Assembly (NCBI GenBank): GCA_012034575.1 | Contig: JAAUPF010000003.1 | Span: 1 to 64,000, forward strand | DNA from: Richelia sp. CSU_2_1 | GTDB lineage: Bacteria; Cyanobacteriota; Cyanobacteriia; Cyanobacteriales; Microcoleaceae | Direction of reading: 5' to 3' | DNA length: 64,000 nt | Part shown: in pieces, positions 1 through 64,000 of the stretch | Layout of the letters: every line of letters starts with the position of its first letter | How positions within the stretch are numbered: the first letter of the stretch is position 1 | The notes under the pieces: generated by a model | Seen by the model: the letters and a program-made list of their open reading frames with translations, nothing else | Databases searched by the model: none | What the model was told of the DNA's origin: nothing | Made by a program: the position numbers and the translations under genes

Positions 1-40
1 GGATTGGGGGATTGGGGATTGGGGATTGGGGATTGGGGAG
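1..40. repeat. GGGGATT short tandem repeat
   Basis: The window opens in about five copies of a 7-bp unit (GGGGATT), immediately 3' of the BtuR-like gene on the minus strand. It is of the same style as the ATTGGTA and TTGACAG heptamer runs elsewhere in the window. The array may extend beyond the left edge. Confidence 0.8.
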
Positions 41-44
41 GATG

Positions 45-1178
45 TCAAAAATCTACGCCCCGCTTGAGTTCTACTCCCCGATCGCCGTAGTGTTTGTGAC
101 AGTATACTTCCGAGTGGACGCTGGCCAGGTCAAAGTAAGCGTGGGGTTTGTGACAGCGCCCGGTGATAATAATCTCTGTATCCCGAGGCTTGCGCAGCAA
201 TGCTTCCACGATCGGCTCAACCGGCAGCAGTTCTAAGTCTACGGTGGGGTTGAGTTCGTCGAGAATTATTGTTTTGTACCAGCCGCTGGCGATCGCGGCT
301 TTGGCAATTTCCCAGCCCCGCTCTGCTTCGATACAGTCTACTTCCTGCTGTTGTCCGCGCCAAACGATCGCATCCCGGCCGCACCGCTGGTGGTCTACTA
401 GCTGCGGGTAGCTTTGCCGCAAAGCTGCGATCGCTGCATCTTCTGTATAGCCGCTACCTCCTTTGAGCCACTGCACTATCAGTACGCGGTGAGATTGGTC
501 TAAACTAATACCTCTGCCGATCGCTTGCAAAGCTTTTCCCAAAGCGCTAGTCGATTTGCCTTTCCCGGCTCCGGTGTATATTTCTATACCGGAAATGTTG
601 TGTTCGGCCGCTGCGGGGTGGTAGTGGGGCTTCATTTCTGAATGCAAGTCGGCGATGTCTAGCAAGGCTTGAGGGGCCGCCCGCCCGGTGGCGATTACTT
701 CTAAATATTCGGGTTTGTTTTTGAGGGTGTGGACTACTTCTTCAGCAGGAAGCAAACCCAAGTCCAATACCGGATTCAGTTCGTCGAGCACCACCACGGA
801 ATACAGATCCGAAGCGATCGCCCCTTTGGCTATATCCCAGCCGCGCTGCGCTTCGGCGCGATCGAACCGAGTAATTTCTTCCGAGCCAAAATATTCTGCT
901 CTACCGGTGCGCACCTGGTCGATCAAGTGGGGAAAAGCCCGCTGCAAAGCTTCGATCGCCCCATCTTCATCGTAGGAGCGTCCGGGACCTTTGAGGAAGC
1001 GCAGCAGCAAAACTCGCGTGGGCGAGTCAGAATCGATCCCCAGGCCGATCGAGCGCAACACCACTCCCAAAGCTGCTTGAGACTTACCCTTACTAGCGCC
1101 ATCATATACGTGAATCTGACCGATCTCCCGTTCCGATCGGGCGGAGGCTGTCCGAATACCAATGCCATTCCTTACCAT
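45..1178 (-). CDS. Tandem BtuR/CobO-like P-loop ATPase (two fused adenosyltransferase-type domains)
   Basis: The 377-residue protein consists of two homologous halves of the BtuR/CobO/CobP family. That family includes the corrinoid adenosyltransferases, which transfer the adenosyl group of ATP to cob(I)alamin in cobalamin biosynthesis or salvage. Half 1 has a P-loop at residues 25-35 (YDGASKGKSQA) and the strand-loop VVLDELNP near 129-136. Half 2 has YTGAGKGKSTS at 201-211 and IILDELNP at 304-311. A usual family member is one domain of about 180-200 residues, so this is an internal duplication. The P-loop of half 1 is less canonical (ASKGKS instead of AGKGKS), which suggests the halves may have diverged in activity. 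Whether the protein really adenosylates corrinoids is inferred from family membership. The gene stands alone, and the fraCDE operon diverges from it. Confidence 0.8.
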   Translation of the reverse strand: MVRNGIGIRTASARSEREIGQIHVYDGASKGKSQAALGVVLRSIGLGIDSDSPTRVLLLRFLKGPGRSYDEDGAIEALQRAFPHLIDQVRTGRAEYFGSEEITRFDRAEAQRGWDIAKGAIASDLYSVVVLDELNPVLDLGLLPAEEVVHTLKNKPEYLEVIATGRAAPQALLDIADLHSEMKPHYHPAAAEHNISGIEIYTGAGKGKSTSALGKALQAIGRGISLDQSHRVLIVQWLKGGSGYTEDAAIAALRQSYPQLVDHQRCGRDAIVWRGQQQEVDCIEAERGWEIAKAAIASGWYKTIILDELNPTVDLELLPVEPIVEALLRKPRDTEIIITGRCHKPHAYFDLASVHSEVYCHKHYGDRGVELKRGVDF

Positions 1179-1498
1179 AATTCAGACGTTATTTAAATAT
1201 CTATCGAGGTAGGTATCCGATCGCACTTGATGTTTGATGTTTCTATTGGTTCGCGGATCTCAACAAATTATAGGATACAACCTGAAAGCTTCCACTATTG
1301 AGTTCCCCGATCGACAGCAGCCACCAGATCGAGTCTCCAGTCAAGATTCTGCTACCTTTGATGTACAATTAGAACCTAATACAGACCCAAAAAGCGTTAA
1401 GAGAAGATAACAATCTCCGATCGCAATCTCTGATTTCCCGAGGGAGTACCTCACCCCTCAATTAAATCCAACTACTGTGAGGTTATACCTTAATCCTT
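1179..1498. promoter_or_regulatory. Divergent intergenic region between the BtuR-like gene and fraC
   Basis: This gap of about 320 bp separates the start of the minus-strand BtuR-like gene from the start of plus-strand fraC, so it should hold both promoters. I see HIP1-type CGATCG cores but no convincing -35/-10 pair or operator that I would place exactly. Confidence 0.4.
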
Positions 1499-2026
1499 AT
1501 GATTGCGAGTGTTTTTCCGTTTCGGACGATCTTAGCTCAAGTTTTGATATTGTTTTTGGCGATCGCGATCGAAGCGTGGTTCCTGCAAAAACTGTTAAAA
1601 CTCGGCCCCAGAACCAGCGTTGAATATACAGCCATCCTCAACCTAGCCTGCACTTTCGTAGGGTGGTTGGTTTTCTTCGGCATGGAAAGCATTTTACCCA
1701 AAGATTTGCGGGAAAAGCTGATCGGTTACATGATATTAGGAGGAGGGCAGGATATTTACGCTCCATTAACTCTGATAGCAGTCCTAATATTAGCAGTCAC
1801 TTTTCTCGCCAAATGGCAGGGATTAGAACTGCTAGCAACTGTAGCAACCGGCACTAAAAAAACAGCAAAACCTCAGTTTGTTGGACCGCCCTCGCTCACC
1901 CGCCGTCCCGTCAAAAAAACCTTTCAAGTAACTACTCAGTTTGGTGCTGTTTTAATAGCCCACACTGTTAGCAATGCCGTTATTTTAATCGTGTTGTTTC
2001 TGCAAAGCGTCAATGAAAACCTATGA
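1499..2026 (+). CDS. fraC: Filament integrity protein FraC
   Basis: The product is a 175-residue integral membrane protein with hydrophobic segments at about residues 10-30, 45-62, 83-103 and 150-170. It resembles FraC of Anabaena, which is about 180 residues and is required for filament integrity and cell-cell communication at septa. Recognition rests on the membrane topology, the N-terminal LFLAIAIEAWFLQKLLK segment and above all the gene order. Its TGA stop overlaps the ATG of fraD (ATGA), so the two are translationally coupled. In Anabaena fraC-fraD-fraE form an operon acting on septal junctions. The same arrangement here implies the organism is filamentous. Confidence 0.85.
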   Translation: MIASVFPFRTILAQVLILFLAIAIEAWFLQKLLKLGPRTSVEYTAILNLACTFVGWLVFFGMESILPKDLREKLIGYMILGGGQDIYAPLTLIAVLILAVTFLAKWQGLELLATVATGTKKTAKPQFVGPPSLTRRPVKKTFQVTTQFGAVLIAHTVSNAVILIVLFLQSVNENL

Positions 2027-3021
2027 TGAAGCAATTTGTGGATGTAACGCAGCAACTCACCAAGCTGACGAACAACCTTTGGGAAAGCAATAAAAAACTC
2101 CAAAAGGCGATGTTGCCGCCTAAAGTTGTCCACTGGAAAACTCCTTTACTGCTCAGCATTTTTTTAGCTTTGCTCGCGGTAGCTGCCATCACTGACTGGT
2201 CTACAAGAACGCTCATTGCGGATATGAGCTGGCTATTTTTTACACTTTCAATGGGTTTGCTGACCAGTCAGAAACCTTTTGCGATCCAAGGAGTAGCTCT
2301 GAGTCCGTGGGTGACAAGCTTTTTAATTGGCTTGTGGTTGCTAGTAAGATTGCCTGCAGACAGGAAGGAAATAGCCTGGATATCCGGCCCTATTATCGCA
2401 GTAGTAGTTCTTGCCATAATATTGATTTGGCAGAGCGAATCAAAATGGGAAAGAGTTAGGTCGTTGGTGCGCCCTCAATTCGTAATGATTACCTTAATTC
2501 ACCTGCTGTTTTCCTGTTGGTTCGGCTTTCATTTTTTAGTTCAAGGTTGGCTGCAACAGTATCCGAGTGTTTTGTCTGAGGATTTGAGGAAAAGTGATTT
2601 TGTTGTCACTTTCCAAAGACCGACTATTAATCGATCGAGGGGTGTGGTAATTCTCAATGAAATGGAAAAATACTTGAAAAATGAAGCCCGCACCAAGCCG
2701 TGGCCGCAGGTAGAGCAAATGCTGATAGATATCGACAACCAGCGATTTTTTCTGCGTAACGAAGCCTTAAAAAGAATTAAGAGAGTCCCAGAAGATGATA
2801 GCTGGAATGTCGAAACTACAGTAGTCCAAGGAGATGCCCGCTATCAGTTAGATATGCAGGCTGATTGGTTGGGCCTGGTTTTCCGACCGGAGGTATATTC
2901 CTTTAGCAAATCTTGCGAGGTAATAGATATCGGCAATCGAGCCACTGTAACCTGCAGCAATATTAAGCGTTCCAAACCCGGTGAGAAACAAAATGGAGCC
3001 GCAGGAGACAGTCAAGTTTAA
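2023..3021 (+). CDS. fraD: Septal junction protein FraD
   Basis: The 332-residue protein has a short N-terminal amphipathic region, then hydrophobic segments at about residues 43-60, 68-85, 92-110, 120-138 and 150-172, and a soluble C-terminal domain. This is the layout of FraD, a component of the septal junction complex that connects neighbouring cells of filamentous cyanobacteria; the PPKVVHWKTPLLLS stretch before the first membrane segment is typical. It starts 4 bp inside the fraC stop (ATGA overlap). Of two possible initiators (MM) the first is used in the coordinates. The C-terminal half, from about residue 175, would be the periplasmic domain. Function is inferred from homology and synteny. 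Confidence 0.85.
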   Translation: MMKQFVDVTQQLTKLTNNLWESNKKLQKAMLPPKVVHWKTPLLLSIFLALLAVAAITDWSTRTLIADMSWLFFTLSMGLLTSQKPFAIQGVALSPWVTSFLIGLWLLVRLPADRKEIAWISGPIIAVVVLAIILIWQSESKWERVRSLVRPQFVMITLIHLLFSCWFGFHFLVQGWLQQYPSVLSEDLRKSDFVVTFQRPTINRSRGVVILNEMEKYLKNEARTKPWPQVEQMLIDIDNQRFFLRNEALKRIKRVPEDDSWNVETTVVQGDARYQLDMQADWLGLVFRPEVYSFSKSCEVIDIGNRATVTCSNIKRSKPGEKQNGAAGDSQV

Positions 3022-3204
3022 CAATTGCAGCTAACTGCAAGCGTAGCAGTAGATGATTCTGCTGTTATTTGCTCTATGTAAAGTGCCCCAAGCACGACAT
3101 AGAGCAGCAATAGTTCTACTCGTTACCAGGCAGAGCCTGGTAACGCAAAGCCTCTGGATATGCCTCAAGTTACCAATTACCTATTACCTATTTCCTATTA
3201 TTCA
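3022..3204. repeat. Dispersed palindrome between fraD and fraE
   Basis: The gap between fraD and fraE holds a copy of a dispersed repeat with the palindromic core ACCAGGCAGAGCCTGGT near 3124-3142; a second copy lies near 14376-14400. It is followed by an ATTACC-rich stretch (about 3172-3200) of the ATTGGTA heptamer family. The insertion separates fraE from the otherwise tightly coupled fraCD pair. Confidence 0.6.
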
Positions 3205-4005
3205 ATGAATTTAAACAGAATTTTGACAGTAGCAACTAATGTATTCTGGGAAGTAATTCGCGATCGCATTCTTTACCTAGTAGTTTTTTTTGCTGTGTTG
3301 ATTGGAGTTGCGGTGCGGTTGATACCGGAACTAGCGGCAACAACAGAAAAGAAAATTATCCTAGATGTTGGTTTAGCTGCTATTAGCGTATTCGGTCTGA
3401 TTGTTACAGTATTTGTGTCTACAGGACTGGTTAACAAAGAGATTGAGAAGCGGACTGTGTACCTATTAGTTGCCAAGCCGATAAGTCGGGCTGAATTGAT
3501 TGTTGGCAAGCATTTCGGGCTGTCAGCGGTGCTGGGTGTACTGGTAGCGGCTATGACTGTTATTTATTTGGCTATTCTGAGTTTGAACCGCATTCCCTAC
3601 CCTTTGACAAGCATTTTAATAGCTGCGTTGTTCGTCTGGTTCGAGATGTGTTTGTTGGTAGGTGTAGGAATTTTATTTGGAGTTTTTAGCAGTTCGCTGC
3701 TGGCAACTTTACTGACATTTGGTGTTTATTTGATGGGAAATTCAACGCGAGATTTAGTAGCTTTGGGAAAGCTAACTAAAAATCCCGGTATCGAGCAATT
3801 GATGATGGGGCTGTATCTGGTTTTGCCCGATTTGGCGCGGTTTAATTTGAGAAATGATGCTGTTTACGGACAAGTACCTTACTTGGCGGAGATGATTATA
3901 AATGCTGGCTATGGTTTGCTTTATTGCGTGCTGCTGCTGGCAATTTCGATCGCCATTTTTCCCGCCGGGAATTTTAAAAGCTGCATTCTACTCTTTCAAG
4001 AATAA
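3205..4005 (+). CDS. fraE: ABC-2 type permease FraE
   Basis: This is a 266-residue ABC-2 type transporter permease with about six hydrophobic segments. It contains the family stretch KEIEKRTVYLLVAKPISR near residues 75-93, which follows the second membrane segment in such permeases. Position third after fraC and fraD identifies it as FraE, the permease of the Anabaena filament-integrity operon. I place the start at the ATG at 3205 (MNLNRI...). An in-frame ATG at 3160 exists, but the 15 codons in between are repeat-derived ATTACC sequence and do not look like protein. No ATP-binding partner gene is adjacent, as in the known operon. Confidence 0.8.
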   Translation: MNLNRILTVATNVFWEVIRDRILYLVVFFAVLIGVAVRLIPELAATTEKKIILDVGLAAISVFGLIVTVFVSTGLVNKEIEKRTVYLLVAKPISRAELIVGKHFGLSAVLGVLVAAMTVIYLAILSLNRIPYPLTSILIAALFVWFEMCLLVGVGILFGVFSSSLLATLLTFGVYLMGNSTRDLVALGKLTKNPGIEQLMMGLYLVLPDLARFNLRNDAVYGQVPYLAEMIINAGYGLLYCVLLLAISIAIFPAGNFKSCILLFQE

Positions 4006-4033
4006 AAGGATATGCGAGCTAATTCCAGATTAA

Positions 4034-4066
4034 GGACACAGCAGTGCTGTGTCCCTACATTTTTTT
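4034..4066 (+). terminator. Putative terminator of fraCDE made from a dispersed palindrome
   Basis: The perfect inverted repeat GGACACAGCA/TGCTGTGTCC (4034-4054) is followed within 6 nt by seven Ts. The hairpin belongs to a dispersed family seen also near 14513 and 55183, but its position 28 bp after fraE and the T-run make it a plausible intrinsic terminator. Confidence 0.45.
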
Positions 4067-4327
4067 CTGGGAAATGCGGTAAAATATATATAGCCTTTCT
4101 CAGTAATATGAGGTACATCGCGGGGGTTGGTAATTGGTAATTGGTAATTGGTAATCGATCGAGTTTGTACCTCACTTAAGAGAGAATTGCTATAGTCGGT
4201 AAGGTGCGCATTGCGCACCCTACATCAGCGAGTAAGTATGTCAGTCCAGATTGATTAATCCTGCTGTCTGCCGGCGACAAACTATCTAAACTCAAATTCA
4301 AAATTTTATGGGTAAAATGAGGTGCTT
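4067..4327. repeat. Repeat-rich gap
   Basis: This gap contains a run of ATTGGTA heptamers (about 4126-4155) and a GGTGCGCATTGCGCACC palindrome (about 4201-4220). I see no gene in it. Confidence 0.6.
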
Positions 4328-5128
4328 ATGACTGCTACAATTTACAAACCGATATCGCAGCTAAAAATTACCTGGCCGCTGCTGCCAGATGATTTTATCC
4401 TACCAGATGACCCCGTGGAAAATATAGACCACCCTTTAGTTGCTAATGGTTTGCGCCAATCTTTAGTAGATTCCCCGGAATTCATGCAAGATGCACTTAT
4501 TGTTTCTAATTTTGCTTTGTGTGCTGCTGTGGACGATCGTACTATTTGCAAAGCGCCAGATTGGATGTACGTGCAGCCGGTGCAGCCTTGGCCTCACAGT
4601 TATCCCCGCCACAGTTACACCCCTCATACTGAAGGAACAGTGCCTTTTGTAGTGATGGAATTTCTCTCAGCTACCTATGGCGATGAATATTCTGTCGAAC
4701 ACCAAGAAGAAATTGGCAAGTGGTTTTTTTACGAACAAGTAATCAAAGTTCCCCGCTATGTCATTTTTCGACCGCATACTGGTAGAATAGAAGTCTATGC
4801 CTTGCAATCTGCGAGTTACGGCAAGCAAGATCCTGAGGAAAATGGTCGTTATTTAATACCGGGATTGAATTTATTTTTGGGAGTTTGGCAGGGAACTCGC
4901 GAAGGTAGAACTGGCTATTGGCTGCGCTGGTGGAATGCGGAAGGCAAGTTACTTTTGTGGCCGGAAGAAAGGGCCGAAAACGAACGCCAACGGGCCGAAG
5001 ATGAACGCCAACGGGCAGATCGAGAACAGCAAGATAAAGAGTTATCCCAGAGGATGTTGGAACAGGAAAGACAGCAAAATCAAGAACTATTGGCGCGATT
5101 GGCCGCTCTCGGACTCGATCCAGAATAA
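4328..5128 (+). CDS. Uma2-family (DUF820) putative endonuclease with C-terminal coiled coil
   Basis: The 266-residue product matches the cyanobacterial Uma2/DUF820 family, which has a PD-(D/E)XK nuclease fold and unknown cellular role. Family landmarks are the N-terminal WPLLPDDFILPDDPVENIDHP stretch, PDWMYVQ near residue 80, and VVMEFLS followed later by Y..PRYVIF, which supply the acidic and core residues. The last 50 or so residues form a charged heptad-like coiled coil with repeats of E.ERQRAED, typical of this subgroup. The ATG at 4328 is preferred over an in-frame GTG at 4322. The gene is monocistronic and flanked by repeats. Biological function cannot be stated from sequence. Confidence 0.75.
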   Translation: MTATIYKPISQLKITWPLLPDDFILPDDPVENIDHPLVANGLRQSLVDSPEFMQDALIVSNFALCAAVDDRTICKAPDWMYVQPVQPWPHSYPRHSYTPHTEGTVPFVVMEFLSATYGDEYSVEHQEEIGKWFFYEQVIKVPRYVIFRPHTGRIEVYALQSASYGKQDPEENGRYLIPGLNLFLGVWQGTREGRTGYWLRWWNAEGKLLLWPEERAENERQRAEDERQRADREQQDKELSQRMLEQERQQNQELLARLAALGLDPE

Positions 5129-5556
5129 TATTAGAAATTAGTTGACAGTTGACAGTTGACGGTTGACAGTTATTCGGGAGTGCTAAGTTTTGAGTTGTAA
5201 ATTAAGAATTGTTTTTAACTCAAAACTCAAAATTTAAAACTCAAAACTCTTTTGACATTTAACAGTTGTTTCTCGGCTGAATGATGACTGATGGCTGATG
5301 ACTAATTACAAATTATAGCAACCGCCAAAACGGCTCTTGACATTTTAGATCGCCCAAAGCGTTACTATGAGTCCCTCTTCCTTCTGCCCTCTGAGTTCTG
5401 ACTTATGACAATTAAAAACTCTCAACTTTCAATTCTCAACTGGTAACTCAAAACTCAAAACTCAAAACTCCTAGTTCTTCCTTCTGCCTTCGGCTATACC
5501 ACTTATCGATTTAGCTCGATCGCTAACTATTATGTTTGTCACAAAAAGTTGAAGTT
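5129..5556. repeat. Gap of about 430 bp filled with low-complexity repeats
   Basis: No gene is seen. The region contains TTGACAG heptamers (about 5142-5172), ACTCAAA-type runs (about 5216-5255 and 5440-5472) and CTTCCTTCTGCC motifs. These are three repeat families that recur elsewhere in the window. The larE promoter should lie in the last 100 bp. Confidence 0.6.
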
Positions 5557-6384
5557 ATGTTAGTCAAAAAACTCGAAAAATTGCAAACTATATTTGAACA
5601 GATGGAGCGAGCATTAATTGCTTACTCTGGTGGAATTGATAGCACTTTGGTAGCCAAAATTGCTCGCGATGTTTTAGCCGATCGCGCGTTAGCCGTAACG
5701 GCAGTTTCCCCATCTTTGCTACCAGAAGATTTAGAAGAAGCGCGGATTCAAGCAGCAGTAATTGGCATCGCCCACCAAGAAGTAGAAACTCAGGAAATGG
5801 CAAATCCCAATTACACTTCCAACCCGGTTAACCGCTGCTATTTCTGCAAAAGCGAACTGCACGATACCTTAAAACCCTTAGCCTTAAAAAGAGGTTATCC
5901 TTATGTAGTAGACGGGATTAATGCCGACGATTTAAAAGATTACCGTCCGGGGATTCAAGCAGCAAAAGAACGGGGCGCGCGATCGCCCTTGGCAGAAGTA
6001 GGAATTACGAAAATGGAAGTGCGGCAATTAGCAAAAGAATTGGGCTTGCCTTGGTGGGATAAACCGGCGCAACCTTGTCTGAGTTCCCGATTTCCTTACG
6101 GTGAAGAAATTACAGTTTTTAAATTGCAAAGAGTGGGACGCGCCGAACGGTATTTGCGACAGTTAGGGTTGAAAAATTTGCGCGTGCGATCGCAGGGAGA
6201 TACCGCCCGAATCGAAGTGTCCCCTGAGGAGATTAAAGAGTTTGTATTAAATGCAGATTTGCCTGCATTGGTGGCGGTATTTCAAGAGTTTGGTTTTGTG
6301 TACGCGACTTTGGATTTAGAGGGATTTCGCAGCGGCAAATTAAATCAGGTTTTGCCAGCAAAATTGTTGGAGGTGAAAGGTTAA
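5557..6384 (+). CDS. larE: ATP-dependent sacrificial sulfur transferase LarE
   Basis: The protein has 275 residues and a PP-loop (SGGIDST, residues 24-30) typical of LarE. LarE inserts sulfur into the pyridinium ring during synthesis of the nickel-pincer nucleotide cofactor of lactate racemase. Cys174, in QPCLSSRFPYG, corresponds to the sacrificial cysteine region. Cys94 and Cys97 form a C-x2-C pair (CYFC); with Cys174 they give three cysteines, the pattern of LarE variants that use an iron-sulfur cluster rather than sacrificing a cysteine (inference). The start is the ATG at 5557; a TTG seven codons upstream also keeps frame. LarB, LarC and LarA are not in the window, so the substrate enzyme is unknown. 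Confidence 0.85.
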   Translation: MLVKKLEKLQTIFEQMERALIAYSGGIDSTLVAKIARDVLADRALAVTAVSPSLLPEDLEEARIQAAVIGIAHQEVETQEMANPNYTSNPVNRCYFCKSELHDTLKPLALKRGYPYVVDGINADDLKDYRPGIQAAKERGARSPLAEVGITKMEVRQLAKELGLPWWDKPAQPCLSSRFPYGEEITVFKLQRVGRAERYLRQLGLKNLRVRSQGDTARIEVSPEEIKEFVLNADLPALVAVFQEFGFVYATLDLEGFRSGKLNQVLPAKLLEVKG

Positions 6385-6691
6385 TTAATTAGTTGAAAAA
6401 AATCATTATTGGGCGAAGTCAAGATTGTATACCTGGGTTACAAAAATCTGCTGTGTTGATTTGGATTTGAATCGATCGAGCAAATTCCACAAAAGTTAAG
6501 CATACTGTAGGGGAGCGTAGCAGTGATGGGTTTGGATTTGATGCTTTCTTTGAGGATTTGCACCTTCTCACTTTCTCGATCGCGCAAAGCACAAACAGTA
6601 TATCCTCGTTCGCTACCGGATCGATATCCCGATCGCGCCCCAACCATTCTAAAATCAAAAGTAATTAACCTCAATTTGACACAGACACCGC
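6385..6691. promoter_or_regulatory. ispH upstream region
   Basis: About 307 bp lie between larE and ispH. Short minus-strand open frames cross it but have no recognisable protein character. It presumably carries the ispH promoter; I cannot place boxes with confidence. Confidence 0.3.
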
Positions 6692-7902
6692 ATGGATACT
6701 AAAGCTTTTAAGAGATCCCTCCAACAGTCGGAGAACTACCACCGCAAGGGTTTCGGTCACGAAGCTGAGGTTGCCGGGGTGATGCAGACGGCTTATCAAA
6801 GCAGTCTGATCCAGCAAATTCGGGACAATAATTACAAGCTAACGCGCGGCCCAGTTACAATTCGGCTGGCGGAGGCTTTTGGTTTTTGTTGGGGTGTGGA
6901 ACGGGCCGTAGCTATTGCGTATGAAACTCGCCAGCATTTCCCTACCGAACGGATCTGGATTACTAATGAAATCATCCACAATCCGTCTGTAAATCAGCAT
7001 TTGCGGGATATGGAAGTGAATTTTATTGCTGTTGAAAAGGGCAGAAAAATTTTTCAGTTGTGGATGCTGGCGATGTGGTGATTTTACCTGCTTTTGGAGC
7101 CAGCGTGCAGGAAATGCAGTTGCTGAATGAGAAAGGCTGCAAAATTGTCGATACAACTTGCCCTTGGGTTTCCAAAGTTTGGAATTCGGTCGAGAAACAC
7201 AAAAAGAAAGATTGTACTTCAATCATTCACGGCAAGTACAATCACGAAGAAACTGTTGCTACGAGTTCTTTTGCCGATAAATATTTGGTGGTGCTGAATT
7301 TGCAAGAAGCTGAATATGTCAGCAATTATATCATCAATGGGGGCGATCGCGCTGAATTTTTAGCTAAATTTAGCAAAGCTTATTCTGCTGGCTTTGACCC
7401 AGATAAGGATTTAGAAAGAGTTGGGATTGCCAATCAAACTACCATGCTCAAAAGCGAGACCGAGCAAATCGGCAAGTTGTTTGAACGAACGATGATGCGG
7501 AAGTTCGGACCGGATAAATTAAACGAGCATTTCTTGAGTTTTAATACGATTTGCGATGCGACTCAAGAGCGGCAGGATGCGATGTTGAATTTGGTGGAAG
7601 AAGAGTTAGATTTAATGGTCGTAATTGGCGGCTTTAATTCTTCCAATACTACGCACTTGCAAGAAATCGCGATCGAGCGCAAAATTCCATCTTATCACAT
7701 CGACTGTGCGGAACGCCTTTTATCGGAAAATCGCATCGAACACAAACCTTTAGGCAGCGATTTAGTCATAGCTGAAAACTGGCTGCCGGCAGGCCAAATA
7801 GTTGTCGGCGTGACTTCTGGTGCTTCGACACCTGATAAAGTTGTTGAAGATACGATCGAGCGAATTTTCGAGCTAAAAGCAGCGGCTGTCGCTCGATTTT
7901 AG
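6692..7902 (+). pseudogene. ispH: 4-hydroxy-3-methylbut-2-enyl diphosphate reductase IspH, interrupted by a -1 frameshift
   Basis: IspH makes IPP and DMAPP in the last step of the MEP isoprenoid pathway, using a [4Fe-4S] cluster. The sequence is the long cyanobacterial form (about 400 residues) but is split between two frames. 6692-7081 encodes the N-terminal 120 or so residues, including cluster cysteine GFCWGVERA; the continuation, in the -1 frame through 7902, carries the other two, DTTCPWVSK and [10 protein letters not shown]. The N-terminal frame reads through [11 protein letters not shown] to a stop at 7081, whereas the expected reading ([17 protein letters not shown]) is in the other frame. 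One base appears missing between about 7033 and 7050, in or near GAAAAGGG. All catalytic cysteines and the rest of the protein are intact. Because IspH is essential in cyanobacteria, an indel error in the sequence is the simplest explanation; a real mutation with a second copy elsewhere is the alternative. Confidence 0.85.
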
Positions 7903-8049
7903 ATTTGCGATTTGCAATTGGATGCGATCGCAATTAAAGAGGTTTGTAGTGAGGACTTCAGACACCCCAGGACGCGGCCAGTGCCGTGTCCTTACCTCTC
8001 GCGTACCTCATATACCTGAAAAATGCTGTATTTAGGTAATTTTAACGCG

Positions 8050-8273
8050 CTAATTTCGACCGAATACATAAAAAGTAGTAATATCATTCCAGACTCCTCG
8101 ATCGGTTTCCAAAGCTGCTAATTCCCCTTCAAATTCAGCCTTAGCTTGCGCTAACTGTTCTGGTGAAAGTATTGATAAAGAAGGCGGATGCTGCTGTCGT
8201 AAGTTGGGCTTCTACGGGTGTACAAATCAGCAATTTCCTGTTTGTATCGATCGAGTTTTGGACAGTGATTCAT
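8050..8273 (-). pseudogene. Remnant of a class I SAM-dependent methyltransferase (internal deletion)
   Basis: Reading the minus strand from the ATG at 8273 gives MNHCPKLDRYKQEIADLYTR followed by RSPTYDSS. This is the N-terminus of a cyanobacterial class I methyltransferase family. About 40 bp on, in another frame, the sequence becomes SPEQLAQAKAEFEGELAAL and then ends WNDITTFYVFGRN before TAG at 8050. That is the usual C-terminus of the same family. The roughly 170 residues holding the Rossmann core are gone, and the two ends are joined around TACGACAGCAG. Both ends are in the right order and orientation, which supports a deletion rather than chance. Family recognition is from memory of typical ends, so the function is tentative. 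Confidence 0.55.
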
Positions 8274-8444
8274 AATTTCATGGCGGCTCTGAATAATTAG
8301 CTCGATCGAGCTTAATTATAATAGCAACTGCTGCCATAAAAAAAAATTATCCCCCTGAAATAGCTGCAATTTGCCAAAAAACTGTTAGATTGCCCTACAG
8401 AAACCATTGAACTGCGCTCGTCTTGCCCAGCAACCAGCAACATC
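8274..8444. promoter_or_regulatory. Upstream region of the first SdrD_B protein
   Basis: This is about 170 bp between the methyltransferase remnant and the first repeat-protein gene. No clear Shine-Dalgarno sequence precedes the ATG at 8445. No other feature seen. Confidence 0.3.
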
Positions 8445-10370
8445 ATGCCCGAACCCACTAACCTCACCAGAAGCGCCAGCCAAATCAACATCGGCAACGT
8501 CAATATCGGCAACTTCCAAGTAGGCAGCATCAGCGGCACTAAATACAACGACTTCAATGCCAACGGCCGCCCCGACGCCGGGGAAGTCCCGCTTCCCAAC
8601 TGGCAAATCTACCTGGACATCAACAATAACGGCAGGCTGGATGTTAGCGAACCGACTACCCTAACCAATGCCCAAGGCAATTACATCTTCGTCAACTTGC
8701 CGGCGGGCACTTACCAAGTACGGGAAGTCCAGCAGCCCAACTTCCGCCAAACTACGCCGAATCCCGCACCCATCGCGATTACTAGCGGGGCCAACGTTAC
8801 TAATATCAATTTTGGCAATCAATTTTTTGCAGGGACGATCGCGGGTACGAAATTCAACGATATTAACAGCAATGCTGTCCGAGACCCCGGAGAACAATCG
8901 CTAGCTAACTGGCAAATTTACCTCGACCTCAACCGCAACGACAGGTTGGACGGTGGCGAACCTTCTACCCTGACAAATCCTCAAGGCGATTATGCTTTTG
9001 TCAATATTCCTGCTGGTAATTATCAGGTAAGAGAGGTTCAGCAGCCGGGTTTTCGCCAAACTACACCGAATCCCGGCTTGGTGAATGTTCCTCCCGGCGG
9101 CTTTGTTGGCAATGTTAATTTTGGCAACGTGTTTTTTGTCGGCAGCATCAGCGGACTTAAATACAATGACCTCAACGCCAACAGCATCAGAGATGCGACG
9201 GACCCGCCGCTGGCTAACTGGCAAATTTACCTCGACCTCAACGCTAACGGCCGATTGGATTTGGGCGAACCGAATACTGTTACCAACCCCGAGGGCAATT
9301 ACACTTTTGCCAATGTTTCTCCCGGCCGCTATTTGGTGAGGGAAGTTTTGCAGCCCGGATGGATACAGACGACGCCAAATCCAGGTCCGATCGACATTAC
9401 GGGCAATACTAATGCAGTTGGTGTCAATTTCGGCAACAATTTGCCGACGGGCAGCATCAGCGGTTTCAAGTTCAACGACCTCAACGCCAACGGCATCAAC
9501 GAACCGACGGAACCGAGAGTTGCTAATTGGCCGATTTACTTGGATCTCAATGGCAATAACAGGCTAGACGGCAACGAACCTACGGCGTTAACCAACGCGC
9601 AAGGCAATTTCTCTTTTATCAATTTGCCTCAAGCCGTTTATTTAGTCAGGGAATTGCCGCAACCGGGATTCCGCCAAACTACGCCCAATCCGACTCCCAT
9701 TACTGTGGGCAACGGTACGAATGCGACTAATATTAGTTTTGGCAACGTGTTGGTAACGGGAACTATCAGCGGCGTTAAATTCAACGATTTTAACGCTAAC
9801 GGTCGGTTAGATCCTGGAGAACCGCCGATACCGAATACCCAAATTTACATCGACCTCAATAACAACAGTAATTTAGATCCCGGAGAAGCCAGTACCTTCA
9901 GCGATTTTCAAGGAAACTACAGTTTCCGCAACGTGCCGGTAGGTACTTACGTTTTGAGGGAAGTGACTCAACCCGGTTTTATTCAAACTACTCCGCCTGC
10001 GATCGTAACTGTTTCTGCGGGAAATCGGGCCAGCAGCATCGATTTGCTGACGGGAGATGCGGTTGGTAGGTCTGCCCAATCTTTAAGCAACGACCCCCTG
10101 GCGGATTGGGGCAGCGCTTTGGTTGAGGCACCTGCAGGCGTTGCCGACAGTTTGCTGTTGGGTGGGGATAGTGGCAGTTATCAAATTGAGGGTGTTTCGA
10201 TCGATCGAGCTTTGGCAAATTTAACTAATATTCCTGACTTCGGGCAACAGAATGTCGGTCTAGAACCCAATGCAGAAAGCAGCGAATTTGTCAAGGCAAA
10301 TTTATTAAGTGATTCAGCGATCGCCCTGTCAGATAGCATTAGGAAAGTTAAAGATCGGCAGTTGCTTTAG
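8445..10370 (+). CDS. SdrD_B-like repeat protein with five 103-residue domains
   Basis: The 641-residue protein is built of five consecutive SdrD B-type (Cna_B-like, prealbumin-like) domains beginning at residues 27, 130, 233, 336 and 439. Each reads G-S/T-I-S-G-x-K-F/Y-N-D-x-N-A-N-G...D-G-E-P...I-Y-L-D-L-N-x-N-x-x-L-D...E-P-T...T-N-x-Q-G-N-Y-x-F...G-x-Y-x-V-R-E...Q-P-G-F-x-Q-T-T-P. The acidic DxNxNGxxDxGE loops resemble calcium-binding loops. In Gram-positive adhesins such domains form stiff stalks. No N-terminal signal peptide, membrane segment or sorting motif is visible; residues 1-26 and the last 110 or so residues are unique. A cell-surface or secreted role is therefore inference from the domain type. 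The neighbouring gene at 10650 encodes a related protein. Confidence 0.8.
   Translation: MPEPTNLTRSASQINIGNVNIGNFQVGSISGTKYNDFNANGRPDAGEVPLPNWQIYLDINNNGRLDVSEPTTLTNAQGNYIFVNLPAGTYQVREVQQPNFRQTTPNPAPIAITSGANVTNINFGNQFFAGTIAGTKFNDINSNAVRDPGEQSLANWQIYLDLNRNDRLDGGEPSTLTNPQGDYAFVNIPAGNYQVREVQQPGFRQTTPNPGLVNVPPGGFVGNVNFGNVFFVGSISGLKYNDLNANSIRDATDPPLANWQIYLDLNANGRLDLGEPNTVTNPEGNYTFANVSPGRYLVREVLQPGWIQTTPNPGPIDITGNTNAVGVNFGNNLPTGSISGFKFNDLNANGINEPTEPRVANWPIYLDLNGNNRLDGNEPTALTNAQGNFSFINLPQAVYLVRELPQPGFRQTTPNPTPITVGNGTNATNISFGNVLVTGTISGVKFNDFNANGRLDPGEPPIPNTQIYIDLNNNSNLDPGEASTFSDFQGNYSFRNVPVGTYVLREVTQPGFIQTTPPAIVTVSAGNRASSIDLLTGDAVGRSAQSLSNDPLADWGSALVEAPAGVADSLLLGGDSGSYQIEGVSIDRALANLTNIPDFGQQNVGLEPNAESSEFVKANLLSDSAIALSDSIRKVKDRQLL
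8523..10067 (+). repeat. Five 309-bp in-frame tandem coding repeats
   Basis: Units begin at 8523, 8832, 9141, 9450 and 9759, exactly 309 bp apart, with no insertion or deletion in any unit. They share the start GG(C/A)A(G/C)(C/T)ATC and differ by scattered substitutions, so the duplications are old relative to point mutation but length is strictly conserved. Confidence 0.9.
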
Positions 10371-10649
10371 CAAATGTCTTGGCCAACAGGGCGCTGTCAA
10401 CAGCAACAAGGGCGATCGACTTACATCGGGTAGCGAGCTGAAATTGTCACAGCTATTCAAAACCTGATATAATCTGCTGCGACAAAGCTTGAGGAATCCT
10501 GATGTTAAATGAGGAACATTCAAGTCAGTGTAGACGTATGTATGATCGAGTAGCGATCGCCAGCAACTAGCAGCAGCTAATTGCCGATCGACAAAGTGAT
10601 ACAGTAGCCTGTAGCTTACGTAGATTTAGGTGTGAAGGAACAGACAATC
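10371..10649. promoter_or_regulatory. Gap between the two SdrD_B genes
   Basis: About 280 bp with HIP1 cores and no coding potential that I recognise. AAGGAA about 11 nt before the ATG at 10650 is the likely ribosome-binding site of the downstream gene and favours that start over the GTG at 10632. Confidence 0.4.
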
Positions 10650-13046
10650 ATGGCAGAAGAATTAGTAGCTAGTCAGGTAACTCCTGTCCTACCCCCAGTC
10701 GTGTTACCGCCAACCGTCATTTTTGGTAACGCTCCTGCAGGTATCCGGGGTATTAAGTATAATGACCTGAACCGCAACGGTAGACAAGATACAGGCGAAC
10801 CGGGAATCTCCAACGTCCAAATCTTTATTGACACCAATAACAACGGCACTCGCGACGGAAGTGAACCATCAACGTTGACGAACGCCACCGGAAACTTCGC
10901 ATTTCCCGGCTTGAACCCAGGCACTTATGTTGTCAGGGAAATCCCGCCTGCAAATTTCACCCCGACAACTCCCAACCCAGTCATAGTAAACCTCACCGGT
11001 ACTGATGCAAGTATTTCGTTCGGTAACGCTACTGGTGGCGGTCAAATTATTGGCTGTAAATACCTCGACGTAGATAATGACGGATTTCGAGACGGGGCAG
11101 AACCCCCGATGCAAAACGTCAGAATCTTTATCGATTCCAACAACAACGGTCAGTTAGATACGGGGGAACCCACTACCTTAACCGATAGAAACGGCGAGTA
11201 CCGATTCACCAATTTAGCGCCCGGGCTGTACCGGATTCGGGAAGAGCGAGCCAACGGACCGAGAACTGAACCTTTAGAAAGAGATTTTCCCCAAAGCACC
11301 CCCCCCGGCAGCATTCCCCTGCTCGACATTAACCTCGGCCTCAACGAAATCTGGGCTTGCGCTCAAGTCGGCAACACTCCGCTATACGAAATCCCGATCT
11401 TCAAATTCCGGGACGACAACGCTAACGGCAGACAAGACCCAGGCGAAATTCCCCTCCAAGGCATCCCGTTCATCTTAGATTTGAACCGGAACGGCAGGAC
11501 AGACGTGGGCGAACCTCGGGTCCTCACCGGCGCTGACGGCCGCGCTAGCTTCAGAGATTTAAAAGCTGGCAGTTACTCGGTATTGGAAACCTTTGAAACC
11601 TTCATACCGCAACAGCCACCAATTAACACTACTGAGAACCCAGTAGAAGTAACCGCCCCCGGAGCTCGCTCCCGCCAGCAGGGAACTCTGCCTTTCCGAG
11701 TGGCAGATCCAGCAGTTCCAGGCGGTCAGCGGATCGTGTCGGCAAACTTCCCGCCCCCAGTCCCGCCAGTCAACCCGGAACCGGCAGTTTTCTTCACTCC
11801 GATTACGGTCAATCCAGCCACCGGTGCGGTCGGAAATACCCGCCCCAACATCACGGTATTCAAATATAACGATAAAAACGCTAACGGTCGTTTTGAACCG
11901 GGCAATACTCCGCGGGAAGGTCCCATTTCTGGCGTCAGAGTATACATTGATGCCAACGATAACGGTGCCCTCGATACAGGCGAACAGTCGCTAGTAACGG
12001 ACGCCAACGGACGCGGAGCATTCACCAACCTGCCAGCCGGCAATTATGTAGTTCGGGAAGTGGTGCCGACTGGTTTTAGCGCGACTACTCCAGCTCGAGT
12101 GCAGTTCAACCTTGCCAACGAAGACGCTAACGTGGTCTTTGGCAACACCCCCAACAGCCGGATCACCGGATGCAAATTCCAAGACATCAACGGCAACGGC
12201 TACCGCGACGGCTTTGAAGCGCCGATTCCAGGGGTGACTATCTTCCTCGACAACAATGGCAACAACGCCCTGGATGCTAACGAACCTACTAGCGTTAGCG
12301 ATCAGTTCGGTCGCTGGAGTTTCGGCAATTTGGCCCCCGGTATTTACCGAGTTCGGGAAGTCGTGCCTGCAAATTCTTTCCAAACTACTCAACAACTGGA
12401 TGTGGTTCTCGGTGCAAACCAAACGTTTACTTGCGCTTTGGTAGGCAACGGTCAGTTCTTTACTTTGAGAGTTCCCAAGTTCCGGGATGACAACCGCAAC
12501 GGCGTTCAAGATGCGGGCGAGCCTCCTTTGCAGGATATCCCCTTCACCTTGGATTTCAACCGGAACGGCCGCTTCGATGCTGCTACGGAACCCCTCGCCA
12601 GAACAGATGCTAGCGGTATTGCCACGTTCAGCAATTTAGCGCCGGGGAACTACTCGGTATTGGAAGTTTTCAACGATCCTAGCGTTCCCAACCCGTTCCC
12701 GATTCCGACAGGACCGAACCCCGTTACTTTCACTGTACCGGGACCGAATGCTTCTGTAACACCGATCGTCACTAATGCTACAAGAACTGCTGCTGGCCTT
12801 CAAGATAATGATTTGACTGGCACTTTTGAAGCTGGCAGCAAAGAGCTTGACGAGCTAAATGATTTTGGTATTGCTGCTTCTGGTGCCGGCCCAACTGTCG
12901 GAGTTGACGACTTGATCGCACCCAATACAATTGTCAGCAACTTTAACGATCTTGATGCGTTAAAAATGGCGAGTTCGCTGACTGTAACGGCAGAAAATTC
13001 GCCTCTTTTCGATCCATCGCTGTTGGCATTAGTTCCTTCTAAGTAA
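10650..13046 (+). CDS. Second SdrD_B-like repeat protein, six domains in an A-B-C / A'-B'-C' order
   Basis: The 798-residue protein is related to the product of the gene at 8445 but arranged differently. Domain openings can be followed as GIKYNDLNRNG (A), GCKYLDVDNDG (B), IFKFRDDNANG (C), VFKYNDKNANG (A'), GCKFQDINGNG (B') and VPKFRDDNRNG (C'). The two C domains share the PFxLDxNRNGR and SVLE motifs, and the two B domains each carry a cysteine in GCK plus a second in the tail (WACAQVGN, FTCALVGN). The protein is therefore a duplicated three-domain block joined by a proline-rich linker near residues 360-395. No signal peptide or anchor is evident; the start is the ATG at 10650. Surface adhesin or stalk function is inference. 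A terminator follows directly. Confidence 0.8.
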   Translation: MAEELVASQVTPVLPPVVLPPTVIFGNAPAGIRGIKYNDLNRNGRQDTGEPGISNVQIFIDTNNNGTRDGSEPSTLTNATGNFAFPGLNPGTYVVREIPPANFTPTTPNPVIVNLTGTDASISFGNATGGGQIIGCKYLDVDNDGFRDGAEPPMQNVRIFIDSNNNGQLDTGEPTTLTDRNGEYRFTNLAPGLYRIREERANGPRTEPLERDFPQSTPPGSIPLLDINLGLNEIWACAQVGNTPLYEIPIFKFRDDNANGRQDPGEIPLQGIPFILDLNRNGRTDVGEPRVLTGADGRASFRDLKAGSYSVLETFETFIPQQPPINTTENPVEVTAPGARSRQQGTLPFRVADPAVPGGQRIVSANFPPPVPPVNPEPAVFFTPITVNPATGAVGNTRPNITVFKYNDKNANGRFEPGNTPREGPISGVRVYIDANDNGALDTGEQSLVTDANGRGAFTNLPAGNYVVREVVPTGFSATTPARVQFNLANEDANVVFGNTPNSRITGCKFQDINGNGYRDGFEAPIPGVTIFLDNNGNNALDANEPTSVSDQFGRWSFGNLAPGIYRVREVVPANSFQTTQQLDVVLGANQTFTCALVGNGQFFTLRVPKFRDDNRNGVQDAGEPPLQDIPFTLDFNRNGRFDAATEPLARTDASGIATFSNLAPGNYSVLEVFNDPSVPNPFPIPTGPNPVTFTVPGPNASVTPIVTNATRTAAGLQDNDLTGTFEAGSKELDELNDFGIAASGAGPTVGVDDLIAPNTIVSNFNDLDALKMASSLTVTAENSPLFDPSLLALVPSK

Positions 13047-13114
13047 TAGCTCTCATGTTAAGTTGAGTCTCTAGTTGAAGGCTCAGTAATTAGCAGTTAG
13101 GCTGTTTAAAAAAC

Positions 13115-13144
13115 ACGTCAAAACCATGTTTTGGCGTTTTTTTT
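13115..13144 (+). terminator. Intrinsic terminator after the second SdrD_B gene
   Basis: A 10-bp stem (ACGTCAAAAC at 13115-13124 with GTTTTGGCGT at 13128-13137, one G-T pair) encloses a 3-nt loop and runs into eight Ts (13137-13144). This is a textbook rho-independent terminator about 70 bp past the stop codon. Confidence 0.85.
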
Positions 13145-13329
13145 GCTGTTTTGACAATTCTTTTATGGCAATCGGCGAAAGAAAATCGCTTCAGGTCAAA
13201 GGTTCGTTCGCACAACATACTCAAGATATAAAACTATCTTTAGTAGTAGGGTGCGATCGACTGAAAGAAAGATTCGGGCGATCGAAAAAACCTTTATTTA
13301 TAGAAATAGAACATAGAGGAATTATTGAT

Positions 13330-14190
13330 ATGCCAACCCAACAGCAAACCAATCCAGCTCAACATCAAGAACAACAACCGGGCATTGAATCTCAAATGAC
13401 GCCCGCACCTGAATCTTTCGGTGAAGGATACCGCGGCAGCGACAAATTGCGCGGCAAAGTAGCGCTGATTACGGGTGGAGATAGCGGGATCGGGCGTGCG
13501 GTAGCGATCGCATTTGCGAAAGAAGGTGCAGATGTCGCGATCGGTTATCTTAACGAAGATGGAGATGCTAAAAAGACTCAAAGGGCGATCGAACAACAAG
13601 GCTGCCGCTGCATCGCAATTGCTGGCGACATTGGCGAAGAAAGCACCTGTCAAAAACTGGTAGAACAAACAGTAAAAGAATTCGGACACCTCGATATTCT
13701 CGTCAACAACGCCGCCGAACAACATCCCCGAGAAAGCATCGAAGACATCACCGCCGAACAATTAGAGCGCACTTTTCGTACCAACATTTTCTCAATGTTT
13801 TACCTCACCAAAGCCGCTCTCAAATACCTCCAAGAAGGCAGCACGATTATCAACACTACCTCAGTCACTGCTTATAAAGGTAACGAACAATTACTAGATT
13901 ACTCTTCGACAAAAGGGGCGATCGTCGCTTTTACCCGCTCATTATCCCAGAGTTTAGCCGAGAAAGGAATTCGCGTTAACGGAGTCGCTCCCGGCCCGAT
14001 TTGGACGCCACTAATCCCCGCAACTTTCCCCGAAGAAAAAGTCGCAACATTTGGTGCTGATACGCCTTTAGGACGGCCCGGACAGCCTGATGAAGTTGCT
14101 CCGAGTTACGTGTTTTTGGCTTCCAAAGATTCCTCTTACATGACCGGCCAAATTTTACATCCCAACGGCGGATCTGTGGTTAACGGCTAA
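13330..14190 (+). CDS. SDR-family oxidoreductase (YdaD/GSP39-like)
   Basis: The 286-residue classical short-chain dehydrogenase has the nucleotide-binding motif TGGDSGIG near residues 47-54, NNAA near 126-129, and active-site serine and Y-x3-K (YSSTKG) near 175-195. The proline/glutamine-rich N-terminus (QQQTNPAQHQEQQPG) and GEGYRGSDKLRGK lead are typical of the subgroup that includes the Bacillus general-stress protein GSP39/YdaD. Substrate is unknown; NAD(P)(H)-dependent alcohol/carbonyl chemistry is expected from the family. The ATG at 13330 is preceded by AGAGGA. The open frame extends 68 codons further upstream to 13126, but that part overlaps the preceding terminator and lacks protein character. 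Confidence 0.8.
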   Translation: MPTQQQTNPAQHQEQQPGIESQMTPAPESFGEGYRGSDKLRGKVALITGGDSGIGRAVAIAFAKEGADVAIGYLNEDGDAKKTQRAIEQQGCRCIAIAGDIGEESTCQKLVEQTVKEFGHLDILVNNAAEQHPRESIEDITAEQLERTFRTNIFSMFYLTKAALKYLQEGSTIINTTSVTAYKGNEQLLDYSSTKGAIVAFTRSLSQSLAEKGIRVNGVAPGPIWTPLIPATFPEEKVATFGADTPLGRPGQPDEVAPSYVFLASKDSSYMTGQILHPNGGSVVNG

Positions 14191-14570
14191 AAAGATAGTT
14201 GATAGTTGACAGTTGACAGTTGACAGTTGACAGTTGTTCGGGAGTTATGAGTTTTAAGTTTTGAGTTTTGAGTTAAGAAGAGTTTTAATTTAACTCACAA
14301 CTGGTCACTCAACATTCAAAACTTTTTCAGTTGACCTGGGACAGTTAATAGCGCAGTTTTACTCGTTTTTTACTCGTTACCAGGCTGTGCCTGGTAATGC
14401 AGGTCTGGAGGCTCTGCCTCCCGTTTCAACGTTCCCAGGCGAGGCAGAGCCTCGCGGATCTGGGTTCCCAGGCACAGCCTGGGAACCAGTGAACCAACGG
14501 GTTGTGCGAGGGGTAGGGACACGGCACTGCCGTGTCCTGGGCTTTCGACATGAAGAAGTTTGTGGAAATA
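14191..14570. repeat. Cluster of dispersed repeats between the SDR gene and the split tRNA
   Basis: Contains TTGACAG heptamers (about 14201-14236), a long imperfect palindromic unit built on ACCAGGC...GCCTGGT and GGCAGAGCC (about 14376-14490), and the TAGGGACACGGCACTGCCGTGTC palindrome (about 14513-14538). No gene is visible here. Confidence 0.65.
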
Positions 14571-14648
14571 TCGGCAGTGCAGGAGTTGAACCTGCCTGAG
14601 GCGAATTAGTTGCCTAAGCACAAGAGTCACCTTTTGTACTCGGCTGCC

Positions 14649-14681
14649 AAACCGGACGTACACCTTTGGGCGTATCCGGCT
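14649..14681 (-). ncRNA. Group II intron domain V
   Basis: The 33-nt hairpin has a lower 7-bp stem (AGCCGGA with TCCGGTT, including the AGC triad), the invariant 2-nt bulge (CG), an upper 6-bp stem (TACGCC with GGTGTA, one G-T pair) and a CAAA tetraloop. The fold and the bulge position match domain V of group II introns. It lies directly after the stop codon of the intron reading frame, as usual. Confidence 0.85.
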
Positions 14682-14686
14682 TTACG

Positions 14687-16420
14687 TTAGATGGAATCTG
14701 TAATAGACCCCGCATTTTTCCGGTGGATTTCATCGTGGCAATATAGGTGAACTAAGGTTTTGTTTGACCTTTTGTTGTTATTTTCTATTGCCGTCAATGT
14801 GATGAACCTCTATGTAATCTTCAATGGTGAAAAGTTGCTGACAGTGTGAGCATCGACCCTTTTGAGTTTTTTAACCCAGATCGAATGTCTTTAGGTGTTA
14901 AGGATGGTCGCCTCGGCGAGTAGTCCAATATACCCAATCTCCGTCATAAGGGCTTTTAGTACCTTGTACCTTAATGTAGTGTTTGTACTCGAACGAGTAC
15001 AACATTTCTACAAGGTAAAGGTGGTTCCCTTCTTTCCATCCAAAGTTCCACGATGATTCCTTGCTTTTGAAAAATATTCGCGAGCAGATATATCCATCCC
15101 CTTTCTGGGAAAACTTCTTTCTTCCCCAATTCAAGTAAACCTTGTACAGGCTATGTTGAACTTTTGAGAACACTTCGTGTGAATGACTTCCACTTTTGAA
15201 GTAGTTTCCCCACCCTCTGATGAACCAGTTAAGGCTTTCAATCATTGGGCTGGTTCTTGGGATTGTCCTTTATTTAATAGGGCTTTTAGATGGGATTGAA
15301 ATCGTTTTACGGATTTGTCTGAAGGTAGCACTTTTGTGACCATCCCCAGAGATTCTCCATTAGTTTTCTTTCCCGCTCTGTTTTTCCCTCTAGTAAAGGA
15401 TTGGATATGGAATCCTAAGAAGTCGAAACCAGGTTTTTTCTCTTCGTCTCCATTCAGTGAGTGACATATTCTGGTCTTTTGCTCGTTTAGCGTAAGTCCA
15501 ATGTTTGCCATCCATTCTTTGGTTTTTTCGAGAGCTGCCTTGATTACTGCTTCTTCTTCATGGATGATTACAAAATCGTCGGCATACCTTATTACTCGCG
15601 CCTCACAGTATTCCTTCATTTTCCCATCGGGTTGACCAATTCTAGTCTTCCTTGTGGGGAAATTGGATGAGATATAGCTTTCAAATCCGTGTAAAGCTAT
15701 ATTTGCTAGCAATGGTGATATGACGCCGCCTTGTGGGGTTCCTGATACTGTTTTGTGAAACACGTCTCCGACTAGAACGCCTGATTTGAGCCAAGCTCTT
15801 ATCTGCTTTTCCATGTCGGGAAATGTCTTTAACTTTTGTATCAGAGCCTCGCGGTCAATATTATCGAAACATCCTTTCAAATCTGCATCTATTAGATACT
15901 TAGGTGTTTTTCGGATGCTTAATTCGATTGCCTCTATAGCATCGTGACAACTTCTACCTGGTCGAAATCCATAAGAATTCGGTTCAAATAGTGCTTCCCA
16001 TTCTGGTTCTAGGGCTAACTTGGCTAGTGCTTGTTTTGCCCTGTCTACTATCGTAGGAATGCCTAGAGGACGTTTCTCCTTTTTGCCTGGTTTTGGGATT
16101 TCAACCCTTCTCAAAGGTGAGCTTTTACCGTCTAATCGTAATTGTTCGGCTAGTTCTATCCTTTGTTGGGGATTTAGGGATTTAACTCCGTCGATTCCCG
16201 CCGTGCATTTGCCTTTGTTTTCTTGTGTTACGCGACGGACTGCTACCAATCTGGCGCTGTATGAAGAAATTAAGGTTTTTTGGAGTTTGACCGCGAGTGG
16301 TTTGTTTCCACTTTTGGATGCTTCGTAGATCTTCGTTTGTAGCTTTATCACCTTTGTCTGGATTTCACTCCAAACTATAGATGACCATTCCGCTTCTAGA
16401 GCCTTGGACATAGCCTTCAT
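14687..16420 (-). pseudogene. Group II intron reverse transcriptase/maturase/HNH protein, frameshifted
   Basis: The first frame (16420-15242, 392 residues) holds an intact reverse-transcriptase domain. GIDGVK is near residue 75, IPKPGKKEKRPLGIP near 108-122, GFRPGRSCHDA near 151-161, and the catalytic YADD at 279-282. The maturase X domain (SLNWFIRGWGNYF...) continues from about 15240 in a different frame that begins with an ATG overlapping the RT stop (ATGA). After RRGDHP at about 14898, two further frame changes are needed to read LTPKDIRSGLK and then the HNH motif CSHCQQLFTIED...EVHHIDGNR. A last shift near 14780 recovers HLYCHDEIHRK, and TAA lies at 14687. Four frameshifts in the C-terminal third indicate a decayed protein, although the RT part remains open. 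An intact member would have about 575 residues. Confidence 0.85.
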
Positions 16421-16636
16421 CCGCGATCTACATCTTTCTAACGTTCAATCTTTTGGCGTATCCCACACATTACATGGGGGCTTTTGCTTGAGATTGAATC
16501 CTTCACATCTTTGATTCACCTAGCTGGTGAGCCTTGTTAAGGGCTTAAATCTTAGATGTTTCCCTCTTATCCTATATCGAGCATATATGACGATTTAGGT
16601 GCCTGCTTTCTCCAGATGGGATTAATTGGATCGTCT

Positions 16637-16656
16637 CTAGGCTACTCAAGACCTAG
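16637..16656 (-). ncRNA. Intron EBS1 hairpin (exon-binding site 1)
   Basis: On the minus strand the stem CTAGG/CCTAG closes a 10-nt loop TCTTGAGTAG. The TGAGT in the loop pairs with ACTCA, the last five nucleotides of the tRNA 5' exon. Its location about 275 nt into the intron agrees with the usual position of EBS1 in domain I. Confidence 0.6.
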
Positions 16657-17136
16657 TTTCCTTCCCATGTGTTCTTTTGAACCCAGCGTATCATTCCGTT
16701 TCGCTGGTGTATCTGACTGGAGTTGGTAATGCAGGTTCACTTTCGTTCACCTTGTCGTCGCCCTCCCCTAACTACTATGTGTGGAATCACTTGGTAGATG
16801 GGTTTTATCTCTAGCTTATTAATCCTGGGAGTTGCTAGTTCCCAGAACCGAGATATGGAGTCCCCAGACGAATATGGGGGGTGGATTTGCACCACCATGC
16901 TCGATCGGCATCGAGTCGCACTGAGTTCGCTGCCTAAACCGCTCGGCCAACTGCCGTAAAGTTGGTTTTTGAATTATAACTTAAATTGCATTATAACACT
17001 ATTTGCCAGTCCGTGTTAAAACTAGATAACCAGAATCAAAATATTTGATTTGCTGAGTCCCGATCGCCCGCTGGTGGCAAGCTAGAGTCGATCGATCGCG
17101 TCCAGCAGTTTCTACAATTTGGCATAAAAACAGGCA

Positions 17137-17829
17137 ATGGTACTGAATTCAACGGTAGTGCTAACTCTGATGCTGCTGACTCTGATGTTCGGAGCCGGCT
17201 TGACGAGCTCTGTTTGGGGATTCTCCTTAGGTCGCGAAGCATTGAAAGGAACCACTCAACCCGACGTTCGCCCCACCAACAGCAATACAGGTGGCAAACA
17301 GGGAAAGCTCAGCAGCAAAGACCAAGTGAGCATTTTAAAAGAAAAAGACATTCTCAAAAGCGTCAAAGCGCGGATGGAGGGTCGCGATCCGGAAAAAATC
17401 GCTCAAACGAATACCAAAACAGACAAAGTTAGCGCCAAGCCAGCCCCAGCCAAAAAATCAGCCGGCTCGCAAAATGCTAGCGCCAAGTTTCCCTTGAACA
17501 GCCGCGACGGTGGAGTAACCCTCGAAGTGAGCGGGGCCAGCCAGCGCGGCAGTTCGTTGCTGCTAGATGTGAGTCTGAAAAATGAAGGTTCTCAAGCTGT
17601 CAGGTTTTTGTACAGTTTCTTGAACGTCACCGACAGCCAGGGGCGGGCACTGAGTGCTAGCGCCGAGGATTTGCCGGGGGAACTGCCGCCCAACGGACAG
17701 ATTTATTACGGTACAGTCAGCATTCCATCAGCTTTAGTAGAAAATTCCAAAGAAATTTCACTGACGCTAACAGATTATCCCGGTCAAAAACTTCAGTTGC
17801 AAATATCGGGCATTCCAGTCGCCAAGTAA
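17137..17829 (+). CDS. Exported hypothetical protein with a C-terminal beta-rich domain
   Basis: The 230-residue protein starts with an uncleaved anchor or signal segment (residues 4-28, hydrophobic). A low-complexity, Lys/Ala/Ser-rich linker (about 35-115) follows, and then a domain of about 110 residues with alternating strands (VTLEVSGASQ..SLLLDVSLKNEGSQAVRF) that looks like an immunoglobulin-type fold. I do not recognise a named family. The pattern LxLxVSLKNxGxxxVRFLY resembles extracytoplasmic DUF4352-like beta-sandwiches, but that is only a resemblance. Location at the membrane or in the periplasm is inferred from the N-terminus. The gene is monocistronic, with 287 bp before the next start. 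Confidence 0.65.
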   Translation: MVLNSTVVLTLMLLTLMFGAGLTSSVWGFSLGREALKGTTQPDVRPTNSNTGGKQGKLSSKDQVSILKEKDILKSVKARMEGRDPEKIAQTNTKTDKVSAKPAPAKKSAGSQNASAKFPLNSRDGGVTLEVSGASQRGSSLLLDVSLKNEGSQAVRFLYSFLNVTDSQGRALSASAEDLPGELPPNGQIYYGTVSIPSALVENSKEISLTLTDYPGQKLQLQISGIPVAK

Positions 17830-18025
17830 GAGCAAAAAAACACAAATGGTTGCCCCTGTTGTCTTAGTCTTGGGGGAATTTTCAATTATTTTAGCTGGCT
17901 GCAGTGGAGGCAGAGCCTCCCTAAGGTTTTTGGAGCTGGGCCGGGAAAGCTTTTCCTGGCCGGGCTTTGCCGTTTTTACAGATCTCGATCCTAAATTCGG
18001 GTTACTTACTCCCAAAAAGAGGGAG

Positions 18026-18074
18026 AGAACTTTCTCCCACTCTCCCCCTCTCCCACTCTCCCCCTCTCCCCCTC
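18026..18074. repeat. CTCCCCCTCTCC simple repeat
   Basis: Pyrimidine-rich run of CCCACTCTCCCCCTCTCCC units about 45 bp upstream of the CNNM-like gene. It is low-complexity, with no gene. The preceding stretch (17830-18025) contains GGCAGAGCCTCCC-type dispersed repeat pieces. Confidence 0.6.
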
Positions 18075-18116
18075 GGTTTTTAACCCGGATTTTTTACCGC
18101 CCGGAGATTGCAAGCG

Positions 18117-19565
18117 ATGGCTGAGTTGTCCGCGATGGGTTGGACAGACGTGCTGTCCCGGTTGCTGTCGGTGATGCTGCTGATTGCGATCAATGCTTTT
18201 TTCGTGGCGGCCGAGTTTGCGATGGTGACGGTGCGGAGGTCGAGGATCAATCAGTTAGTTGAAGCTGGGGACGTTCCAGCTCAAACAGTGCAATCTTTGC
18301 AGCAAAGTATCGAGCGCTTGCTTTCGACAATGCAGTTGGGAATTACTCTTTCGAGTTTAGCTCTCGGCTGGATTGGGGAAGATACGATCGCAATTTTAGT
18401 TCAAATTTCGATTGCTTCTTTGCCGCTGCCAAATTCTTTTAAAGAGTCGATCTCCCATTCTGTAGGTATCTCAATAGTAACTTTTTTCTTGCTGGCTTAC
18501 CTGCAAATTGTGTTCGGCGAACTCGCTCCCAAATCTATTGCTTTGCTTTATTCCGAACAGTTAGCTAGAGGTTTAGGTCCTCTCATTTCCAGCCTCGCTC
18601 ATTTGGTCAATCCATTTATTTGGTTGCTCGATCGATCGACTCGTTCGCTGTTGCGGCTGACAGGCTTTGAATACGGCGCAACCCACCGGCCGGTTACTCC
18701 CGAAGAATTGCAGTTAATTATTGCTACTTCGAGCGAGTCCAGTGGTTTGCAAGCGGAAGAACGAGAACTGCTCAACAATGTATTTGAATTTGGCGAAGTT
18801 TGCGTAGAAGAAGTGATGGTGCCTCGACCGAATATTGCGGTACTTTCTAAAAATGCTACTTTTCAAAACTTGCTGTCAGAAGTTGCGGTTTCCAATCATT
18901 CGCGCTATCCCGTAACTGGCGATTCTTTGGACGATATTATCGGCATTATTGATTTCAAACAGCTTGCCAAACCTTTAGCTGAAGGTTTGCTGTTTCCCGA
19001 TACGCCAATTGTCAGTTGGATGCGTCCGGTGCGGTTTGTGCCGGAGATGATGGTGTTGGGAGAACTTTTGCCTTTGATGCAGCGCGAGGCGGAAGAAATT
19101 GCGATCGTGGTTGATGAATTTGGCGGCATTTCGGGATTGGTGACGCTGAGAGATTTGATTGCGGAAATTATCGGCCGCACTTACGAATCGCCCGACAGTG
19201 AAGAAATTGCTTTGCAAGTATTGGACGATCGCACTTTTTTAGTCCAAGCGCAGTTAAATGTAGATGACGTAAATCAAATATTGAATTTAAATTTGCCGGT
19301 AACTGATGAATACCAAACTATGGGTGGTTTGTTGAGCTATCACTTGCAAAAAATGCCCGAGGTTGGGGAAGTTTGGCGCACGGAAAATGCAGAACTTACG
19401 GTTGTTGCGACCTGCGGGCCGAAGTTAGAGCAGATTCAAATTCTCTTGCTGTCAGGGGCGGCGGACGATCGAGCTTTGAGTGAAGTTCCAGAAGCAGATG
19501 GGGAAGTTGCCAGAAAAGGACGCTCTAATAGTCGCTTAAAAGGTGTGGCGAAGTTTGACGGTTAA
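18117..19565 (+). CDS. CNNM/HlyC-CorC family membrane protein (DUF21, two CBS, CorC_HlyC)
   Basis: The 482-residue protein has the standard layout of this family: a DUF21 transmembrane domain (residues about 5-195, with NAFFVAAEFAMVTVRRSRI and the FGELAPKS motif), then a CBS pair (about 215-335, starting at EEVMVPRPNIAVL), and a CorC_HlyC domain at the C-terminus (about 350-435). Members such as CorC, YhdP and animal CNNMs are involved in magnesium or other divalent-cation efflux; older annotations call them hemolysins. The ion handled here is not evident. The start is the ATG at 18117; a TTG three codons upstream is in frame. Confidence 0.85.
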   Translation: MAELSAMGWTDVLSRLLSVMLLIAINAFFVAAEFAMVTVRRSRINQLVEAGDVPAQTVQSLQQSIERLLSTMQLGITLSSLALGWIGEDTIAILVQISIASLPLPNSFKESISHSVGISIVTFFLLAYLQIVFGELAPKSIALLYSEQLARGLGPLISSLAHLVNPFIWLLDRSTRSLLRLTGFEYGATHRPVTPEELQLIIATSSESSGLQAEERELLNNVFEFGEVCVEEVMVPRPNIAVLSKNATFQNLLSEVAVSNHSRYPVTGDSLDDIIGIIDFKQLAKPLAEGLLFPDTPIVSWMRPVRFVPEMMVLGELLPLMQREAEEIAIVVDEFGGISGLVTLRDLIAEIIGRTYESPDSEEIALQVLDDRTFLVQAQLNVDDVNQILNLNLPVTDEYQTMGGLLSYHLQKMPEVGEVWRTENAELTVVATCGPKLEQIQILLLSGAADDRALSEVPEADGEVARKGRSNSRLKGVAKFDG

Positions 19566-19878
19566 TATTGGGATGCGAAGGGCGATCGCAGCGAATGAAA
19601 TTAACGATTGATGGGAAAATCCAGGTAGATTTAAAATCGATCGCGAGCCAGAATCTAAATAATGTAAATCTGTTTAGATGCTGAATTTATAACCGCAGAG
19701 AGCGCAGAGAGTACAGAGAAAGGGAGAGACGATCGACGGATAACAAACTCGGATCGCGATCGCAGTTTAGCCAGACGTGCTATAAAGAATAAGTTGAGTT
19801 CTACAGAGATATTTCTGTAGCAATTTATGTTAATTCAAATCTCGCTGGTAGAGAGCCAAATGGCTCCGCAGAAGGAGG
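19566..19878. promoter_or_regulatory. Gap before the TrmH-type gene
   Basis: About 313 bp with HIP1 sites and a small hairpin CTACAGAGATATTTCTGTAG near 19801-19820. No gene seen. AAGGAGG just before 19879 is an unusually strong ribosome-binding site for the downstream gene. Confidence 0.4.
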
Positions 19879-20697
19879 ATGGCTGGTACTAAAAGTTCCA
19901 GCCCCGATCGGCCAGATGTGGAGGCTGCACTGGCTAGAATCGAAAGGCTTCAATTCGATCGCGCCTACCGCGATACTAACAGCCTATTTTATGTTGAAGG
20001 CGTTCGCAATTTCGTGCAAGTAATCGATCGCCGTTTCGAGATTTCAACAATTTTGTTCAGCGAAAAATTGCTCGTCGCGCCCCTAGCCCGCAAAATGGTG
20101 CGCAGCGCCCGCCGATCCGGAATTCCTACTATTTCAGTCACCCCCGAACAATTCCGGCGCGTTTGCAAAACCGAACGCGCTTCGGGTGTGGGCGCGATCG
20201 TCCGCCAGCAATGGTTTAAATTGGATGAGATCTCGCCCCAAGCTGGTTTGTGCTGGGTAGTTTTGGAAAACGTGCGATCCCCCGGCAATTTGGGGACTTT
20301 GATCCGCACTTCGGAAGCTGTGGGCGGTGCTGGCTTCATTTTCGTGGGAGGGCGAGCCGATCCTTTTGATGCGGATGCGGTACGGGCTTCGATGGGCGCG
20401 CTGTTTTCCCAACAGTTTGTCCGCGCGGATTTCCGGGCTTTGAGTCGCTGGATGCGCCGCCACGGCTGTCGCGCTGTCGGCGCTTCACCTGACGGTACGG
20501 CAGATTTTCACTGTTTTGATTATCCCCGATCGACCGTGCTTTTCTTGGGCGAAGAGCGTCAGGGTTTGACTCAGCAGCAGCGCGATTTCTGCCAGCATTT
20601 GGTTCGGATTCCGATGGTAGGTATGGCAGATTCTCTAAATCTCGGGGTAGCGGGAAGTTTGCTAATGTATGAAATTTATCGATCGCAAACTTCATAA
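19879..20697 (+). CDS. TrmH/SpoU-family RNA 2'-O-methyltransferase
   Basis: The 272-residue protein has an N-terminal L30e-like RNA-binding region (about residues 25-100) and a C-terminal SPOUT methyltransferase domain. The three SpoU motifs are visible: ENVRSPGNLGTLIRTSEA near 134-151, LGEERQGL near 220-227 and MADSLNLGVAGSLLMYE near 246-262. Such enzymes methylate a ribose 2'-OH in rRNA or tRNA using S-adenosylmethionine; the target nucleotide cannot be told from sequence. Start chosen at the ATG directly after AAGGAGG. Confidence 0.85.
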   Translation: MAGTKSSSPDRPDVEAALARIERLQFDRAYRDTNSLFYVEGVRNFVQVIDRRFEISTILFSEKLLVAPLARKMVRSARRSGIPTISVTPEQFRRVCKTERASGVGAIVRQQWFKLDEISPQAGLCWVVLENVRSPGNLGTLIRTSEAVGGAGFIFVGGRADPFDADAVRASMGALFSQQFVRADFRALSRWMRRHGCRAVGASPDGTADFHCFDYPRSTVLFLGEERQGLTQQQRDFCQHLVRIPMVGMADSLNLGVAGSLLMYEIYRSQTS

Positions 20698-20715
20698 AAA
20701 TAGTTTGCAGTAAGT

Positions 20716-20778
20716 TTTGTAGTAAGGACTTCAGTTCTTTAAATTAAGCATTTTGGTCTTTACTACAAACCTACTTTT
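20716..20778 (+). terminator. Hairpin after the TrmH-type gene
   Basis: Arms at 20716-20729 (TTTGTAGTAAGGAC) and 20756-20769 (GTCTTTACTACAAA) are nearly perfectly complementary, with five Ts shortly after (20774-20778). A related arm occurs near 7941 (TTTGTAGTGAGGAC), so this is a dispersed repeat that may also act as terminator. Confidence 0.4.
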
Positions 20779-21013
20779 TCGCGGTCGATCGAACACCATA
20801 CAATTATTAGTGAGATGAGCAGATTTTGCAGTTGCTAAGTAAACGAACATCCCGACCCCTGCTAACATAAAAAATTAATCAAATTGGATATTTAAGAATG
20901 CCATTTCTAATTAGATAGTCGATCGATTGACAGTTGACAGTTGACAGTCGATCTCGTTCTTAATATCTTAATATGCTAAAATCTGTCAAAGAATAGGCAT
21001 TGCAAATATTTAA

Positions 21014-21511
21014 ATGGATAAACTTCAAGCCGAAATCGACGCAATTTCTTCGCAAATTGAAGCTTTGCAGCAAGAACGCGAACAACTCAGCATCGGGGCG
21101 GCCTCTCCGGATGGATCTTCACCGCAGGCGATCGCCGAGGCTTACCGCCGTCACGCTCGGGAAACAGCACAAGTATCGGCAGAAGTCAAGGGGATCGATG
21201 ATGCGATCGCCGCTTTGTCCGCGCAATTGCACCAAAAACAGCAGCAATCTCAAAACTGGCAAAAACTCAGCCCTGCAGAGCACGCAGTGGAAGAGGGAAG
21301 GGCGCGGGCGCGGGAACACGCGGACAGGATCAACGAACTCGCGGCAGAATTGGCCGGTGAAGTGAAGGAACTCAAAGCCATTGCCGATCGCATCAGCCCC
21401 AGCTATTGGCAGGTTTACTACAAACCTTTTATTACCGGTTTCAAGAGTATTTCCGTACCTTACGTGCGATCGGACGGGGATGTTTGGACGATCGTCAATC
21501 GAGTTGTTTGA
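21014..21511 (+). CDS. Coiled-coil hypothetical protein
   Basis: The 165-residue soluble protein has an N-terminal coiled coil (residues 1-28, EIDAISSQIEALQQEREQL) and a longer one (about 45-130, interrupted by KLSPAEHAVEE). A short aromatic C-terminal part (SYWQVYYKPF) follows. No signal peptide or known domain is recognised. It converges with the response regulator gene and shares a bidirectional terminator with it. TTGACAG repeats lie upstream (about 20928-20948). Confidence 0.65.
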   Translation: MDKLQAEIDAISSQIEALQQEREQLSIGAASPDGSSPQAIAEAYRRHARETAQVSAEVKGIDDAIAALSAQLHQKQQQSQNWQKLSPAEHAVEEGRARAREHADRINELAAELAGEVKELKAIADRISPSYWQVYYKPFITGFKSISVPYVRSDGDVWTIVNRVV

Positions 21512-21559
21512 TGGCTGCTGGAACAGTTGAAAGTCGATATTTGCCCTTTGAAAGACCAA

Positions 21560-21583
21560 AAAGCGGACAATATTGTCCGCTTT
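21560..21583. terminator. Bidirectional terminator between convergent genes
   Basis: Perfect palindrome AAAGCGGACAAT/ATTGTCCGCTTT with A-rich left and T-rich right flanks. It lies between the stops of the coiled-coil gene (21511) and the response regulator (21618), so it can terminate both. Confidence 0.65.
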
Positions 21584-21617
21584 CGGCTTTCGGCTGTCAA
21601 CTCCCTCGCGGGAGCAA

Positions 21618-21983
21618 TCAACCCCGCAACAGTTGCTTGATCGTACCCACCAATTCCTGAGGGTGGAATGGCTTAGCAATATAAGCATCAGCTCCTTGCT
21701 TCATTCCCCAGTAGCGATCGAACTCTTCGCTTTTGCTAGAACACATTACCACTGGCAAATTCTGAGTTTTGGGGTCGCTTTTAAGCCGCCGGCAGACTTC
21801 GTAACCGTTCATCCGCGGCATCACAATATCCAACACGACCAGATCGGGGCGATTTGCCTTAATTTGCTCTAGAGCTTCAACGCCGTCGCTAGCTACAGTG
21901 ACATTCAGCCCTCTTCCTTTGAGCAAGTCGGCGATCATCTCCCGCAGAGTGACGCTATCATCAACAACCATAACTGTACTCAT
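21618..21983 (-). CDS. Single-domain response regulator (CheY/PilH-like)
   Basis: The 121-residue protein is a lone receiver domain. It has the acidic pair D8-D9 (VVDDS), phospho-acceptor Asp52 (VVLDIVMP), Ser/Thr in MCSSK near 83 and Lys in AKPF near 105. No output domain follows, so it should signal by protein contact, as PilH/CheY-type regulators of pilus motility or EPS control do. Start is the ATG at 21983 after AGGGAC; a longer frame to 22076 has no protein character. It lies next to the polysaccharide locus in the same orientation as the co-polymerase gene, which hints at a related process (inference). Confidence 0.8.
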   Translation of the reverse strand: MSTVMVVDDSVTLREMIADLLKGRGLNVTVASDGVEALEQIKANRPDLVVLDIVMPRMNGYEVCRRLKSDPKTQNLPVVMCSSKSEEFDRYWGMKQGADAYIAKPFHPQELVGTIKQLLRG

Positions 21984-22278
21984 ATAGTCCCTACCAAGTT
22001 TCTGGGTTGAAACGTTCACAATAGAAGGTGGCTGGCCCCGATCGAGATTGCACTCTGTTATCTGTAGCTTACCCACTTTCGGTCATTTTCCAATCATTTT
22101 CTTAATTTTCGCGGCTAATGAATATCCGCGAAATTGCGCTTGACGCACCCAACTGTGCTTGCTAGTCTATCATTTCCCCTCCTAAATGGTTCTTTATTCA
22201 TCAAAAAATCATTTTTTAGCTCTACTGGGGGTTTTGGGGGTTGAGAACTCTGGGCAGGGGCAATTTGTCGTTCGCTTT
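21984..22278. promoter_or_regulatory. Region between response regulator and co-polymerase gene
   Basis: About 295 bp, moderately AT-rich, with no recognised gene. It should contain the response regulator promoter on the minus strand. A GGGGGTTTTGGGGGTTG stretch (about 22227-22243) is notable but short. Confidence 0.3.
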
Positions 22279-24615
22279 TTAATTGCGATTTTTGCTGCTT
22301 AACACCGGTAGCGCTTGGTCGTAGAGTGCGGCGTCTAAGCTCACCTGGCGCTGGCGGTCGCTGTTGCGGTCGTCTTTGCATCCGTTAGCCACGATCCCCA
22401 AAACGGAAGCCCCAGAAATTTTTAATTCTTCAAGAGCTTTGCGGACTTGCGATCGGTCTGTTTGAGCAATTTGCACGACCATAATTGTGCCGTCTGTGTG
22501 AGCGGCAAGCAAGTGGCCGTCTGCCAAGCCGACCAGGGGCGGGGTATCGTAAATTACGAGGTCAAAAAATGCTTGGAATTGTTCCATCAGATACTGCATT
22601 TTTTTCGATGACAGCAGCTTGATCGGGTCTGGGGGAATTTGACCCGCCGTGAGAACGAACAGGTTTTCTTCCGAGGGGGCGCGCTGGATGGCGTCGTTGA
22701 GGCTGATGTCTGTGGAGATAGCATCGCTGAGCCCGCGCACGTTTGGCAGTCCCAATTTAGCGTGCAGTTGCGGGCAGCGCAAATCTGCGTCTACCAACAG
22801 CACTCGCTGGCCGACTGCTGCTGCGGTGGCGGCCAGGTGCAGGGCTACCGTCGATTTGCCATCTCCGGCTACAGCCGAGCCCACCAGGAGCGAGCGGATC
22901 GCCCGGTCCGTACTCAACAAGTGAATGTTGGTATAGAGCGATCGAAATGCTTCCAAGAACCTGTAGTCCATGTCGCTGAACACGCTTCTGGGGCGATCTG
23001 TGAAAGTCGGTCCGGGATTTTTAACATTATCGAGATCAATCGCTTCTGCTTCAACTTTGGCACCAGCAAGTTTCTTTTGTCTGACTGGCACCCTGCGCTT
23101 GACTTTTTTCGTATGCGGGATCACCCCGATTACTGGCAATTTTGTTGCCATTCTGACGGATTCTGGCGTGTGGAAAACTGTATTTAACACCTCTACGAGC
23201 AGGCCGACTGCTATTCCCAGCAGCCCGCTCAAAATTACCGCCAGCGCTAACTGTTTGCGAGTTTGTCTGACGGTAGCGGCTATGTACCTGCCGAATTTAT
23301 CCACCGGAATTTCCGGCGGATTGATCAGCACCCAAGGTATTTGCTGCTGGGCTGCGTCGATGCGCAAAGCTTCTCGTTTCGCCAAGAAGTCCGACAAACT
23401 TTTAGTAACAACTTGCAGTTCCCGCTGCAAGTTGTCGTATTCTCGCGTTGTTACCGAAAAGTTTCTGATTTTTTGATTGAGGTCTGCTTGCGATCTGGTC
23501 ATTTCTCGATCGCGCGCTTCAACTTCTTGGATTTGGCTGGCTAAATTAGCCATCACCACTTCTCTTGCTTGTTGGGTCGCTGTTGAGATCAGTTCTTCCC
23601 GACTTTTTCGCAGTGCTATTACGGGCAAACTGTCTTCTCTGTACTGAGCTAATTTTAGCGACAAATCCGCATCTACTCTCTGGATTTGACCTAACAATCC
23701 GCCGTAAGCTTGACCTTGGGTCATCAACACCCCGACAGGATTGTTTTCGTTAATTAATTTTTCATAACTTTGATAGAGGGTGCGCATTCCTTTGAGCTGA
23801 ACTCTCAGGCCCACTTGCTGCCCGCGAATGCTTTGGACTTGTTCGGAGAGTGATTTTCCTTCCATCTGAGGCTCGAACAAGTTTTTCTGCTGTCGCAGTC
23901 TCTGGACTTGCAGTTGCAGGACTTCCACTCTTTCTCGGAGCCTGGGGAGCTCCATATCTATAAATTTAATTCCTTGATTGATTCCTGTCAGTCGCTGCTG
24001 CAGGCTGTACTCCAAATAAGCCTGAGAAATTTTCTCCAACACCCCGTAAATTTTCTTGTAATCGGCATCTTTGTAGCGAACTTCTAAAATTTTTGTTCCT
24101 TGTTGTTTGCCATCTTTTGTATAGCTGATGCGTTCGATCGATAGTTTTGACATCAGTTCGCCGTAGGTCATGTTGGGATGCCACGCTCGCAATTCCCTCA
24201 GCACTGGCTCCATCATTTTGGGACTGCGCAAAATCCTAATTTGGGTTTCGTAGTCTACCAAGCTGATGCCTTCTATATTAATTTTTGCTAAGTCTGCTGC
24301 GACAGTGTTGTCGAGTTGTTTCGACAGCAAACCTTCTGCGGTAGCCGGTTCTACTAATAGGGAAAACGAGCCTTGATATTCGATCGTCATTGTTTTGGAA
24401 TTGGTGACGATCGCCGCGCCGGCAATCGCGCTCAAAGCAATTGTAGCTGCTGCCATTACCAGGATGCGGCGGCGCACGACGCCAAACAGCCAGGATAAAT
24501 CGAGTTTTTCTTCTTCTGCCTCCTCAAACTTATCTCTGTAACTGTGGGCCGACAAGGGAGGCAGTTTGCCGTTGGATTTGGGTATGAATGGTTGGTAATC
24601 TTGTCTGCTATCCAT
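22279..24615 (-). CDS. Wzc-like polysaccharide co-polymerase with CpsD/BY-kinase-type ATPase domain
   Basis: The 778-residue protein fuses an N-terminal Wzz chain-length domain and a C-terminal tyrosine-kinase-type ATPase. Membrane segments lie at about residues 51-71 and 455-476. The long periplasmic loop between them is coiled-coil rich (about 225-420). The ATPase has Walker A GSAVAGDGKST (579-589), Walker A' VLLVDADLR (605-613) and Walker B LVIYDTPP (686-693). Such proteins control polymerisation and export of Wzx/Wzy-made polysaccharide. The C-terminal tail has only one tyrosine (Y765) instead of the tyrosine cluster of autophosphorylating BY-kinases, so kinase cycling may be altered (observation plus inference). 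It is followed on the same strand by the Wza-like gene upstream at 26378. Confidence 0.85.
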   Translation of the reverse strand: MDSRQDYQPFIPKSNGKLPPLSAHSYRDKFEEAEEEKLDLSWLFGVVRRRILVMAAATIALSAIAGAAIVTNSKTMTIEYQGSFSLLVEPATAEGLLSKQLDNTVAADLAKINIEGISLVDYETQIRILRSPKMMEPVLRELRAWHPNMTYGELMSKLSIERISYTKDGKQQGTKILEVRYKDADYKKIYGVLEKISQAYLEYSLQQRLTGINQGIKFIDMELPRLRERVEVLQLQVQRLRQQKNLFEPQMEGKSLSEQVQSIRGQQVGLRVQLKGMRTLYQSYEKLINENNPVGVLMTQGQAYGGLLGQIQRVDADLSLKLAQYREDSLPVIALRKSREELISTATQQAREVVMANLASQIQEVEARDREMTRSQADLNQKIRNFSVTTREYDNLQRELQVVTKSLSDFLAKREALRIDAAQQQIPWVLINPPEIPVDKFGRYIAATVRQTRKQLALAVILSGLLGIAVGLLVEVLNTVFHTPESVRMATKLPVIGVIPHTKKVKRRVPVRQKKLAGAKVEAEAIDLDNVKNPGPTFTDRPRSVFSDMDYRFLEAFRSLYTNIHLLSTDRAIRSLLVGSAVAGDGKSTVALHLAATAAAVGQRVLLVDADLRCPQLHAKLGLPNVRGLSDAISTDISLNDAIQRAPSEENLFVLTAGQIPPDPIKLLSSKKMQYLMEQFQAFFDLVIYDTPPLVGLADGHLLAAHTDGTIMVVQIAQTDRSQVRKALEELKISGASVLGIVANGCKDDRNSDRQRQVSLDAALYDQALPVLSSKNRN

Positions 24616-24818
24616 GTTCGGCTTGCGGGTTTTTAAGGTGAATATTTTTGAGTTCGATATTTTTGAGGTTGCTGCGCGGAGGCTGTTGTTGAGAGTTCCT
24701 CTGTTCCATTCTAGCTGCTGGCTGTGCGACTCGATCGGATTTGATGGGTTGGGACTGGCTGTGGGTCGAGTTTTGGCTGGCTAACAGTATTCCTCCTGTG
24801 TCGCGGTCGATTTTGCCG

Positions 24819-26378
24819 CTAAAATACAGACCTGAATAGGTTTATAAAATTTAACACTCCGCTTGCAGGTCCTAAAGGGCCGAATATCGAGTTCATCCGA
24901 TCTACAACTTGGGCAAAGCCGCTGCGAGATACAACAATCATGTCGTTGTCGCGGAGTTGAGGATTGGTTTCCTCGTTAATTCCTTGAGTTAAATCGACTG
25001 CGATCGTGCGTTTGGTAGCTGTACCGTCCCTGTTCAGGCGCACTAGCTCAACAGTGCTTCTTCTGGCCCTAGTATTTTCGTAGCCGAAAAATCCCCGAGA
25101 GATCAAAGCTTGATTGAGGGTCGCATTGGCCGGCAGCCGCAAGGGATCGAGAGAAGTTCTGAGTTCTCCAACTACAAAAACGTTGATGGCTGGGGGAGCA
25201 AAGTTATTGTTAGCCAAAACTCCGGCTTCGGCGGGGTTGACGATCGCAGCTTTGGGAACGACGATCGTATCTCCTTGCTGCAAGATGGTATCTTGGGCGG
25301 AATCCCCGGACTCCAAAAACTGCCAGAGGTTGACTGGGATAATTTGTTCACCCCTTCTGGTGAGGCGGCGTACTTGGATTTGGCGGATGTCGGCGTCGGG
25401 GGTAATGCCTCCGGCTAGCTGAATCGCCCGAATGACTGTGGGAAAGCCTTCGCGACTGATGTCGCTGTTGGTGCTGCCGCCGATGACGACGTAAGATCCC
25501 GGACGGTTGACTTGACCGACGATCGAGATCGATCGGGGTTTTTCAGGCGGCGGGGAAAAGTTGGCGGTGGCGAATTGGCGGGATTCTGCTTGGTTGAAGT
25601 TGGCAACGGTGGGAACGATTATGGTGTCTCTATCTTGCAAAATGATGTCTTGAGCAATGTCTCCTTCTTGCAGGAATCTCCACAGGTTGACGTTGAGCAC
25701 TTGGTCCGGGCCGTCGGGTTGGGGACGGCGAACGCTGATGTTGCGGATGTCGGCGACGCCGGTAACGCCTTCGGCGAGTCTGATGGCTTGGGTGACAGTT
25801 GGGTACTGAACAGAGGGCGCGACGCCAGGACCTGGAGTGAGGGTAATCGTGAAGTTTCCGGGGCGTGTCACTTCGCCGATGACACCGACGTTGAGGGGGC
25901 GAGCAGCTATCAAGCTGACTGAGACTACGGGGTCTTTGAGGACGCGACGGTAGGCGTTGCGGATGATGGTGGTGGCTTCTACTAGGGTACGACCCCGGAT
26001 GGATATCAGGCCGATCAATGGCAGGTTGACCGAACCGTCGGAGAGGACTTCGTAGGGGCGGGTGAGTTCGGGTACTTCGAGTATTTCTACTTGGATGCGA
26101 TCGCCCCCGCCGAGTTTGTAGCTTTCGGGCGATCTCCTGAAGCCGGCTTGGGCTACTGTGACTGCGCCGGTCTGGGGCGGCGATTGCGCGGAGGTACTCA
26201 GCGGGAAGCAGGCAAAAATGCCCGCAGTAAAAATGCCCGCAGCAAAAATGCCACCAGTAAAAATAGTCCGAGTAGAAATGCCACCAATGGCGATCGCGCC
26301 TGAGGTCAAGCGAGCGATCGGCGCTGTTACATTTTGTTTAGGAAAATTGGATTTAACCACAGGCTTCCTATTTCTCAA
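24819..26378 (-). CDS. Wza-like polysaccharide export protein (Poly_export and SLBB domains)
   Basis: This 519-residue outer-membrane polysaccharide export protein has a Poly_export domain (about residues 85-180, YKLGGGDRIQVEILEVPEL) and three SLBB-type repeats. The first two start at GVIGEVTRPGNF and SIVGQVNRPGSYV and each leads to a QDxIL(Q)xxDTIxVP ending; the third starts at FVVGEL. The N-terminus to about residue 65 is a signal peptide with an odd run of GIF-containing pentapeptides before FPLSTSAQ. It should form the exit channel for polymer made by the Wzx/Wzy system and partner with the Wzc-like protein encoded next to it. A lipobox cysteine is not obvious (C56 in IFACFPLS is the only candidate). 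Confidence 0.85.
   Translation of the reverse strand: MRNRKPVVKSNFPKQNVTAPIARLTSGAIAIGGISTRTIFTGGIFAAGIFTAGIFACFPLSTSAQSPPQTGAVTVAQAGFRRSPESYKLGGGDRIQVEILEVPELTRPYEVLSDGSVNLPLIGLISIRGRTLVEATTIIRNAYRRVLKDPVVSVSLIAARPLNVGVIGEVTRPGNFTITLTPGPGVAPSVQYPTVTQAIRLAEGVTGVADIRNISVRRPQPDGPDQVLNVNLWRFLQEGDIAQDIILQDRDTIIVPTVANFNQAESRQFATANFSPPPEKPRSISIVGQVNRPGSYVVIGGSTNSDISREGFPTVIRAIQLAGGITPDADIRQIQVRRLTRRGEQIIPVNLWQFLESGDSAQDTILQQGDTIVVPKAAIVNPAEAGVLANNNFAPPAINVFVVGELRTSLDPLRLPANATLNQALISRGFFGYENTRARRSTVELVRLNRDGTATKRTIAVDLTQGINEETNPQLRDNDMIVVSRSGFAQVVDRMNSIFGPLGPASGVLNFINLFRSVF
26204..26290. repeat. 15-bp degenerate tandem repeat in the Wza-like signal peptide
   Basis: About five imperfect copies of a 15-bp unit (GCAAAAATGCCCGCA, GTAAAAATGCCCGCA, ...) encode the GIFxA/G pentapeptide run in the leader of the export protein on the minus strand. 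Confidence 0.7.
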
Positions 26379-26562
26379 GTATCGATCTCCAGTTTAATCG
26401 CTGACTGTTGAAAAGCAATGCTAAGCCTACAATAGTTTTTACTGCTAGGTCTCAGGCGCGACCGATCGGTTGTGGCGCGACAACAGCCCCGGATTGTTGT
26501 TATTTTGGTGGGATTAGCCCCTTAATAAATTTCCACCTTTGTTTCTCAGAGAGTAGCTGCTT

Positions 26563-27966
26563 ATGGCGAGACTGATTAGAGAACTAATTTTCAGCAATAA
26601 TTTATTGCTGTTTTTATTGGGCGCTGCGGGGTTGATTATCACGCTTTTGCTGTTTCAATTTGCCAGCCAGAGAAAATGGGGTTTGGCTTTTGAAAAATGG
26701 TTTGCTATTTTTTACGTATTCATATCTCCCCATGTTAACGTACCTCCTTTTAACTACTTGCATTTTATTAATCTTGCTGAAGAAGGCGGTACAATCTCTA
26801 AACTCCCTTACGTTTTTTACCCTTGGGTGATTTTTATTCTCTGCGGAAGATTGATTAGTTTTTTCAAGCACCAGTTTGTCGAAGTTCTATTGTTTGTGGC
26901 GATTAGAAATCCTTGCTTTTTGCTTTACTGTTTTATGCCCGTAATATCGGCTCTGTGGTCGCTAGTTCCTGATGTTACCCTCAGAGCGGGAATGGCATTT
27001 ACTGGATTTACTATTTTTGGTTTTTACATAGGCGCGCGGTACGAGTGGACTGAACTTTCTGGCTTGCTGCGGTGGGGCTATACTGCGATCGGCATAGTTA
27101 GCGTTTTGCGGAAACCGAATATCGGCAGCGAATTTGCAGGAATTACCAGCCACAAAAATTCTCTGGGCAGCATCATGGTTCTGAGTACGGCACTTTGGTA
27201 TTTGCACTATTCGCAAACCGCTAAAACTCAGAAAGAACGCTGGATGTGTTTAGTGTTAATGTTATTTTCATTTTATTTGGTGAGGGCTACTAGCTCTGGC
27301 GGTTCTCTAGTTAATAGTTTGATGCTGATAGTTTTAGTGTCGTCTTTAAATTTTCTCAGTAAGTTGAAGTTTCAATGGTCGTTTACTTTTCTAGTCGGTT
27401 TTATGGTGTTGGGAACGATCGGCAGCATTTATGTAGTAGAAAATTTAGAGTCGATTGTTGTTGGAGGTTTGGGCAAGGATTTGACTTTGACCGGGCGGAC
27501 GGAGTTCTGGCCGCAGTTAATCGCGGCGGCCAATCAGCGTCCTTGGTTCGGTTACGGATTTGAAGGCTTTTTTCAGCAAGATACGATCGGCGCGCAAACT
27601 CCCGCTCATTTTATCTATACTTCGATCGGATTTCAACCGAGAACTGCTCACAACGGCCCTATCTCGGTACTTTTGTCTTTCGGCTATCCGGGGTTAGCCA
27701 TGCTCCTAATTTCCCTGTTTACTAATCTGTTGTTTGCGGTGCGGGAACTGAGCCGCCGACCGCTAGCTGAATCGGGAATAGCGATTATTTACTTAGTGTT
27801 TATTATTTTAAATAACATGACTGAAGGTTCGATCGGTGATATTGGGGATGTTTGGCTGGCTTATGTGTTACTGACTGTTAGGCTCAGCACAGATAGTGCT
27901 AAGTCTTCATCCAGCAACAACCGCAGTTACGATCGGCAGTTAGGATCTCCCTTGCATCCAGATTAA
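26563..27966 (+). CDS. O-antigen ligase/Wzy-like polysaccharide polymerase
   Basis: The 467-residue integral membrane protein has about ten hydrophobic segments and the Wzy_C/O-antigen-ligase signature. A first conserved loop reads GITSHKNSLGSIM (near residue 190). The large loop holds TLTGRTEFWPQLI...RPWFGYGFEGFF (about 308-336), where the conserved Arg and the W-x-GYG motif occur. In the context of flippase, export and co-polymerase genes it is most likely the polymerase (Wzy) of a cell-surface polysaccharide; ligase function is the alternative. It diverges from the Wza-like gene and begins the plus-strand polysaccharide cluster. Confidence 0.8.
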   Translation: MARLIRELIFSNNLLLFLLGAAGLIITLLLFQFASQRKWGLAFEKWFAIFYVFISPHVNVPPFNYLHFINLAEEGGTISKLPYVFYPWVIFILCGRLISFFKHQFVEVLLFVAIRNPCFLLYCFMPVISALWSLVPDVTLRAGMAFTGFTIFGFYIGARYEWTELSGLLRWGYTAIGIVSVLRKPNIGSEFAGITSHKNSLGSIMVLSTALWYLHYSQTAKTQKERWMCLVLMLFSFYLVRATSSGGSLVNSLMLIVLVSSLNFLSKLKFQWSFTFLVGFMVLGTIGSIYVVENLESIVVGGLGKDLTLTGRTEFWPQLIAAANQRPWFGYGFEGFFQQDTIGAQTPAHFIYTSIGFQPRTAHNGPISVLLSFGYPGLAMLLISLFTNLLFAVRELSRRPLAESGIAIIYLVFIILNNMTEGSIGDIGDVWLAYVLLTVRLSTDSAKSSSSNNRSYDRQLGSPLHPD

Positions 27967-28203
27967 ACCGGACTTGCGCGTGAATTCCCAAAAACTCGAT
28001 TTCTGCCTCAGTATCTCTCCCAAAGATCGGCGATTTTTCTCAGAAACTGGGTTTTTTGCGTCAGTCCTATTGCAGACAAATTCCTCTGAGAATGTTACAA
28101 ATGGATATAAATATGATATACCATATTAATGAGCCTGGTTTTTGATGAATTGCCCAGCGCTCGTGAAGCATACTTATTTCAGATAAGGACTCAAAACTTT
28201 CTA

Positions 28204-29541
28204 ATGTTAGATAAGCTAAATGCGGTCAGTCAAAAGCTCGGCCCCGGTCTCCGTCAGGTACTCAGGAATTTGGCTTGGCTGCTGACAGACCAAATTTTGC
28301 AGATGGGTCTGGGTTTGTTTGTAGGAGTGTGGGTAGCTCGGTATTTGGGGCCAGAACAGTTTGGTTTGCTCAATTACGCAATCGCCTTTGTCTCGCTGTT
28401 TGCTTCGGTAGCAACGATGGGATTGGGTACTCTGGTAGTGCGGGATATCGCTCGCAATCCCGACTGCAAAGATGAGACTCTGGGGACAGCTTTTGCAATC
28501 CAATTTATAGGTGGCGTTATTACTTTGCTGCTGACAGTGACAGTAATTTCACTGCTGAATCCCAACGAGAGTTTAACTCGCACTCTGGTAGGAGTTATTG
28601 CCGCCGGAACTATTTTTCAATCCTTTGAAACGATTAACTTTTGGTTTCAGTCCCAAGTGCAATCTAAGTATACGGTTGTTGCTAAGAATTCCGTATCATT
28701 ACTGGTAGCGGGAATCAGAATCGGCATGATTCAATTGCAAGCACCGCTGATTGCTTTTGCTTGGGTGAGACTGGGAGAAGTTGCTTTGTCGGGAGCGGCA
28801 CTGGTGCTGATCTATCAAAGCAAGGGCAACGATTTCAAGCTGTGGCGAGTTAGCTGGCAGAGGGGCAAACAACTGCTGCAGGAAAGTTGGCCGCTGGTGC
28901 TGTCAAGCTTGGCAGTTTTTATTTATTCCAAAATCGATCAGCTAATGCTCGGTTCTTTAAATCTTAAAACCGAACTGGGATATTACGCAGTTGCAGTTAA
29001 GATCTCAGAAATCTGCGATTTTTTGCCGGTAATTATTGCATCCTCTATTTTCCCCAAACTGGCACTGTTAAGAGAAAAAGATTACGCTGAATATATCAAA
29101 AAGTTTCAGATTTACTCGGATGCCATGTTATTTTTGTGGCTGGGAGTGGCATTGCCCGTTTCTGTGCTGGCTCCTTTCATAGTCCAGATTCTTTACGGCG
29201 AGCAATATGCAGCTTCAGCCAGCGTGCTTTCCGTCTACGTCTGGGCGCAATTCGGCAGTAATTTCGGAGTAGCTAGAAATACTTATTTTGCTTTGGAAGG
29301 TCAACTGCGCTACGGTCTTTACTTGACGGTTGTCGGTTCAATTTTTAATATAGTATTGAACTCTTTGTTAATTCCTAAATATGGCGCGTTTGGCGCAACA
29401 GTGGCAACTTTAATGACTTATTTCTATGTAATTATACTGGTCAACTTTTTGATTAAAGAATTGAGACCCTTTGCCAATTTGATTTTTAACTCGCTCAATG
29501 TATTCAAAGCTGCTTCTCGGTTGGTGGGGTTGATCAGATGA
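28204..29541 (+). CDS. Wzx-type oligosaccharide flippase
   Basis: The 445-residue protein has about 12 to 14 hydrophobic segments and the N-terminal LLTDQILQMGLGLFVGVWVARYLGPEQFG region characteristic of the polysaccharide transport (PST/MATE-like) flippase family. It should translocate lipid-linked oligosaccharide repeat units across the plasma membrane for polymerisation. I prefer the ATG at 28204 (MLDKLNAVSQ); another in-frame ATG at 28129 would add 25 residues of non-membrane sequence. Its stop overlaps the next start (ATGA at 29538-29541), implying translational coupling. Confidence 0.85.
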   Translation: MLDKLNAVSQKLGPGLRQVLRNLAWLLTDQILQMGLGLFVGVWVARYLGPEQFGLLNYAIAFVSLFASVATMGLGTLVVRDIARNPDCKDETLGTAFAIQFIGGVITLLLTVTVISLLNPNESLTRTLVGVIAAGTIFQSFETINFWFQSQVQSKYTVVAKNSVSLLVAGIRIGMIQLQAPLIAFAWVRLGEVALSGAALVLIYQSKGNDFKLWRVSWQRGKQLLQESWPLVLSSLAVFIYSKIDQLMLGSLNLKTELGYYAVAVKISEICDFLPVIIASSIFPKLALLREKDYAEYIKKFQIYSDAMLFLWLGVALPVSVLAPFIVQILYGEQYAASASVLSVYVWAQFGSNFGVARNTYFALEGQLRYGLYLTVVGSIFNIVLNSLLIPKYGAFGATVATLMTYFYVIILVNFLIKELRPFANLIFNSLNVFKAASRLVGLIR

Positions 29542-30773
29542 TTGAAATTAAACCAAATCTCGAACACCGATCGCGCTGTCCCTATTCTGGCAAGGAACTC
29601 ACACCAGTTAAAATACTGTGGCAAGGAACTCACGTTTGTGCGGTATCGGAGTCTCCTGCAGGCGGCAAGATTATTGACGAGTTGAGAATCGGACACGCAG
29701 CAAAAACGCCTTACCAAATTGACCTAACAAAACAAGCAACTTTTAGCGGCGACAAATATGCCGAGGAATTTTTGGCAAAACCTTTGCTAGATTCCCTGCA
29801 AAATCCCCGCCCCGAACAACTAGAAATTTCGCAAGAAATATTTCGATCGCACCAGCGAGTAATTATTCTAAATTGCGTCGATTACCTGTACGGACACAGC
29901 CTGTTAAAGTTGCTGAACGCCCAAAGACACTTAGAATCAAACCCGGATTTGGGATTAATTGTCATAGTGCAAAAGTTTCTCAGGTGGATGGTTCCCGAAG
30001 GAGTGGCGGAAGTCTGGACAGTACCCGTATCGCTGAAAAACGGTCGGTGTTACTATCCCAGCTTTGACGAATTTGTCAGCAAACAAATTGAACGTTTTGA
30101 TGAAGTTTATGTCAGCGAAGCTCATTCTCACCCCAGTCGCTTCGATATCAGCAAATTTACGAGAGTTCCCAAACACGATTTTAACAAAGAAGAATACAAA
30201 ATTACCTTCGTGTGGCGGGAAGATCGGGTATGGTGCAATAAATTGCTGTTTCAAGTTTGCCGAAAATTGCAACTGCTGCAAATCCCGTTAAGCATTCAAA
30301 ATTGGAACGTCAGGAGGTTGTTTGCCAAGATGCGAAAGTCGCTACCTGAAGCTAAGTTTGCCGTTGCCGGTTTGGGCAAAAGCACTAACTTTCCTGAGTG
30401 GATCGAAGATTTTCGCGTAGATAAATTTAACGAAAAAACAGAGAGAGAAACCTGTCAGGTTTACTCAGAAAGCAGGTTGGCAATCGGCATTCACGGTTCC
30501 AATATGCTGCTACCTTCGGGTCATGCCGGCATGACGATCGACGCGATCGAAGAAAGGTGGGGCAACTTCGCTCAAGATATTTTATATCAAGAAACCGACC
30601 CCCGATTGGCTTCATTTCGCTACCGATATTTGCCACTGCAAATTAGCTTAAAAGTGTTGGCTCACATTGCAACAGAAATGATGCTCAAGCGATCGGATTT
30701 CTATTTTCACATGACGGGCGATCGCGAGCCTGCAGTCATCAGTCATCAGTCGTATCTTTCAAAAAACAGTTAA
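29538..30773 (+). CDS. Polysaccharide-locus protein, possible glycosyltransferase (GT-B-like)
   Basis: The product has 411 residues, is soluble and is of no family I can name. The C-terminal motif SRLAIGIHGSNMLLPSGHAG (about residues 320-340) resembles the G-x-H-G-x-x-x-x-N/S region of DUF563/GT61-like transferases. The preceding FAVAGLGKSTNFPEWIEDF could be part of a nucleotide-sugar-binding half. Translational coupling to the flippase and position among transferases support a role in the same glycan. An N-terminal C-P-Y-S-G-K stretch (residues 14-19) looks like a short metal-knuckle half-motif but has no partner. The function call is inference. Confidence 0.6.
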   Translation: MIEIKPNLEHRSRCPYSGKELTPVKILWQGTHVCAVSESPAGGKIIDELRIGHAAKTPYQIDLTKQATFSGDKYAEEFLAKPLLDSLQNPRPEQLEISQEIFRSHQRVIILNCVDYLYGHSLLKLLNAQRHLESNPDLGLIVIVQKFLRWMVPEGVAEVWTVPVSLKNGRCYYPSFDEFVSKQIERFDEVYVSEAHSHPSRFDISKFTRVPKHDFNKEEYKITFVWREDRVWCNKLLFQVCRKLQLLQIPLSIQNWNVRRLFAKMRKSLPEAKFAVAGLGKSTNFPEWIEDFRVDKFNEKTERETCQVYSESRLAIGIHGSNMLLPSGHAGMTIDAIEERWGNFAQDILYQETDPRLASFRYRYLPLQISLKVLAHIATEMMLKRSDFYFHMTGDREPAVISHQSYLSKNS

Positions 30774-30855
30774 CAGCAGGCACGATACCTGCTGCACAGT
30801 AATTACTGAGAAATCTAAGGAAGCTCAAACGTTAAAAATAACAGGAGTGTCAGCC

Positions 30856-31926
30856 ATGAACAATAGCGGTTCAGTTTCGATAGTTACTGGAATGTGCTGC
30901 GATGAAGAAGGTCAGGAAAGTAAATATCCTCAGGGATCGGATGCTAAATCTTCCTCGGAAAAGTTTCAATCAGTTTACTGGCGGTGCGCGGTAGTTTATT
31001 TTGCTTCCAGCTTTAGAAATAACCCCAAAGCTCAGCATATATTGTTTACGAATGCCGATCGCACCCCCAACATTGAAAACTTCAATACCGCAGCATTCTT
31101 CGACAAAATCGGCGTCAAAGTCGTGCAGATTCCATTCACTTATCAGCCGCCAATGGAATACTACCACGCCTTCCGCAGTACGTTTTTTAAGTTTGACATT
31201 ATTAAATACTTAAAAAACAATTCAGAAATGGGCGATCGGTGCATTGCTTTAGATTCAGATTGCGTGTGGATTAAATCGGCCGATCGCATGCTAGCTGACA
31301 TTGAAAAAAATGGTTTGGTAACTTACGACTTGTACGAACCAGACGACAAAAAAATTAGCGGTTTGACGCGCCAAGAAATGCAAAAAATCTATGCAGATTT
31401 AGGCTACAGAACAGATGAACCTCCCAAATATTTCGGTGCAGAATTCATCGTAGGCAGTGGCAAACACATGAAACTCTTGTCCGAAGAAGTAGACACAATC
31501 TGGAATATTTGCTTGGCAAGATATGCGGAAGGCAAAAGCAAGTTTAACACGGAAGAGCAGATGCTCAGCTACATTTATAACAAGCTGGGATACGGCCGCA
31601 GCACCGGTAACGCTTACTTCAATCGAGTCTGGACATCGCCGCTAATTTATACGGCAACAGAGGCAGATTTAAAAATGGATGTTTGGCATTTGCCGGCCGA
31701 AAAAGGATACGGAATTAAGAGGCTGTTTGCTCAAGTAGCAAATCCCAATTCAGATTTCTGGAACCTCCCTGTAGGAGAGGAGTTTGCTAAATACGTTGCG
31801 GGTTATGTGGGCATTCCAAAAAGAAATACTCCGAAGACTTTTTTGGATATGTTTGATAACAGGGTTTCTGGCATCAAAAGGAGACTATCAAAAGTAACAA
31901 ATTCTTTAATTGCAAGTGCAGAATAG
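30856..31926 (+). CDS. Putative GT-A-type glycosyltransferase
   Basis: The 356-residue soluble protein has a GT-A-like DxD motif in CIALDSDCVWIKSADRML (about residues 126-143) and a second block YFGAEFIVGSGKHMKLL (about 193-209) that could hold the acceptor side. I do not recognise the family with certainty. The ATG at 30856 is chosen because AGGAG (30842-30846) is 9 nt upstream; the in-frame GTG at 30847 would be too close to it. The gene lies within the polysaccharide cluster between the flippase-coupled gene and the gene at 32085. Confidence 0.6.
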   Translation: MNNSGSVSIVTGMCCDEEGQESKYPQGSDAKSSSEKFQSVYWRCAVVYFASSFRNNPKAQHILFTNADRTPNIENFNTAAFFDKIGVKVVQIPFTYQPPMEYYHAFRSTFFKFDIIKYLKNNSEMGDRCIALDSDCVWIKSADRMLADIEKNGLVTYDLYEPDDKKISGLTRQEMQKIYADLGYRTDEPPKYFGAEFIVGSGKHMKLLSEEVDTIWNICLARYAEGKSKFNTEEQMLSYIYNKLGYGRSTGNAYFNRVWTSPLIYTATEADLKMDVWHLPAEKGYGIKRLFAQVANPNSDFWNLPVGEEFAKYVAGYVGIPKRNTPKTFLDMFDNRVSGIKRRLSKVTNSLIASAE

Positions 31927-32084
31927 ATTGTTATAGTCCTCCTAGGCTGTGTTTTCTTGACCCGGAGATCCCCCCCAGCCCCCCTTAATAAGGGGGGAGC
32001 AAGAGCGTTCAAGTTTCCCCTTCTTACGGGGGGATTTAGAGGGATCGAATCAATCAATTAAATTAAAATAGTGGAGCGATATAA
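31927..32084. repeat. Dispersed GGGGGG-type palindromic repeat
   Basis: Contains the inverted pair CCCCCCTTAATAAGGGGGG (about 31979-31998) and CCCCTTCTTACGGGGGGATTTAGAGGG, a form common in gaps of filamentous cyanobacteria. No gene. Confidence 0.55.
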
Positions 32085-33011
32085 ATGTTCGATCGACCTT
32101 TAAAAACTGCCGTCGCTTTTATTATTTTCAAACGCCCCGCAGAAACTCAAAGAGTATTTGCAGAAATCCGCAAAGTCAAGCCGCCTAAATTGTTAGTAGT
32201 AGCAGACGGGCCGCGCCCCGACAAACCCGGAGAAGACTTGCAGTGCGCAGAAACAAGGGCTGTAATCGAACAGGTAGACTGGGAATGCGAAGTTTTGCAA
32301 AATTATGCAGACAGCAATTTGGGCTGCCGCCAGCGCGTTTCTAGCGGATTGAATTGGGTTTTTGATACAGTAGAAGAAGCGATTATTATTGAGGATGATT
32401 GTTTGCCCGATCGAAGTTTTTTCTACTTTGCTGAAGAATTGCTCGATCGCTACCGAGATGACGAGCGGATTATGTCAATATCCGGGCAAAACGTGCAGTT
32501 TGGCAAGCAGCGAACTGATTTCAGTTACTATTTTTCTCGCTACACTCACTGCTGGAGTTGGGCGAGTTGGCGGCGTGCTTGGCGTCATTACGATTTGGAG
32601 ATGAAGCTGTGGCCGCAAGTGCGAGACGGCAATTTTTTGATGGATGTATTGGGAGATCCCCATGCTGCTAAAATGTGGCATAAAACTTGTCAGTTGTGTT
32701 ACGAAGGCGCGATCGATACTTGGGATTTTCAGTGGACTTTTGCTAGTTTTATGCAAAATGGTTTGAATATTTTGGCTAATGTCAATTTGGCGGCAAATAT
32801 CGGTCACGGAACGGGGGGAACTCACACGGACGATATCAACAGTCCTTACAATAATATGTCTGTCCAACCGATGGTTTTTCCTCTGAAACATCCAACCTTT
32901 GTGATTCGGGACGCGCAAGCCGATAATTTTACTCAAAATACTTTGTACGATTACGATCCGAAGTTAGTTAAAAAAATGCAGCGGAAACTCAAACAAATTT
33001 TGAAAATTTAG
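32085..33011 (+). CDS. Glycosyltransferase of the GT-A superfamily (HlpA-like)
   Basis: The 308-residue protein has a Rossmann-like N-terminus (TAVAFIIFKRPAETQRVF), an LLVVADGPRP strand, and the acidic motif IIIEDDCLPDRSFFYF (about residues 98-113) that serves as the DxD-like metal site in this group. The later SYYFSRYTHCWSWASWRRAW block (about 147-166) is typical of proteins annotated as glycosyltransferase family A or HlpA-like. Sugar and acceptor are unknown. It belongs to the polysaccharide locus by position. Confidence 0.7.
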   Translation: MFDRPLKTAVAFIIFKRPAETQRVFAEIRKVKPPKLLVVADGPRPDKPGEDLQCAETRAVIEQVDWECEVLQNYADSNLGCRQRVSSGLNWVFDTVEEAIIIEDDCLPDRSFFYFAEELLDRYRDDERIMSISGQNVQFGKQRTDFSYYFSRYTHCWSWASWRRAWRHYDLEMKLWPQVRDGNFLMDVLGDPHAAKMWHKTCQLCYEGAIDTWDFQWTFASFMQNGLNILANVNLAANIGHGTGGTHTDDINSPYNNMSVQPMVFPLKHPTFVIRDAQADNFTQNTLYDYDPKLVKKMQRKLKQILKI

Positions 33012-33190
33012 CTGTTTTTTGTAAGTGCGCACCGCGTACCTTGATGCAGATTCGATCGTGTCCGGTCGAGAGTTATTAATATCTCGCCGGGGCGGGTTTA
33101 TGAGATTTGACGTTTTCATTATAGATAGTTACGAACCCGCCCCTACAGGAGATGATTAATGACTAATAACTAATAACTTTTTTCTTAACC
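33012..33190. repeat. GCGGGTT inverted dispersed repeat
   Basis: The arms CGGGGCGGGTT (about 33088) and AACCCGCCCCTAC (about 33134) form a long-range inverted repeat; the same element occurs near 39848-39905 and a single arm near 63101. Confidence 0.5.
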
Positions 33191-34462
33191 ATGAAAGTTT
33201 TAATTATCAGTAACTACGATGTCAAGGGCGGTGCGGCACGCGCTACTTACCGCTTGCACCAAGGTTTGCAAAGTATCGGCGTCGATTCCCAAATTTTAGC
33301 GGGATATAAGTCGATCGACGATGGAAGCATTCGGGAGTTGCCGGCTGCATTTGGTGGCAAATTTAAGGACTTGCGGGCTAAATTAAATCGCTTGCCTCTC
33401 AAAGCTTATCCTCAACTGGGTCATGTCATTTTTTCGCCTCAGTGGGTGCCGGATTCTCTGGCTGCGGAAGTTGCCAAAATCGATCCCGATGTCATTAATT
33501 TGCACTGGGTTTGTGAAGGCTATATGCAAATTGAATCGCTAGCAAAGTTTAACAAACCTTTAGTGTGGACGCTGCACGATATGTGGGCGTTTACTGGGGG
33601 ATGCCATTATAGTGAAGATTGCGATCGCTATTTGAATTCTTGCGGCGCTTGCCCTCAACTTCACAGTACGAAAGATGCGGATATTTCGCGCTGGATTTGG
33701 CAGCGAAAAGCGCAGGCTTGGCAAAATTTAAATTTGACTTTGGTGACTCCGAGTCGTTGGTTGGCAGAATGCGCGAAATCTAGTTCGCTGTTGCAAGATT
33801 ATCCGGTACAAGTAATTGGTAACGGCCTCGATGCTGAACTTTACAAACCGCAAAATCGTTCAGAGGTTAGAGGTAGTTTGGGTTTACCTGATAATAAACA
33901 GTTAGTATTATTTGGAGCGATGCAGGGAACGGGCGATCGTTGGAAGGGTTTTCCGCTGTTAGTTCCGGCTTTATTGCGCCTCAGTCAGTCGGGATGGCAG
34001 GATAAAATTGAGCTTTTAGTATTCGGATGTGCTAAGCCTGAAAGTCCGATCGATGTGGGTTTTAAAACTCATTATCTCGGCAGGTTGGATGATGAAATCT
34101 TGGCAAAAGTTTATGCTGCTGCTGATGTGATGGTGGTGCCTTCGCGATACGAAGCTTTCGGGCAGACGGCATCGGAAGCCTTGGCTTGCGGTACTCCTGT
34201 GGTGGCTTTTGATGTGACGGGATTGAAAGATATTGTGGATGACAAAGAAAACGGCTACTTAGCTCGACCTTACGATACTGAAGATTTAGCGCGGGGTATT
34301 GCTTGGGTTTTAGAAGATCGGGAACGGCACCAAAATCTTTGCTACAGCGCGCGCCTAAAAGTCGAACAAAACTTTACATTAGAATTGCAGGCTCGCGAGT
34401 ATTCTAACTTATATGAAAAAGTTTGGCAAGCTGCTAAACTAAACTTGCCAAAAGCGAAGTAG
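33191..34462 (+). CDS. Glycosyltransferase family 4 protein
   Basis: The 423-residue GT-B glycosyltransferase has an N-terminal GG(A)ARATYRLHQGL donor/acceptor loop (residues 13-26). The C-terminal GT4 signature is YEAFGQTASEALACGTPVVAFD (about 317-338), containing the E-x7-E motif that binds the nucleotide sugar. VTPSRWLAECAKSSSLL marks the interdomain region. An HDMWAFTGGCHYSEDCDRY...CGACP segment (about 131-155) with several cysteines is typical of WcaC-like colanic-acid-type transferases. It is expected to add one sugar of the repeat unit. Confidence 0.85.
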   Translation: MKVLIISNYDVKGGAARATYRLHQGLQSIGVDSQILAGYKSIDDGSIRELPAAFGGKFKDLRAKLNRLPLKAYPQLGHVIFSPQWVPDSLAAEVAKIDPDVINLHWVCEGYMQIESLAKFNKPLVWTLHDMWAFTGGCHYSEDCDRYLNSCGACPQLHSTKDADISRWIWQRKAQAWQNLNLTLVTPSRWLAECAKSSSLLQDYPVQVIGNGLDAELYKPQNRSEVRGSLGLPDNKQLVLFGAMQGTGDRWKGFPLLVPALLRLSQSGWQDKIELLVFGCAKPESPIDVGFKTHYLGRLDDEILAKVYAAADVMVVPSRYEAFGQTASEALACGTPVVAFDVTGLKDIVDDKENGYLARPYDTEDLARGIAWVLEDRERHQNLCYSARLKVEQNFTLELQAREYSNLYEKVWQAAKLNLPKAK

Positions 34463-35415
34463 GTAGGATGGGCCGCCCGGGAAACCAAATTTTTTCTGCT
34501 ATCTCGCAACGCGGGGTATCCGGCAATCTTCTTAAAGTGTGACAGTTGCGTCTGGTACTGCTACACTTGCCAGAGGTAAATTACTGCTGCTAACTCGATC
34601 GAGCCAGCAGCGGTAAAAGAAGGGGGGTTAGCTCAGATCGGTCTGTTTTGAAACCTGAGTATTGCTTTAAAAGTATTGCTTTGAGAGTTGTCGGGCTTCA
34701 GGGATCGTCAGGTTCAGGAACTTTGAGCAAAAAGAGGCGTCTTTCTGGCAGGAATTGCGCCTGGGTGAGTAATTGTGCGATCGCGAGGCAATGCCTGCAA
34801 TTGCAAATGAGTATTTTACTGCGCGTTTTTAGTGTGAAAATTCGCCAACGCGCAAATGTTGTCTAGTCTGTTGTCTAGTCGCTGCTCTCAATGCTATTCT
34901 AGCGCTTTCAACTGCGCCGATGCAGCGAGTGAGAGCAAAGTTCCAGCAAAATTTAGGTCTGGATTTCCGATCGTACAGTTAGGTTTTTTTAATTGTGTTC
35001 TGACAATTTGGTAATTGCCAACACAACGAGCTAGTGGGTTATGGGTTAGGTTGGAAAGAAAGATCGAACGGCCAACGATCGGAACATTTCTGTTAATCAA
35101 AATCAAACCAGTAGGTGAGAACAACGTAAATTAGGCAGGTTAACAACTGTAGATTTGACCGAGTTTAGACGAGGTAAAAGCCGCTTTCAAATTTTGAAAA
35201 GCGTCCGATCGAGATTGGAAAAAAGTAACTTCTTGATTCCCAGACTTGCGTTTTGAGATAACAATCTTTTCGGCAGTTAGGACAGCGATCGCTGACAGGT
35301 TCGATCGACAAGCATTGGACTCCTGACTCCTGCTAGCTCCCAAATTTCAAATCGTTTAACTTGCTTAATATGATGTTGTAAAAGTTGTGAGAAGTGAATA
35401 ACGGGAGTTAAATCG
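34463..35415. other. Gap of about 950 bp without a recognised gene
   Basis: No frame of convincing protein character on either strand. A GGGGGGTTAGCTCAG string at about 34622 mimics a tRNA start but no cloverleaf follows. The end of the region, around 35330-35415, is AT-rich and should carry the promoter of the gene at 35416. Confidence 0.5.
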
Positions 35416-36522
35416 ATGCCACAAACTCAAATGCAAGAGCTATTAGCTAAAACCGAACCTAACTTTGTTGCTGCTTACAGGCAAAATTACCAAAAATTAA
35501 TAGATGGCACTTTGCCCAAGCGGTTTGTAGTTTATCAAGACGGAGATTGTACTGGATGGGGAAACAAACTGCGGGGTATTTGCTCGGCTTTTTTGTTAGC
35601 TTTAGTAACCGATCGCATTCTCCTGATCGATTACCCGCTGATGTTAGAATACTTCGATCCGCCCGCAGGGATTGAATGGGATTTTGCGAAATATAAAGTT
35701 TTGTTTCGTGAGGAATCTAAAGCATACATCGATCCGTGTCACAAACCGGAGGAAATGGAAATGCTAGCCAATGCCAACCTGACAGCAGCATTTCCCGAAA
35801 CCTTTATCATTCACGAACAAGGGAATACCTTTGACAAAGCAATTGTGGCGAATCCTTTCTATGCTGCTAAACTGGGCAGATTGTTTGGGGATCGTTATAC
35901 TTCCCGCCGGGAGACAATCGGACAAATAGCGCAATTTTTGATGCAAAAACCTAGCGGTTGGTTTGTCAAAGCAGTCGAACAAAAAAAAGCACAACTGGGG
36001 CTGTCTAATAATTGTGCCACGATCGCCGTTCAGTTTCGCGTTTTTTACGACGATCGACTAGCAAATTTAAAGTACCTGGAAAGTTTTGTCAGCAAATTGC
36101 ACCATTTAGTCGAAAACGAATTTAAAATTTTGTCTCGCAGCCAACCCTTGCAATTTTTTATCACCACCGATCGAACCAACGTGAAACTGAGACTGGCAAA
36201 GGCATTGTCTCCTTGGGGCCAAGCGATCTACGACACAGAACCTGTCGTTCATACGGGCATTGACAAACACCTGAGAATATCCTCTTTTTTAAAGAAAGCC
36301 ATTAGAACCCTAGGATTGCAGAATCTGAGATTTCGCAAGAGACAGCCACTGTCAGCAATGATTGATTGGTATATCCTCGGAGAGTGCGATGTCCTGATTT
36401 CTACCATGACCTCTTACGCAATTATGGCTGGGGCAAGATTGGGAAATCAGAAAGCAAATTACAAAATTGCCTGCGATCGCGAATATTGCGGCTTGCTAAC
36501 CGAGGAAGAATACTGTTTGTAA
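35416..36522 (+). CDS. Fucosyltransferase-like protein (GT37/NodZ-like)
   Basis: The 368-residue protein has features of the plant GT37/NodZ fucosyltransferase superfamily. A GWGNKLRGICSAFLLALVTD segment (residues 47-66) corresponds to the GxGNRxxxxxSAFLYALLT block. QFRVFYDDR (about 204-212) may correspond to the H/R-x-R donor-binding motif. The C-terminal SAMIDWYILGECDVLISTMT (about 314-333) corresponds to the D-x-x-x-L-s-x-C-D-x-L-x-x-T-x-S block. Assignment is by motif resemblance and is less certain than for the GT4 genes. It implies a deoxysugar such as fucose in the surface glycan (inference). Confidence 0.6.
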   Translation: MPQTQMQELLAKTEPNFVAAYRQNYQKLIDGTLPKRFVVYQDGDCTGWGNKLRGICSAFLLALVTDRILLIDYPLMLEYFDPPAGIEWDFAKYKVLFREESKAYIDPCHKPEEMEMLANANLTAAFPETFIIHEQGNTFDKAIVANPFYAAKLGRLFGDRYTSRRETIGQIAQFLMQKPSGWFVKAVEQKKAQLGLSNNCATIAVQFRVFYDDRLANLKYLESFVSKLHHLVENEFKILSRSQPLQFFITTDRTNVKLRLAKALSPWGQAIYDTEPVVHTGIDKHLRISSFLKKAIRTLGLQNLRFRKRQPLSAMIDWYILGECDVLISTMTSYAIMAGARLGNQKANYKIACDREYCGLLTEEEYCL

Positions 36523-36684
36523 CGATTCAGACGCTTGCCCGCTTTGGAAATAAATAAATTTACAGTTAAAACTCTTGATGATGCGGGCAAGTTAAGTTAT
36601 TAATTAGATAAGAGTTGAAATCGAGCGGTAAAGTCGATCGCCAGAGGACAATTTCCAGATCAACAGCTCAATAAATATACTTAG

Positions 36685-37572
36685 ATGGAGCCCACAAGCA
36701 TAGCAGTCTTGATGACTTGCCACAACCGCAAGTCAAAGACATTGGTTACTTTAAAGTCGCTGTTCGAGCAAATATTAAGAAGTGAAATTGACCTCACCGT
36801 TTATCTAGTAGATGACGGAAGCACTGACAGTACGGCCCAAGCAATACGAGAAAATTATCCTCAGGTTAAGATTTTTAGCGGCGATGGCAGTTTGTTTTGG
36901 AACGGGGGAATGCGGATAGCATTCAGCGCAGCCCTGAAATACGACCCCGACTACTGTTTGTGGCTCAACGACGATACGGTACTTTATCCAGAAGCGTTAA
37001 ATATATTGCTAGAAACCAGTCGCGAATTAATCGCCAAGGGACAAACAAAAGCGATCGTGGCGGGCTCTACTTGCGATCCCGAAACTGGTGCTTTCACCTA
37101 CGGAGGAATGGTGCAAAGTCGGTGGTGGCACCCGATTTATTTGCGCGCTGTAACACCGAGCGATCGACCGCAGCCTTGCGATACCATGAACGGTAATTTC
37201 GTACTTATTCCTAAAGAAGTAGTTCAACAAGTCGGCAATTTAGATCCGGCTTTCATTCACTACGCAGCCGACTACGACTACGGATGGCGGGCAAAACAAC
37301 AAGGATGTACGGTGTGGATCGCGCCCGGTTATATCGGTACTTGCCCCCTCAATCCGAAACCGACAGAAGTTCCCCAAAGACCTTTAACCGAGCAATTGGA
37401 AAAAGTTAGCAAACCCAAAGGTTTAGCATTGCAAGATGTCACCCTGCAACCTTTGGCAGAGTGGAAAGTTTACACCCAGCGACACGGCGGTTTCCTGTGG
37501 CCGATATATTGGCTGCTGCCTTATCGCAGGTTGATTTGGATGTCTTTCGTTGCCCGTTTCAAAGGAGCTTAA
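36685..37572 (+). CDS. Glycosyltransferase family 2 protein
   Basis: The 295-residue GT-A glycosyltransferase opens with IAVLMTCHNRKSKTLVTLKS and YLVDDGSTDSTAQ (residues 6-51). The DGSLFWNGGMRIAF block (about 70-83) and DD in LWLNDDTVLYPEA (about 94-106) are typical of the GT2 subgroup often annotated rhamnosyltransferase-like. HYAADYDYGWRAKQQG (about 193-208) supplies the base region (ED-like). A short C-terminal hydrophobic stretch (IYWLLPYRRLIW) may be a membrane anchor. It lies in the polysaccharide cluster. Confidence 0.8.
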   Translation: MEPTSIAVLMTCHNRKSKTLVTLKSLFEQILRSEIDLTVYLVDDGSTDSTAQAIRENYPQVKIFSGDGSLFWNGGMRIAFSAALKYDPDYCLWLNDDTVLYPEALNILLETSRELIAKGQTKAIVAGSTCDPETGAFTYGGMVQSRWWHPIYLRAVTPSDRPQPCDTMNGNFVLIPKEVVQQVGNLDPAFIHYAADYDYGWRAKQQGCTVWIAPGYIGTCPLNPKPTEVPQRPLTEQLEKVSKPKGLALQDVTLQPLAEWKVYTQRHGGFLWPIYWLLPYRRLIWMSFVARFKGA

Positions 37573-37772
37573 ATAGTTGACAGTTGACAGTTGACAGTTG
37601 ACAGTTAATAGTTGAGGGCGAGGTTTTTAAGACGGATTAAAACTCGGTTTTGAAAGCAAGCTGCCCGAGCAAACAGAGAATTTTAGAGCCTCGAACTTTG
37701 GTAAACATCCGATATTTTCAGCGTTGGATAATGCGGGGTTGCCGATTGTCGCACACTTAAAAACAAACAAAA
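37573..37772. repeat. TTGACAG heptamer run and spacer
   Basis: Heptamer repeats (about 37576-37610) directly follow the GT2 gene; the rest of the 200-bp spacer has no recognised feature. Confidence 0.6.
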
Positions 37773-38633
37773 ATGCAAGCAAATTCGAGTTACTTCACAA
37801 CCAAATGGAACTATCTCAGAAATCACAGAGCCTTTAAAAAAGCTCCGGCAACGGCAATCTTTAGGACGATATATTGGGCGGTACTTTGTCAGTTGGGAAT
37901 TCCCGCAACGGTGGAAATTCCTAAATGGAAGTGCCGCTTTTTCTTGCCTGCTAAGTTCAAACAAGCCGGTTCTACAGGAATTTTTGTCCTGCGCGAAGAT
38001 TACGAACCGGAACTGTATTATTTAGAACGATCGCTCGCGCCCGGTTCTGTATTTATAGACGCGGGAGCCAACACCGGAATTTACACGGTTTTAGCAGCAA
38101 AATTAGTAGGAGATGCCGGAAAAGTTCTGTCATTCGAGCCTGGAGAAGAGTCTTATAAAAATCTCGATCGCAATGTAAAACTAAACAATTTGAGTCAGGT
38201 AAAACTATTTAAATCCGCTCTGTCAGATACCGAAGGCACGGCAAAATTTTATCACATTGACAACGCTCCCAACAGCTACTCCCTAGGAGGCGATGGCAGC
38301 GAAAATACCACCTACGAAGAAGTAGCTACAACCACGATCGACAGCGTTTTGAGCCGGGAAGGAATCGATCGAGTAGATTTTATTAAAATGGACGTAGAGG
38401 GCGCAGAAGAATACGTCTTGCAGGGTGCGAAAGATCTGTTTGGTAGAATGCGGCCGCAAGTGCTGTTTGAAATTAACGAAAAAGCGATCGACAGATTCCA
38501 ACTGTCCGATTCTGGAGCCTGGAATTTCTTGAAAAGCTTGGGTTACGAATTTTTTACTGTCAAAGATACGGGAGAACTGCAAAGTGTAGCCGCCCCGCAG
38601 GAAGGAAATATTCTCGCAATTCCTAAAGCTTAA
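37773..38633 (+). CDS. FkbM-family methyltransferase
   Basis: The 286-residue S-adenosylmethionine-dependent methyltransferase has motif I FIDAGANTGIYTVLAAKL (about residues 90-107), acidic motif II LSFEPGEESY (about 116-125) and the FkbM block IDSVLSREGIDRVDFIKMDVEGAEEYVL (about 189-216). FkbM-type enzymes O-methylate sugars or polyketides; here the likely target is a sugar of the locus glycan. It ends 24 bp before the next glycosyltransferase, so the two are probably co-transcribed. Confidence 0.85.
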   Translation: MQANSSYFTTKWNYLRNHRAFKKAPATAIFRTIYWAVLCQLGIPATVEIPKWKCRFFLPAKFKQAGSTGIFVLREDYEPELYYLERSLAPGSVFIDAGANTGIYTVLAAKLVGDAGKVLSFEPGEESYKNLDRNVKLNNLSQVKLFKSALSDTEGTAKFYHIDNAPNSYSLGGDGSENTTYEEVATTTIDSVLSREGIDRVDFIKMDVEGAEEYVLQGAKDLFGRMRPQVLFEINEKAIDRFQLSDSGAWNFLKSLGYEFFTVKDTGELQSVAAPQEGNILAIPKA

Positions 38634-38657
38634 AAATGCGTTTGAGGTAAACATTAA

Positions 38658-39821
38658 ATGGATGAATTGCGAATCGCTTGGCTGGTACCGGAAGTAGAGT
38701 TGGGTGCGTATTGGCAGCCAGTATTGAGAGAATTTACAAAAGTGTTTAAAAACACCGTATTTTACACCGGCCGCGTTTGGTCTGGTTTCGATCCGACACT
38801 TCCGGGTGCGTCAGCAATTCAATTAGTGGGAGAGACTAAATTTGTCGAAACCCAAAAGATAGAAACAGGGTACGATCGGGGTTTTATTGCCGTATCTCCC
38901 AGCATTATCGGTTACTTGCTTAAATTCAAACCTCACGTGGTTTTTCCCCAAGCTTTTTCGTTGTGGACTGTCTTGGTGGTACTCTTAAAACCGCTGTGCG
39001 GCTGGAAAATTGCCATTATTTACGACGGCAGTTCCCCGAATACAGATTTTCGAGATTCCAATTTTCGCACGTTGGTGCGGCGGATTTTAGCCAAGTTTGC
39101 GGGTGCTTTTGTTGCTAACAGTCAAGCGGGGAAAAAATACTTGATGGAAGTTCTCAAAGTACCGGAATCCAAAATTTTTGCCAGGACTTATTTAGTACCT
39201 GATGCCGAAGCTTTGCTGAAGCGTTTGGCAACAGCAGAACCGCCAAAGTTAGATTTGCAGAGGCCGATTTTTTTGTATGCGGGACGGATTACGGCGAGGA
39301 AGGGAATTAAAACGCTGTTAGAAGCTTGCGCCTTGCTGCAAGAGCGAGGATATTCTAACTATACACTGGCGATCGCGGGCAGGGGAGACCAGCAGGAAGA
39401 ATTAGAAAATTTTATTCGAGAGCGGGGTTTTGGCGATCGGGTAAAGTGGCTCGGATGGGTGGATTATGGCAGTCTGGGTGCTTATTTTCAACAAGCCGAT
39501 ATTTTCGTTTTTCCTACTTTTGAAGATGTGTGGGGGATGGTAGTACCCGAGGCGATGGTGTTTGGCAAACCGGTGCTGTGCTCTAACGGTGCTGCTTCCT
39601 GCGAATTGATTGCAGAAGGTGAAAACGGTTATATTTTCGATCCCAACAATCCAGAGCAGTTGGCGGATCGAATGCAGGTGTTTTTAGACAATCCAAATTT
39701 GATTGAAATAATGGGAGAAAAGTCGCGCCAATCGATCGATCGCACAACGCCCGAAACCGCAGCCAAAGCTTATATAGAAATTACATCATTTTTAATGAAA
39801 AAAGAAATCATCAGTCATTAG
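38658..39821 (+). CDS. Glycosyltransferase family 4 protein
   Basis: The 387-residue GT-B protein has PIFLYAGRITARKGIKTLLEA (about residues 203-223) at the start of the donor-binding half and FEDVWGMVVPEAMVFGKPVL (about 289-308) as its E-x7-E block. The N-terminal half holds VAWLVPEVELGAYWQPVL-like acceptor-side sequence. It is closely spaced after the FkbM methyltransferase, suggesting successive action on one sugar, though this is only contextual. Confidence 0.8.
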   Translation: MDELRIAWLVPEVELGAYWQPVLREFTKVFKNTVFYTGRVWSGFDPTLPGASAIQLVGETKFVETQKIETGYDRGFIAVSPSIIGYLLKFKPHVVFPQAFSLWTVLVVLLKPLCGWKIAIIYDGSSPNTDFRDSNFRTLVRRILAKFAGAFVANSQAGKKYLMEVLKVPESKIFARTYLVPDAEALLKRLATAEPPKLDLQRPIFLYAGRITARKGIKTLLEACALLQERGYSNYTLAIAGRGDQQEELENFIRERGFGDRVKWLGWVDYGSLGAYFQQADIFVFPTFEDVWGMVVPEAMVFGKPVLCSNGAASCELIAEGENGYIFDPNNPEQLADRMQVFLDNPNLIEIMGEKSRQSIDRTTPETAAKAYIEITSFLMKKEIISH

Positions 39822-39951
39822 TCATCAGTCATTAAAACGTTGGACTGTAGGGGCGGGTTCACCAACCATCTGTCCCTAAAACCAACAATCTCCTAAACCC
39901 GCCCTTCCCATTGTATTAGTCAACAGTCATAATTACCAATTACCAATTACG
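39822..39951. repeat. GGGCGGGTT inverted repeat and ATTACCA heptamers
   Basis: The arms GTAGGGGCGGGTT (39848) and AAACCCGCCC (39895) form a dispersed inverted repeat, followed by ATTACCA heptamers up to the next start codon at 39952. Confidence 0.55.
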
Positions 39952-41181
39952 ATGAAAATTCTTTTGTCTGCTTTTGCTTGCGAACCCAATCTCGGATCCG
40001 AAGAAGGAGTTGGATGGAATACTGCTGTGCAAGCTGCAAAATATCACGAAACTTGGGTATTTACTCGCACGTTTTGTCGGTCGTTTATAGAAGAAGAACT
40101 CAAACGCAATCCAATACCAAACTTGCATTTTGTCTACTTCGATCCCTTCGGGTGGAGCGATGATTGGAAAGGGAAACAAGGATTGCTGCAACTCCACTAT
40201 TATTTGTGGCAAATCTGGGCTTATTTTACCGCCCGCAAACTCGATCGCTCGATCGGTTTTGAAATAGTACAGCACGTAACTTATGTCAAGCATTGGTCTC
40301 CCAGTTTCCTAGCTTTGCTGCCCCAGCCTTTTATTTGGGGACCAGTCGGCGGTGCAGAAGCAGCACCAAAACCTTTTTGGCAAGATTTCAGTCGGCGGGG
40401 CAAAATTTACGAAACTCTGCGGGCCTGGGCTCAAGGATGGGGAGAACGCGATCCGTTTGTGGGGCTTACCGCACGCCGCAGTGCGATCGCCCTAGCAACT
40501 ACCGAAGAAACCGCAGCGAGAGTGCGATTTCTCAAAGCAAAAAACGTGAAAATTTTCTCTCAAGTCGGTTTGTCAAAGCCAGAAATTCAACAGCTAGAAC
40601 AATCTAAAACCCCTCCGGAACGGCCGATTAGATTTATTAGTGTCGGTCGCCTTTTACATTGGAAAGGGGTGCATTTGGGGCTGCGGGCATTTGCTGAAGC
40701 AAAACTGCCGCAAGCTGAATATTGGATTGTCGGCGACGGCCCGGAACGCCAGCGTTTGGAAGCTTTGGCAACAGAATTGGGGATCGCCGATCGAGTACAT
40801 TTTTGGGGGGCATTACCTCGCGGTGAAACCCTTTCTAAAATGTCAGAGTCTCACGTTTTACTGCATCCCAGCTTGCACGATTCCGGCGGGTTTGTCTGCA
40901 CGGAAATGATGGGGATCGGCCGCCCGACAATCTGTTTGGATTTGGGCGGCCCGGCTACTCAAGTGACTGCTGAAACGGGAATTAAAGTAGTTGCAGATGA
41001 CCCCGATCGCACAGTGCGCCGTTTAGCTGAAGCTATAGTGTGTTTAGCTGGCGACGCTCAATTGCGCGATCGGATGGGTCAAGCCGGCAAAAAGCGCATC
41101 AGGGAAGTCTACGATTGGGATGTCAAAGGTCAATTCTTTGCTCATTTGTGGGAAGATATAGTCGATCGGAAATCGGGATAA
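39952..41181 (+). CDS. Glycosyltransferase family 4 protein
   Basis: The 409-residue GT-B glycosyltransferase has SAFACEPNLGSEEGVGWN (residues 5-22), whose GSE.GVGWN loop is typical of one cyanobacterial GT4 subgroup. Later come ISVGRLLHWKGVHLGLRAFA (about 229-248) and HDSGGFVCTEMMGIGRPTICLD (about 307-328), the E-x7-E equivalent region, with GG in place of a more usual E-x-F-G. LDLGGPATQVTAETG follows. The start codon sits directly after repeat sequence, so the gene depends on readthrough or on a promoter inside the repeat. Confidence 0.8.
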   Translation: MKILLSAFACEPNLGSEEGVGWNTAVQAAKYHETWVFTRTFCRSFIEEELKRNPIPNLHFVYFDPFGWSDDWKGKQGLLQLHYYLWQIWAYFTARKLDRSIGFEIVQHVTYVKHWSPSFLALLPQPFIWGPVGGAEAAPKPFWQDFSRRGKIYETLRAWAQGWGERDPFVGLTARRSAIALATTEETAARVRFLKAKNVKIFSQVGLSKPEIQQLEQSKTPPERPIRFISVGRLLHWKGVHLGLRAFAEAKLPQAEYWIVGDGPERQRLEALATELGIADRVHFWGALPRGETLSKMSESHVLLHPSLHDSGGFVCTEMMGIGRPTICLDLGGPATQVTAETGIKVVADDPDRTVRRLAEAIVCLAGDAQLRDRMGQAGKKRIREVYDWDVKGQFFAHLWEDIVDRKSG

Positions 41182-41227
41182 CTTCGGATTTGGGCGATCG
41201 AACCAAACAGGAAAAAGTTTATTTCGT

Positions 41228-41243
41228 GAGGAGGTGAAACGTG
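41228..41243 (+). promoter_or_regulatory. Strong ribosome-binding site fixing a GTG start
   Basis: GAGGAGG at 41228-41234 lies 6 nt before GTG at 41241, the only well-placed initiator for the epimerase. Confidence 0.7.
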
Positions 41244-42323
41244 AGCGTTGCCATTATTACCGGATCGGCGGGTTTAATCGGATCGGAAGCCTGCAAGTTT
41301 TTTGCCCAACAAGGCTTGGAAATAGTAGGTATCGATAACAATATGCGCCAGTTCTTTTTTGGCGCTGACGGTTCTACAAATTGGAACCGCCAACAGCTCG
41401 AAAAGTCCTTGGGAACCAAGTATTATCACCTAGATGTAGACATTCGCGATTACGAAGCGATTATCAACATCTTTCAGCGGTACGGCAAGTCGATCGAATT
41501 AGTAATTCACACCGCGGCCCAGCCCAGTCACGATTGGGCTGCCCGGGCACCAAAAATAGATTTTACCGTCAACGCTAACGGTACGATCAATCTTTTGGAA
41601 GCAACCCGCTTGCACTGTCCCAAAGCTGTTTTCATTTTCACATCTACCAACAAAGTATATGGCGATACGCCGAACAAGCTGCCATTAATAGAATTAGAAC
41701 ACAGATGGGAAATTGAACCCGGCCATACTTACGAAGGCGGCATTCGCGAAGATATGTCGATCGACCAATGCCTGCACAGTTTGTTTGGTGCTTCTAAAGT
41801 AGCAGCCGATGTTTTAGTTCAAGAGTACGGCCGCTATTTCAACATGCACACAGCTTGTTTTCGCGGTGGCTGTCTGACTGGTCCCAATCATTCGGGAGCT
41901 CAACTGCACGGCTTCCTTGCCTATTTAATGAAGTGTGCGGTAACGGGAACTCCTTACACTGTCTTCGGCTATAAAGGCAAACAAGTCCGCGACAACATTC
42001 ACAGCGCCGATTTAATTGCGGCATTTAATGAGTTTTTTAAAGCTCCTAGAATTGCGGAAGTTTACAATACAGGAGGTGGCAGGTATAGCAATTGTTCGAT
42101 GCTAGAAGCTATCAAAATGTCCGAAGAAATTGCCGGTCGCAAATTTAATTGGACTTATGCTGAAGGCAACCGCACCGGCGATCACATTTGGTGGATTAGC
42201 GATAACGGCAAATTTGCCAACCACTACCCAAATTGGAAAATGAAATACAACGTCAAACAAATCCTCCAGGAAATTTACGAATGCAACCGCGATCGCTGGT
42301 TGAATGAAGTTTCCAATACCTGA
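41241..42323 (+). CDS. NAD-dependent epimerase/dehydratase (CDP-paratose 2-epimerase-like)
   Basis: The 360-residue extended SDR has the NAD motif TGSAGLIG (residues 7-14) and an [12 protein letters not shown] loop (about 91-102). STNKVYGD (about 134-141) is close to the same block of RfbE-type CDP-paratose/tyvelose 2-epimerases. At the catalytic Y-x3-K position the protein reads F-G-A-S-K ([17 protein letters not shown]), with Phe for Tyr. It should act on a nucleotide-activated sugar that feeds the locus glycan. GTG is the start, supported by the strong GAGGAGGTG ribosome-binding site at 41228-41236. Confidence 0.75.
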
Positions 42324-42398
42324 TAGGGTCAACAATAATTTATCGCTGGCTCGCTCCAACAATTAAACCCAATTTACAACAAATTCAGGAGTAAATTT

Positions 42399-43265
42399 AT
42401 GACTGTAGAACTCAGAATAGATGAATTGAAGCAGGAACCTCCCACCGCAGCCGATCGAGGAATTGATAAAGGCAAACAGAATGTTCTCGGCATCTTAGTT
42501 GATGCCGTTGATTATACAGCAACTGTCAACAAAATTATTGCCGCCGCCCGCGCGCGCAAACCGATGTCGGTTTCGGCCCTAGCGGTACACGGTGTAATGA
42601 CAGGAGTTCTTGACAAAACCCACCGCTACCGACTCAATCACATCGATCTAGTCTTGCCAGACGGACAGCCGGTGAGGTGGGCTTTAAATTTGCTGCACAA
42701 TACGAGATTGCCCGATCGAGTTTGCGGACCGAATGCGATGTTAGCAATTTGCGAACGCGCCGCCGCCGAAGGGCTGCCTATATATTTGTACGGTTCTAAA
42801 ACTTCTGTGCTTGAGGATTTATCTCGCAATCTCTGCAAGCGTTTTCCCAAGTTAATTATTGCGGGAACTCAGCCTTCTAAATTTAGACAAATTACCCCGG
42901 AAGAGAAACAGGAAATCGTACAGCAAATTCGCAGCAGCGGCGCAGCAATTACTTTTGTCGGTTTGGGGTGTCCGCGACAAGAAGTTTGGGCTTACGAATA
43001 CCGCAACGACTTGCCAATGCCACTGATAGCTGTGGGTGCAGCTTACGATTTTCATGCAGGAAATATAGCTAAAGCTCCTGAGTTTTTAGGGAAAATGGGT
43101 TTAGAATGGCTGTTTCGTTTGGCAATGGAACCGGGGCGGCTTTGGCAGCGCTACGTTTTGTTGAATCCCCTCTATATCTGGTTGTTTCTGTTGCAGGCTT
43201 TTAAAGTGAAGTATTTCGATCCTAAAGATGCTACGCCTCCCCGGAACGAAACGCTCTACGGTTAA
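42399..43265 (+). CDS. WecG/TagA/CpsF-family glycosyltransferase
   Basis: The 288-residue GT26 protein shows the family hallmarks DLVLPDGQPVRWALNLL (about residues 86-102), RVCGPN (about 107-112), IYLYGSKTSVLEDL (about 128-141) and FVGLGCPRQEVWAYE (about 186-200). Members add the second sugar to lipid-linked intermediates, for example ManNAcA transfer by WecG or ManNAc transfer by TagA. Here it could act early in repeat-unit assembly after an initiating transferase that is not in the window. RBS AGGAG (42389-42393) precedes the ATG. It closes the plus-strand run of the locus. Confidence 0.85.
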   Translation: MTVELRIDELKQEPPTAADRGIDKGKQNVLGILVDAVDYTATVNKIIAAARARKPMSVSALAVHGVMTGVLDKTHRYRLNHIDLVLPDGQPVRWALNLLHNTRLPDRVCGPNAMLAICERAAAEGLPIYLYGSKTSVLEDLSRNLCKRFPKLIIAGTQPSKFRQITPEEKQEIVQQIRSSGAAITFVGLGCPRQEVWAYEYRNDLPMPLIAVGAAYDFHAGNIAKAPEFLGKMGLEWLFRLAMEPGRLWQRYVLLNPLYIWLFLLQAFKVKYFDPKDATPPRNETLYG

Positions 43266-43302
43266 ATTGGCAAGGGTTGTTGCAATCATTTTTTTTGTGT
43301 TC

Positions 43303-43500
43303 GCAAGTCAAAAGTGGAGTTACTAACTAATTGTTGCTATTTTGGGTGCTAGCAAATCAAAAGTGTAGTTACTAACTAATTTTTGCTATGTTGGGTGTTA
43401 GCAAGTTAAAAGTATGGCTGGGAACTAATTGTTGCAATTGAGGACGATTCGCAAGTTAAAAGTATGGCTGGGAACTAATTGTTGCAATTTAAAATTTAAA
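43303..43500. repeat. Four tandem copies of a 49-50 bp repeat
   Basis: Copies start at 43303, 43352, 43401 and 43451. Each reads GCAAGTTAAAAGTxTxGxTxxxAACTAATTGTTGC with a variable last 12-15 bp; the last two copies are identical over about 35 bp. It lies in the 525-bp gap between two convergent genes. No reading frame is maintained. Confidence 0.85.
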
Positions 43501-43790
43501 ACTTTGGTTTTGAGTCAGTTGCTTTCGATAATTAATGAGTTGTTTTCTGTTCAATTTAAAGATATTTAAACCGATAGATCGCGCTGCTTTGTCATTAATA
43601 ATGCTGCTAAATTTAGCGATCGGGTTGAGGTTTTTCGGACGCGATATCATACCAAAGAAGCCGGGTTTTTTACAAAAATACTAGATTTGAGTCTTGAATA
43701 CTGATGAAAAACCCGGTTTCCAGACAATGCTGTTTAAATCTGTTGATTTTCCGATCGCCAATCGAAAATCCCCAATCCTATGGGTTGCTT
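43501..43790. repeat. Remainder of the gap, with AAACCCGGTTT inverted arms
   Basis: CCGGGTTTTTTAC (about 43661) and AAAAACCCGG (about 43706) are inverted arms of a dispersed element also found at about 61003-61105. No gene is recognised. Confidence 0.5.
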
Positions 43791-44999
43791 TTAAGCAGCT
43801 TGTCTCGTCCCGATGAAATTATTAGCAACCCGCTGCATATGTTCCGTGCGAGCCTTAAAAGTCTTCTCAAAAGTGTGTTTTTGAGCAAACTGCAGCGACT
43901 TAAAAGACAGATCTTTGATGATTTCTCGGTTGTAGCTGAGTTGAATAATTTTCTGCGCCATCCGTTGCGGTCGATCCATCGGCACCACCCATCCTGTCTG
44001 CGACATTTCAGAAATTCCCTCGAATGCTTCGTTTGAATAGCCCACGATAGGCACTCCGCAAGACATGGTTTCTACATAAGTACAAGAGGGATCGCCTTGT
44101 CGGTGACAGCAAACAAACAGGTCGATATTTTGCTTGACAAATGGGAAAAACTCTGTCTTAAAATCCGGAACGCCGAGCATTTTCACGCAATCTTGAAGTT
44201 GATTGTTGGCTATGGTGTCGTGCATCATCTTTTCTAAGTCGCCGGCACCGCTGATGAACATTTCAAAATTGGCTCCCCGTTTCCTAAGTTCCAGAGCCAC
44301 ATTCATTAAATGATCTGCTCCTTTCATTTTAATTAAGCGACCGGAGAAAAGCAATCGCAGGGGCATATCTTCAGAACGGTTTGCAGTCCGCATTTCAATA
44401 TCTCTGGCAGTTGCTAGCATATCCTCGCTAATCCGCGTGTCAAAGAACAGCATCGAATTGGGATTCAGTTTCAAGTATTCTTTATAGGTGGGAGTGCCGT
44501 TGCACTGCAAGCCATCGGCACCAGCGATCGCCGCGCGCTGCTTCATTTCTTGATTTTGTTCCCAAGCTATTTTCCGCAGGCGTACAAGGGGATTGCTCGC
44601 ATTGACGCTAGCAATTTGTTTGCGAGTTTTCAGAGTGTATTCAGAAACGTAAATACAGGGTACTCCCGCTAAATGGCAAAGTTTAGTAATATGGTTTTGA
44701 CGGTATCCAGGCACTGCCAGTACGAGCGCAGTATTGTGCTGGTGCAACAAAGCGGGCGTAATTAGATCGAAGGAAATGACCTCTAATTTGAATGGTAATT
44801 CGTCAAGATTGAAGATTTTGCAATCGATATTATCATTGCCGATTTGAGTTTCTTCCATCATCACTGTAATGGAGCCATCCCAATAATGGCTTAATTCGAC
44901 AACTGCTTCTATAAGTTTGCGAGTCAGTAAAACTTTACCGTTTGGCAAGAGTTTTGCTTGTAGGGGTTGCAAAATTGTTAAAGTATTGTTAGCAAGCAT
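43791..44999 (-). CDS. Glycosyltransferase family 4 protein
   Basis: The 402-residue GT-B-type protein has the C-terminal half starting LRLLFSGRLIKMKGADHLM (about residues 214-232), EMFISGAGDLEKMM, and the nucleotide-sugar block QGDPSCTYVETMSCGVPIVGY (about 299-319). The N-terminal half is less typical. It is encoded opposite to the main cluster and is convergent with the WecG/TagA gene, so it marks the right border of the polysaccharide locus and may be regulated separately. Confidence 0.75.
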   Translation of the reverse strand: MLANNTLTILQPLQAKLLPNGKVLLTRKLIEAVVELSHYWDGSITVMMEETQIGNDNIDCKIFNLDELPFKLEVISFDLITPALLHQHNTALVLAVPGYRQNHITKLCHLAGVPCIYVSEYTLKTRKQIASVNASNPLVRLRKIAWEQNQEMKQRAAIAGADGLQCNGTPTYKEYLKLNPNSMLFFDTRISEDMLATARDIEMRTANRSEDMPLRLLFSGRLIKMKGADHLMNVALELRKRGANFEMFISGAGDLEKMMHDTIANNQLQDCVKMLGVPDFKTEFFPFVKQNIDLFVCCHRQGDPSCTYVETMSCGVPIVGYSNEAFEGISEMSQTGWVVPMDRPQRMAQKIIQLSYNREIIKDLSFKSLQFAQKHTFEKTFKARTEHMQRVANNFIGTRQAA

Positions 45000-46237
45000 A
45001 GGACTGCACTCCTTGGGGTTTGAATTTGGTGGTTTTGTATTAATTCGGCGATCGCCAAAATTGCAACTTTAGAGAAAAGCACTCTCAAACAGCAGGATTG
45101 TTTTGTTGCACTGAACGGCGTTAGCCATAAAATACAGCAGCTATTTTTCCAGATAGACACGAACAGGAATTAAGCAAAATATCTGTATGTCTGGTGCGCG
45201 CTGCGCACCTTGCTGCTATGAATTTAGGGTGCTGAGCGCGCACCTTACCGCTATTAGTGGTGTATTCAACTATTGTTGGCGTAAGCCTTAATTAAGCTAG
45301 AGCTTGCATAACTGTGAGTCAGAAAATTTAATTTTCTACTCATTAATGCTGTAACTCAGCTACCAGATTTTTTTGTGGCCTCAACATATAACAGAGAATC
45401 AGAACAGAGTAGGGAAAAGCAACGTAGGGAAGCAAGACACGGGAAGCAAGACATGACTTCCGATCGCTTAATATTGCTGGTGGTGACTTAGATAACTTTT
45501 GGCGGTCACAGAACTACAAAGAAATCCGTTGCTGCAGGATCGGAACCTCCGTACCCGATACGATTTCGGATTTTATGTTTGCGCATTCAATCGACCTGCC
45601 ATCTGCTGTATTTCAAATTTAGTTCGATAAACTTACCGATCGACTTACTTTTGTAAGCTACTCGCTAGTCGCGGTAACTTACAAAGCCCACAAACCCCAT
45701 AACACTCGAAATCCTTATCTAAACTAGATTTGAAGTTGCCAAGTAAATGTCAACCTTTTGATATAGAGCCATCATCTAGGAAACTACGTATAAAAGTCAA
45801 TAGGCTGAGGTCAACTTTACAAATTATTTATACTAGACTGCTTAATTGTGAACATTTTTGGTGTTTTAGGCTAAATTTTCCTCAAATTACCTGCGCTCGT
45901 AGATATTTATACTTAAGTAGGGCTTGCCGGCAATCCCTTCCCTGCGATAATATTTTTTTGGCGCGCGAGCCTGGAACCCCAAAAATGCGATCGCAATGCT
46001 CTAAACAATACTATTTCTTCAAAATGCTGTTACAATACTCAGCGAGTAATCCAATGAACTTAAACTCGATAAGTAAGAGATACTGTTGCATTATTTTAGA
46101 GAATTGCTATAAGAAAATATTTGAATAAATAAATATATTTATTACGCAAATTTATAAAATATTAAGTATTAATTTTTGTAACAGAAATTTGCCCAGCCTT
46201 GCAACAGCAGTCGTAAGGCTCATCGCATGGAAAATCT
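45000..46237. other. Gap of about 1.24 kb without a convincing gene
   Basis: Contains two related TGCGC palindromes (CTGGTGCGCGCTGCGCACC near 45189 and TGAGCGCGCACC near 45234). The AT-rich stretch near 46120-46180 lies just beyond the proA 3' end. A 132-codon open frame at 45730-46128 has no protein-like composition. Nothing else supported. Confidence 0.5.
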
Positions 46238-47503
46238 CTAAAACAATCCATTACCCTGAACGATTTCTTTAATTGTAGTTAGCGTATCTAAACCAATCAA
46301 TCCCCGGCGATAACCTTTCTGATTCGACATTCCCAAAAATATCGCATCGCCCCGATTTTGATAGCGCCGAAATCGAGGTGAAGCATTAATAAAAGTAGAT
46401 GCGCTGTTGACATCCAAAGCAAATTGGCGGCTTTCTAAATAAGATTCAGTGGCGATGCAGTCAGCGTGACCGCTGCTGTAGCGGTTGATCCAACCGATCG
46501 CAATTTCTAAACTATCGACCACTTTAAAAGCTATAGTTTTGTTCAAATAAGGTTGAGTCCACTCAAAGGGTTCAGCCAATCTCAAATCTGAAAAATCTGC
46601 AACTAATTCCGCATCGCCAGTAATTTTAAAGCCTTTCTCTTTTAAACTGTTCCACAGCCTGACCAAAGAAGAATGCTTTTGATTGCGATCGATCAGGACT
46701 TTTTCGATCGCATTTACCGGATCTGGCACGCTTTGATGGCTGTCCAAAATCATCCACCTCGCCATCTCCAAACTGCCAGTCGGCGACCAATAAAGGTAGC
46801 AATTGCCCATTGCCGACCTCAAGACTGGTGCAGTACACTGCCGTACCACCTGCTGCACCAAACTCGGCCTTCCGTAGGGAATAATTAAGTTTAGATATTG
46901 GTCTTGAGTTACCAAATCCCGAATCGAAGCGCCTCCATCGGGCGGTACTACCTGCAAGCATCCTAACGGCAGACCGGCATCATCGATCGCCGACATCAAA
47001 ACATCCCCAATTACGCCATTAGTTTGCCAGCTTTCGCTACCGCCTTTGAGAATCAGACTGTTAGCGCTTTTGAGGCACAAACCCGCCGCTACCGCCCCCA
47101 ACTCGGGAAACGCTTCGTAAATTAAAGCTATCGCCCCCAGCGGCAGTGACTGACAGTACACCTGACACCGTTCGACTTGATAGGAAGCATTCATCACCCG
47201 GCCGATGGGATCTGGCATTTCTCCCAAGCGTTCGAGAATTTGCACGGTGGCTTTGAGGCGTTCCGGTGTCAGCTTCAGCCATTCCACAATTAACTCAGGA
47301 ATTGCCATGTCGCGACTGGCTTCTAAATCCAGAGTATTTGCTTCTAAAACTTCGTTTTGGCGCTGTTTCAGGGCTTTCGCCATTGCCTGCAAAGCTGCAG
47401 CGCGATCTGTACTTTTTGTCCCCGCCAACTCCAAAGAAGATTGATAGGCGCGGCGCGCGACATTTGCTCGATCGGGTAAAGGGCACGAATCGTCGGTTAT
47501 CAT
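46238..47503 (-). CDS. ProA-like glutamate-5-semialdehyde dehydrogenase paralogue lacking the catalytic Cys
   Basis: The 421-residue protein is homologous over its full length to gamma-glutamyl phosphate reductase (ProA, proline synthesis). Supporting blocks are PLGAIALIYEAFPEL (121-135), LCLKSANSLILKGGSES (142-158), GLPLGCLQVV (177-186) and YSSGHADCIATES. In ProA the nucleophile lies in V-C-N-A-x-E-T-L-L-V; here the aligned sequence is DPVNAIEKVLI (261-271), so Val263 replaces Cys. The PRGG loop is IPYGRP. Enzyme activity as ProA is therefore doubtful. A regulatory or other aldehyde-dehydrogenase-fold role, or a second true proA elsewhere, is likely. The start codon lies only 4 bp from the end of a TnpB element. 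Confidence 0.75.
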   Translation of the reverse strand: MITDDSCPLPDRANVARRAYQSSLELAGTKSTDRAAALQAMAKALKQRQNEVLEANTLDLEASRDMAIPELIVEWLKLTPERLKATVQILERLGEMPDPIGRVMNASYQVERCQVYCQSLPLGAIALIYEAFPELGAVAAGLCLKSANSLILKGGSESWQTNGVIGDVLMSAIDDAGLPLGCLQVVPPDGGASIRDLVTQDQYLNLIIPYGRPSLVQQVVRQCTAPVLRSAMGNCYLYWSPTGSLEMARWMILDSHQSVPDPVNAIEKVLIDRNQKHSSLVRLWNSLKEKGFKITGDAELVADFSDLRLAEPFEWTQPYLNKTIAFKVVDSLEIAIGWINRYSSGHADCIATESYLESRQFALDVNSASTFINASPRFRRYQNRGDAIFLGMSNQKGYRRGLIGLDTLTTIKEIVQGNGLF

Positions 47504-47507
47504 CTAC

Positions 47508-47620
47508 GTGAACTACCCACCTTCAACGGTCGTACCAGTATGAAGGGGGCTTCCCAATTCAAGGGCAACAGCCTCAACAACAGTGGATTTTTGTCCATAT
47601 CGCTTTGGTCTTACATTGCC
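47508..47620 (-). ncRNA. omegaRNA 3' region / right end of the TnpB element
   Basis: On the minus strand the right end forms CCCCCTTCA-(loop)-TGAAGGTGGG before TAGTTCAC at 47508. By analogy with known TnpB systems the guide would be the next 16-20 nt, GTAGATGATAACCGACG, which covers the proA-like start codon. The upstream limit of the RNA is not determinable by eye. Confidence 0.6.
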
Positions 47621-48739
47621 TCCAAGGGCAGTAACGCTGGTTCCCAACGCCAAGATCCGTAAGCCTTCATTCTTGATGTTAATAGCTGCATTGATATCTC
47701 GATCGTGCCGATTCCCGCAGTGGGGACATTCAAATTCACGTACAGACAGATCCATTTTTGGCAGTGACAATAAAGTATTTGAGCAGAGATGGGATGATGG
47801 AAAAAATCGACCTACTTCTAGATAGACTTTACCTTCTGCTTCTGCTTTATATTTGAGCATCGTGCAAAACATTCCCCAGCCAGCATCACTGAAGGATTTA
47901 GCCAGATTGTGATTTTTCACCAGGTTCTTTACTGCCAGATTCTCGACGACAATTACTTGGTTTTCGTTAACTATCTTACGGGATAATTTGTGTCGGAAAT
48001 CTTCACGGACTCTAGCTATCTTGGCATGAACTTTGGCTACAGCTAATTTAGCCTTACGCCGTCTGTTGGTTGTCGGGTCTTTCTTTCTAGATAGCTTGCG
48101 CTGCTTGCGTTTTAAGTTGCGTTCGTGCTTTTTGAGGTGCCGGGGGTTTTGGTATTTCGAGCCATCGGATGTGACTGCGAAATCAAGTAAGCCAAGGTCT
48201 ATACCAATAGCTTTACCATCTTCGTTAATTACTGGATTTTCCATACCATCATCCATCAACAGCGAGGCATAATAACGACCATCAGGCATTTTAGATACCG
48301 TCACAGTCCTTAGAGTGCCAACACAATCGCGGTGAATTTTAGCCTTAACAACTCCAAGATTGCCGGGAAACTTAATCTCAGAATGCGAGAGAATTTTGAC
48401 GTTCTGAGGGTATTGCATAGATTGTCTACCCTGACGTTTTTTAAACGTTGGATAAGCAGCCCGACCATCAAAGAAGTTGATAAACGCACCAGACAGATTC
48501 AATACGGACGACTGGAGGCATTGAGAATAGCATTCTTTGAGCCATTCATACTCAGTTTTCCAAACAGGGATCTGTTTTTTCATTGTCAAAGCCGATACGC
48601 CCTTCCCGGTCTCTTTGTAGGTCTGGGACATCGCCGCCAGAGATTGATTCCATACCCATCTCACACAGCCAAAAGCTTGCGCCAAATGACTTTGTTGCTC
48701 GATGGTTGGATCAATTCTGACTTTGACCGCCTTTAACAC
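47513..48739 (-). CDS. tnpB: TnpB-family RNA-guided nuclease (IS200/IS605)
   Basis: The 408-residue protein has an N-terminal HTH_OrfB region (VKVRIDPTIEQQSHLAQAFG...WNQSL) and a RuvC-like OrfB domain. The catalytic acidic residues lie in GIDLGLLDFAV (first Asp), IVVENLAVKNL (Glu) and CPHCGNRHDRDINAA (last Asp). The C-terminal zinc ribbon should have two C-x2-C pairs. The second is intact (CPHC) but the first reads CSNT, losing a cysteine. GTG at 48739 is the start (VLKAVKVRID); the longer frame includes non-protein sequence. TnpB cleaves target DNA next to a TAM using the omegaRNA made from the right end and aids element persistence. Damage to the ribbon may reduce activity. Confidence 0.85.
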   Translation of the reverse strand: MLKAVKVRIDPTIEQQSHLAQAFGCVRWVWNQSLAAMSQTYKETGKGVSALTMKKQIPVWKTEYEWLKECYSQCLQSSVLNLSGAFINFFDGRAAYPTFKKRQGRQSMQYPQNVKILSHSEIKFPGNLGVVKAKIHRDCVGTLRTVTVSKMPDGRYYASLLMDDGMENPVINEDGKAIGIDLGLLDFAVTSDGSKYQNPRHLKKHERNLKRKQRKLSRKKDPTTNRRRKAKLAVAKVHAKIARVREDFRHKLSRKIVNENQVIVVENLAVKNLVKNHNLAKSFSDAGWGMFCTMLKYKAEAEGKVYLEVGRFFPSSHLCSNTLLSLPKMDLSVREFECPHCGNRHDRDINAAINIKNEGLRILALGTSVTALGGNVRPKRYGQKSTVVEAVALELGSPLHTGTTVEGG

Positions 48740-48934
48740 GATGTTTTTATCACAAGCTCCGGGACTATGATAACATAAATCCAAAAAGCAAGCGGTGGGT
48801 TTTGTTCGCTCATCGCCCACCCGTCACTTTCCGAGATCTAAAGATTGTCGGGATTGTTCGGGGTGGGACTCTTCGCTTACTCGGCTTTCATCCCACACTA
48901 ACCGGGTACGCTATGGGGATTCCCACCTGTCTAG

Positions 48935-49441
48935 CTAACGCCTGTAAGCCAGCCATACCATCAGCGCCGGCAGCATTGCCAGCAATACCGCCACCATTGC
49001 CCACAGAATAATATTCGGACCGGGCGACTGCAGCGCCAGCGGCAGCCAAATCACTAACGGCACCAAAATCATGCCCAAGGCCAGCGGCAAGTAGTGCGCC
49101 CTCAAGCCTGGGTTGGCCCTGTTCCACTGATTCCCCGTCCACCGCCAAGCCTGTTTGTAAGGGTAATTTGTCGATAATTGCTCGATAACGTCTCCGCTTT
49201 CGTCCAATACAAATATTTGCTGACAGCGGTTGCAGCCAAAGGCTTCTGTCAGCGTTATGGGAATGAGCCGGCCCCGCCGCCGGCAGGGGCAGGGGTACTC
49301 ACCGTTTAAGTCAATCTTGGGAGATTTTTGAGATGGCACGAGCGGTCGGTTAACAAAAGCGTTTTTGCAAAGATCGTCCTTCGAGTATCGGTCGGGGCAG
49401 ACTTGCCAACTCCTTGCTGCGGGCTTTGGCTCGATCGGCAT
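48935..49441 (-). CDS. Conserved cyanobacterial membrane protein of unknown function
   Basis: The 168-residue protein has a cysteine-rich N-terminal half with C-P-C (GEYPCPCRRRGRLIPITLTE) and C-x2-C (FGCNRCQQIFV), a zinc-ribbon-like arrangement. The motif VIEQLSTNYPYKQAWRWTG follows, and two C-terminal membrane segments (about residues 120-140 and 143-163). The central stretch is of a type conserved among cyanobacteria, but I know no function. The ATG at 49441 is used; a TTG seven codons upstream is possible. Its 3' end borders the left side of the TnpB element. Confidence 0.7.
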   Translation of the reverse strand: MPIEPKPAARSWQVCPDRYSKDDLCKNAFVNRPLVPSQKSPKIDLNGEYPCPCRRRGRLIPITLTEAFGCNRCQQIFVLDESGDVIEQLSTNYPYKQAWRWTGNQWNRANPGLRAHYLPLALGMILVPLVIWLPLALQSPGPNIILWAMVAVLLAMLPALMVWLAYRR

Positions 49442-49593
49442 TTTTGAGTTGCAGGTTCCCAATATAACTTTACCACTAATTTGGGTATTCTCATCCTGCG
49501 TTGAACGTATACCACAGAATCGCGATCGCAGGTTTTGTCTGTCTGTAGGTAAAGAGGTTGCACTCGTAGCTGCAGAAGCGAAAGCTTAGCAGA

Positions 49594-49690
49594 GTGAACT
49601 ACCCACCACCAACGCTATCGCGGATGGTGGGGGCTTCCGACTTCGCTGGGGAACGCCTCGTAGAGGTCTTGCGACCCCTAGTTGGTCTTA
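49594..49690 (-). ncRNA. Solo TnpB-type right end / omegaRNA without tnpB
   Basis: On the minus strand this sequence shares TAAGACCAA, GAGGCGTTCCCC and GGAAGCCCCC...GGTGGGTAGTTCAC with the 3' end of the TnpB element at 47508. The terminal hairpin is CCCACCA/TGGTGGTGGG here against CCTTCA/TGAAGG there, that is, changed on both sides with pairing kept. A CGC-GATA-GCG apical hairpin is also present. It lies 70 bp past the metK stop. A non-autonomous element or retained RNA is likely. Confidence 0.6.
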
Positions 49691-49759
49691 TATCAAATCC
49701 GGGGAAGAGAAAACCCCTCAATCCAATTAAAAAGCGCTGAGGCACCTCCTAAAATGGCA

Positions 49760-51022
49760 CTATCCAGCCACCGCGGACAACTGTTGGCTCACAGCTTCTT
49801 TCAATAGCGCCGCCTTATCAGTTTGTTCCCAAGGCAGATCTAAATCGCTTCGTCCCAAATGACCGTAAGCAGCTACATCTTGATAGAAACGACCGCCTCT
49901 TTCCGCAGGCAAATTCTGCAAATTAAATGTCTGAATAATCCCCGCCGGACGCAGTTCAAAAATTTGCTGCACTGCTTCTAAAAGGCGATCTTCATCAACT
50001 TTTGCAGTGCCAAAAGTCTCGATCGTCATGCTCACGGGTCGCGCTACCCCGATCGCGTAACTTAACTGCATTTCGCATTTATCTGCCAAACCAGCCGCCA
50101 CGATATTTTTAGCAACATAGCGGCAAGCATAAGCCGCGCTGCGGTCTACCTTCGTCGGATCTTTTCCTGAAAAAGCACCGCCACCGTGTCGCGAATAACC
50201 GCCGTAAGTATCCACAATAATTTTGCGACCCGTTAAACCGGAATCCCCTTGAGGTCCGCCCACGACAAATTTGCCAGTGGGATTGACAAGGAAGCGAGTT
50301 TGTGAGTCCGGTTTCACGCTGATATCGGCGAACACGGGTTCGACTACAGCAGTCCAAAGGTCTTCTTTGATCTTGGCTTGAACGGCTACTGCTTCAGAAA
50401 TATCGCCGATCGTCTCTGTATGCTGCGTAGAAATTAAAATTGTATCTATGCCCACAGGTTTCCCGTCCTCATAAATCACCGTAACTTGGCTTTTACCGTC
50501 GGGACGCAGGTAAGGCAACTGACAGGTTTTCCGCACAGCAGCTAGCTGGCGGCAAATCCGGTGGGCCAAACTAATTGGCAGCGGCATCAATTCCGGCGTT
50601 TCGTTGCAAGCAAAGCCGAACATCAAACCTTGATCGCCAGCCCCTATAGCGTCCAATTCCTCATCGCTAGCTTGTTCCCGGCTTTCGTGAGCCGTATTCA
50701 CCCCCCGAGCAATATCGGGGGACTGAGTGTCAAGAGCCACCAACACCGCACAGCTATTAGCCGAAAAACCGTTGTCAGCGTCGATGTAGCCAATGTCTGC
50801 TATCGCTTTCCGTGCCAATTCAATGTAATTTACCTGAGCTTTAGTGGTAATTTCGCCCGTCAGCAACACCAAGCCGGTGTTGACCACAACTTCGGCGGCG
50901 ACGCGACTTTTAGGGTCTTCGGTTAGCAAGGCATCTAAGATAGTGTCTGAAATTCGATCGCAGATTTTATCGGGATGGCCTTCAGTAACGGATTCCGATG
51001 TAAAAAGGTAGCGGCGTGACAA
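49760..51022 (-). CDS. metK: S-adenosylmethionine synthetase
   Basis: The 420-residue enzyme forms S-adenosylmethionine from methionine and ATP. Signature blocks are [20 protein letters not shown] (residues 6-25, with the ATP-site His), [16 protein letters not shown] (about 125-140) and [19 protein letters not shown] (about 276-294, the P-loop-like segment). TTG at 51022 is the start because AAAGGAGGAAGG lies just upstream and the protein family begins at this point (SRRYLFTSE). The open frame extends to 51190 only as non-coding sequence. No SAM riboswitch is recognisable upstream. Confidence 0.92.
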
Positions 51023-51037
51023 TGAACCTTCCTCCTT
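51020..51037 (-). promoter_or_regulatory. Ribosome-binding site fixing a TTG start of metK
   Basis: The minus strand reads AAGGAGGAAGGTTCATTG. The purine-rich Shine-Dalgarno sequence is 4 to 9 nt from the TTG, making this start far better than upstream ATG candidates. Confidence 0.7.
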
Positions 51038-51190
51038 TAGTGTGCGTGAAGCCTGCGCGACACCATCAGAAACCGACGAGTTGCTTTTCTGGTAGCAGTC
51101 GGGAACAATTGCGTCTCGACCGCCGGAAAATTTGTGTCGGTCTCTTTTGAATGTTGCAGCAGGGTTTGAGATTGGATAAAGTGAAACCAC

Positions 51191-51512
51191 TATAGCAAAT
51201 TGGCATTCCCCGATTTAAAGATGGGGGATTTTGCCCCATCAGGATTCCCGTTAATTCATTTTCAGCAACCTGCTGCGGGTGGCTCGACCGCAATGTAGGT
51301 TTTTTCTACAAGCAAAATACTTATGCTTCACCCATGCCCTACGCGACCGATACAACCGGACATGATATCACGTCCGATCGATTGACCGCGATTAGAGCAT
51401 TAGGTTGAGTCCAACGAAGTGAAACCCGCAGCTATGCGCTAGACTCAACATTTATAAATGTTGGGCTTTCACGGAGTTTAACCTCACATTAAGCACCATA
51501 GAAGAACCAGAA
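51191..51512. repeat. Gap with a dispersed TTGAGTC...GACTCAA repeat
   Basis: Contains TTGAGTCCAACGAAGTGAAA (about 51404) and the inverted ACTCAACATTTATAAATGTTGGG part (about 51442-51464), a form of the dispersed element common in these genomes. No gene. Confidence 0.45.
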
Positions 51513-52439
51513 TTAATTACCTGTGACAATCTCTTCTAGGGCAGATTTTAGATCGGGATATTGATATTGAAACCCGCCAGCCAAAGTTTGTTTCGGCAAA
51601 ACTTTTTGCCCCTCCAACACAACTTTAGCGCCATCTCCCAACAGCAATTCTAAAGCAAAACCAGGCACCGGCAACCAAGAAGGCCGCTTCAAAACTTCTC
51701 CCAAAGTTGCGCACAATTCATTCATCCGCACTGGATTCGGTGCTGTCGCATTCAAGACACCTGAAACTTGCGCATTTTCCAAAGCGTACAAGATTAAATT
51801 AACAACATCGTCGCGGTGAATCCAAGAAAACCACTGTTTTCCAGTGCCGATCGGACCGCCAGCAAATAGTTTAAAAGCTGGCAGCATTTTTGCCAGCGCG
51901 CCTCCGTTTCCCAACACGATTCCGAACCGCAAAATTGCCAGCCGCGTTCCCGAATTTTTGACTTTTTCGGCCTCTGCTTCCCAGGTTTTACAAACATCAG
52001 CTAAAAAATCATTTCCCGCAGGACTATTTTCCTCAAACTCAGCCGTTTCGCTAGTTCCGTAATAGCCGATCGCCGACGTACTTACTAACACAGCAGGCTT
52101 GGGATTAGCATTAGCGATCGCCTCTACTAATTTTTGCGTTGTTAATTTGCGGCTGTCAAGAATAGCTTGCCGGCGCGCCTCCGTCCATTTTTCTTCAGCA
52201 ATTGGCACGCCCGCTAAATTGACAACCGCATCGCAACCCGCGATCGACTTTTGCCAATCACCGGACTCGGCTGGCTCGTAGGCGATAACTTCCAAATTCG
52301 GATAAGCCGAAGCTGGAAAAAATCGCTTCGCCCGCGCCGCATCGCGAGTCAAAACCACCGTGTGATGCCCTTGCGCTTGCAACCTTTCTACCAAACGGCT
52401 GCCCACAAATCCCGTTGCTCCCGCGATCGCTACTTTCAT
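51513..52439 (-). CDS. TIGR01777-family SDR protein (YfcH-like epimerase/dehydratase)
   Basis: The 308-residue extended SDR has [19 protein letters not shown] (residues 7-25) as NAD(P)-binding loop, [20 protein letters not shown] (about 71-90), STSAIGYYG (about 120-128) and the C-terminal DUF1731 segment [26 protein letters not shown] (about 259-284). All are diagnostic of the TIGR01777 family. Homologues are YfcH and chloroplast Giant Chloroplast 1 / SulA, implicated in cyanobacterial cell division; a sugar-nucleotide epimerase activity has not been shown. Its role here is by family only. Confidence 0.85.
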
Positions 52440-52493
52440 TTGTTACTCGCTATCCAAACTTGTCTTAGATTATAGCTGGTAAAAGTATAGTCA

Positions 52494-52998
52494 TTTATTG
52501 CATGACATGGGAGGCGTTAAATCCCTCCCCCTTCGCTTTTACTGTGAGCGGATTAACCCGCCTCGGCTGAACAACTCCGCTCTCTATCCCATCGCTAAAC
52601 GCATTTGGGATTGCTTTTCTGAGGATGTTGTAAGAACCGTTAACATCGGAGTTAATTAATTGACCGATTGATGTTCTGTACAATCCTCTTTTGATTCGCT
52701 TGCCACTAAATATGACATCCAAATCGCCAGTATGCCCGTACACAGGAATTGGATCTAGATTCAAGAAGCTCGACTTAGACTTGTAAGACTCTTCTTGCAC
52801 TATCACCTTAATTCCCATCAATCGAGCCTTGTATTCCAGCATTTCAATTAGTCTAGCGTGAGGAATGCTGACAAAGTTTTGATTGGTTCGTTTTCCCAAG
52901 TCAATTTCAGTTTTCCACTGTGCATTTTTGCCAATTACTAGCGTCCCAATTTGATTTGCTATCAAAATTTCAACTATTAATCGACTTGTGTGATGCAA
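52494..52998 (-). pseudogene. TnpB remnant, C-terminal half with right-end hairpin
   Basis: About 167 codons corresponding to the C-terminal part of an IS1341-type TnpB. LIVEILIANQIGTLVIGKN includes the strand before the catalytic Glu region. QEESYKSKSSFLNLDPIPVYG, FSGKRIKRGLYRTSIGQL and INSDVNGSYNILRK hold the last catalytic Asp, in a subfamily whose zinc ribbon is reduced. The N-terminal HTH and first RuvC half are missing. Minus-strand sequence at the stop forms GGGAGG...CCTCCC, like an element end. The remnant is of a different family from the full TnpB at 47513. Confidence 0.75.
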
Positions 52999-53089
52999 GT
53001 ATAGCAGCCGTCAGCCATCAGCCGTCACGAGCGATCGGCTTTGAAAGCTTTGCACATTCAGCTTTTCTACGCTTCACGTCGCTGACCGC

Positions 53090-53375
53090 CATCAAACCAC
53101 TTTCCGTCTGTCGTCCCGGATGTGGCAACTTATTTGCCTTTTCGGTTAGGACTCATATTTGCCTGTGCGGTGCGGTATTAGATCGCGATTGTAATGCAGC
53201 GAAGAATATTCTGGCTAAGGGATTAAAGCAAGCAGGAATTAGTTTAAATACGGCGGGGCACGCCGGAATTAACGCTTGGGGACAGAACGACCTCTACTCG
53301 TTGGTGGTGACATCAACGGGCAAGTTGACTGGTTGAGCCAAGAATCCCCGCGCGTTCACGCGCCCGGAGTGTCAA
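53090..53375 (+). pseudogene. Second TnpB remnant (zinc-ribbon end) with right-end hairpin
   Basis: A plus-strand fragment reads FSVRTHICLCGAVLDRDCNA followed by AKNILAKGLKQ, the C-terminal zinc-ribbon and last RuvC Asp of TnpB. Its expected first cysteine pair is degenerate (CRPGCG). After the stop at 53336, AAGAATCCCCGCGCGTTCACGCGC and GGAGTGTCAAA (53340-53376) form a hairpin typical of the right end of another TnpB element group. The sequence upstream of 53090 has no TnpB character, so the gene was truncated. It lies back to back with the 52495-52998 remnant. Confidence 0.7.
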
Positions 53376-53467
53376 ATACCGTCCGCGATCGCAAGTCCGA
53401 TCGCCCCGCTACAAGCTAAATGTATTTTGACTACACTGATAAGGGATGAGAGACAGATTAACAAACA

Positions 53468-55102
53468 ATGCCTGCAAAAAAATCAAAGCTTTTAATTGCT
53501 GCCGCGATCGTCGCAGCAGGTAGCGCCGCGGTCTACTTTTACTTTAAGGGTTTGAGCGAACAAGTATCTAACCCTCTGGCAAGCGCCAAAGTCGTACCAG
53601 ACGAAGCTACGATGGCTGCGTTCGTTTCCCCCAATCCCAAAGCCCTGTCGCAGTTGCAACGATTTGGTACGCCAGGGGCGCAAAAGTTGGTAGGCTTCGG
53701 CTTAAAAACCTTTCAAGAACAAAGTTTGGCAGGAACTCAAATTGACTTTGATAAAGATTTAAAACCTTGGTTGGGTGGCGTGATGCTGGCTTTGCTTCCG
53801 CCGGAGGGCGAGGCGAAAACGGAGCCCCCGAAACTGCTGTTGGTAGTCAGCATTAAAAACAAACTTAGCGCTTGGAATTTTGCTAATAAATTAAAATCTC
53901 AGCAAGGTGCAAAAATTCAAGAAAGCGAGTATAAAGGGGTAAAAATTTCCGAGATTACCGAAGCCAACGGTAAGGGCTACAGTGTAGCTTTGCTCGACGA
54001 CCAATTAGTTATCGCTCCTTTTAGAAAGACGGTGGAATTGGCGATCGATACTTTTCAGGGAGAACCTTCGCTAGCCAGTCAAAAAAGTACGGCTAATTTA
54101 TTTTCGGAAAGTGCTGGAGTGCAGAATCCGATCGCGACAGTTTTTATTGCTGATTATCCGGCGGCAATGCAGCAGTTGAAAGCTAATTTACCGGATGAGT
54201 TAAGGCTGCCTTCGATCGTGCTGTCGCAGTTCAAACAAGTCAAGTCTTTGGTAGCGGGAATTGGGGCGGACAGTGCGGGATTGAGGGTAAAAACGATCGC
54301 CCAATTAGAACCGAGATTAGCGCTGCAAAATTCCCAGGGAACGCCGAAATTTTTGCCGAAATTTCCCGGCGAAACAGTTGCTTTGGTGGGAGGGAAGGGA
54401 CTGAATCGGATTTGGTCGCAAGCCAACGTCGAAGCACAAATAAACCCGGAAGTCGAGCGCAGCGTTCAGCAGATTCGGGAGGCTTTTAAGCGGTTGGATT
54501 TAGATGCCGATCGAGATATTTTTAGTTGGATGGACGGGGAATTTGCGATCGGGGCAATTGGGGCTTCGGGTGACGATCGGGATATTTTGTCTCAGTTAGG
54601 TATGGGGCCGGCGATAATTGTAGAAACGAGCGATCGGGCTGCTGCAGAAGCAACTTTGAAAAAATTAGATGCGATCGCAAAAACCTATACAGTTAGCGTT
54701 AGCCCGAGACAAATTCAAGGCAAAGAAGTTACCGAATGGAAAACACCAACTCAAGGCACTTTATTCGGTCACGGCTGGCTGAATGAAAATTCGGTATTTG
54801 TCGCTTTGGGCGGGCCGTTAGTGGACGCAATTTCTTCGCCCCCGCAGCAGGCGCTGACAGTAAGTCCGAGTTTTCAAACAATCGCCCCTGCTGTGCCGCC
54901 AGCCAACCTCGGTTACTTTTACTTGGATATGGAAAAAACCATGTCTTGGGCGGACAAATACGTACTCAAAGCAGTACCGACTTTAGTGCCGCCTCCCGCC
55001 GCTGAAGTGCTGAATTCTTTCCGAGGAATTAGCGTTGCTGCTGCTTCTCCAACGCCCTCGACAGCCGAGTTGGAAATGCTGTTTGCCTTCAAATCTAATT
55101 AG
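53468..55102 (+). CDS. DUF3352 protein, membrane-anchored
   Basis: The 544-residue cyanobacterial protein has one N-terminal membrane segment (residues 7-26, LLIAAAIVAAGSAAVYFYF) and a long soluble region matching DUF3352. Landmarks are VVPDEATMAAFVSPNPKALSQL (about 42-63), LGGVMLALLPP (about 102-112), LPKFPGETVALVGGKGLN (about 296-313), a second half beginning WMDGEFAIGAIG (about 357-368) and C-terminal ANLGYFYLDMEKTMSW (about 479-494). The function is unknown; orientation of the soluble part into the periplasm or lumen is inferred from the single signal-anchor. Confidence 0.85.
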   Translation: MPAKKSKLLIAAAIVAAGSAAVYFYFKGLSEQVSNPLASAKVVPDEATMAAFVSPNPKALSQLQRFGTPGAQKLVGFGLKTFQEQSLAGTQIDFDKDLKPWLGGVMLALLPPEGEAKTEPPKLLLVVSIKNKLSAWNFANKLKSQQGAKIQESEYKGVKISEITEANGKGYSVALLDDQLVIAPFRKTVELAIDTFQGEPSLASQKSTANLFSESAGVQNPIATVFIADYPAAMQQLKANLPDELRLPSIVLSQFKQVKSLVAGIGADSAGLRVKTIAQLEPRLALQNSQGTPKFLPKFPGETVALVGGKGLNRIWSQANVEAQINPEVERSVQQIREAFKRLDLDADRDIFSWMDGEFAIGAIGASGDDRDILSQLGMGPAIIVETSDRAAAEATLKKLDAIAKTYTVSVSPRQIQGKEVTEWKTPTQGTLFGHGWLNENSVFVALGGPLVDAISSPPQQALTVSPSFQTIAPAVPPANLGYFYLDMEKTMSWADKYVLKAVPTLVPPPAAEVLNSFRGISVAAASPTPSTAELEMLFAFKSN

Positions 55103-55752
55103 CTGGAAACTGATATCAATTCCGGTTGCACCGTCAGGATATAGAAAAGATGGCAGTGCCTTTCTCTAGCGCGATCTTTTGTAGGGACACGGCACTGCCG
55201 TGTCGAAAGCTGTGAGTAATATTAATTTTGATGCTACCGGATTTGATATGATATCTTGTATCGGCCGCTAACAACAGCAGGGCGGCGGATGAACCAATTA
55301 TCCACAAATTCCGCTTGCTTTGTTCGATCTCCATTGCGTTAAGTTTTGTGTTTTCTGTTCGATCGGACGGGAGCGATCGAGAATTTCCAGCTACAATAAA
55401 TAAGGTGCACTAACGGGCGATCGCTAAGCATATTTTACTCGGTCAGAATTACGTTTTCTAAAATCTAAAAATCTAAAATCTAAAATCTAAAATAATTAAG
55501 ATGCCCGCTTCACAACATAATTTAGCTGCGAAACAGGCATCTTACTTGTCTTTAACCCTGACAGACACAACCTGACAGAAACAATCCCTTACCCAAAGAC
55601 CGAGAGTTGCGATCGACAACTCAGACAGTGAATAGTTTTTATTGAATAGTTTTGAGTTCCCCGTTGAAATCCCAGCTTAAAAAACCTCACTGTCAACTGT
55701 CAACTCTACTCTAACGGGCGGACTAACCCTACCAACTGTCAACTGTCAACTG
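55103..55752. repeat. Gap of about 650 bp with dispersed repeats
   Basis: Contains the TAGGGACACGGCACTGCCGTGTC palindrome (55182-55204), AAAATCTAAAATCTAAAAT runs (about 55457-55492) and CTGTCAA heptamers (about 55689-55706 and 55734-55758). Short minus-strand frames there lack support. No gene. Confidence 0.6.
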
Positions 55753-56868
55753 TCAACTGCGGCCAGTCAGCATCAGTATCGTTAATACCAACACCCCATT
55801 AGTGAGATAAAAAATTCCAACTACCTGAGTTTCCAACCAGCCGCACAATTCTAAATGATGGTGTAACGGAGCCATTTTTAACAGGCGCTTCCCGATACCA
55901 TCCGGCCCTTTTGTAGCTTTGTAATAACCGACTTGGGCGATTACCGACAGCGTTTCAACAAAGAAAATACCGCTGAGTATTAATAATATCCAAAGGCTAT
56001 TAGTTAATAAAGCTACCGCACCCAAAGCACCTCCCAATGCCAAGGCACCCGTATCTCCCATAAACACCCGTGCTGGATTGCGATTGTGAGTCAAGAAACC
56101 CAAACAACTGCCGCTAACACAGGCACAAAATATCATTAATTCCGGCGAAGTTGAGGCTACAGATGCGCCCAATCCTAACAGCGCGATCGCACCCAAACCG
56201 CCCATCAACCCATCAATACCGTCTGTAAGATTAGTAGCATTACTTTCGGCTACCAGCACAAAACCTGCCAGAGGCCAGAATAACAAACCCAAAGGCAACA
56301 CCCAACCGAAAGGCAAAGCCACGTTTGTGGAAATAGCTGGCTGGTGGAACATCAACCAGAGACAAAATAGAGCAGCAAAAGCGATTTGCAAAGCCAATTT
56401 CATCCGGGGTGAAATACCTTTATTCGACTTGCGGCGGAGGATTTGCCAGTCATCGAGCCAACCGATAAAACCGTAAGCTAAAGTTAAAGCCGATACGGCA
56501 ATCACATCTGAATTAAAATTCGACCACAGCAAAGCAACTGCGACCCCCGCCGGCACAAAAAACACTCCTCCCATTGTCGGCGTTCCCGCTTTTTTCAAGT
56601 GGGCTTGGGGGCCGTCTTCGCGAATTATTTGTCCTGCTTTTAATTGCTGGAGTACGGGCACAACTATGTAGCCCAACCCCGCTGCAATTGAAGCGCAAAT
56701 CACCAGAGGCATAAATAGGGATGCAGGTGCATCCAAAAATCTGCCCGAGGCTAAATCTAAACCGATAGCTACAATGCCGAGCCCCAAACCCAGCAACAAG
56801 AATAAATTCTTGCCTGTAAGTTTAAAAGGCATACTGAAAGAAACTTTTTCATCCAAAAAGTTGTCCAT
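55753..56868 (-). CDS. mraY: Phospho-N-acetylmuramoyl-pentapeptide transferase
   Basis: The 371-residue integral membrane enzyme makes lipid I by transferring phospho-MurNAc-pentapeptide to undecaprenyl phosphate in peptidoglycan synthesis. About ten hydrophobic segments surround the family motifs: GTPTMGGVFF near residue 96, NATNLTDGIDGL near 215-226 (catalytic Asp cluster), FMGDTGALALGGALG near 276-290, and APLHHHLELCGW near 335-346. ATG at 56868 (MDNFLDEK) follows GAGGAG. An in-frame ATG at 56925 would add 19 residues. No cell-wall cluster surrounds it, which is normal in cyanobacteria. Confidence 0.92.
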   Translation of the reverse strand: MDNFLDEKVSFSMPFKLTGKNLFLLLGLGLGIVAIGLDLASGRFLDAPASLFMPLVICASIAAGLGYIVVPVLQQLKAGQIIREDGPQAHLKKAGTPTMGGVFFVPAGVAVALLWSNFNSDVIAVSALTLAYGFIGWLDDWQILRRKSNKGISPRMKLALQIAFAALFCLWLMFHQPAISTNVALPFGWVLPLGLLFWPLAGFVLVAESNATNLTDGIDGLMGGLGAIALLGLGASVASTSPELMIFCACVSGSCLGFLTHNRNPARVFMGDTGALALGGALGAVALLTNSLWILLILSGIFFVETLSVIAQVGYYKATKGPDGIGKRLLKMAPLHHHLELCGWLETQVVGIFYLTNGVLVLTILMLTGRS

Positions 56869-57023
56869 AACACTCCTCATCACACACCATTTGAGAATTA
56901 CCGCACACCATATGAAAACCAGCAATTGATGACAATTAAAGTATCGGGGAAACTCTTTAAGAATCGGGATATTTTTGATTTTTTTATTTCCCTTTTCCTG
57001 TGGGTGTTTCGCCCTTTTCGCAG
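56869..57023. promoter_or_regulatory. mraY upstream region
   Basis: About 155 bp between mraY and the stop of the DUF3134 gene on the same strand. AT-rich (GATTTTTTTATTTCCC). Likely holds the mraY promoter. Confidence 0.3.
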
Positions 57024-57263
57024 CTAGTCGTCAGCGACACCGGCGTCATCTTCAATTTCATCTTCCAAATCGTCGTAAGGGCTGTCCTCAACAGCCATTA
57101 ATTCCGAGATTTCTTCTTCGTGCAGGTAGTCGGGTTCTTGAGCATCTCTTGCTAACAAACGATTGCTAGATTCCAACCAGTCTAAGAGAGAAGATTGCTG
57201 CTTTAATGGAATTACTTCCGCAGGCAGGTGGCGAGGTATTTGACGCAGAGAAGGATTGTACAT
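57024..57263 (-). CDS. DUF3134 small acidic protein
   Basis: The 79-residue cyanobacterial protein has the conserved stretch VIPLKQQSSLLDWLESSNRL (residues 17-36), then EEEISELMAVEDS (about 49-61) and an Asp/Glu-rich C-terminus. It is a member of DUF3134, of unknown function. It is encoded on the same strand as mraY, 155 bp upstream. Confidence 0.8.
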   Translation of the reverse strand: MYNPSLRQIPRHLPAEVIPLKQQSSLLDWLESSNRLLARDAQEPDYLHEEEISELMAVEDSPYDDLEDEIEDDAGVADD

Positions 57264-57692
57264 GATTGCCGTTTGTTAAAGACAAAGACTAAAGACAAAG
57301 ACGCGATCGAATTTGGGTAATGTTTGGCCGACAGGCTGGTCTTTTAATTTACCCGATCGAATGGGGACTGAATTGGGCTAAGGCATTATACCACAGCCCC
57401 TGTTTGGTTCCGGATCGGGATAGGATGGCAGATGGGAAAGGCTTTTTGTGCCTTTCTCGGGGGCTAGACTAACACGAAATCCGCTCTACGTCATCCCCCT
57501 TTGGTCGCAAACATTTTAATCTGAAACCAGAGTTTTATAAGATATCCTAAGATACATTGCGATCGCCCCTGCAGTCGATCGACCTCCGCTTGAGTGCGAG
57601 CGATCGCAAGCTGAAACTGTTTGACAGCATTGGTTTGGTAATTATTTAACGACTGCAAATTCGGGCGATCGATTCGAGGCAAAATTCTCACG
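57264..57692. other. Gap with no convincing gene
   Basis: The region of about 430 bp contains HIP1 cores. A minus-strand frame of 69 codons (57491-57700) overlaps the next gene and is not supported. The promoter of the gene at 57693 should be here. Confidence 0.4.
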
Positions 57693-59372
57693 ATGGACAC
57701 AACAGCGGCGGTTGTATACAGTAAAGACGGTTACGACACCACAGGCAAAAGGCTTTTGGGGCGTCACGCAGCCGGAGAAGGATTTCTCAAAAGCTTAGTC
57801 CAACACGGAACTGCGGACTCTCTTTACTGTTGTGCGGACAGCGAAGCCCAGTTTAAAGAGTTTTGCGCGCGCATCCAACCCTGGCTGCAAAAACCGCGAA
57901 AAGTTCGGTGGATTCAGTCTTCTCGGCCGGATTTGCTTTCCGAACCGGGTACTATTTACAGACCGGACCCGGCTTTGTCCGAGGTGGTGTGGGCGCGCCG
58001 ATTTCTCGATCAAAGAGCTTACAGCGTTTGCGGCGTTACCCACACAATTGCTACAAAATACGTTATGGGCGCGATCGGCGATTTGGTCACAGCGCCCGTA
58101 CAGCCTTGGGACGCGCTGATCTGCACCTCCTCCGCGGTGAAAACCGCTGTAGAAGGAGTTCTGAATGCGTGGAGCGAGTATTTAGCGTCGCGTACAGGCG
58201 GTAAAGCGGAAATTTTGGTCAAATTGCCCGTTATCCCCCTCGGAGTAGATTGCAGCGCGTTTCCCGAGGGTGTGGAGGCCTCCAGCGCGCGCGATCGACA
58301 GCGCCAAGAACTCGGCATCGCTCCAGAAGATATAGTTGTGTTATTCGTCGGCAGATTGACTTTTTCTGCCAAAGCCCATCCAGTACCGATGTACGTCGCC
58401 CTGGAACGGGCGGCCCAATCGACAAAGCAGAAAATTCACTTAATCCAAGCCGGCTGGATCGAAGATCCGAGAGAAGAACCCGACTTTAAAAATAGCGCGC
58501 GCATCTTTTGTCCGTCTGTGAATGCCATTTTTGCCGACGGTAGAAAGCCGGAAATCCGAGTTAATATTTGGTCGGCGGCCGATATTTTTATTTCGCTTTC
58601 AGACAACATTCAAGAAACCTTCGGACTGACGCCAATTGAAGCGATGGCGAACAAACTGCCGGTCATAGTCTCCGACTGGAACGGGTATCAAGAATCTGTA
58701 CGTCACGAAATCGACGGCTTCCGCATTCCGACTCTGATTCCGCCCCCAGAATCTTGTTTGGATTTAGCGCTAAATTATCTCGACGGTAGTCTGAATTGGC
58801 CGACTTACATGGGTCACACTTCCCTAGCTACAGCAGTTGATATTGATGCTTGCACTCGCGCTTTGTGTAAATTAATTGAAAACCGCGAATTAAGACACCA
58901 AATGGGGGAAAATGGCAGGCAAAGAGCGACGGAGATTTACGATTGGAAGGTGGTAATTGCTGCTTACGAACAGTTGTGGCGGGAATTGGCAGAAATTCGC
59001 CTCGCTGCACCGGAGTCCGCGCATTTGAAACCGGGAATGCCGCCTCATCCGCTGTGCGACGATCCGTTTCGAGTATTGGGTCACTATTCGACTCGAACTT
59101 TCAGCAAGGAAATGATGTTGAGTTTGGGGTCAAGTGCTACTCCAGAACTCTTGCAGCAGTTGCAGGCAATTTGGTTTACGAGCTTCGGTCAGGAGCGGAG
59201 AATATCTGTTAAAATTCAGATGGAAATATTGACCGCGATCGAACAAAATGGTTCTGTTAGTGTCAAGGAAATTGTCGATCGCTATGTGAAAAACAAGAAA
59301 GAATTAGCATACCTGTATCGGACTCTGCTTTACTTGGTGAAATTTGGAATTTTAGTGATTGATGATTGGTAA
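57693..59372 (+). CDS. Glycosyltransferase family 4 protein with a C-terminal extension
   Basis: The 559-residue protein has a GT-B-like core with VVLFVGRLTFSAKAHP (about residues 212-227) and SLSDNIQETFGLTPIEAMANKLPVIVSD (about 302-329), the E-x7-E nucleotide-sugar block. After the transferase part (to about 440) it continues with a domain of about 115 residues containing EILTAIEQNGSVSVKEIVDRYVKNKKELAYLYRTL. This looks like a winged-helix-type fold. No polysaccharide gene is adjacent. The sugar and the role of the extension are unknown. Confidence 0.75.
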   Translation: MDTTAAVVYSKDGYDTTGKRLLGRHAAGEGFLKSLVQHGTADSLYCCADSEAQFKEFCARIQPWLQKPRKVRWIQSSRPDLLSEPGTIYRPDPALSEVVWARRFLDQRAYSVCGVTHTIATKYVMGAIGDLVTAPVQPWDALICTSSAVKTAVEGVLNAWSEYLASRTGGKAEILVKLPVIPLGVDCSAFPEGVEASSARDRQRQELGIAPEDIVVLFVGRLTFSAKAHPVPMYVALERAAQSTKQKIHLIQAGWIEDPREEPDFKNSARIFCPSVNAIFADGRKPEIRVNIWSAADIFISLSDNIQETFGLTPIEAMANKLPVIVSDWNGYQESVRHEIDGFRIPTLIPPPESCLDLALNYLDGSLNWPTYMGHTSLATAVDIDACTRALCKLIENRELRHQMGENGRQRATEIYDWKVVIAAYEQLWRELAEIRLAAPESAHLKPGMPPHPLCDDPFRVLGHYSTRTFSKEMMLSLGSSATPELLQQLQAIWFTSFGQERRISVKIQMEILTAIEQNGSVSVKEIVDRYVKNKKELAYLYRTLLYLVKFGILVIDDW

Positions 59373-59615
59373 TTGGGGATTGGGAATTGGTAATTGATAA
59401 TTGGTAATTGATGATTGGTAATTGGTAATTGATAATTGATGATTGGTAATTGGTAATTGGTAATTGGTAATTGGTAAGGAGTTTTGAGTTTTGACCGGGA
59501 ACGCATTCACAATGGTAACTTAAAACTCCCCTTCTTCCTTCTTCCTTCTTCCTTCTTCCTTCTTCCTTCTTCCTTCCTTCTTCTTTCTTCCTTCGGCTAT
59601 AACTTGTAAAAAACG
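59373..59615. repeat. ATTGGTA/ATTGATA heptamers and CTTCTTC simple repeat
   Basis: Heptamers ATTGGTA, ATTGATA and ATTGATG alternate from about 59369 to 59478. A CTTCTTC/CTTCCTT run follows from about 59525 to 59590, both directly after the glycosyltransferase gene. The same heptamers start other gaps in the window. No gene. Confidence 0.8.
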
Positions 59616-60200
59616 ATGATTGGCAAATCTGAACTATTAGAAATAATTGCAGGTAAGAATCGCGGTTTGTTGGCGAATGCAAGCGACAAACAGGCGATTT
59701 TAAGTGCGATCGCCCAATTGGAAGATTACAACCCAACACCTCGCCCTCTCGAAGCTGCAGAACTTTTAAACGGCGACTGGCGGTTGTTGTATACCAGCAG
59801 TCGCGCATTGCTCGGTTTAGACAATTTTCCACTCTTAAAATTGGGTCAAATTTATCAATCTATCCGGGTTGCAGAATCTAAGATTTACAATATTGCCGAA
59901 CTTTACGGATTGCCTTATTTAGAAGGAATAGTTAGCGTTGCTGCGAGATTTGAAGCGACTTCAGAAAGGCGAGTGCAGGTGAAGTTTGAAAGATCGATCG
60001 TGGGATTAAGCAGGTTAATTGACTATGAATCGCCAGCAAAATTTATTAACGAAATTGAGTCGGGTAAAAAGTTCGCTGCTGTTGATTTCGGAATCGATAG
60101 CAGGGAACAGCAAGGATGGTTGGATGTTACTTATTTAGACAATGATTTGCGGCTCGGGCGCGGGAATGAAGGCAGCGTGTTCGTGCTGACAAAAGAGTAA
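59616..60200 (+). CDS. PAP/fibrillin (plastid-lipid-associated protein) family
   Basis: This is a 194-residue fibrillin-type protein: AAELLNGDWRLLYTSSRALLG (about residues 48-68) is the defining block, with Y-G-L-P-Y-L-E-G and the C-terminal DxxYLDNDLRLGRGNEGSVFVL (about 170-191). Fibrillins are lipocalin-like proteins associated with thylakoid membranes and lipid bodies in cyanobacteria and plastids, in stress protection. The ligand is unknown. Confidence 0.85.
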   Translation: MIGKSELLEIIAGKNRGLLANASDKQAILSAIAQLEDYNPTPRPLEAAELLNGDWRLLYTSSRALLGLDNFPLLKLGQIYQSIRVAESKIYNIAELYGLPYLEGIVSVAARFEATSERRVQVKFERSIVGLSRLIDYESPAKFINEIESGKKFAAVDFGIDSREQQGWLDVTYLDNDLRLGRGNEGSVFVLTKE

Positions 60201-60349
60201 GTTTTTGAGGTAATATTGGCGGGCGATCGCTCTTGATTGAGTATTATCTATTGTAGCATCTATCTGAGTTATGGCTGTGCGATCGTAGATCGAAGCATTA
60301 CATAGGCAGAGCAAAAAGTAGCGAGCTAGATTCCTTTCGATCGGGCATA
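60201..60349. promoter_or_regulatory. Upstream region of the toxin-antitoxin pair
   Basis: About 150 bp with HIP1 cores; probable promoter and autoregulatory operator of the TA operon, not resolvable by eye. Confidence 0.3.
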
Positions 60350-60688
60350 ATGGAAGTACAACCGAGAGACATTCAAAATTACCAAACCGCAGATGGGAAA
60401 ATTCCTTTTTCAGAGTGGCGGGATGCGTTGCGAGATAGCAGAGCTAAAGCTAAAATACGAGCTAAACTCAACCAAGTCAGGCTCGGTAATTTAGGTGACT
60501 GTAGCTTTGTTGGGGAAGGAGTTTGCGAATTGAGAATAGACTATGGCCCTGGCTATCGAATTTACTTCGGACAAATAGGACTAACAATTGTACTTCTTCT
60601 ATGTGGCGGCGATAAAAGCACTCAAGAACAAGACATCCGCAGAGCAATAAAATATTGGAGGGATTATGAAAGTAGAGATGGTATCTAG
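60350..60688 (+). CDS. HigB-like (RelE/ParE superfamily, Gp49-like) toxin
   Basis: The 112-residue protein is of the addiction-module killer type (TIGR02683). DGKIPFSEWRDALRDSRAKAKI (about residues 15-36), ELRIDYGPGYRIYFG (about 61-75) and LLLCGGDKSTQEQDIRRA (about 82-99) match the family, including the Arg/Tyr of the RNase active site. Such toxins cleave mRNA on the ribosome. The toxin precedes and overlaps the antitoxin, the order found in HigBA-type systems. Confidence 0.85.
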   Translation: MEVQPRDIQNYQTADGKIPFSEWRDALRDSRAKAKIRAKLNQVRLGNLGDCSFVGEGVCELRIDYGPGYRIYFGQIGLTIVLLLCGGDKSTQEQDIRRAIKYWRDYESRDGI

Positions 60689-60998
60689 AAGTATCAGCTA
60701 TCAAGAAGAATTAATTGAATCTTTGAAAGACCCCTTAGAGGCCGCTCCTTATATTGAGGCTTGCTTGGAGGAGGGGAATTCAGAAGTGCTAAAGCTGGCA
60801 TTAAATGATGTTGTTGAGGCCCGTCACAAGATGAATGAACCCTCAGAAGAGGTTGCAGCACTTGTGCAAAAATTTAGCGAATTATTGTCGGAAAAAAAAG
60901 GAGCGGAAATTTACTGTTTGAGCGCTTTACTTGATGCACTTGGTTTTCGACTGACGGTGACTGTTAAGGAGAGAAACTCTTCAAACCCCAAATCTTGA
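60666..60998 (+). CDS. HigA-like antitoxin with altered DNA-binding region
   Basis: The 110-residue protein begins SYQEELIESLKDPLEAAPYI (residues 11-30), the start of the TIGR02684 antidote family, and ends SALLDALGFRLTV (about 85-97), its usual C-terminal helix. The middle, where family members have an HTH with (A)E-x-T-G-L-S-R-E-S-L-Y-R, instead reads MNEPSEEVAALVQKFSELLS. The HTH is not recognisable, so operator binding may be lost even if toxin binding is not. The start ATG lies inside the toxin gene (23-bp overlap). Confidence 0.7.
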   Translation: MKVEMVSRSISYQEELIESLKDPLEAAPYIEACLEEGNSEVLKLALNDVVEARHKMNEPSEEVAALVQKFSELLSEKKGAEIYCLSALLDALGFRLTVTVKERNSSNPKS

Positions 60999-61270
60999 AA
61001 AAATCCGGTTTCTTGAACCCCGCCCTTGTCTCCAGAAACCGGGTTTTTACCAAAATCTACGCTTCAAACTCCAAATTTCGGAAAAACCCGGTTTCTCGAA
61101 ACCCCGATGGTAAATCTTGAATTCACATACCTAAACTAAACCCCACTTCGCACATCGAATTTCTTCACTCTCGTGTTGTGCGGGCGCAAGTTCGATCGCT
61201 CGTTGATTTCAAATGTTAATTCCCATCGCCCGATCGAGATACAATACAAACAGTATCCTTCAAGCGATCG
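60999..61270. repeat. Three AAACCCGGTTT arms
   Basis: TCCGGTTTCTTGAACCCCG, CCAGAAACCGGGTTTTTAC and AAAAACCCGGTTTCTCG lie at about 61003-61105, a multi-armed dispersed repeat that can fold into alternative hairpins. It may terminate the TA operon. No gene. Confidence 0.55.
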
Positions 61271-63001
61271 ATGATTTGCTGTATCAATCCCGACTGCCCC
61301 AATCCTCAAAACCCTGACGGGGAACAATATTGCCTCAGTTGCGGCGTGCAACTCGTGCCAATCCTGCGAGGGCGTTACCGGATTGTGGAACTCCTCGGCC
61401 GAGGCAGTTTTGGCAAAACCTATTTAGCTGAAGATATTGATAAACTAAATGAACGCTGTGTCGTTAAACAATTAGCACCAAAAGATCGAGCAACTTGGGC
61501 GATAAACAAATCCGTAGAATTATTTAAACAAGAAGCAAAGCAATTGCAACATTTAGGCGGACATTCCCAAATTCCATCGCTATTTGCCTATTTTGAAGAA
61601 GAGAAATATTTATATTTAGTACAGCAGTTTATCGACGGAGATAATTTATTAAAGCTTTGGCGACAGGAAGGAGATTGGCAAGCAAGCCAAGTCAGACAAA
61701 TGTTGCTCGAACTCTTGCCAGTTCTTAAGTTTATTCACGAACAAAATATCGTTCACCGAGACATCAAGCCTGAGAATATTATGCGCCGTAGCAGCGAGGG
61801 TTTGTTAGTGCTAATTGATTTCGGAGTTTCCAAGCAGTTGTCGGGAACAGTAATGTCAAAACCGGGAACGCAAATTGGTTCGTGCGGTTATGCACCCCTC
61901 GAACAAATGCAAGGAGGTGAAGCTTATCCAGCCAGCGATTTGTTTAGCTTGGGGGCGACGGCTTTTCATTTACTGACGGGGCTATATCCTTATCGTTTGT
62001 GGGTAGAACACGGTTATAGCTGGACAGTAAATTGGCAGCAATATTTGCAAATTCCTATAGATAATGAATTGGCATGGATTTTATCTAAGTTGTTGGCAAA
62101 AGATATCCAGCAGCGCTATCAATCTGCAGAGGAAGTTTTAAAAGATTTTCAATGTCTGTCAGGGCAAAATTTTATACCCGATCTACCAAAATTTGACTTT
62201 CAAGTGGTGACAGTTGATGTGCGGGGTAATGTAACTACCCGCCAACAGCATCAAGCACAATTTTTTAGGAAAGATTTAGGTAGCGGTACAATCTTAGATA
62301 TGGTAGCAATTCCTGACGGTAGTTTCGTGATGGGTTCCCCCAGTACAGAAGCAGGAAGATCTAACAGTGAAGGACCTCAGCGAACTGTGAATATCTCTCC
62401 TTTTTTTATGGGTAAATTTCCAATCACTCAAGCACAATACCAAGCGGTGATGGGGAATAACCCTTCTCATTTCCAAGATTTTTTCAACAGCAAACATCTT
62501 CCTGTAGATCGAGTAAGCTGGAATGATGCTGTAGAATTCTGCGAGAAACTTTCTCAAAAAATAGGCAAAACATATCGCTTACCTTCGGAAGCAGAATGGG
62601 AGTATGCTTGTCGCGCCGGAACTACAACACCTTTCTATTTTGGCGAGACAATTACGCCGGATTTAGTTAATTATGATGGTGACGATCCCTACGCTTGGGC
62701 ACCGAAAGGAATTTATCGCGGACAAACAACGGATGTCGGGAGTTTTCCACCGAATTCATTTGGCTTGTACGATATGCACGGTAATGTTTGGGAATGGTGC
62801 GCGGATTCTTGGCACAATAATTACAATGGCGCACCGACTGACGGAAGTTCTTGGGACACTGGAAAAAACGATCGCCGCGTGCAGCGTGGCGGTTCCTGGG
62901 TTTTCAATGCGGTCAATTGCCGCAGTGCATTTCGTAGCAGGCTTCCGGCGGACTATCGCGTCAGGTATCTCGGTTTTCGCGTGGTTCTTGTTGCTGATTA
63001 G
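61271..63001 (+). CDS. Serine/threonine protein kinase fused to an FGE-sulfatase (SUMF1-like) domain
   Basis: The 576-residue protein has an N-terminal zinc-ribbon (CINPDCPNPQNP...CLSCG, residues 4-25), then a kinase domain (residues about 34-300). The kinase has GRGSFGKTYLA (43-53), VVKQ (64-67, Lys of the VAIK motif), HRDIKPEN (about 160-167, catalytic Asp) and DFGVSKQ (about 180-186). A formylglycine-generating-enzyme-like domain follows from IPDGSFVMGSP (about 352) through RLPSEAEWEYACRAGT to the C-terminus. In cyanobacteria this combination is often a target of a diversity-generating retroelement. The last 40 residues, QRGGSW...CRSAFRSR...LGFRVV, match the C-type-lectin-like variable end of such targets. 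A surface or regulatory recognition role is inferred; ligand unknown. Confidence 0.85.
   Translation: MICCINPDCPNPQNPDGEQYCLSCGVQLVPILRGRYRIVELLGRGSFGKTYLAEDIDKLNERCVVKQLAPKDRATWAINKSVELFKQEAKQLQHLGGHSQIPSLFAYFEEEKYLYLVQQFIDGDNLLKLWRQEGDWQASQVRQMLLELLPVLKFIHEQNIVHRDIKPENIMRRSSEGLLVLIDFGVSKQLSGTVMSKPGTQIGSCGYAPLEQMQGGEAYPASDLFSLGATAFHLLTGLYPYRLWVEHGYSWTVNWQQYLQIPIDNELAWILSKLLAKDIQQRYQSAEEVLKDFQCLSGQNFIPDLPKFDFQVVTVDVRGNVTTRQQHQAQFFRKDLGSGTILDMVAIPDGSFVMGSPSTEAGRSNSEGPQRTVNISPFFMGKFPITQAQYQAVMGNNPSHFQDFFNSKHLPVDRVSWNDAVEFCEKLSQKIGKTYRLPSEAEWEYACRAGTTTPFYFGETITPDLVNYDGDDPYAWAPKGIYRGQTTDVGSFPPNSFGLYDMHGNVWEWCADSWHNNYNGAPTDGSSWDTGKNDRRVQRGGSWVFNAVNCRSAFRSRLPADYRVRYLGFRVVLVAD
62885..62980 (+). other. 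Putative DGR variable region at the 3' end of the kinase-FGE gene
   Basis: This stretch encodes RGGSWVFNAVNCRSAFRSRL and then PADYRVRYLGFRVV. In FGE-type DGR targets the template carries AAC/AAT codons at the variable positions; here those positions read V, F, N, A, V, F, S, L, Y, V and Y, between invariant G-G-S-W, C-R-S-A, R and L-G-F-R-V. The downstream sequence CTCGGTTTTCGCGTGG is the type seen at the mutagenic-homing start. No template repeat or DGR reverse transcriptase is present in the window; they may lie beyond 64000 or elsewhere. Confidence 0.55.
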
Positions 63002-63374
63002 TCTCCGGTTTCCATTTCCGCGTGGCAGTCTCCCGCGAGAACTCTTCTGTTCTATTTAACCCTTATTTTATGCCAGTATATGTACTGCTGAGATACTTGG
63101 GCGAACCCGCCCCTACTATATTGTTAATTTATGTTAATTTTATATTGTTAATTTAGCAAACACTATAGCAAACTAATACAAAATAAAACTGTTCGATTCA
63201 TAGCAGATAAGAACTTCCGATATGACAACCGTTAAAACTTAGCGCTAAGTTTTAACAATTGACAATTTCTTGGGCATCGCGCTTTAATTTTAATGATGGG
63301 AAAGGCGTTAGTTCATCCCCGCCAAGAGACTGACTAACGCCTTTTCCTGTACTCCTTACGAATACACAAAGATT
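63002..63374. repeat. Gap with inverted repeat; no gene
   Basis: Contains one arm of the GGGCGGGTT element (about 63101), a TATATTGTTAATTT doubling (about 63115-63150), and the hairpin listed separately. Nothing coding is supported. Confidence 0.5.
63300..63345. terminator. Large inverted repeat AAAGGCGTTAGT/ACTAACGCCTTTT
   Basis: Perfect 12-bp arms (63301-63312 and 63333-63344) with a 20-nt loop and a short T-run after the right arm. It could terminate transcription from the left, or be a small palindromic repeat. Confidence 0.45.
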
Positions 63375-63599
63375 ATGCCACAAAATATTGCCCAACAAGG
63401 ATTCATCGGGAATCCTCGGGCTCTTGCGTACCAAAAACGCCTTTACCCTTGGGCGATCGCGAAACTGATGCCAAATATGCAGCGGGCGATCGTCTGTCGG
63501 TTTCGCAGTCGATCGGATGCTGACGGACACTTGCTGTGCTTGCGCCGACTCATGCCGCAAGCTTTGCTAATAATCGTTTTTGACTTGCAGCCCGACTAA
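63375..63599 (+). CDS. Small conserved-looking hypothetical protein
   Basis: The 74-residue basic protein has a C-terminal half reading IVCRFRSRSDADGHLLCLRRLMPQALLIIVFDLQPD. Its character (FRSRSDA-x-x-H-x-x-x-L-R-R-L-M-P, then a hydrophobic strand) is that of a small conserved cyanobacterial protein. No function is known to me. The opposite strand has a 102-codon frame with less protein-like composition. Confidence 0.55.
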   Translation: MPQNIAQQGFIGNPRALAYQKRLYPWAIAKLMPNMQRAIVCRFRSRSDADGHLLCLRRLMPQALLIIVFDLQPD

Positions 63600-63689
63600 A
63601 ATATCGGGGCAAATCCCCTCGCGACATTCCGCTGACATTAGGGAATTAATTACTGCCGCGATCGCGAAAGTTCACTTTGAGAGGACTAA

Positions 63690-63765
63690 TGAATTCTGCA
63701 GTCCTCTTTTAGAGGACTTTCGCTTTGAGGCAGGGGTTTAAACCCCTGCCGGACTAAAGGTTTAA
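63690..63765. repeat. Palindromic repeats GAGGACT/AGTCCTC and CAGGGGTTTAAACCCCTG
   Basis: Two nested inverted repeats (AGTCCTCTTTTAGAGGACT about 63700-63718, GGCAGGGGTTTAAACCCCTGCC about 63730-63751), a dispersed type, just before the final gene. Confidence 0.65.
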
Positions 63766-63811
63766 CGCGATTGTTGCTAACATAAAATTATCTGCTATTT
63801 GCTGGTGAATC

Positions 63812-64000
63812 ATGACTTCGACAACTGCAAAATTCATCCTCGCCCAAACCAGCCAAATTCCCCAATGGCAACCCGCCGCGTGGGAAGATTATTTAGCTGC
63901 TTGCGAAAAGCTGGAATTTGAGGAAGCAAGAATATTTTATTATGAAGGACATCTTTGGATAGACATGGGTAACGAAGGACCTCAGCACGCCAGATTTAAC
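63812..64000 (+). CDS. Uma2-family (DUF820) protein, 5' part only
   Basis: The first 63 codons of a gene that runs past the right edge. The N-terminal WEDYLAACEKLEFEEARIFY and YEGHLWIDMGNEGPQHARFN stretches match the start of Uma2/DUF820 proteins. The PD-(D/E)XK core would follow beyond the window. It is a different subgroup from the Uma2 gene at 4328. Confidence 0.7.
   Translation, partial: MTSTTAKFILAQTSQIPQWQPAAWEDYLAACEKLEFEEARIFYYEGHLWIDMGNEGPQHARFN

Follow-up and report, generated by a model that had tools for sequence, protein, structure and literature searches.

A group II intron lineage at the anticodon of a cyanobacterial tRNA identified as tRNA-Ile(CAU)

In plastids, the trnK gene is interrupted in its anticodon loop by a group II intron, whose protein, MatK, is defunct as an RT and is kept as a maturase. 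The proposed route to this arrangement leads from a selfish element to an obligatory intron.

A group II intron is also described from a bacterial tRNA gene. TeI4h comes from Thermosynechococcus elongatus, whose tRNA-Ile(CAU) gene, present as a single copy, it occupies; the passages devoted to it infer that it retrohomes to this site and that its splicing leaves a functional tRNA (Mohr, Ghanem and Lambowitz 2010, PMC2882425). The same passages mention intergenic members of the TeI4h family. Group I introns are described in bacterial genes for tRNA-Ile (Azoarcus) and, in cyanobacteria, for tRNA-Leu and tRNA-fMet, to go by the relevant parts of PMC3984707 and PMC3073962.

The locus presented here lies in a window of 64,000 nt, the whole stretch of DNA analysed, from Richelia sp. 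CSU_2_1 (contig JAAUPF010000003.1, assembly GCA_012034575.1; genome G000 below). All features lie on its minus strand. An initial annotation suggested that the locus might represent an undescribed class of bacterial tRNA intron; that suggestion has to be given up, since TeI4h had already been published in tRNA-Ile(CAU) (PMC2882425, in the part concerning this intron).

The divided tRNA gene and its intron

The 5' exon (16922..16956) comprises 35 nt, tRNA positions 1-35, and ends GCGAACTCA. The 3' exon (14571..14608) comprises the remaining 38 nt, positions 36-73, and runs from TAATTCGC to GCCGA. When 16956-16922 is joined to 14608-14571, ARAGORN calls a 73-nt tRNA(cat) with a full cloverleaf: 7 bp in the acceptor stem, 5 bp each in the anticodon and T stems, and the anticodon loop CTCATAA. 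The same program reports no tRNAs in the raw window; tRNA finders can thus miss split genes. The coordinates that the initial annotation gave for the exons and the insert are all correct, as is its claim that removing 14609-16921 restores the tRNA.

Both exons are identical to uninterrupted genes of the genus, for instance that of G031. Across the genus, the ligated gene is present uninterrupted in 25 of 29 genomes at 97-100% identity, which disposes of the alternative that the exons fit a tRNA by chance. In the other four, G000 included, the gene is split at the identical nucleotide and just the halves are found. The upstream flanks of the tRNA align throughout the genus and contain a -10-like element, GTTATAAT (16990..16997), which is closely matched between -40 and -46 in all 29 genomes, intron carriers and non-carriers; it may act as a promoter element.

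By its sequence, the tRNA is identified as tRNA-Ile(CAU): it is a CAU cloverleaf distinct from both the initiator and the elongator tRNA-Met. In addition, a region of genome G094 that is part of a gene named tRNAIle(CAU) in the TeI4h passages of PMC2882425 is 92% identical to it over positions 18-67. The initial annotation was silent on which CAU tRNA this is and on the frameshift in the intron's open reading frame.

The intron (14609..16921, 2313 nt, GTGCG...GGCAAC) is bounded by the tRNA fold, by an RF00029 match ending exactly at 14609 and by an alignment of eight introns. Its ends agree with those first reported, GTGCG and AAC. Among 11 introns at this site, the 5' end is GTGCG in ten and GTACG in one (L091), and the 3' end is AAC in all; the ends expected of a group II intron are 5' GUGYG and 3' AY.

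Domains V and VI occupy 14609..14684, where cmscan places RF00029 (14684-14609) at 43.7 bits against a gathering score of 40, the only Rfam hit in the window to reach the gathering score. The bulged-A domain VI first read from the letters is borne out by the fold: a single bulged A, the putative branch point, stands at 14615, and in 11/11 introns it lies 7 nt from the 3' end. The domain V triad A10-G11-C12 is invariant in all 10 distinct rows of the alignment. Thirteen of the 27 pairs in the two domains show changes on both sides and 98.5% of cells are paired; none of 500 shuffles reaches the covariation score. Between 14500 and 17000, Rfam gives no match besides RF00029 up to an E-value of 1, hence none to domains I-IV, and therefore the intron is not assigned to a subclass such as IIB1 (CL), that of TeI4h and EcI5. 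Among PDB entries, 6me0_C is the best relative by sequence.

The EBS1 hairpin (16637..16656) has a position common to 11/11 introns. Its loop, TGAGT at 16648-16644, is likewise invariant, and it is complementary to the exon sequence ACTCA, the IBS1 (16922..16926), which includes C34 and A35 of the anticodon. All six stem pairs have changed on both sides, and the covariation score is reached by 0/500 shuffles; two of the five shuffle measures are unexceptional, namely the count of two-sided pairs (35/500) and the number of pair types (60/500). A scan for an EBS2 complementary to the exon upstream of IBS1 gave no column common to all introns, at most 4 of the 11 sharing one. In G000, EBS1, domain V and domain VI are intact.

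Group I introns are the usual type in bacterial tRNA genes and are well known from Azoarcus tRNA-Ile and cyanobacterial tRNA genes, according to the part of PMC3984707 that covers them. The insert is nevertheless almost certainly not one of them, as Rfam matches the group II model alone and no group I model, and the insert has an RT/maturase reading frame, GTGCG/AAC ends and a bulged-A domain VI. An assembly or binning artefact at the intron-tRNA junction could be suspected, G000 being a draft of 370 contigs and the contig of G011, another carrier, breaking off where the intron has its 5' end. The identical junction nonetheless recurs in independent assemblies, among them Tychonema bourrellyi, two Laspinema and Phormidium pseudopriestleyi, as well as in the single-contig genome G206, and an artefact is extremely improbable. 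Comparison gives good support to the reading that a group II intron divides a tRNA(CAU) gene after position 35 and before position 36.

The intron-encoded protein and the decoding of AUA

The intron-encoded protein (IEP) of G000 is in pieces. Part 1 (15242..16411) contains the N-terminal and RT domains (Pfam RVT_N, RVT_1) with YADD intact, and ends in a frameshift, placed by comparison with three intact relatives. Part 2 (14898..15245) continues in another frame with the X/maturase domain (GIIM), and its ATG overlaps the stop of part 1 (ATGA). A C-terminal HNH-like endonuclease domain persists as a frameshifted remnant (14690..14897), which is open in relatives, as the alignment with G011 and G017 shows. 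The relatives' IEPs are open frames of 585 aa. Within the genus, the IEP is intact in three of the four carriers and frameshifted in G000. Against the TIGR04416 cut-off of 300, the IEP of G017 scores 320.5, and the truncated part in G000 falls below at 283. The ratio dN/dS is about 0.05-0.07. The indels in G000 could be sequencing errors, the assembly being a draft with 6.6% contamination.

Because the G000 IEP is split and its endonuclease broken, the intron in this genome would depend for its splicing on the RNA itself, on coupled RT and X pieces, or on a maturase made elsewhere. A search of the G000 assembly, which is 86% complete, gave no second IEP of the tRNA-site family at E <= 1e-120.

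TilS, the protein expected to modify this tRNA, scores over its cut-off in 33/33 genomes (29/29 of the genus and 4/4 others). The tRNA list of G017, a genome 99% complete, has no tRNA-Ile(UAU), and its other CAU tRNAs are the elongator Met, the initiator Met in two copies and one gene in a tRNA array. The list of G000 has no UAU tRNA either, but it is incomplete (genes for Ile(GAU), Asp and Cys are missing from it as well), and therefore this absence says little. AUA accounts for 119 of 857 Ile codons and is present in 32 of 35 long reading frames of the window. The tRNA that decodes AUA is apparently encoded by the split gene alone. In some carriers, tRNA arrays contain additional CAU tRNAs, none a good match to the tRNA-Ile(CAU) query, which could in principle serve as backups. 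That excision has to precede decoding, as first proposed, is well supported by comparison of these sequences.

It is unlikely that the G000 intron is dead, leaving a tRNA pseudogene while another tRNA, such as the CAU tRNA of the array, reads AUA. The frameshifted IEP with its broken HNH-like part and the presence of a CAU gene in the G000 array would fit such a loss. Against it stand the exact match of the exons to uninterrupted genes such as that of G031, the intact EBS1, DV and DVI, the initiator-like character of the array CAU gene, as read from sequence, and the occurrence of at least 50 tRNA matches in 24/29 genus genomes, whether carriers or not. With the same counts, and with 60, 41, 47 and 70 matches in the carriers (41 being the total in G011), tRNA arrays were dropped as a permissive factor for the intron. 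Arrays were directly seen only in G000, G017 and G061-G064.

Distribution and spread of the intron lineage

Six further genomes from other cyanobacterial lineages have the intron at the identical tRNA site, making 10 genomes in total with an intron at 35/36. A junction scan considered 16,247 candidate joins at 75 of 80 loci with related IEPs, the other five having no upstream sequence. A tRNA spanning the junction was obtained at six loci, and at each of them the calls include the identical split tRNA and site. At a seventh locus, L091, the intron start GTACG falls outside the scan pattern, and the junction was read by eye. In a second scan, 28 of 30 loci were testable, two having no upstream candidate. 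A candidate junction at L318 in that scan proved false; a complete tRNA-Ala lies in the flank there, one of five consecutive tRNA genes. With the end patterns used, none of the multi-copy group II introns at the testable loci (75/80 and 28/30) lies in a tRNA gene. A plasmid search gave at most 26% query coverage, mostly of RT genes.

In an IEP tree rooted with TeI4h, the complete tRNA-site IEPs and one non-tRNA copy form one clade with support 1.0. Most related IEPs of multi-copy introns are 41-48% identical to those of the tRNA site. Each of the four genus carriers has one strong IEP match (>750 bits), and family matches reach 16 in G013. A genome search with a Laspinema-type tRNA-Ile(CAU) query gave no match in G329, which has an ectopic intron copy, or in G206.

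Carriers are scattered in the TilS tree. In G011 and G017, dS is 0.126 for the IEP and 0.716 for TilS; the introns are 97.4% identical, and the upstream flanks 79% identical over 192 aligned nt. Because the intron is about 97% identical in two carriers despite a difference of about 20% in the host DNA sampled, which is one host gene (TilS) and the upstream flank, the tRNA-site lineage, judged by these comparisons, moves horizontally between species.

The alternative is a single old insertion, inherited vertically by all 10 tRNA-gene copies and precisely lost many times, instead of repeated homing. For G011 and G012 the IEP dS (0.381) and the TilS dS (0.403) agree as they would under vertical descent, and intron clades roughly track host groups. 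The discordant values for G011 and G017 speak against it, however, as do empty sites in the nearest TilS relatives of each carrier in the genus (G031; G016 and G021; G027 and G028; G018 and G029). Vertical descent alone has a small but real chance of being right.

The best account, and a very probable one, is that a mobile group II intron resides in the anticodon loop of tRNA-Ile(CAU), is spliced out so that AUA can be decoded, and has spread by retrohoming. The locus would be transcribed as a pre-tRNA, as the conserved -10 element suggests. The complementary EBS1 loop and exon, TGAGT and ACTCA, would pair, engaging C34 and A35. Anatomy and covariation point to a maturase-aided lariat excision with the bulged A in domain VI as branch point, which would ligate A35 to U36. 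The spliced tRNA would then fold, and TilS, which is present, would turn C34 into lysidine for AUA reading. Retrohoming is the probable means by which the lineage enters tRNA-Ile(CAU) genes still unoccupied in other cyanobacteria. In some resident introns, retrotransposition functions may decay while splicing must persist. A more speculative, testable idea is that lysidine 34 would act as a one-way latch: C34 of IBS1 pairs with a G of EBS1 and lysidine pairs with A, so reverse splicing into the finished tRNA would be blocked.

Decay of this kind may be visible in the RT motif, which reads YAHD in G206 and YADN in G403, both in open frames. Changes unique to G206 number 23 against 3 in the palm and 1 against 0 in X; those of G403 are not significant. 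YADD is absent from 3 of 10 complete tRNA-resident IEPs versus 5 of 96 informative non-tRNA IEPs (Fisher p = 0.027, for sequences that are non-independent). The count leaves out L115 and L157, whose motif is unreadable, and the frameshifted G000 IEP (YADD) is in neither group. Loss of YADD was rejected as a diagnostic of tRNA residence, since the five non-tRNA IEPs have lost it too.

Comparison with known systems

TeI4h, as its authors describe it, resembles the present intron in having an RT-X-D-En protein and a single-copy cyanobacterial tRNA-Ile(CAU) gene as host. When located, the TeI4h copy was found in the D-loop, after nucleotide 17, with T as its first base. The insertion site thus differs from the anticodon site 35/36, and the TeI4h IEP is only about 34% identical and falls outside the tRNA-anticodon clade. 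From the D-loop site and the protein identity it follows that the anticodon intron represents a separate invasion. A group II intron in an essential bacterial tRNA is therefore not a matter of TeI4h alone; there are at least two origins in one gene.

Group I tRNA introns, in the accounts available, share self-splicing, bacterial tRNA host genes and evidence of lateral transfer with this lineage, but their ribozyme is unrelated and they are not known to have an RT/maturase. The multi-copy group II introns of these cyanobacteria have related IEPs but lie outside tRNA genes among the testable loci.

Among the papers listed by the literature searches, none was found to report the anticodon-loop site, or this lineage with its breadth and horizontal spread. 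That one lineage should be dedicated to the anticodon site looks new. So does the apparent decay of the RT in two members with the maturase domain retained, as in plastid MatK.

The plastid trnK/matK intron is likewise a group II intron in an anticodon loop with a maturase that lacks RT function, comparable to G206 and G403. It differs in its plastid location, its tRNA-Lys host and its position; in MatK, moreover, loss of the RT goes much further and no endonuclease is known. The tRNA-site intron may be a bacterial counterpart of MatK, an anticodon-resident intron with obligatory splicing in which several lineages lose the RT and the maturase domain stays under selection; this reading is tentative, with somewhat less than even chances. 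The cases would be G206 (YAHD), G403 (YADN), independently TeI4h (YAGD) and perhaps the split IEP of G000. These cyanobacteria offer a natural series in which to study the passage from a selfish retroelement to an obligatory intron whose maturase no longer serves transposition.

The split isoleucine tRNA gene

Very probably, the intron in this window is real and interrupts a single tRNA-Ile(CAU) gene. Across the whole unmodified window, ARAGORN calls no tRNA. When the exons proposed in the initial annotation (16956-16922 and 14608-14571, minus strand) are joined, it calls a 73-nt tRNA(cat) with a 7-bp acceptor stem, a 5-bp anticodon stem and a 5-bp T stem. The insert is 2313 nt long, and its minus-strand junctions read GGCAGCGAACTCA/GTGCGACTCG at one exon-intron end and TTAGGCAAC/TAATTCGCC at the other. 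The Rfam model for domains V and VI, RF00029, ends precisely at 14609, the 3' junction. It is the sole family to reach its gathering score anywhere in the window, and no further Rfam match occurs within 14500-17000 up to E 1. The ARAGORN join and the RF00029 end thus confirm the originally proposed intron and exon coordinates to the base.

Evidence for the identity of the tRNA can be found in the other tRNAs of the carriers. The window's genome (G000) has an initiator-type Met tRNA, an elongator-type Met tRNA and an initiator-like CAU gene in a tRNA array, as labelled by eye from the sequences; its tRNA list is incomplete, being without Ile(GAU), Asp and Cys. In the genus carrier G017 (99% complete), the CAU tRNAs besides the split gene are elongator Met, initiator Met (two copies) and one array gene; tRNA-Ile(GAU) is present, and its tRNA list contains no tRNA-Ile(UAU). 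All 29 genus genomes and 4/4 further carriers score above cut-off for TilS, the lysidine synthase whose substrate is tRNA-Ile(CAU). Finally, a region of genome G094 is 92% identical to the split tRNA over positions 18-67, and the gene holding it is named tRNAIle(CAU) by Mohr et al. (PMC2882425). The separate Met tRNAs, the lack of tRNA-Ile(UAU) from the G017 list, the presence of TilS and the G094 match identify the split gene as tRNA-Ile(CAU), the decoder of AUA. Over 35 long ORFs of the window, 119 of the 857 Ile codons are AUA.

No uninterrupted copy was found in the four genus carriers, in G061-G064 or in G403, where the search returned the split halves and some weak partial matches. In G206 the query matched nothing, its split gene included. 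Contig C39 of G000 (L063, L233) carries a long tRNA array, with over 20 genes whose sequences are unusual. Arrays also occur in G017 and G061-G064, and at least 50 tRNA matches are found in 24 of the 29 genus genomes.

Intron RNA and encoded protein

The EBS1 loop, TGAGT, is the complement of exon ACTCA and has the same position in 11/11 introns; it is invariant in an alignment of the 8 distinct hairpins they contain. All 6 pairs of its stem show two-sided changes, 91.7% of stem cells are paired (58.7% in shuffles), and the covariation score is reached by 0/500 shuffles. Two other measures of this stem are unexceptional, the two-sided pair count being reached by 35/500 shuffles and the pair types by 60/500. 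In domains V and VI, 98.5% of cells are paired and 13 of 27 pairs carry two-sided changes (10 distinct rows); shuffles reach the pairing and two-sided measures in 0/500 cases and the pair types in 1/500. Sliding the partners by 1-3 columns abolishes both signals, and deriving the tested structures from the same sequences biases all these figures in their favour. As folded, domain VI has a single bulged A, 7 nt before the intron's 3' end, in 11/11 introns. EBS2 was sought in the introns and not found, and the intron is given no subclass.

IBS1 takes in the anticodon nucleotides C34 and A35. The intron therefore cannot recognise its exon while the anticodon arm is formed. Once the ligated tRNA has folded, and C34 has then become lysidine, the reaction would be favoured in the forward direction.

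The introns of G011, G012 and G017 are each 2313 nt long, and all four genus introns are mutually 89-97% identical. The intron-encoded protein (IEP) is intact in these three (574 aa; dN/dS about 0.05-0.07), with RT and X (GIIM) domains by Pfam in G017. Its C-terminal motif is presumably HNH-like; HNH models match it with weak E-values of 0.0075 and 0.041 (one Laspinema relative). In the window, the loss of 1 nt where RT meets X shifts the X domain into another frame, and additional indels disrupt the endonuclease part. Because this IEP is broken, splicing in the window's own strain is no more than likely. Stop and start overlap as ATGA, the start being an internal Met codon. That the two pieces might form a coupled protein is a speculative possibility. 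A search of the G000 assembly found no second family IEP at E <= 1e-120.

A second RF00029 match over cut-off lies elsewhere in G000 (L002, C211:5233-5309, minus), with no IEP resembling the window's in the 12 kb examined; it is perhaps an ORF-less intron or a fragment. In the genus member G013 (L329), related group II IEPs give 16 matches, several of them scoring identically; these relatives are multi-copy.

Distribution, movement and decay

The joined 73 nt were searched against 61 genomes of the window's family. The uninterrupted gene, which the initial annotation had proposed to seek in relatives, is present in 25 of 29 genus genomes at 97-100% identity; in G000, G011, G012 and G017 the search returned nothing but its halves, 1-35 and 36-73. 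The upstream flanks align across the genus and the downstream flanks partially; the upstream alignment makes the loci orthologous. In all 29 genus genomes, a -10-like element has been conserved at -40 to -46. Uninterrupted genes with shared flanks argue for an old tRNA gene and an intron that is the newcomer.

The variable loop reads CTCAG rather than CCCAG in G000, G011, G017 and 4 of the 25 empty genes; the nearest relatives of G017 (G016 and G021) have CCCAG. This single nucleotide is possibly a trace of co-conversion. In G032, a second tRNA-Ile(CAU)-like sequence (90% identical; L082, C262:3293-3362), beside a 99% copy, is either contamination or a duplication. Short palindromic repeats with self-inverted matches lie downstream of the window's tRNA (about 14369-14540), and a few other genus genomes show similar stretches in their downstream flanks.

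In a scan of GTDB contigs, the best 80 of 340 loci were taken for a junction test of 16,247 candidate joins, with candidates in 75 loci. In 6 of these a junction-spanning tRNA was found, and the same split gene was among the hits every time; one more split gene (L091), whose intron starts GTACG, was recognised by eye. The seven carriers are G017, G011, Tychonema bourrellyi FEM_GT703 (G012), Laspinema olomoucense D3b, L. palackyanum D2a, Phormidium pseudopriestleyi FRX01 and Oscillatoria sp. S11.Bin022. From 388 genomes of the class, a profile search followed by a strand-aware junction test on 30 loci (28 testable) added G403 and G206, where the site is once more 35/36; G206 is a single-contig genome and belongs to another family. 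Counting G000, 10 genomes carry the intron in tRNA-Ile(CAU).

Between G011 and G017 the introns are 97.4% identical and IEP dS is 0.126, whereas TilS dS is 0.716 and identity of the upstream flanks is 79% (192 nt aligned). For each of the four genus carriers, the closest relatives by TilS have the site unoccupied. With TilS as the single host marker, similar introns in divergent hosts and empty sites in nearest relatives indicate horizontal spread into the same tRNA site, for which retrohoming would be the expected mechanism. Part of the distribution may instead be vertical, since IEP and TilS dS are similar for G011 and G012 (0.381 and 0.403).

In an IEP tree (n=40), the nine complete tRNA-site members and a copy in G329 form one clade with support 1.0. 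The G329 copy (L295, C1, around 1023184-1024875, minus) keeps YADD and sits at ACTCA/TAA in non-tRNA sequence. It is nested within the clade, with the RT-mutated G206 copy as its sister, a position suggestive of an exit from the tRNA site. A related IEP gene (L318, G208:C249:6570-8213, minus) lies near a run of five tRNAs (His, Ala, Arg, Val, Gly).

The RT active site is YADN in G403 and YAHD in G206, in open, full-length frames that both retain GIIM. Compared with G329, its sister with YADD, G206 shows 23 unique changes vs 3 in the palm (158 sites, p = 9e-5), 6 vs 1 in the N-terminal part (46 sites), 7 vs 1 in the endonuclease-like part (36 sites), 1 vs 0 in X (34 sites) and 2 vs 2 in the following domain D (39 sites). 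Within G206, palm vs X plus D gives p = 0.024 and palm vs X alone p = 0.084. The G403 counts (palm 18 vs 9, X 1 vs 4, D 4 vs 7) are not significant. A non-YADD motif occurs in 3 of 10 complete tRNA-resident IEPs, including that of the published intron TeI4h, vs 5 of 96 informative others (p = 0.027; small numbers, related sequences); the other 7 keep YADD. This would fit the route of MatK, in which mobility is lost while the maturase is retained.

Comparison with TeI4h

The top PDB match of the window-lineage IEP is 6me0_C, which we take to be TeI4h. Its aligned sequence matches G094 at 531/531 residues (reported as 100%, rounded). In PMC2882425, the active site is YAGD, as in G094 (YADD in the 6me0_C query), and 87% is the figure for TeI4c, as for two further IEP copies in G094. 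The G094 intron sits after CCAGGGTTGGCCGAGCG, in the D-loop, in agreement with C-16, A-15, G-14 and G-13 in that paper.

According to the same paper (Mohr, Ghanem and Lambowitz 2010), TeI4h interrupts the tRNAIle(CAU) gene of T. elongatus, which is present in one copy and putatively essential; its authors inferred retrohoming and splicing to a functional tRNA. The suggestion of an undescribed class of bacterial tRNA intron is thus superseded; this kind was already known. A literature search, mostly short of full-text depth, returned no report of another bacterial tRNA gene split by a group II intron. TeI4h occupies the same gene as the window lineage, but it lies in the D-loop rather than at 35/36, and the two IEPs are 34% identical (trimmed columns). 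The window lineage is therefore an independent colonisation of the same gene at another site.
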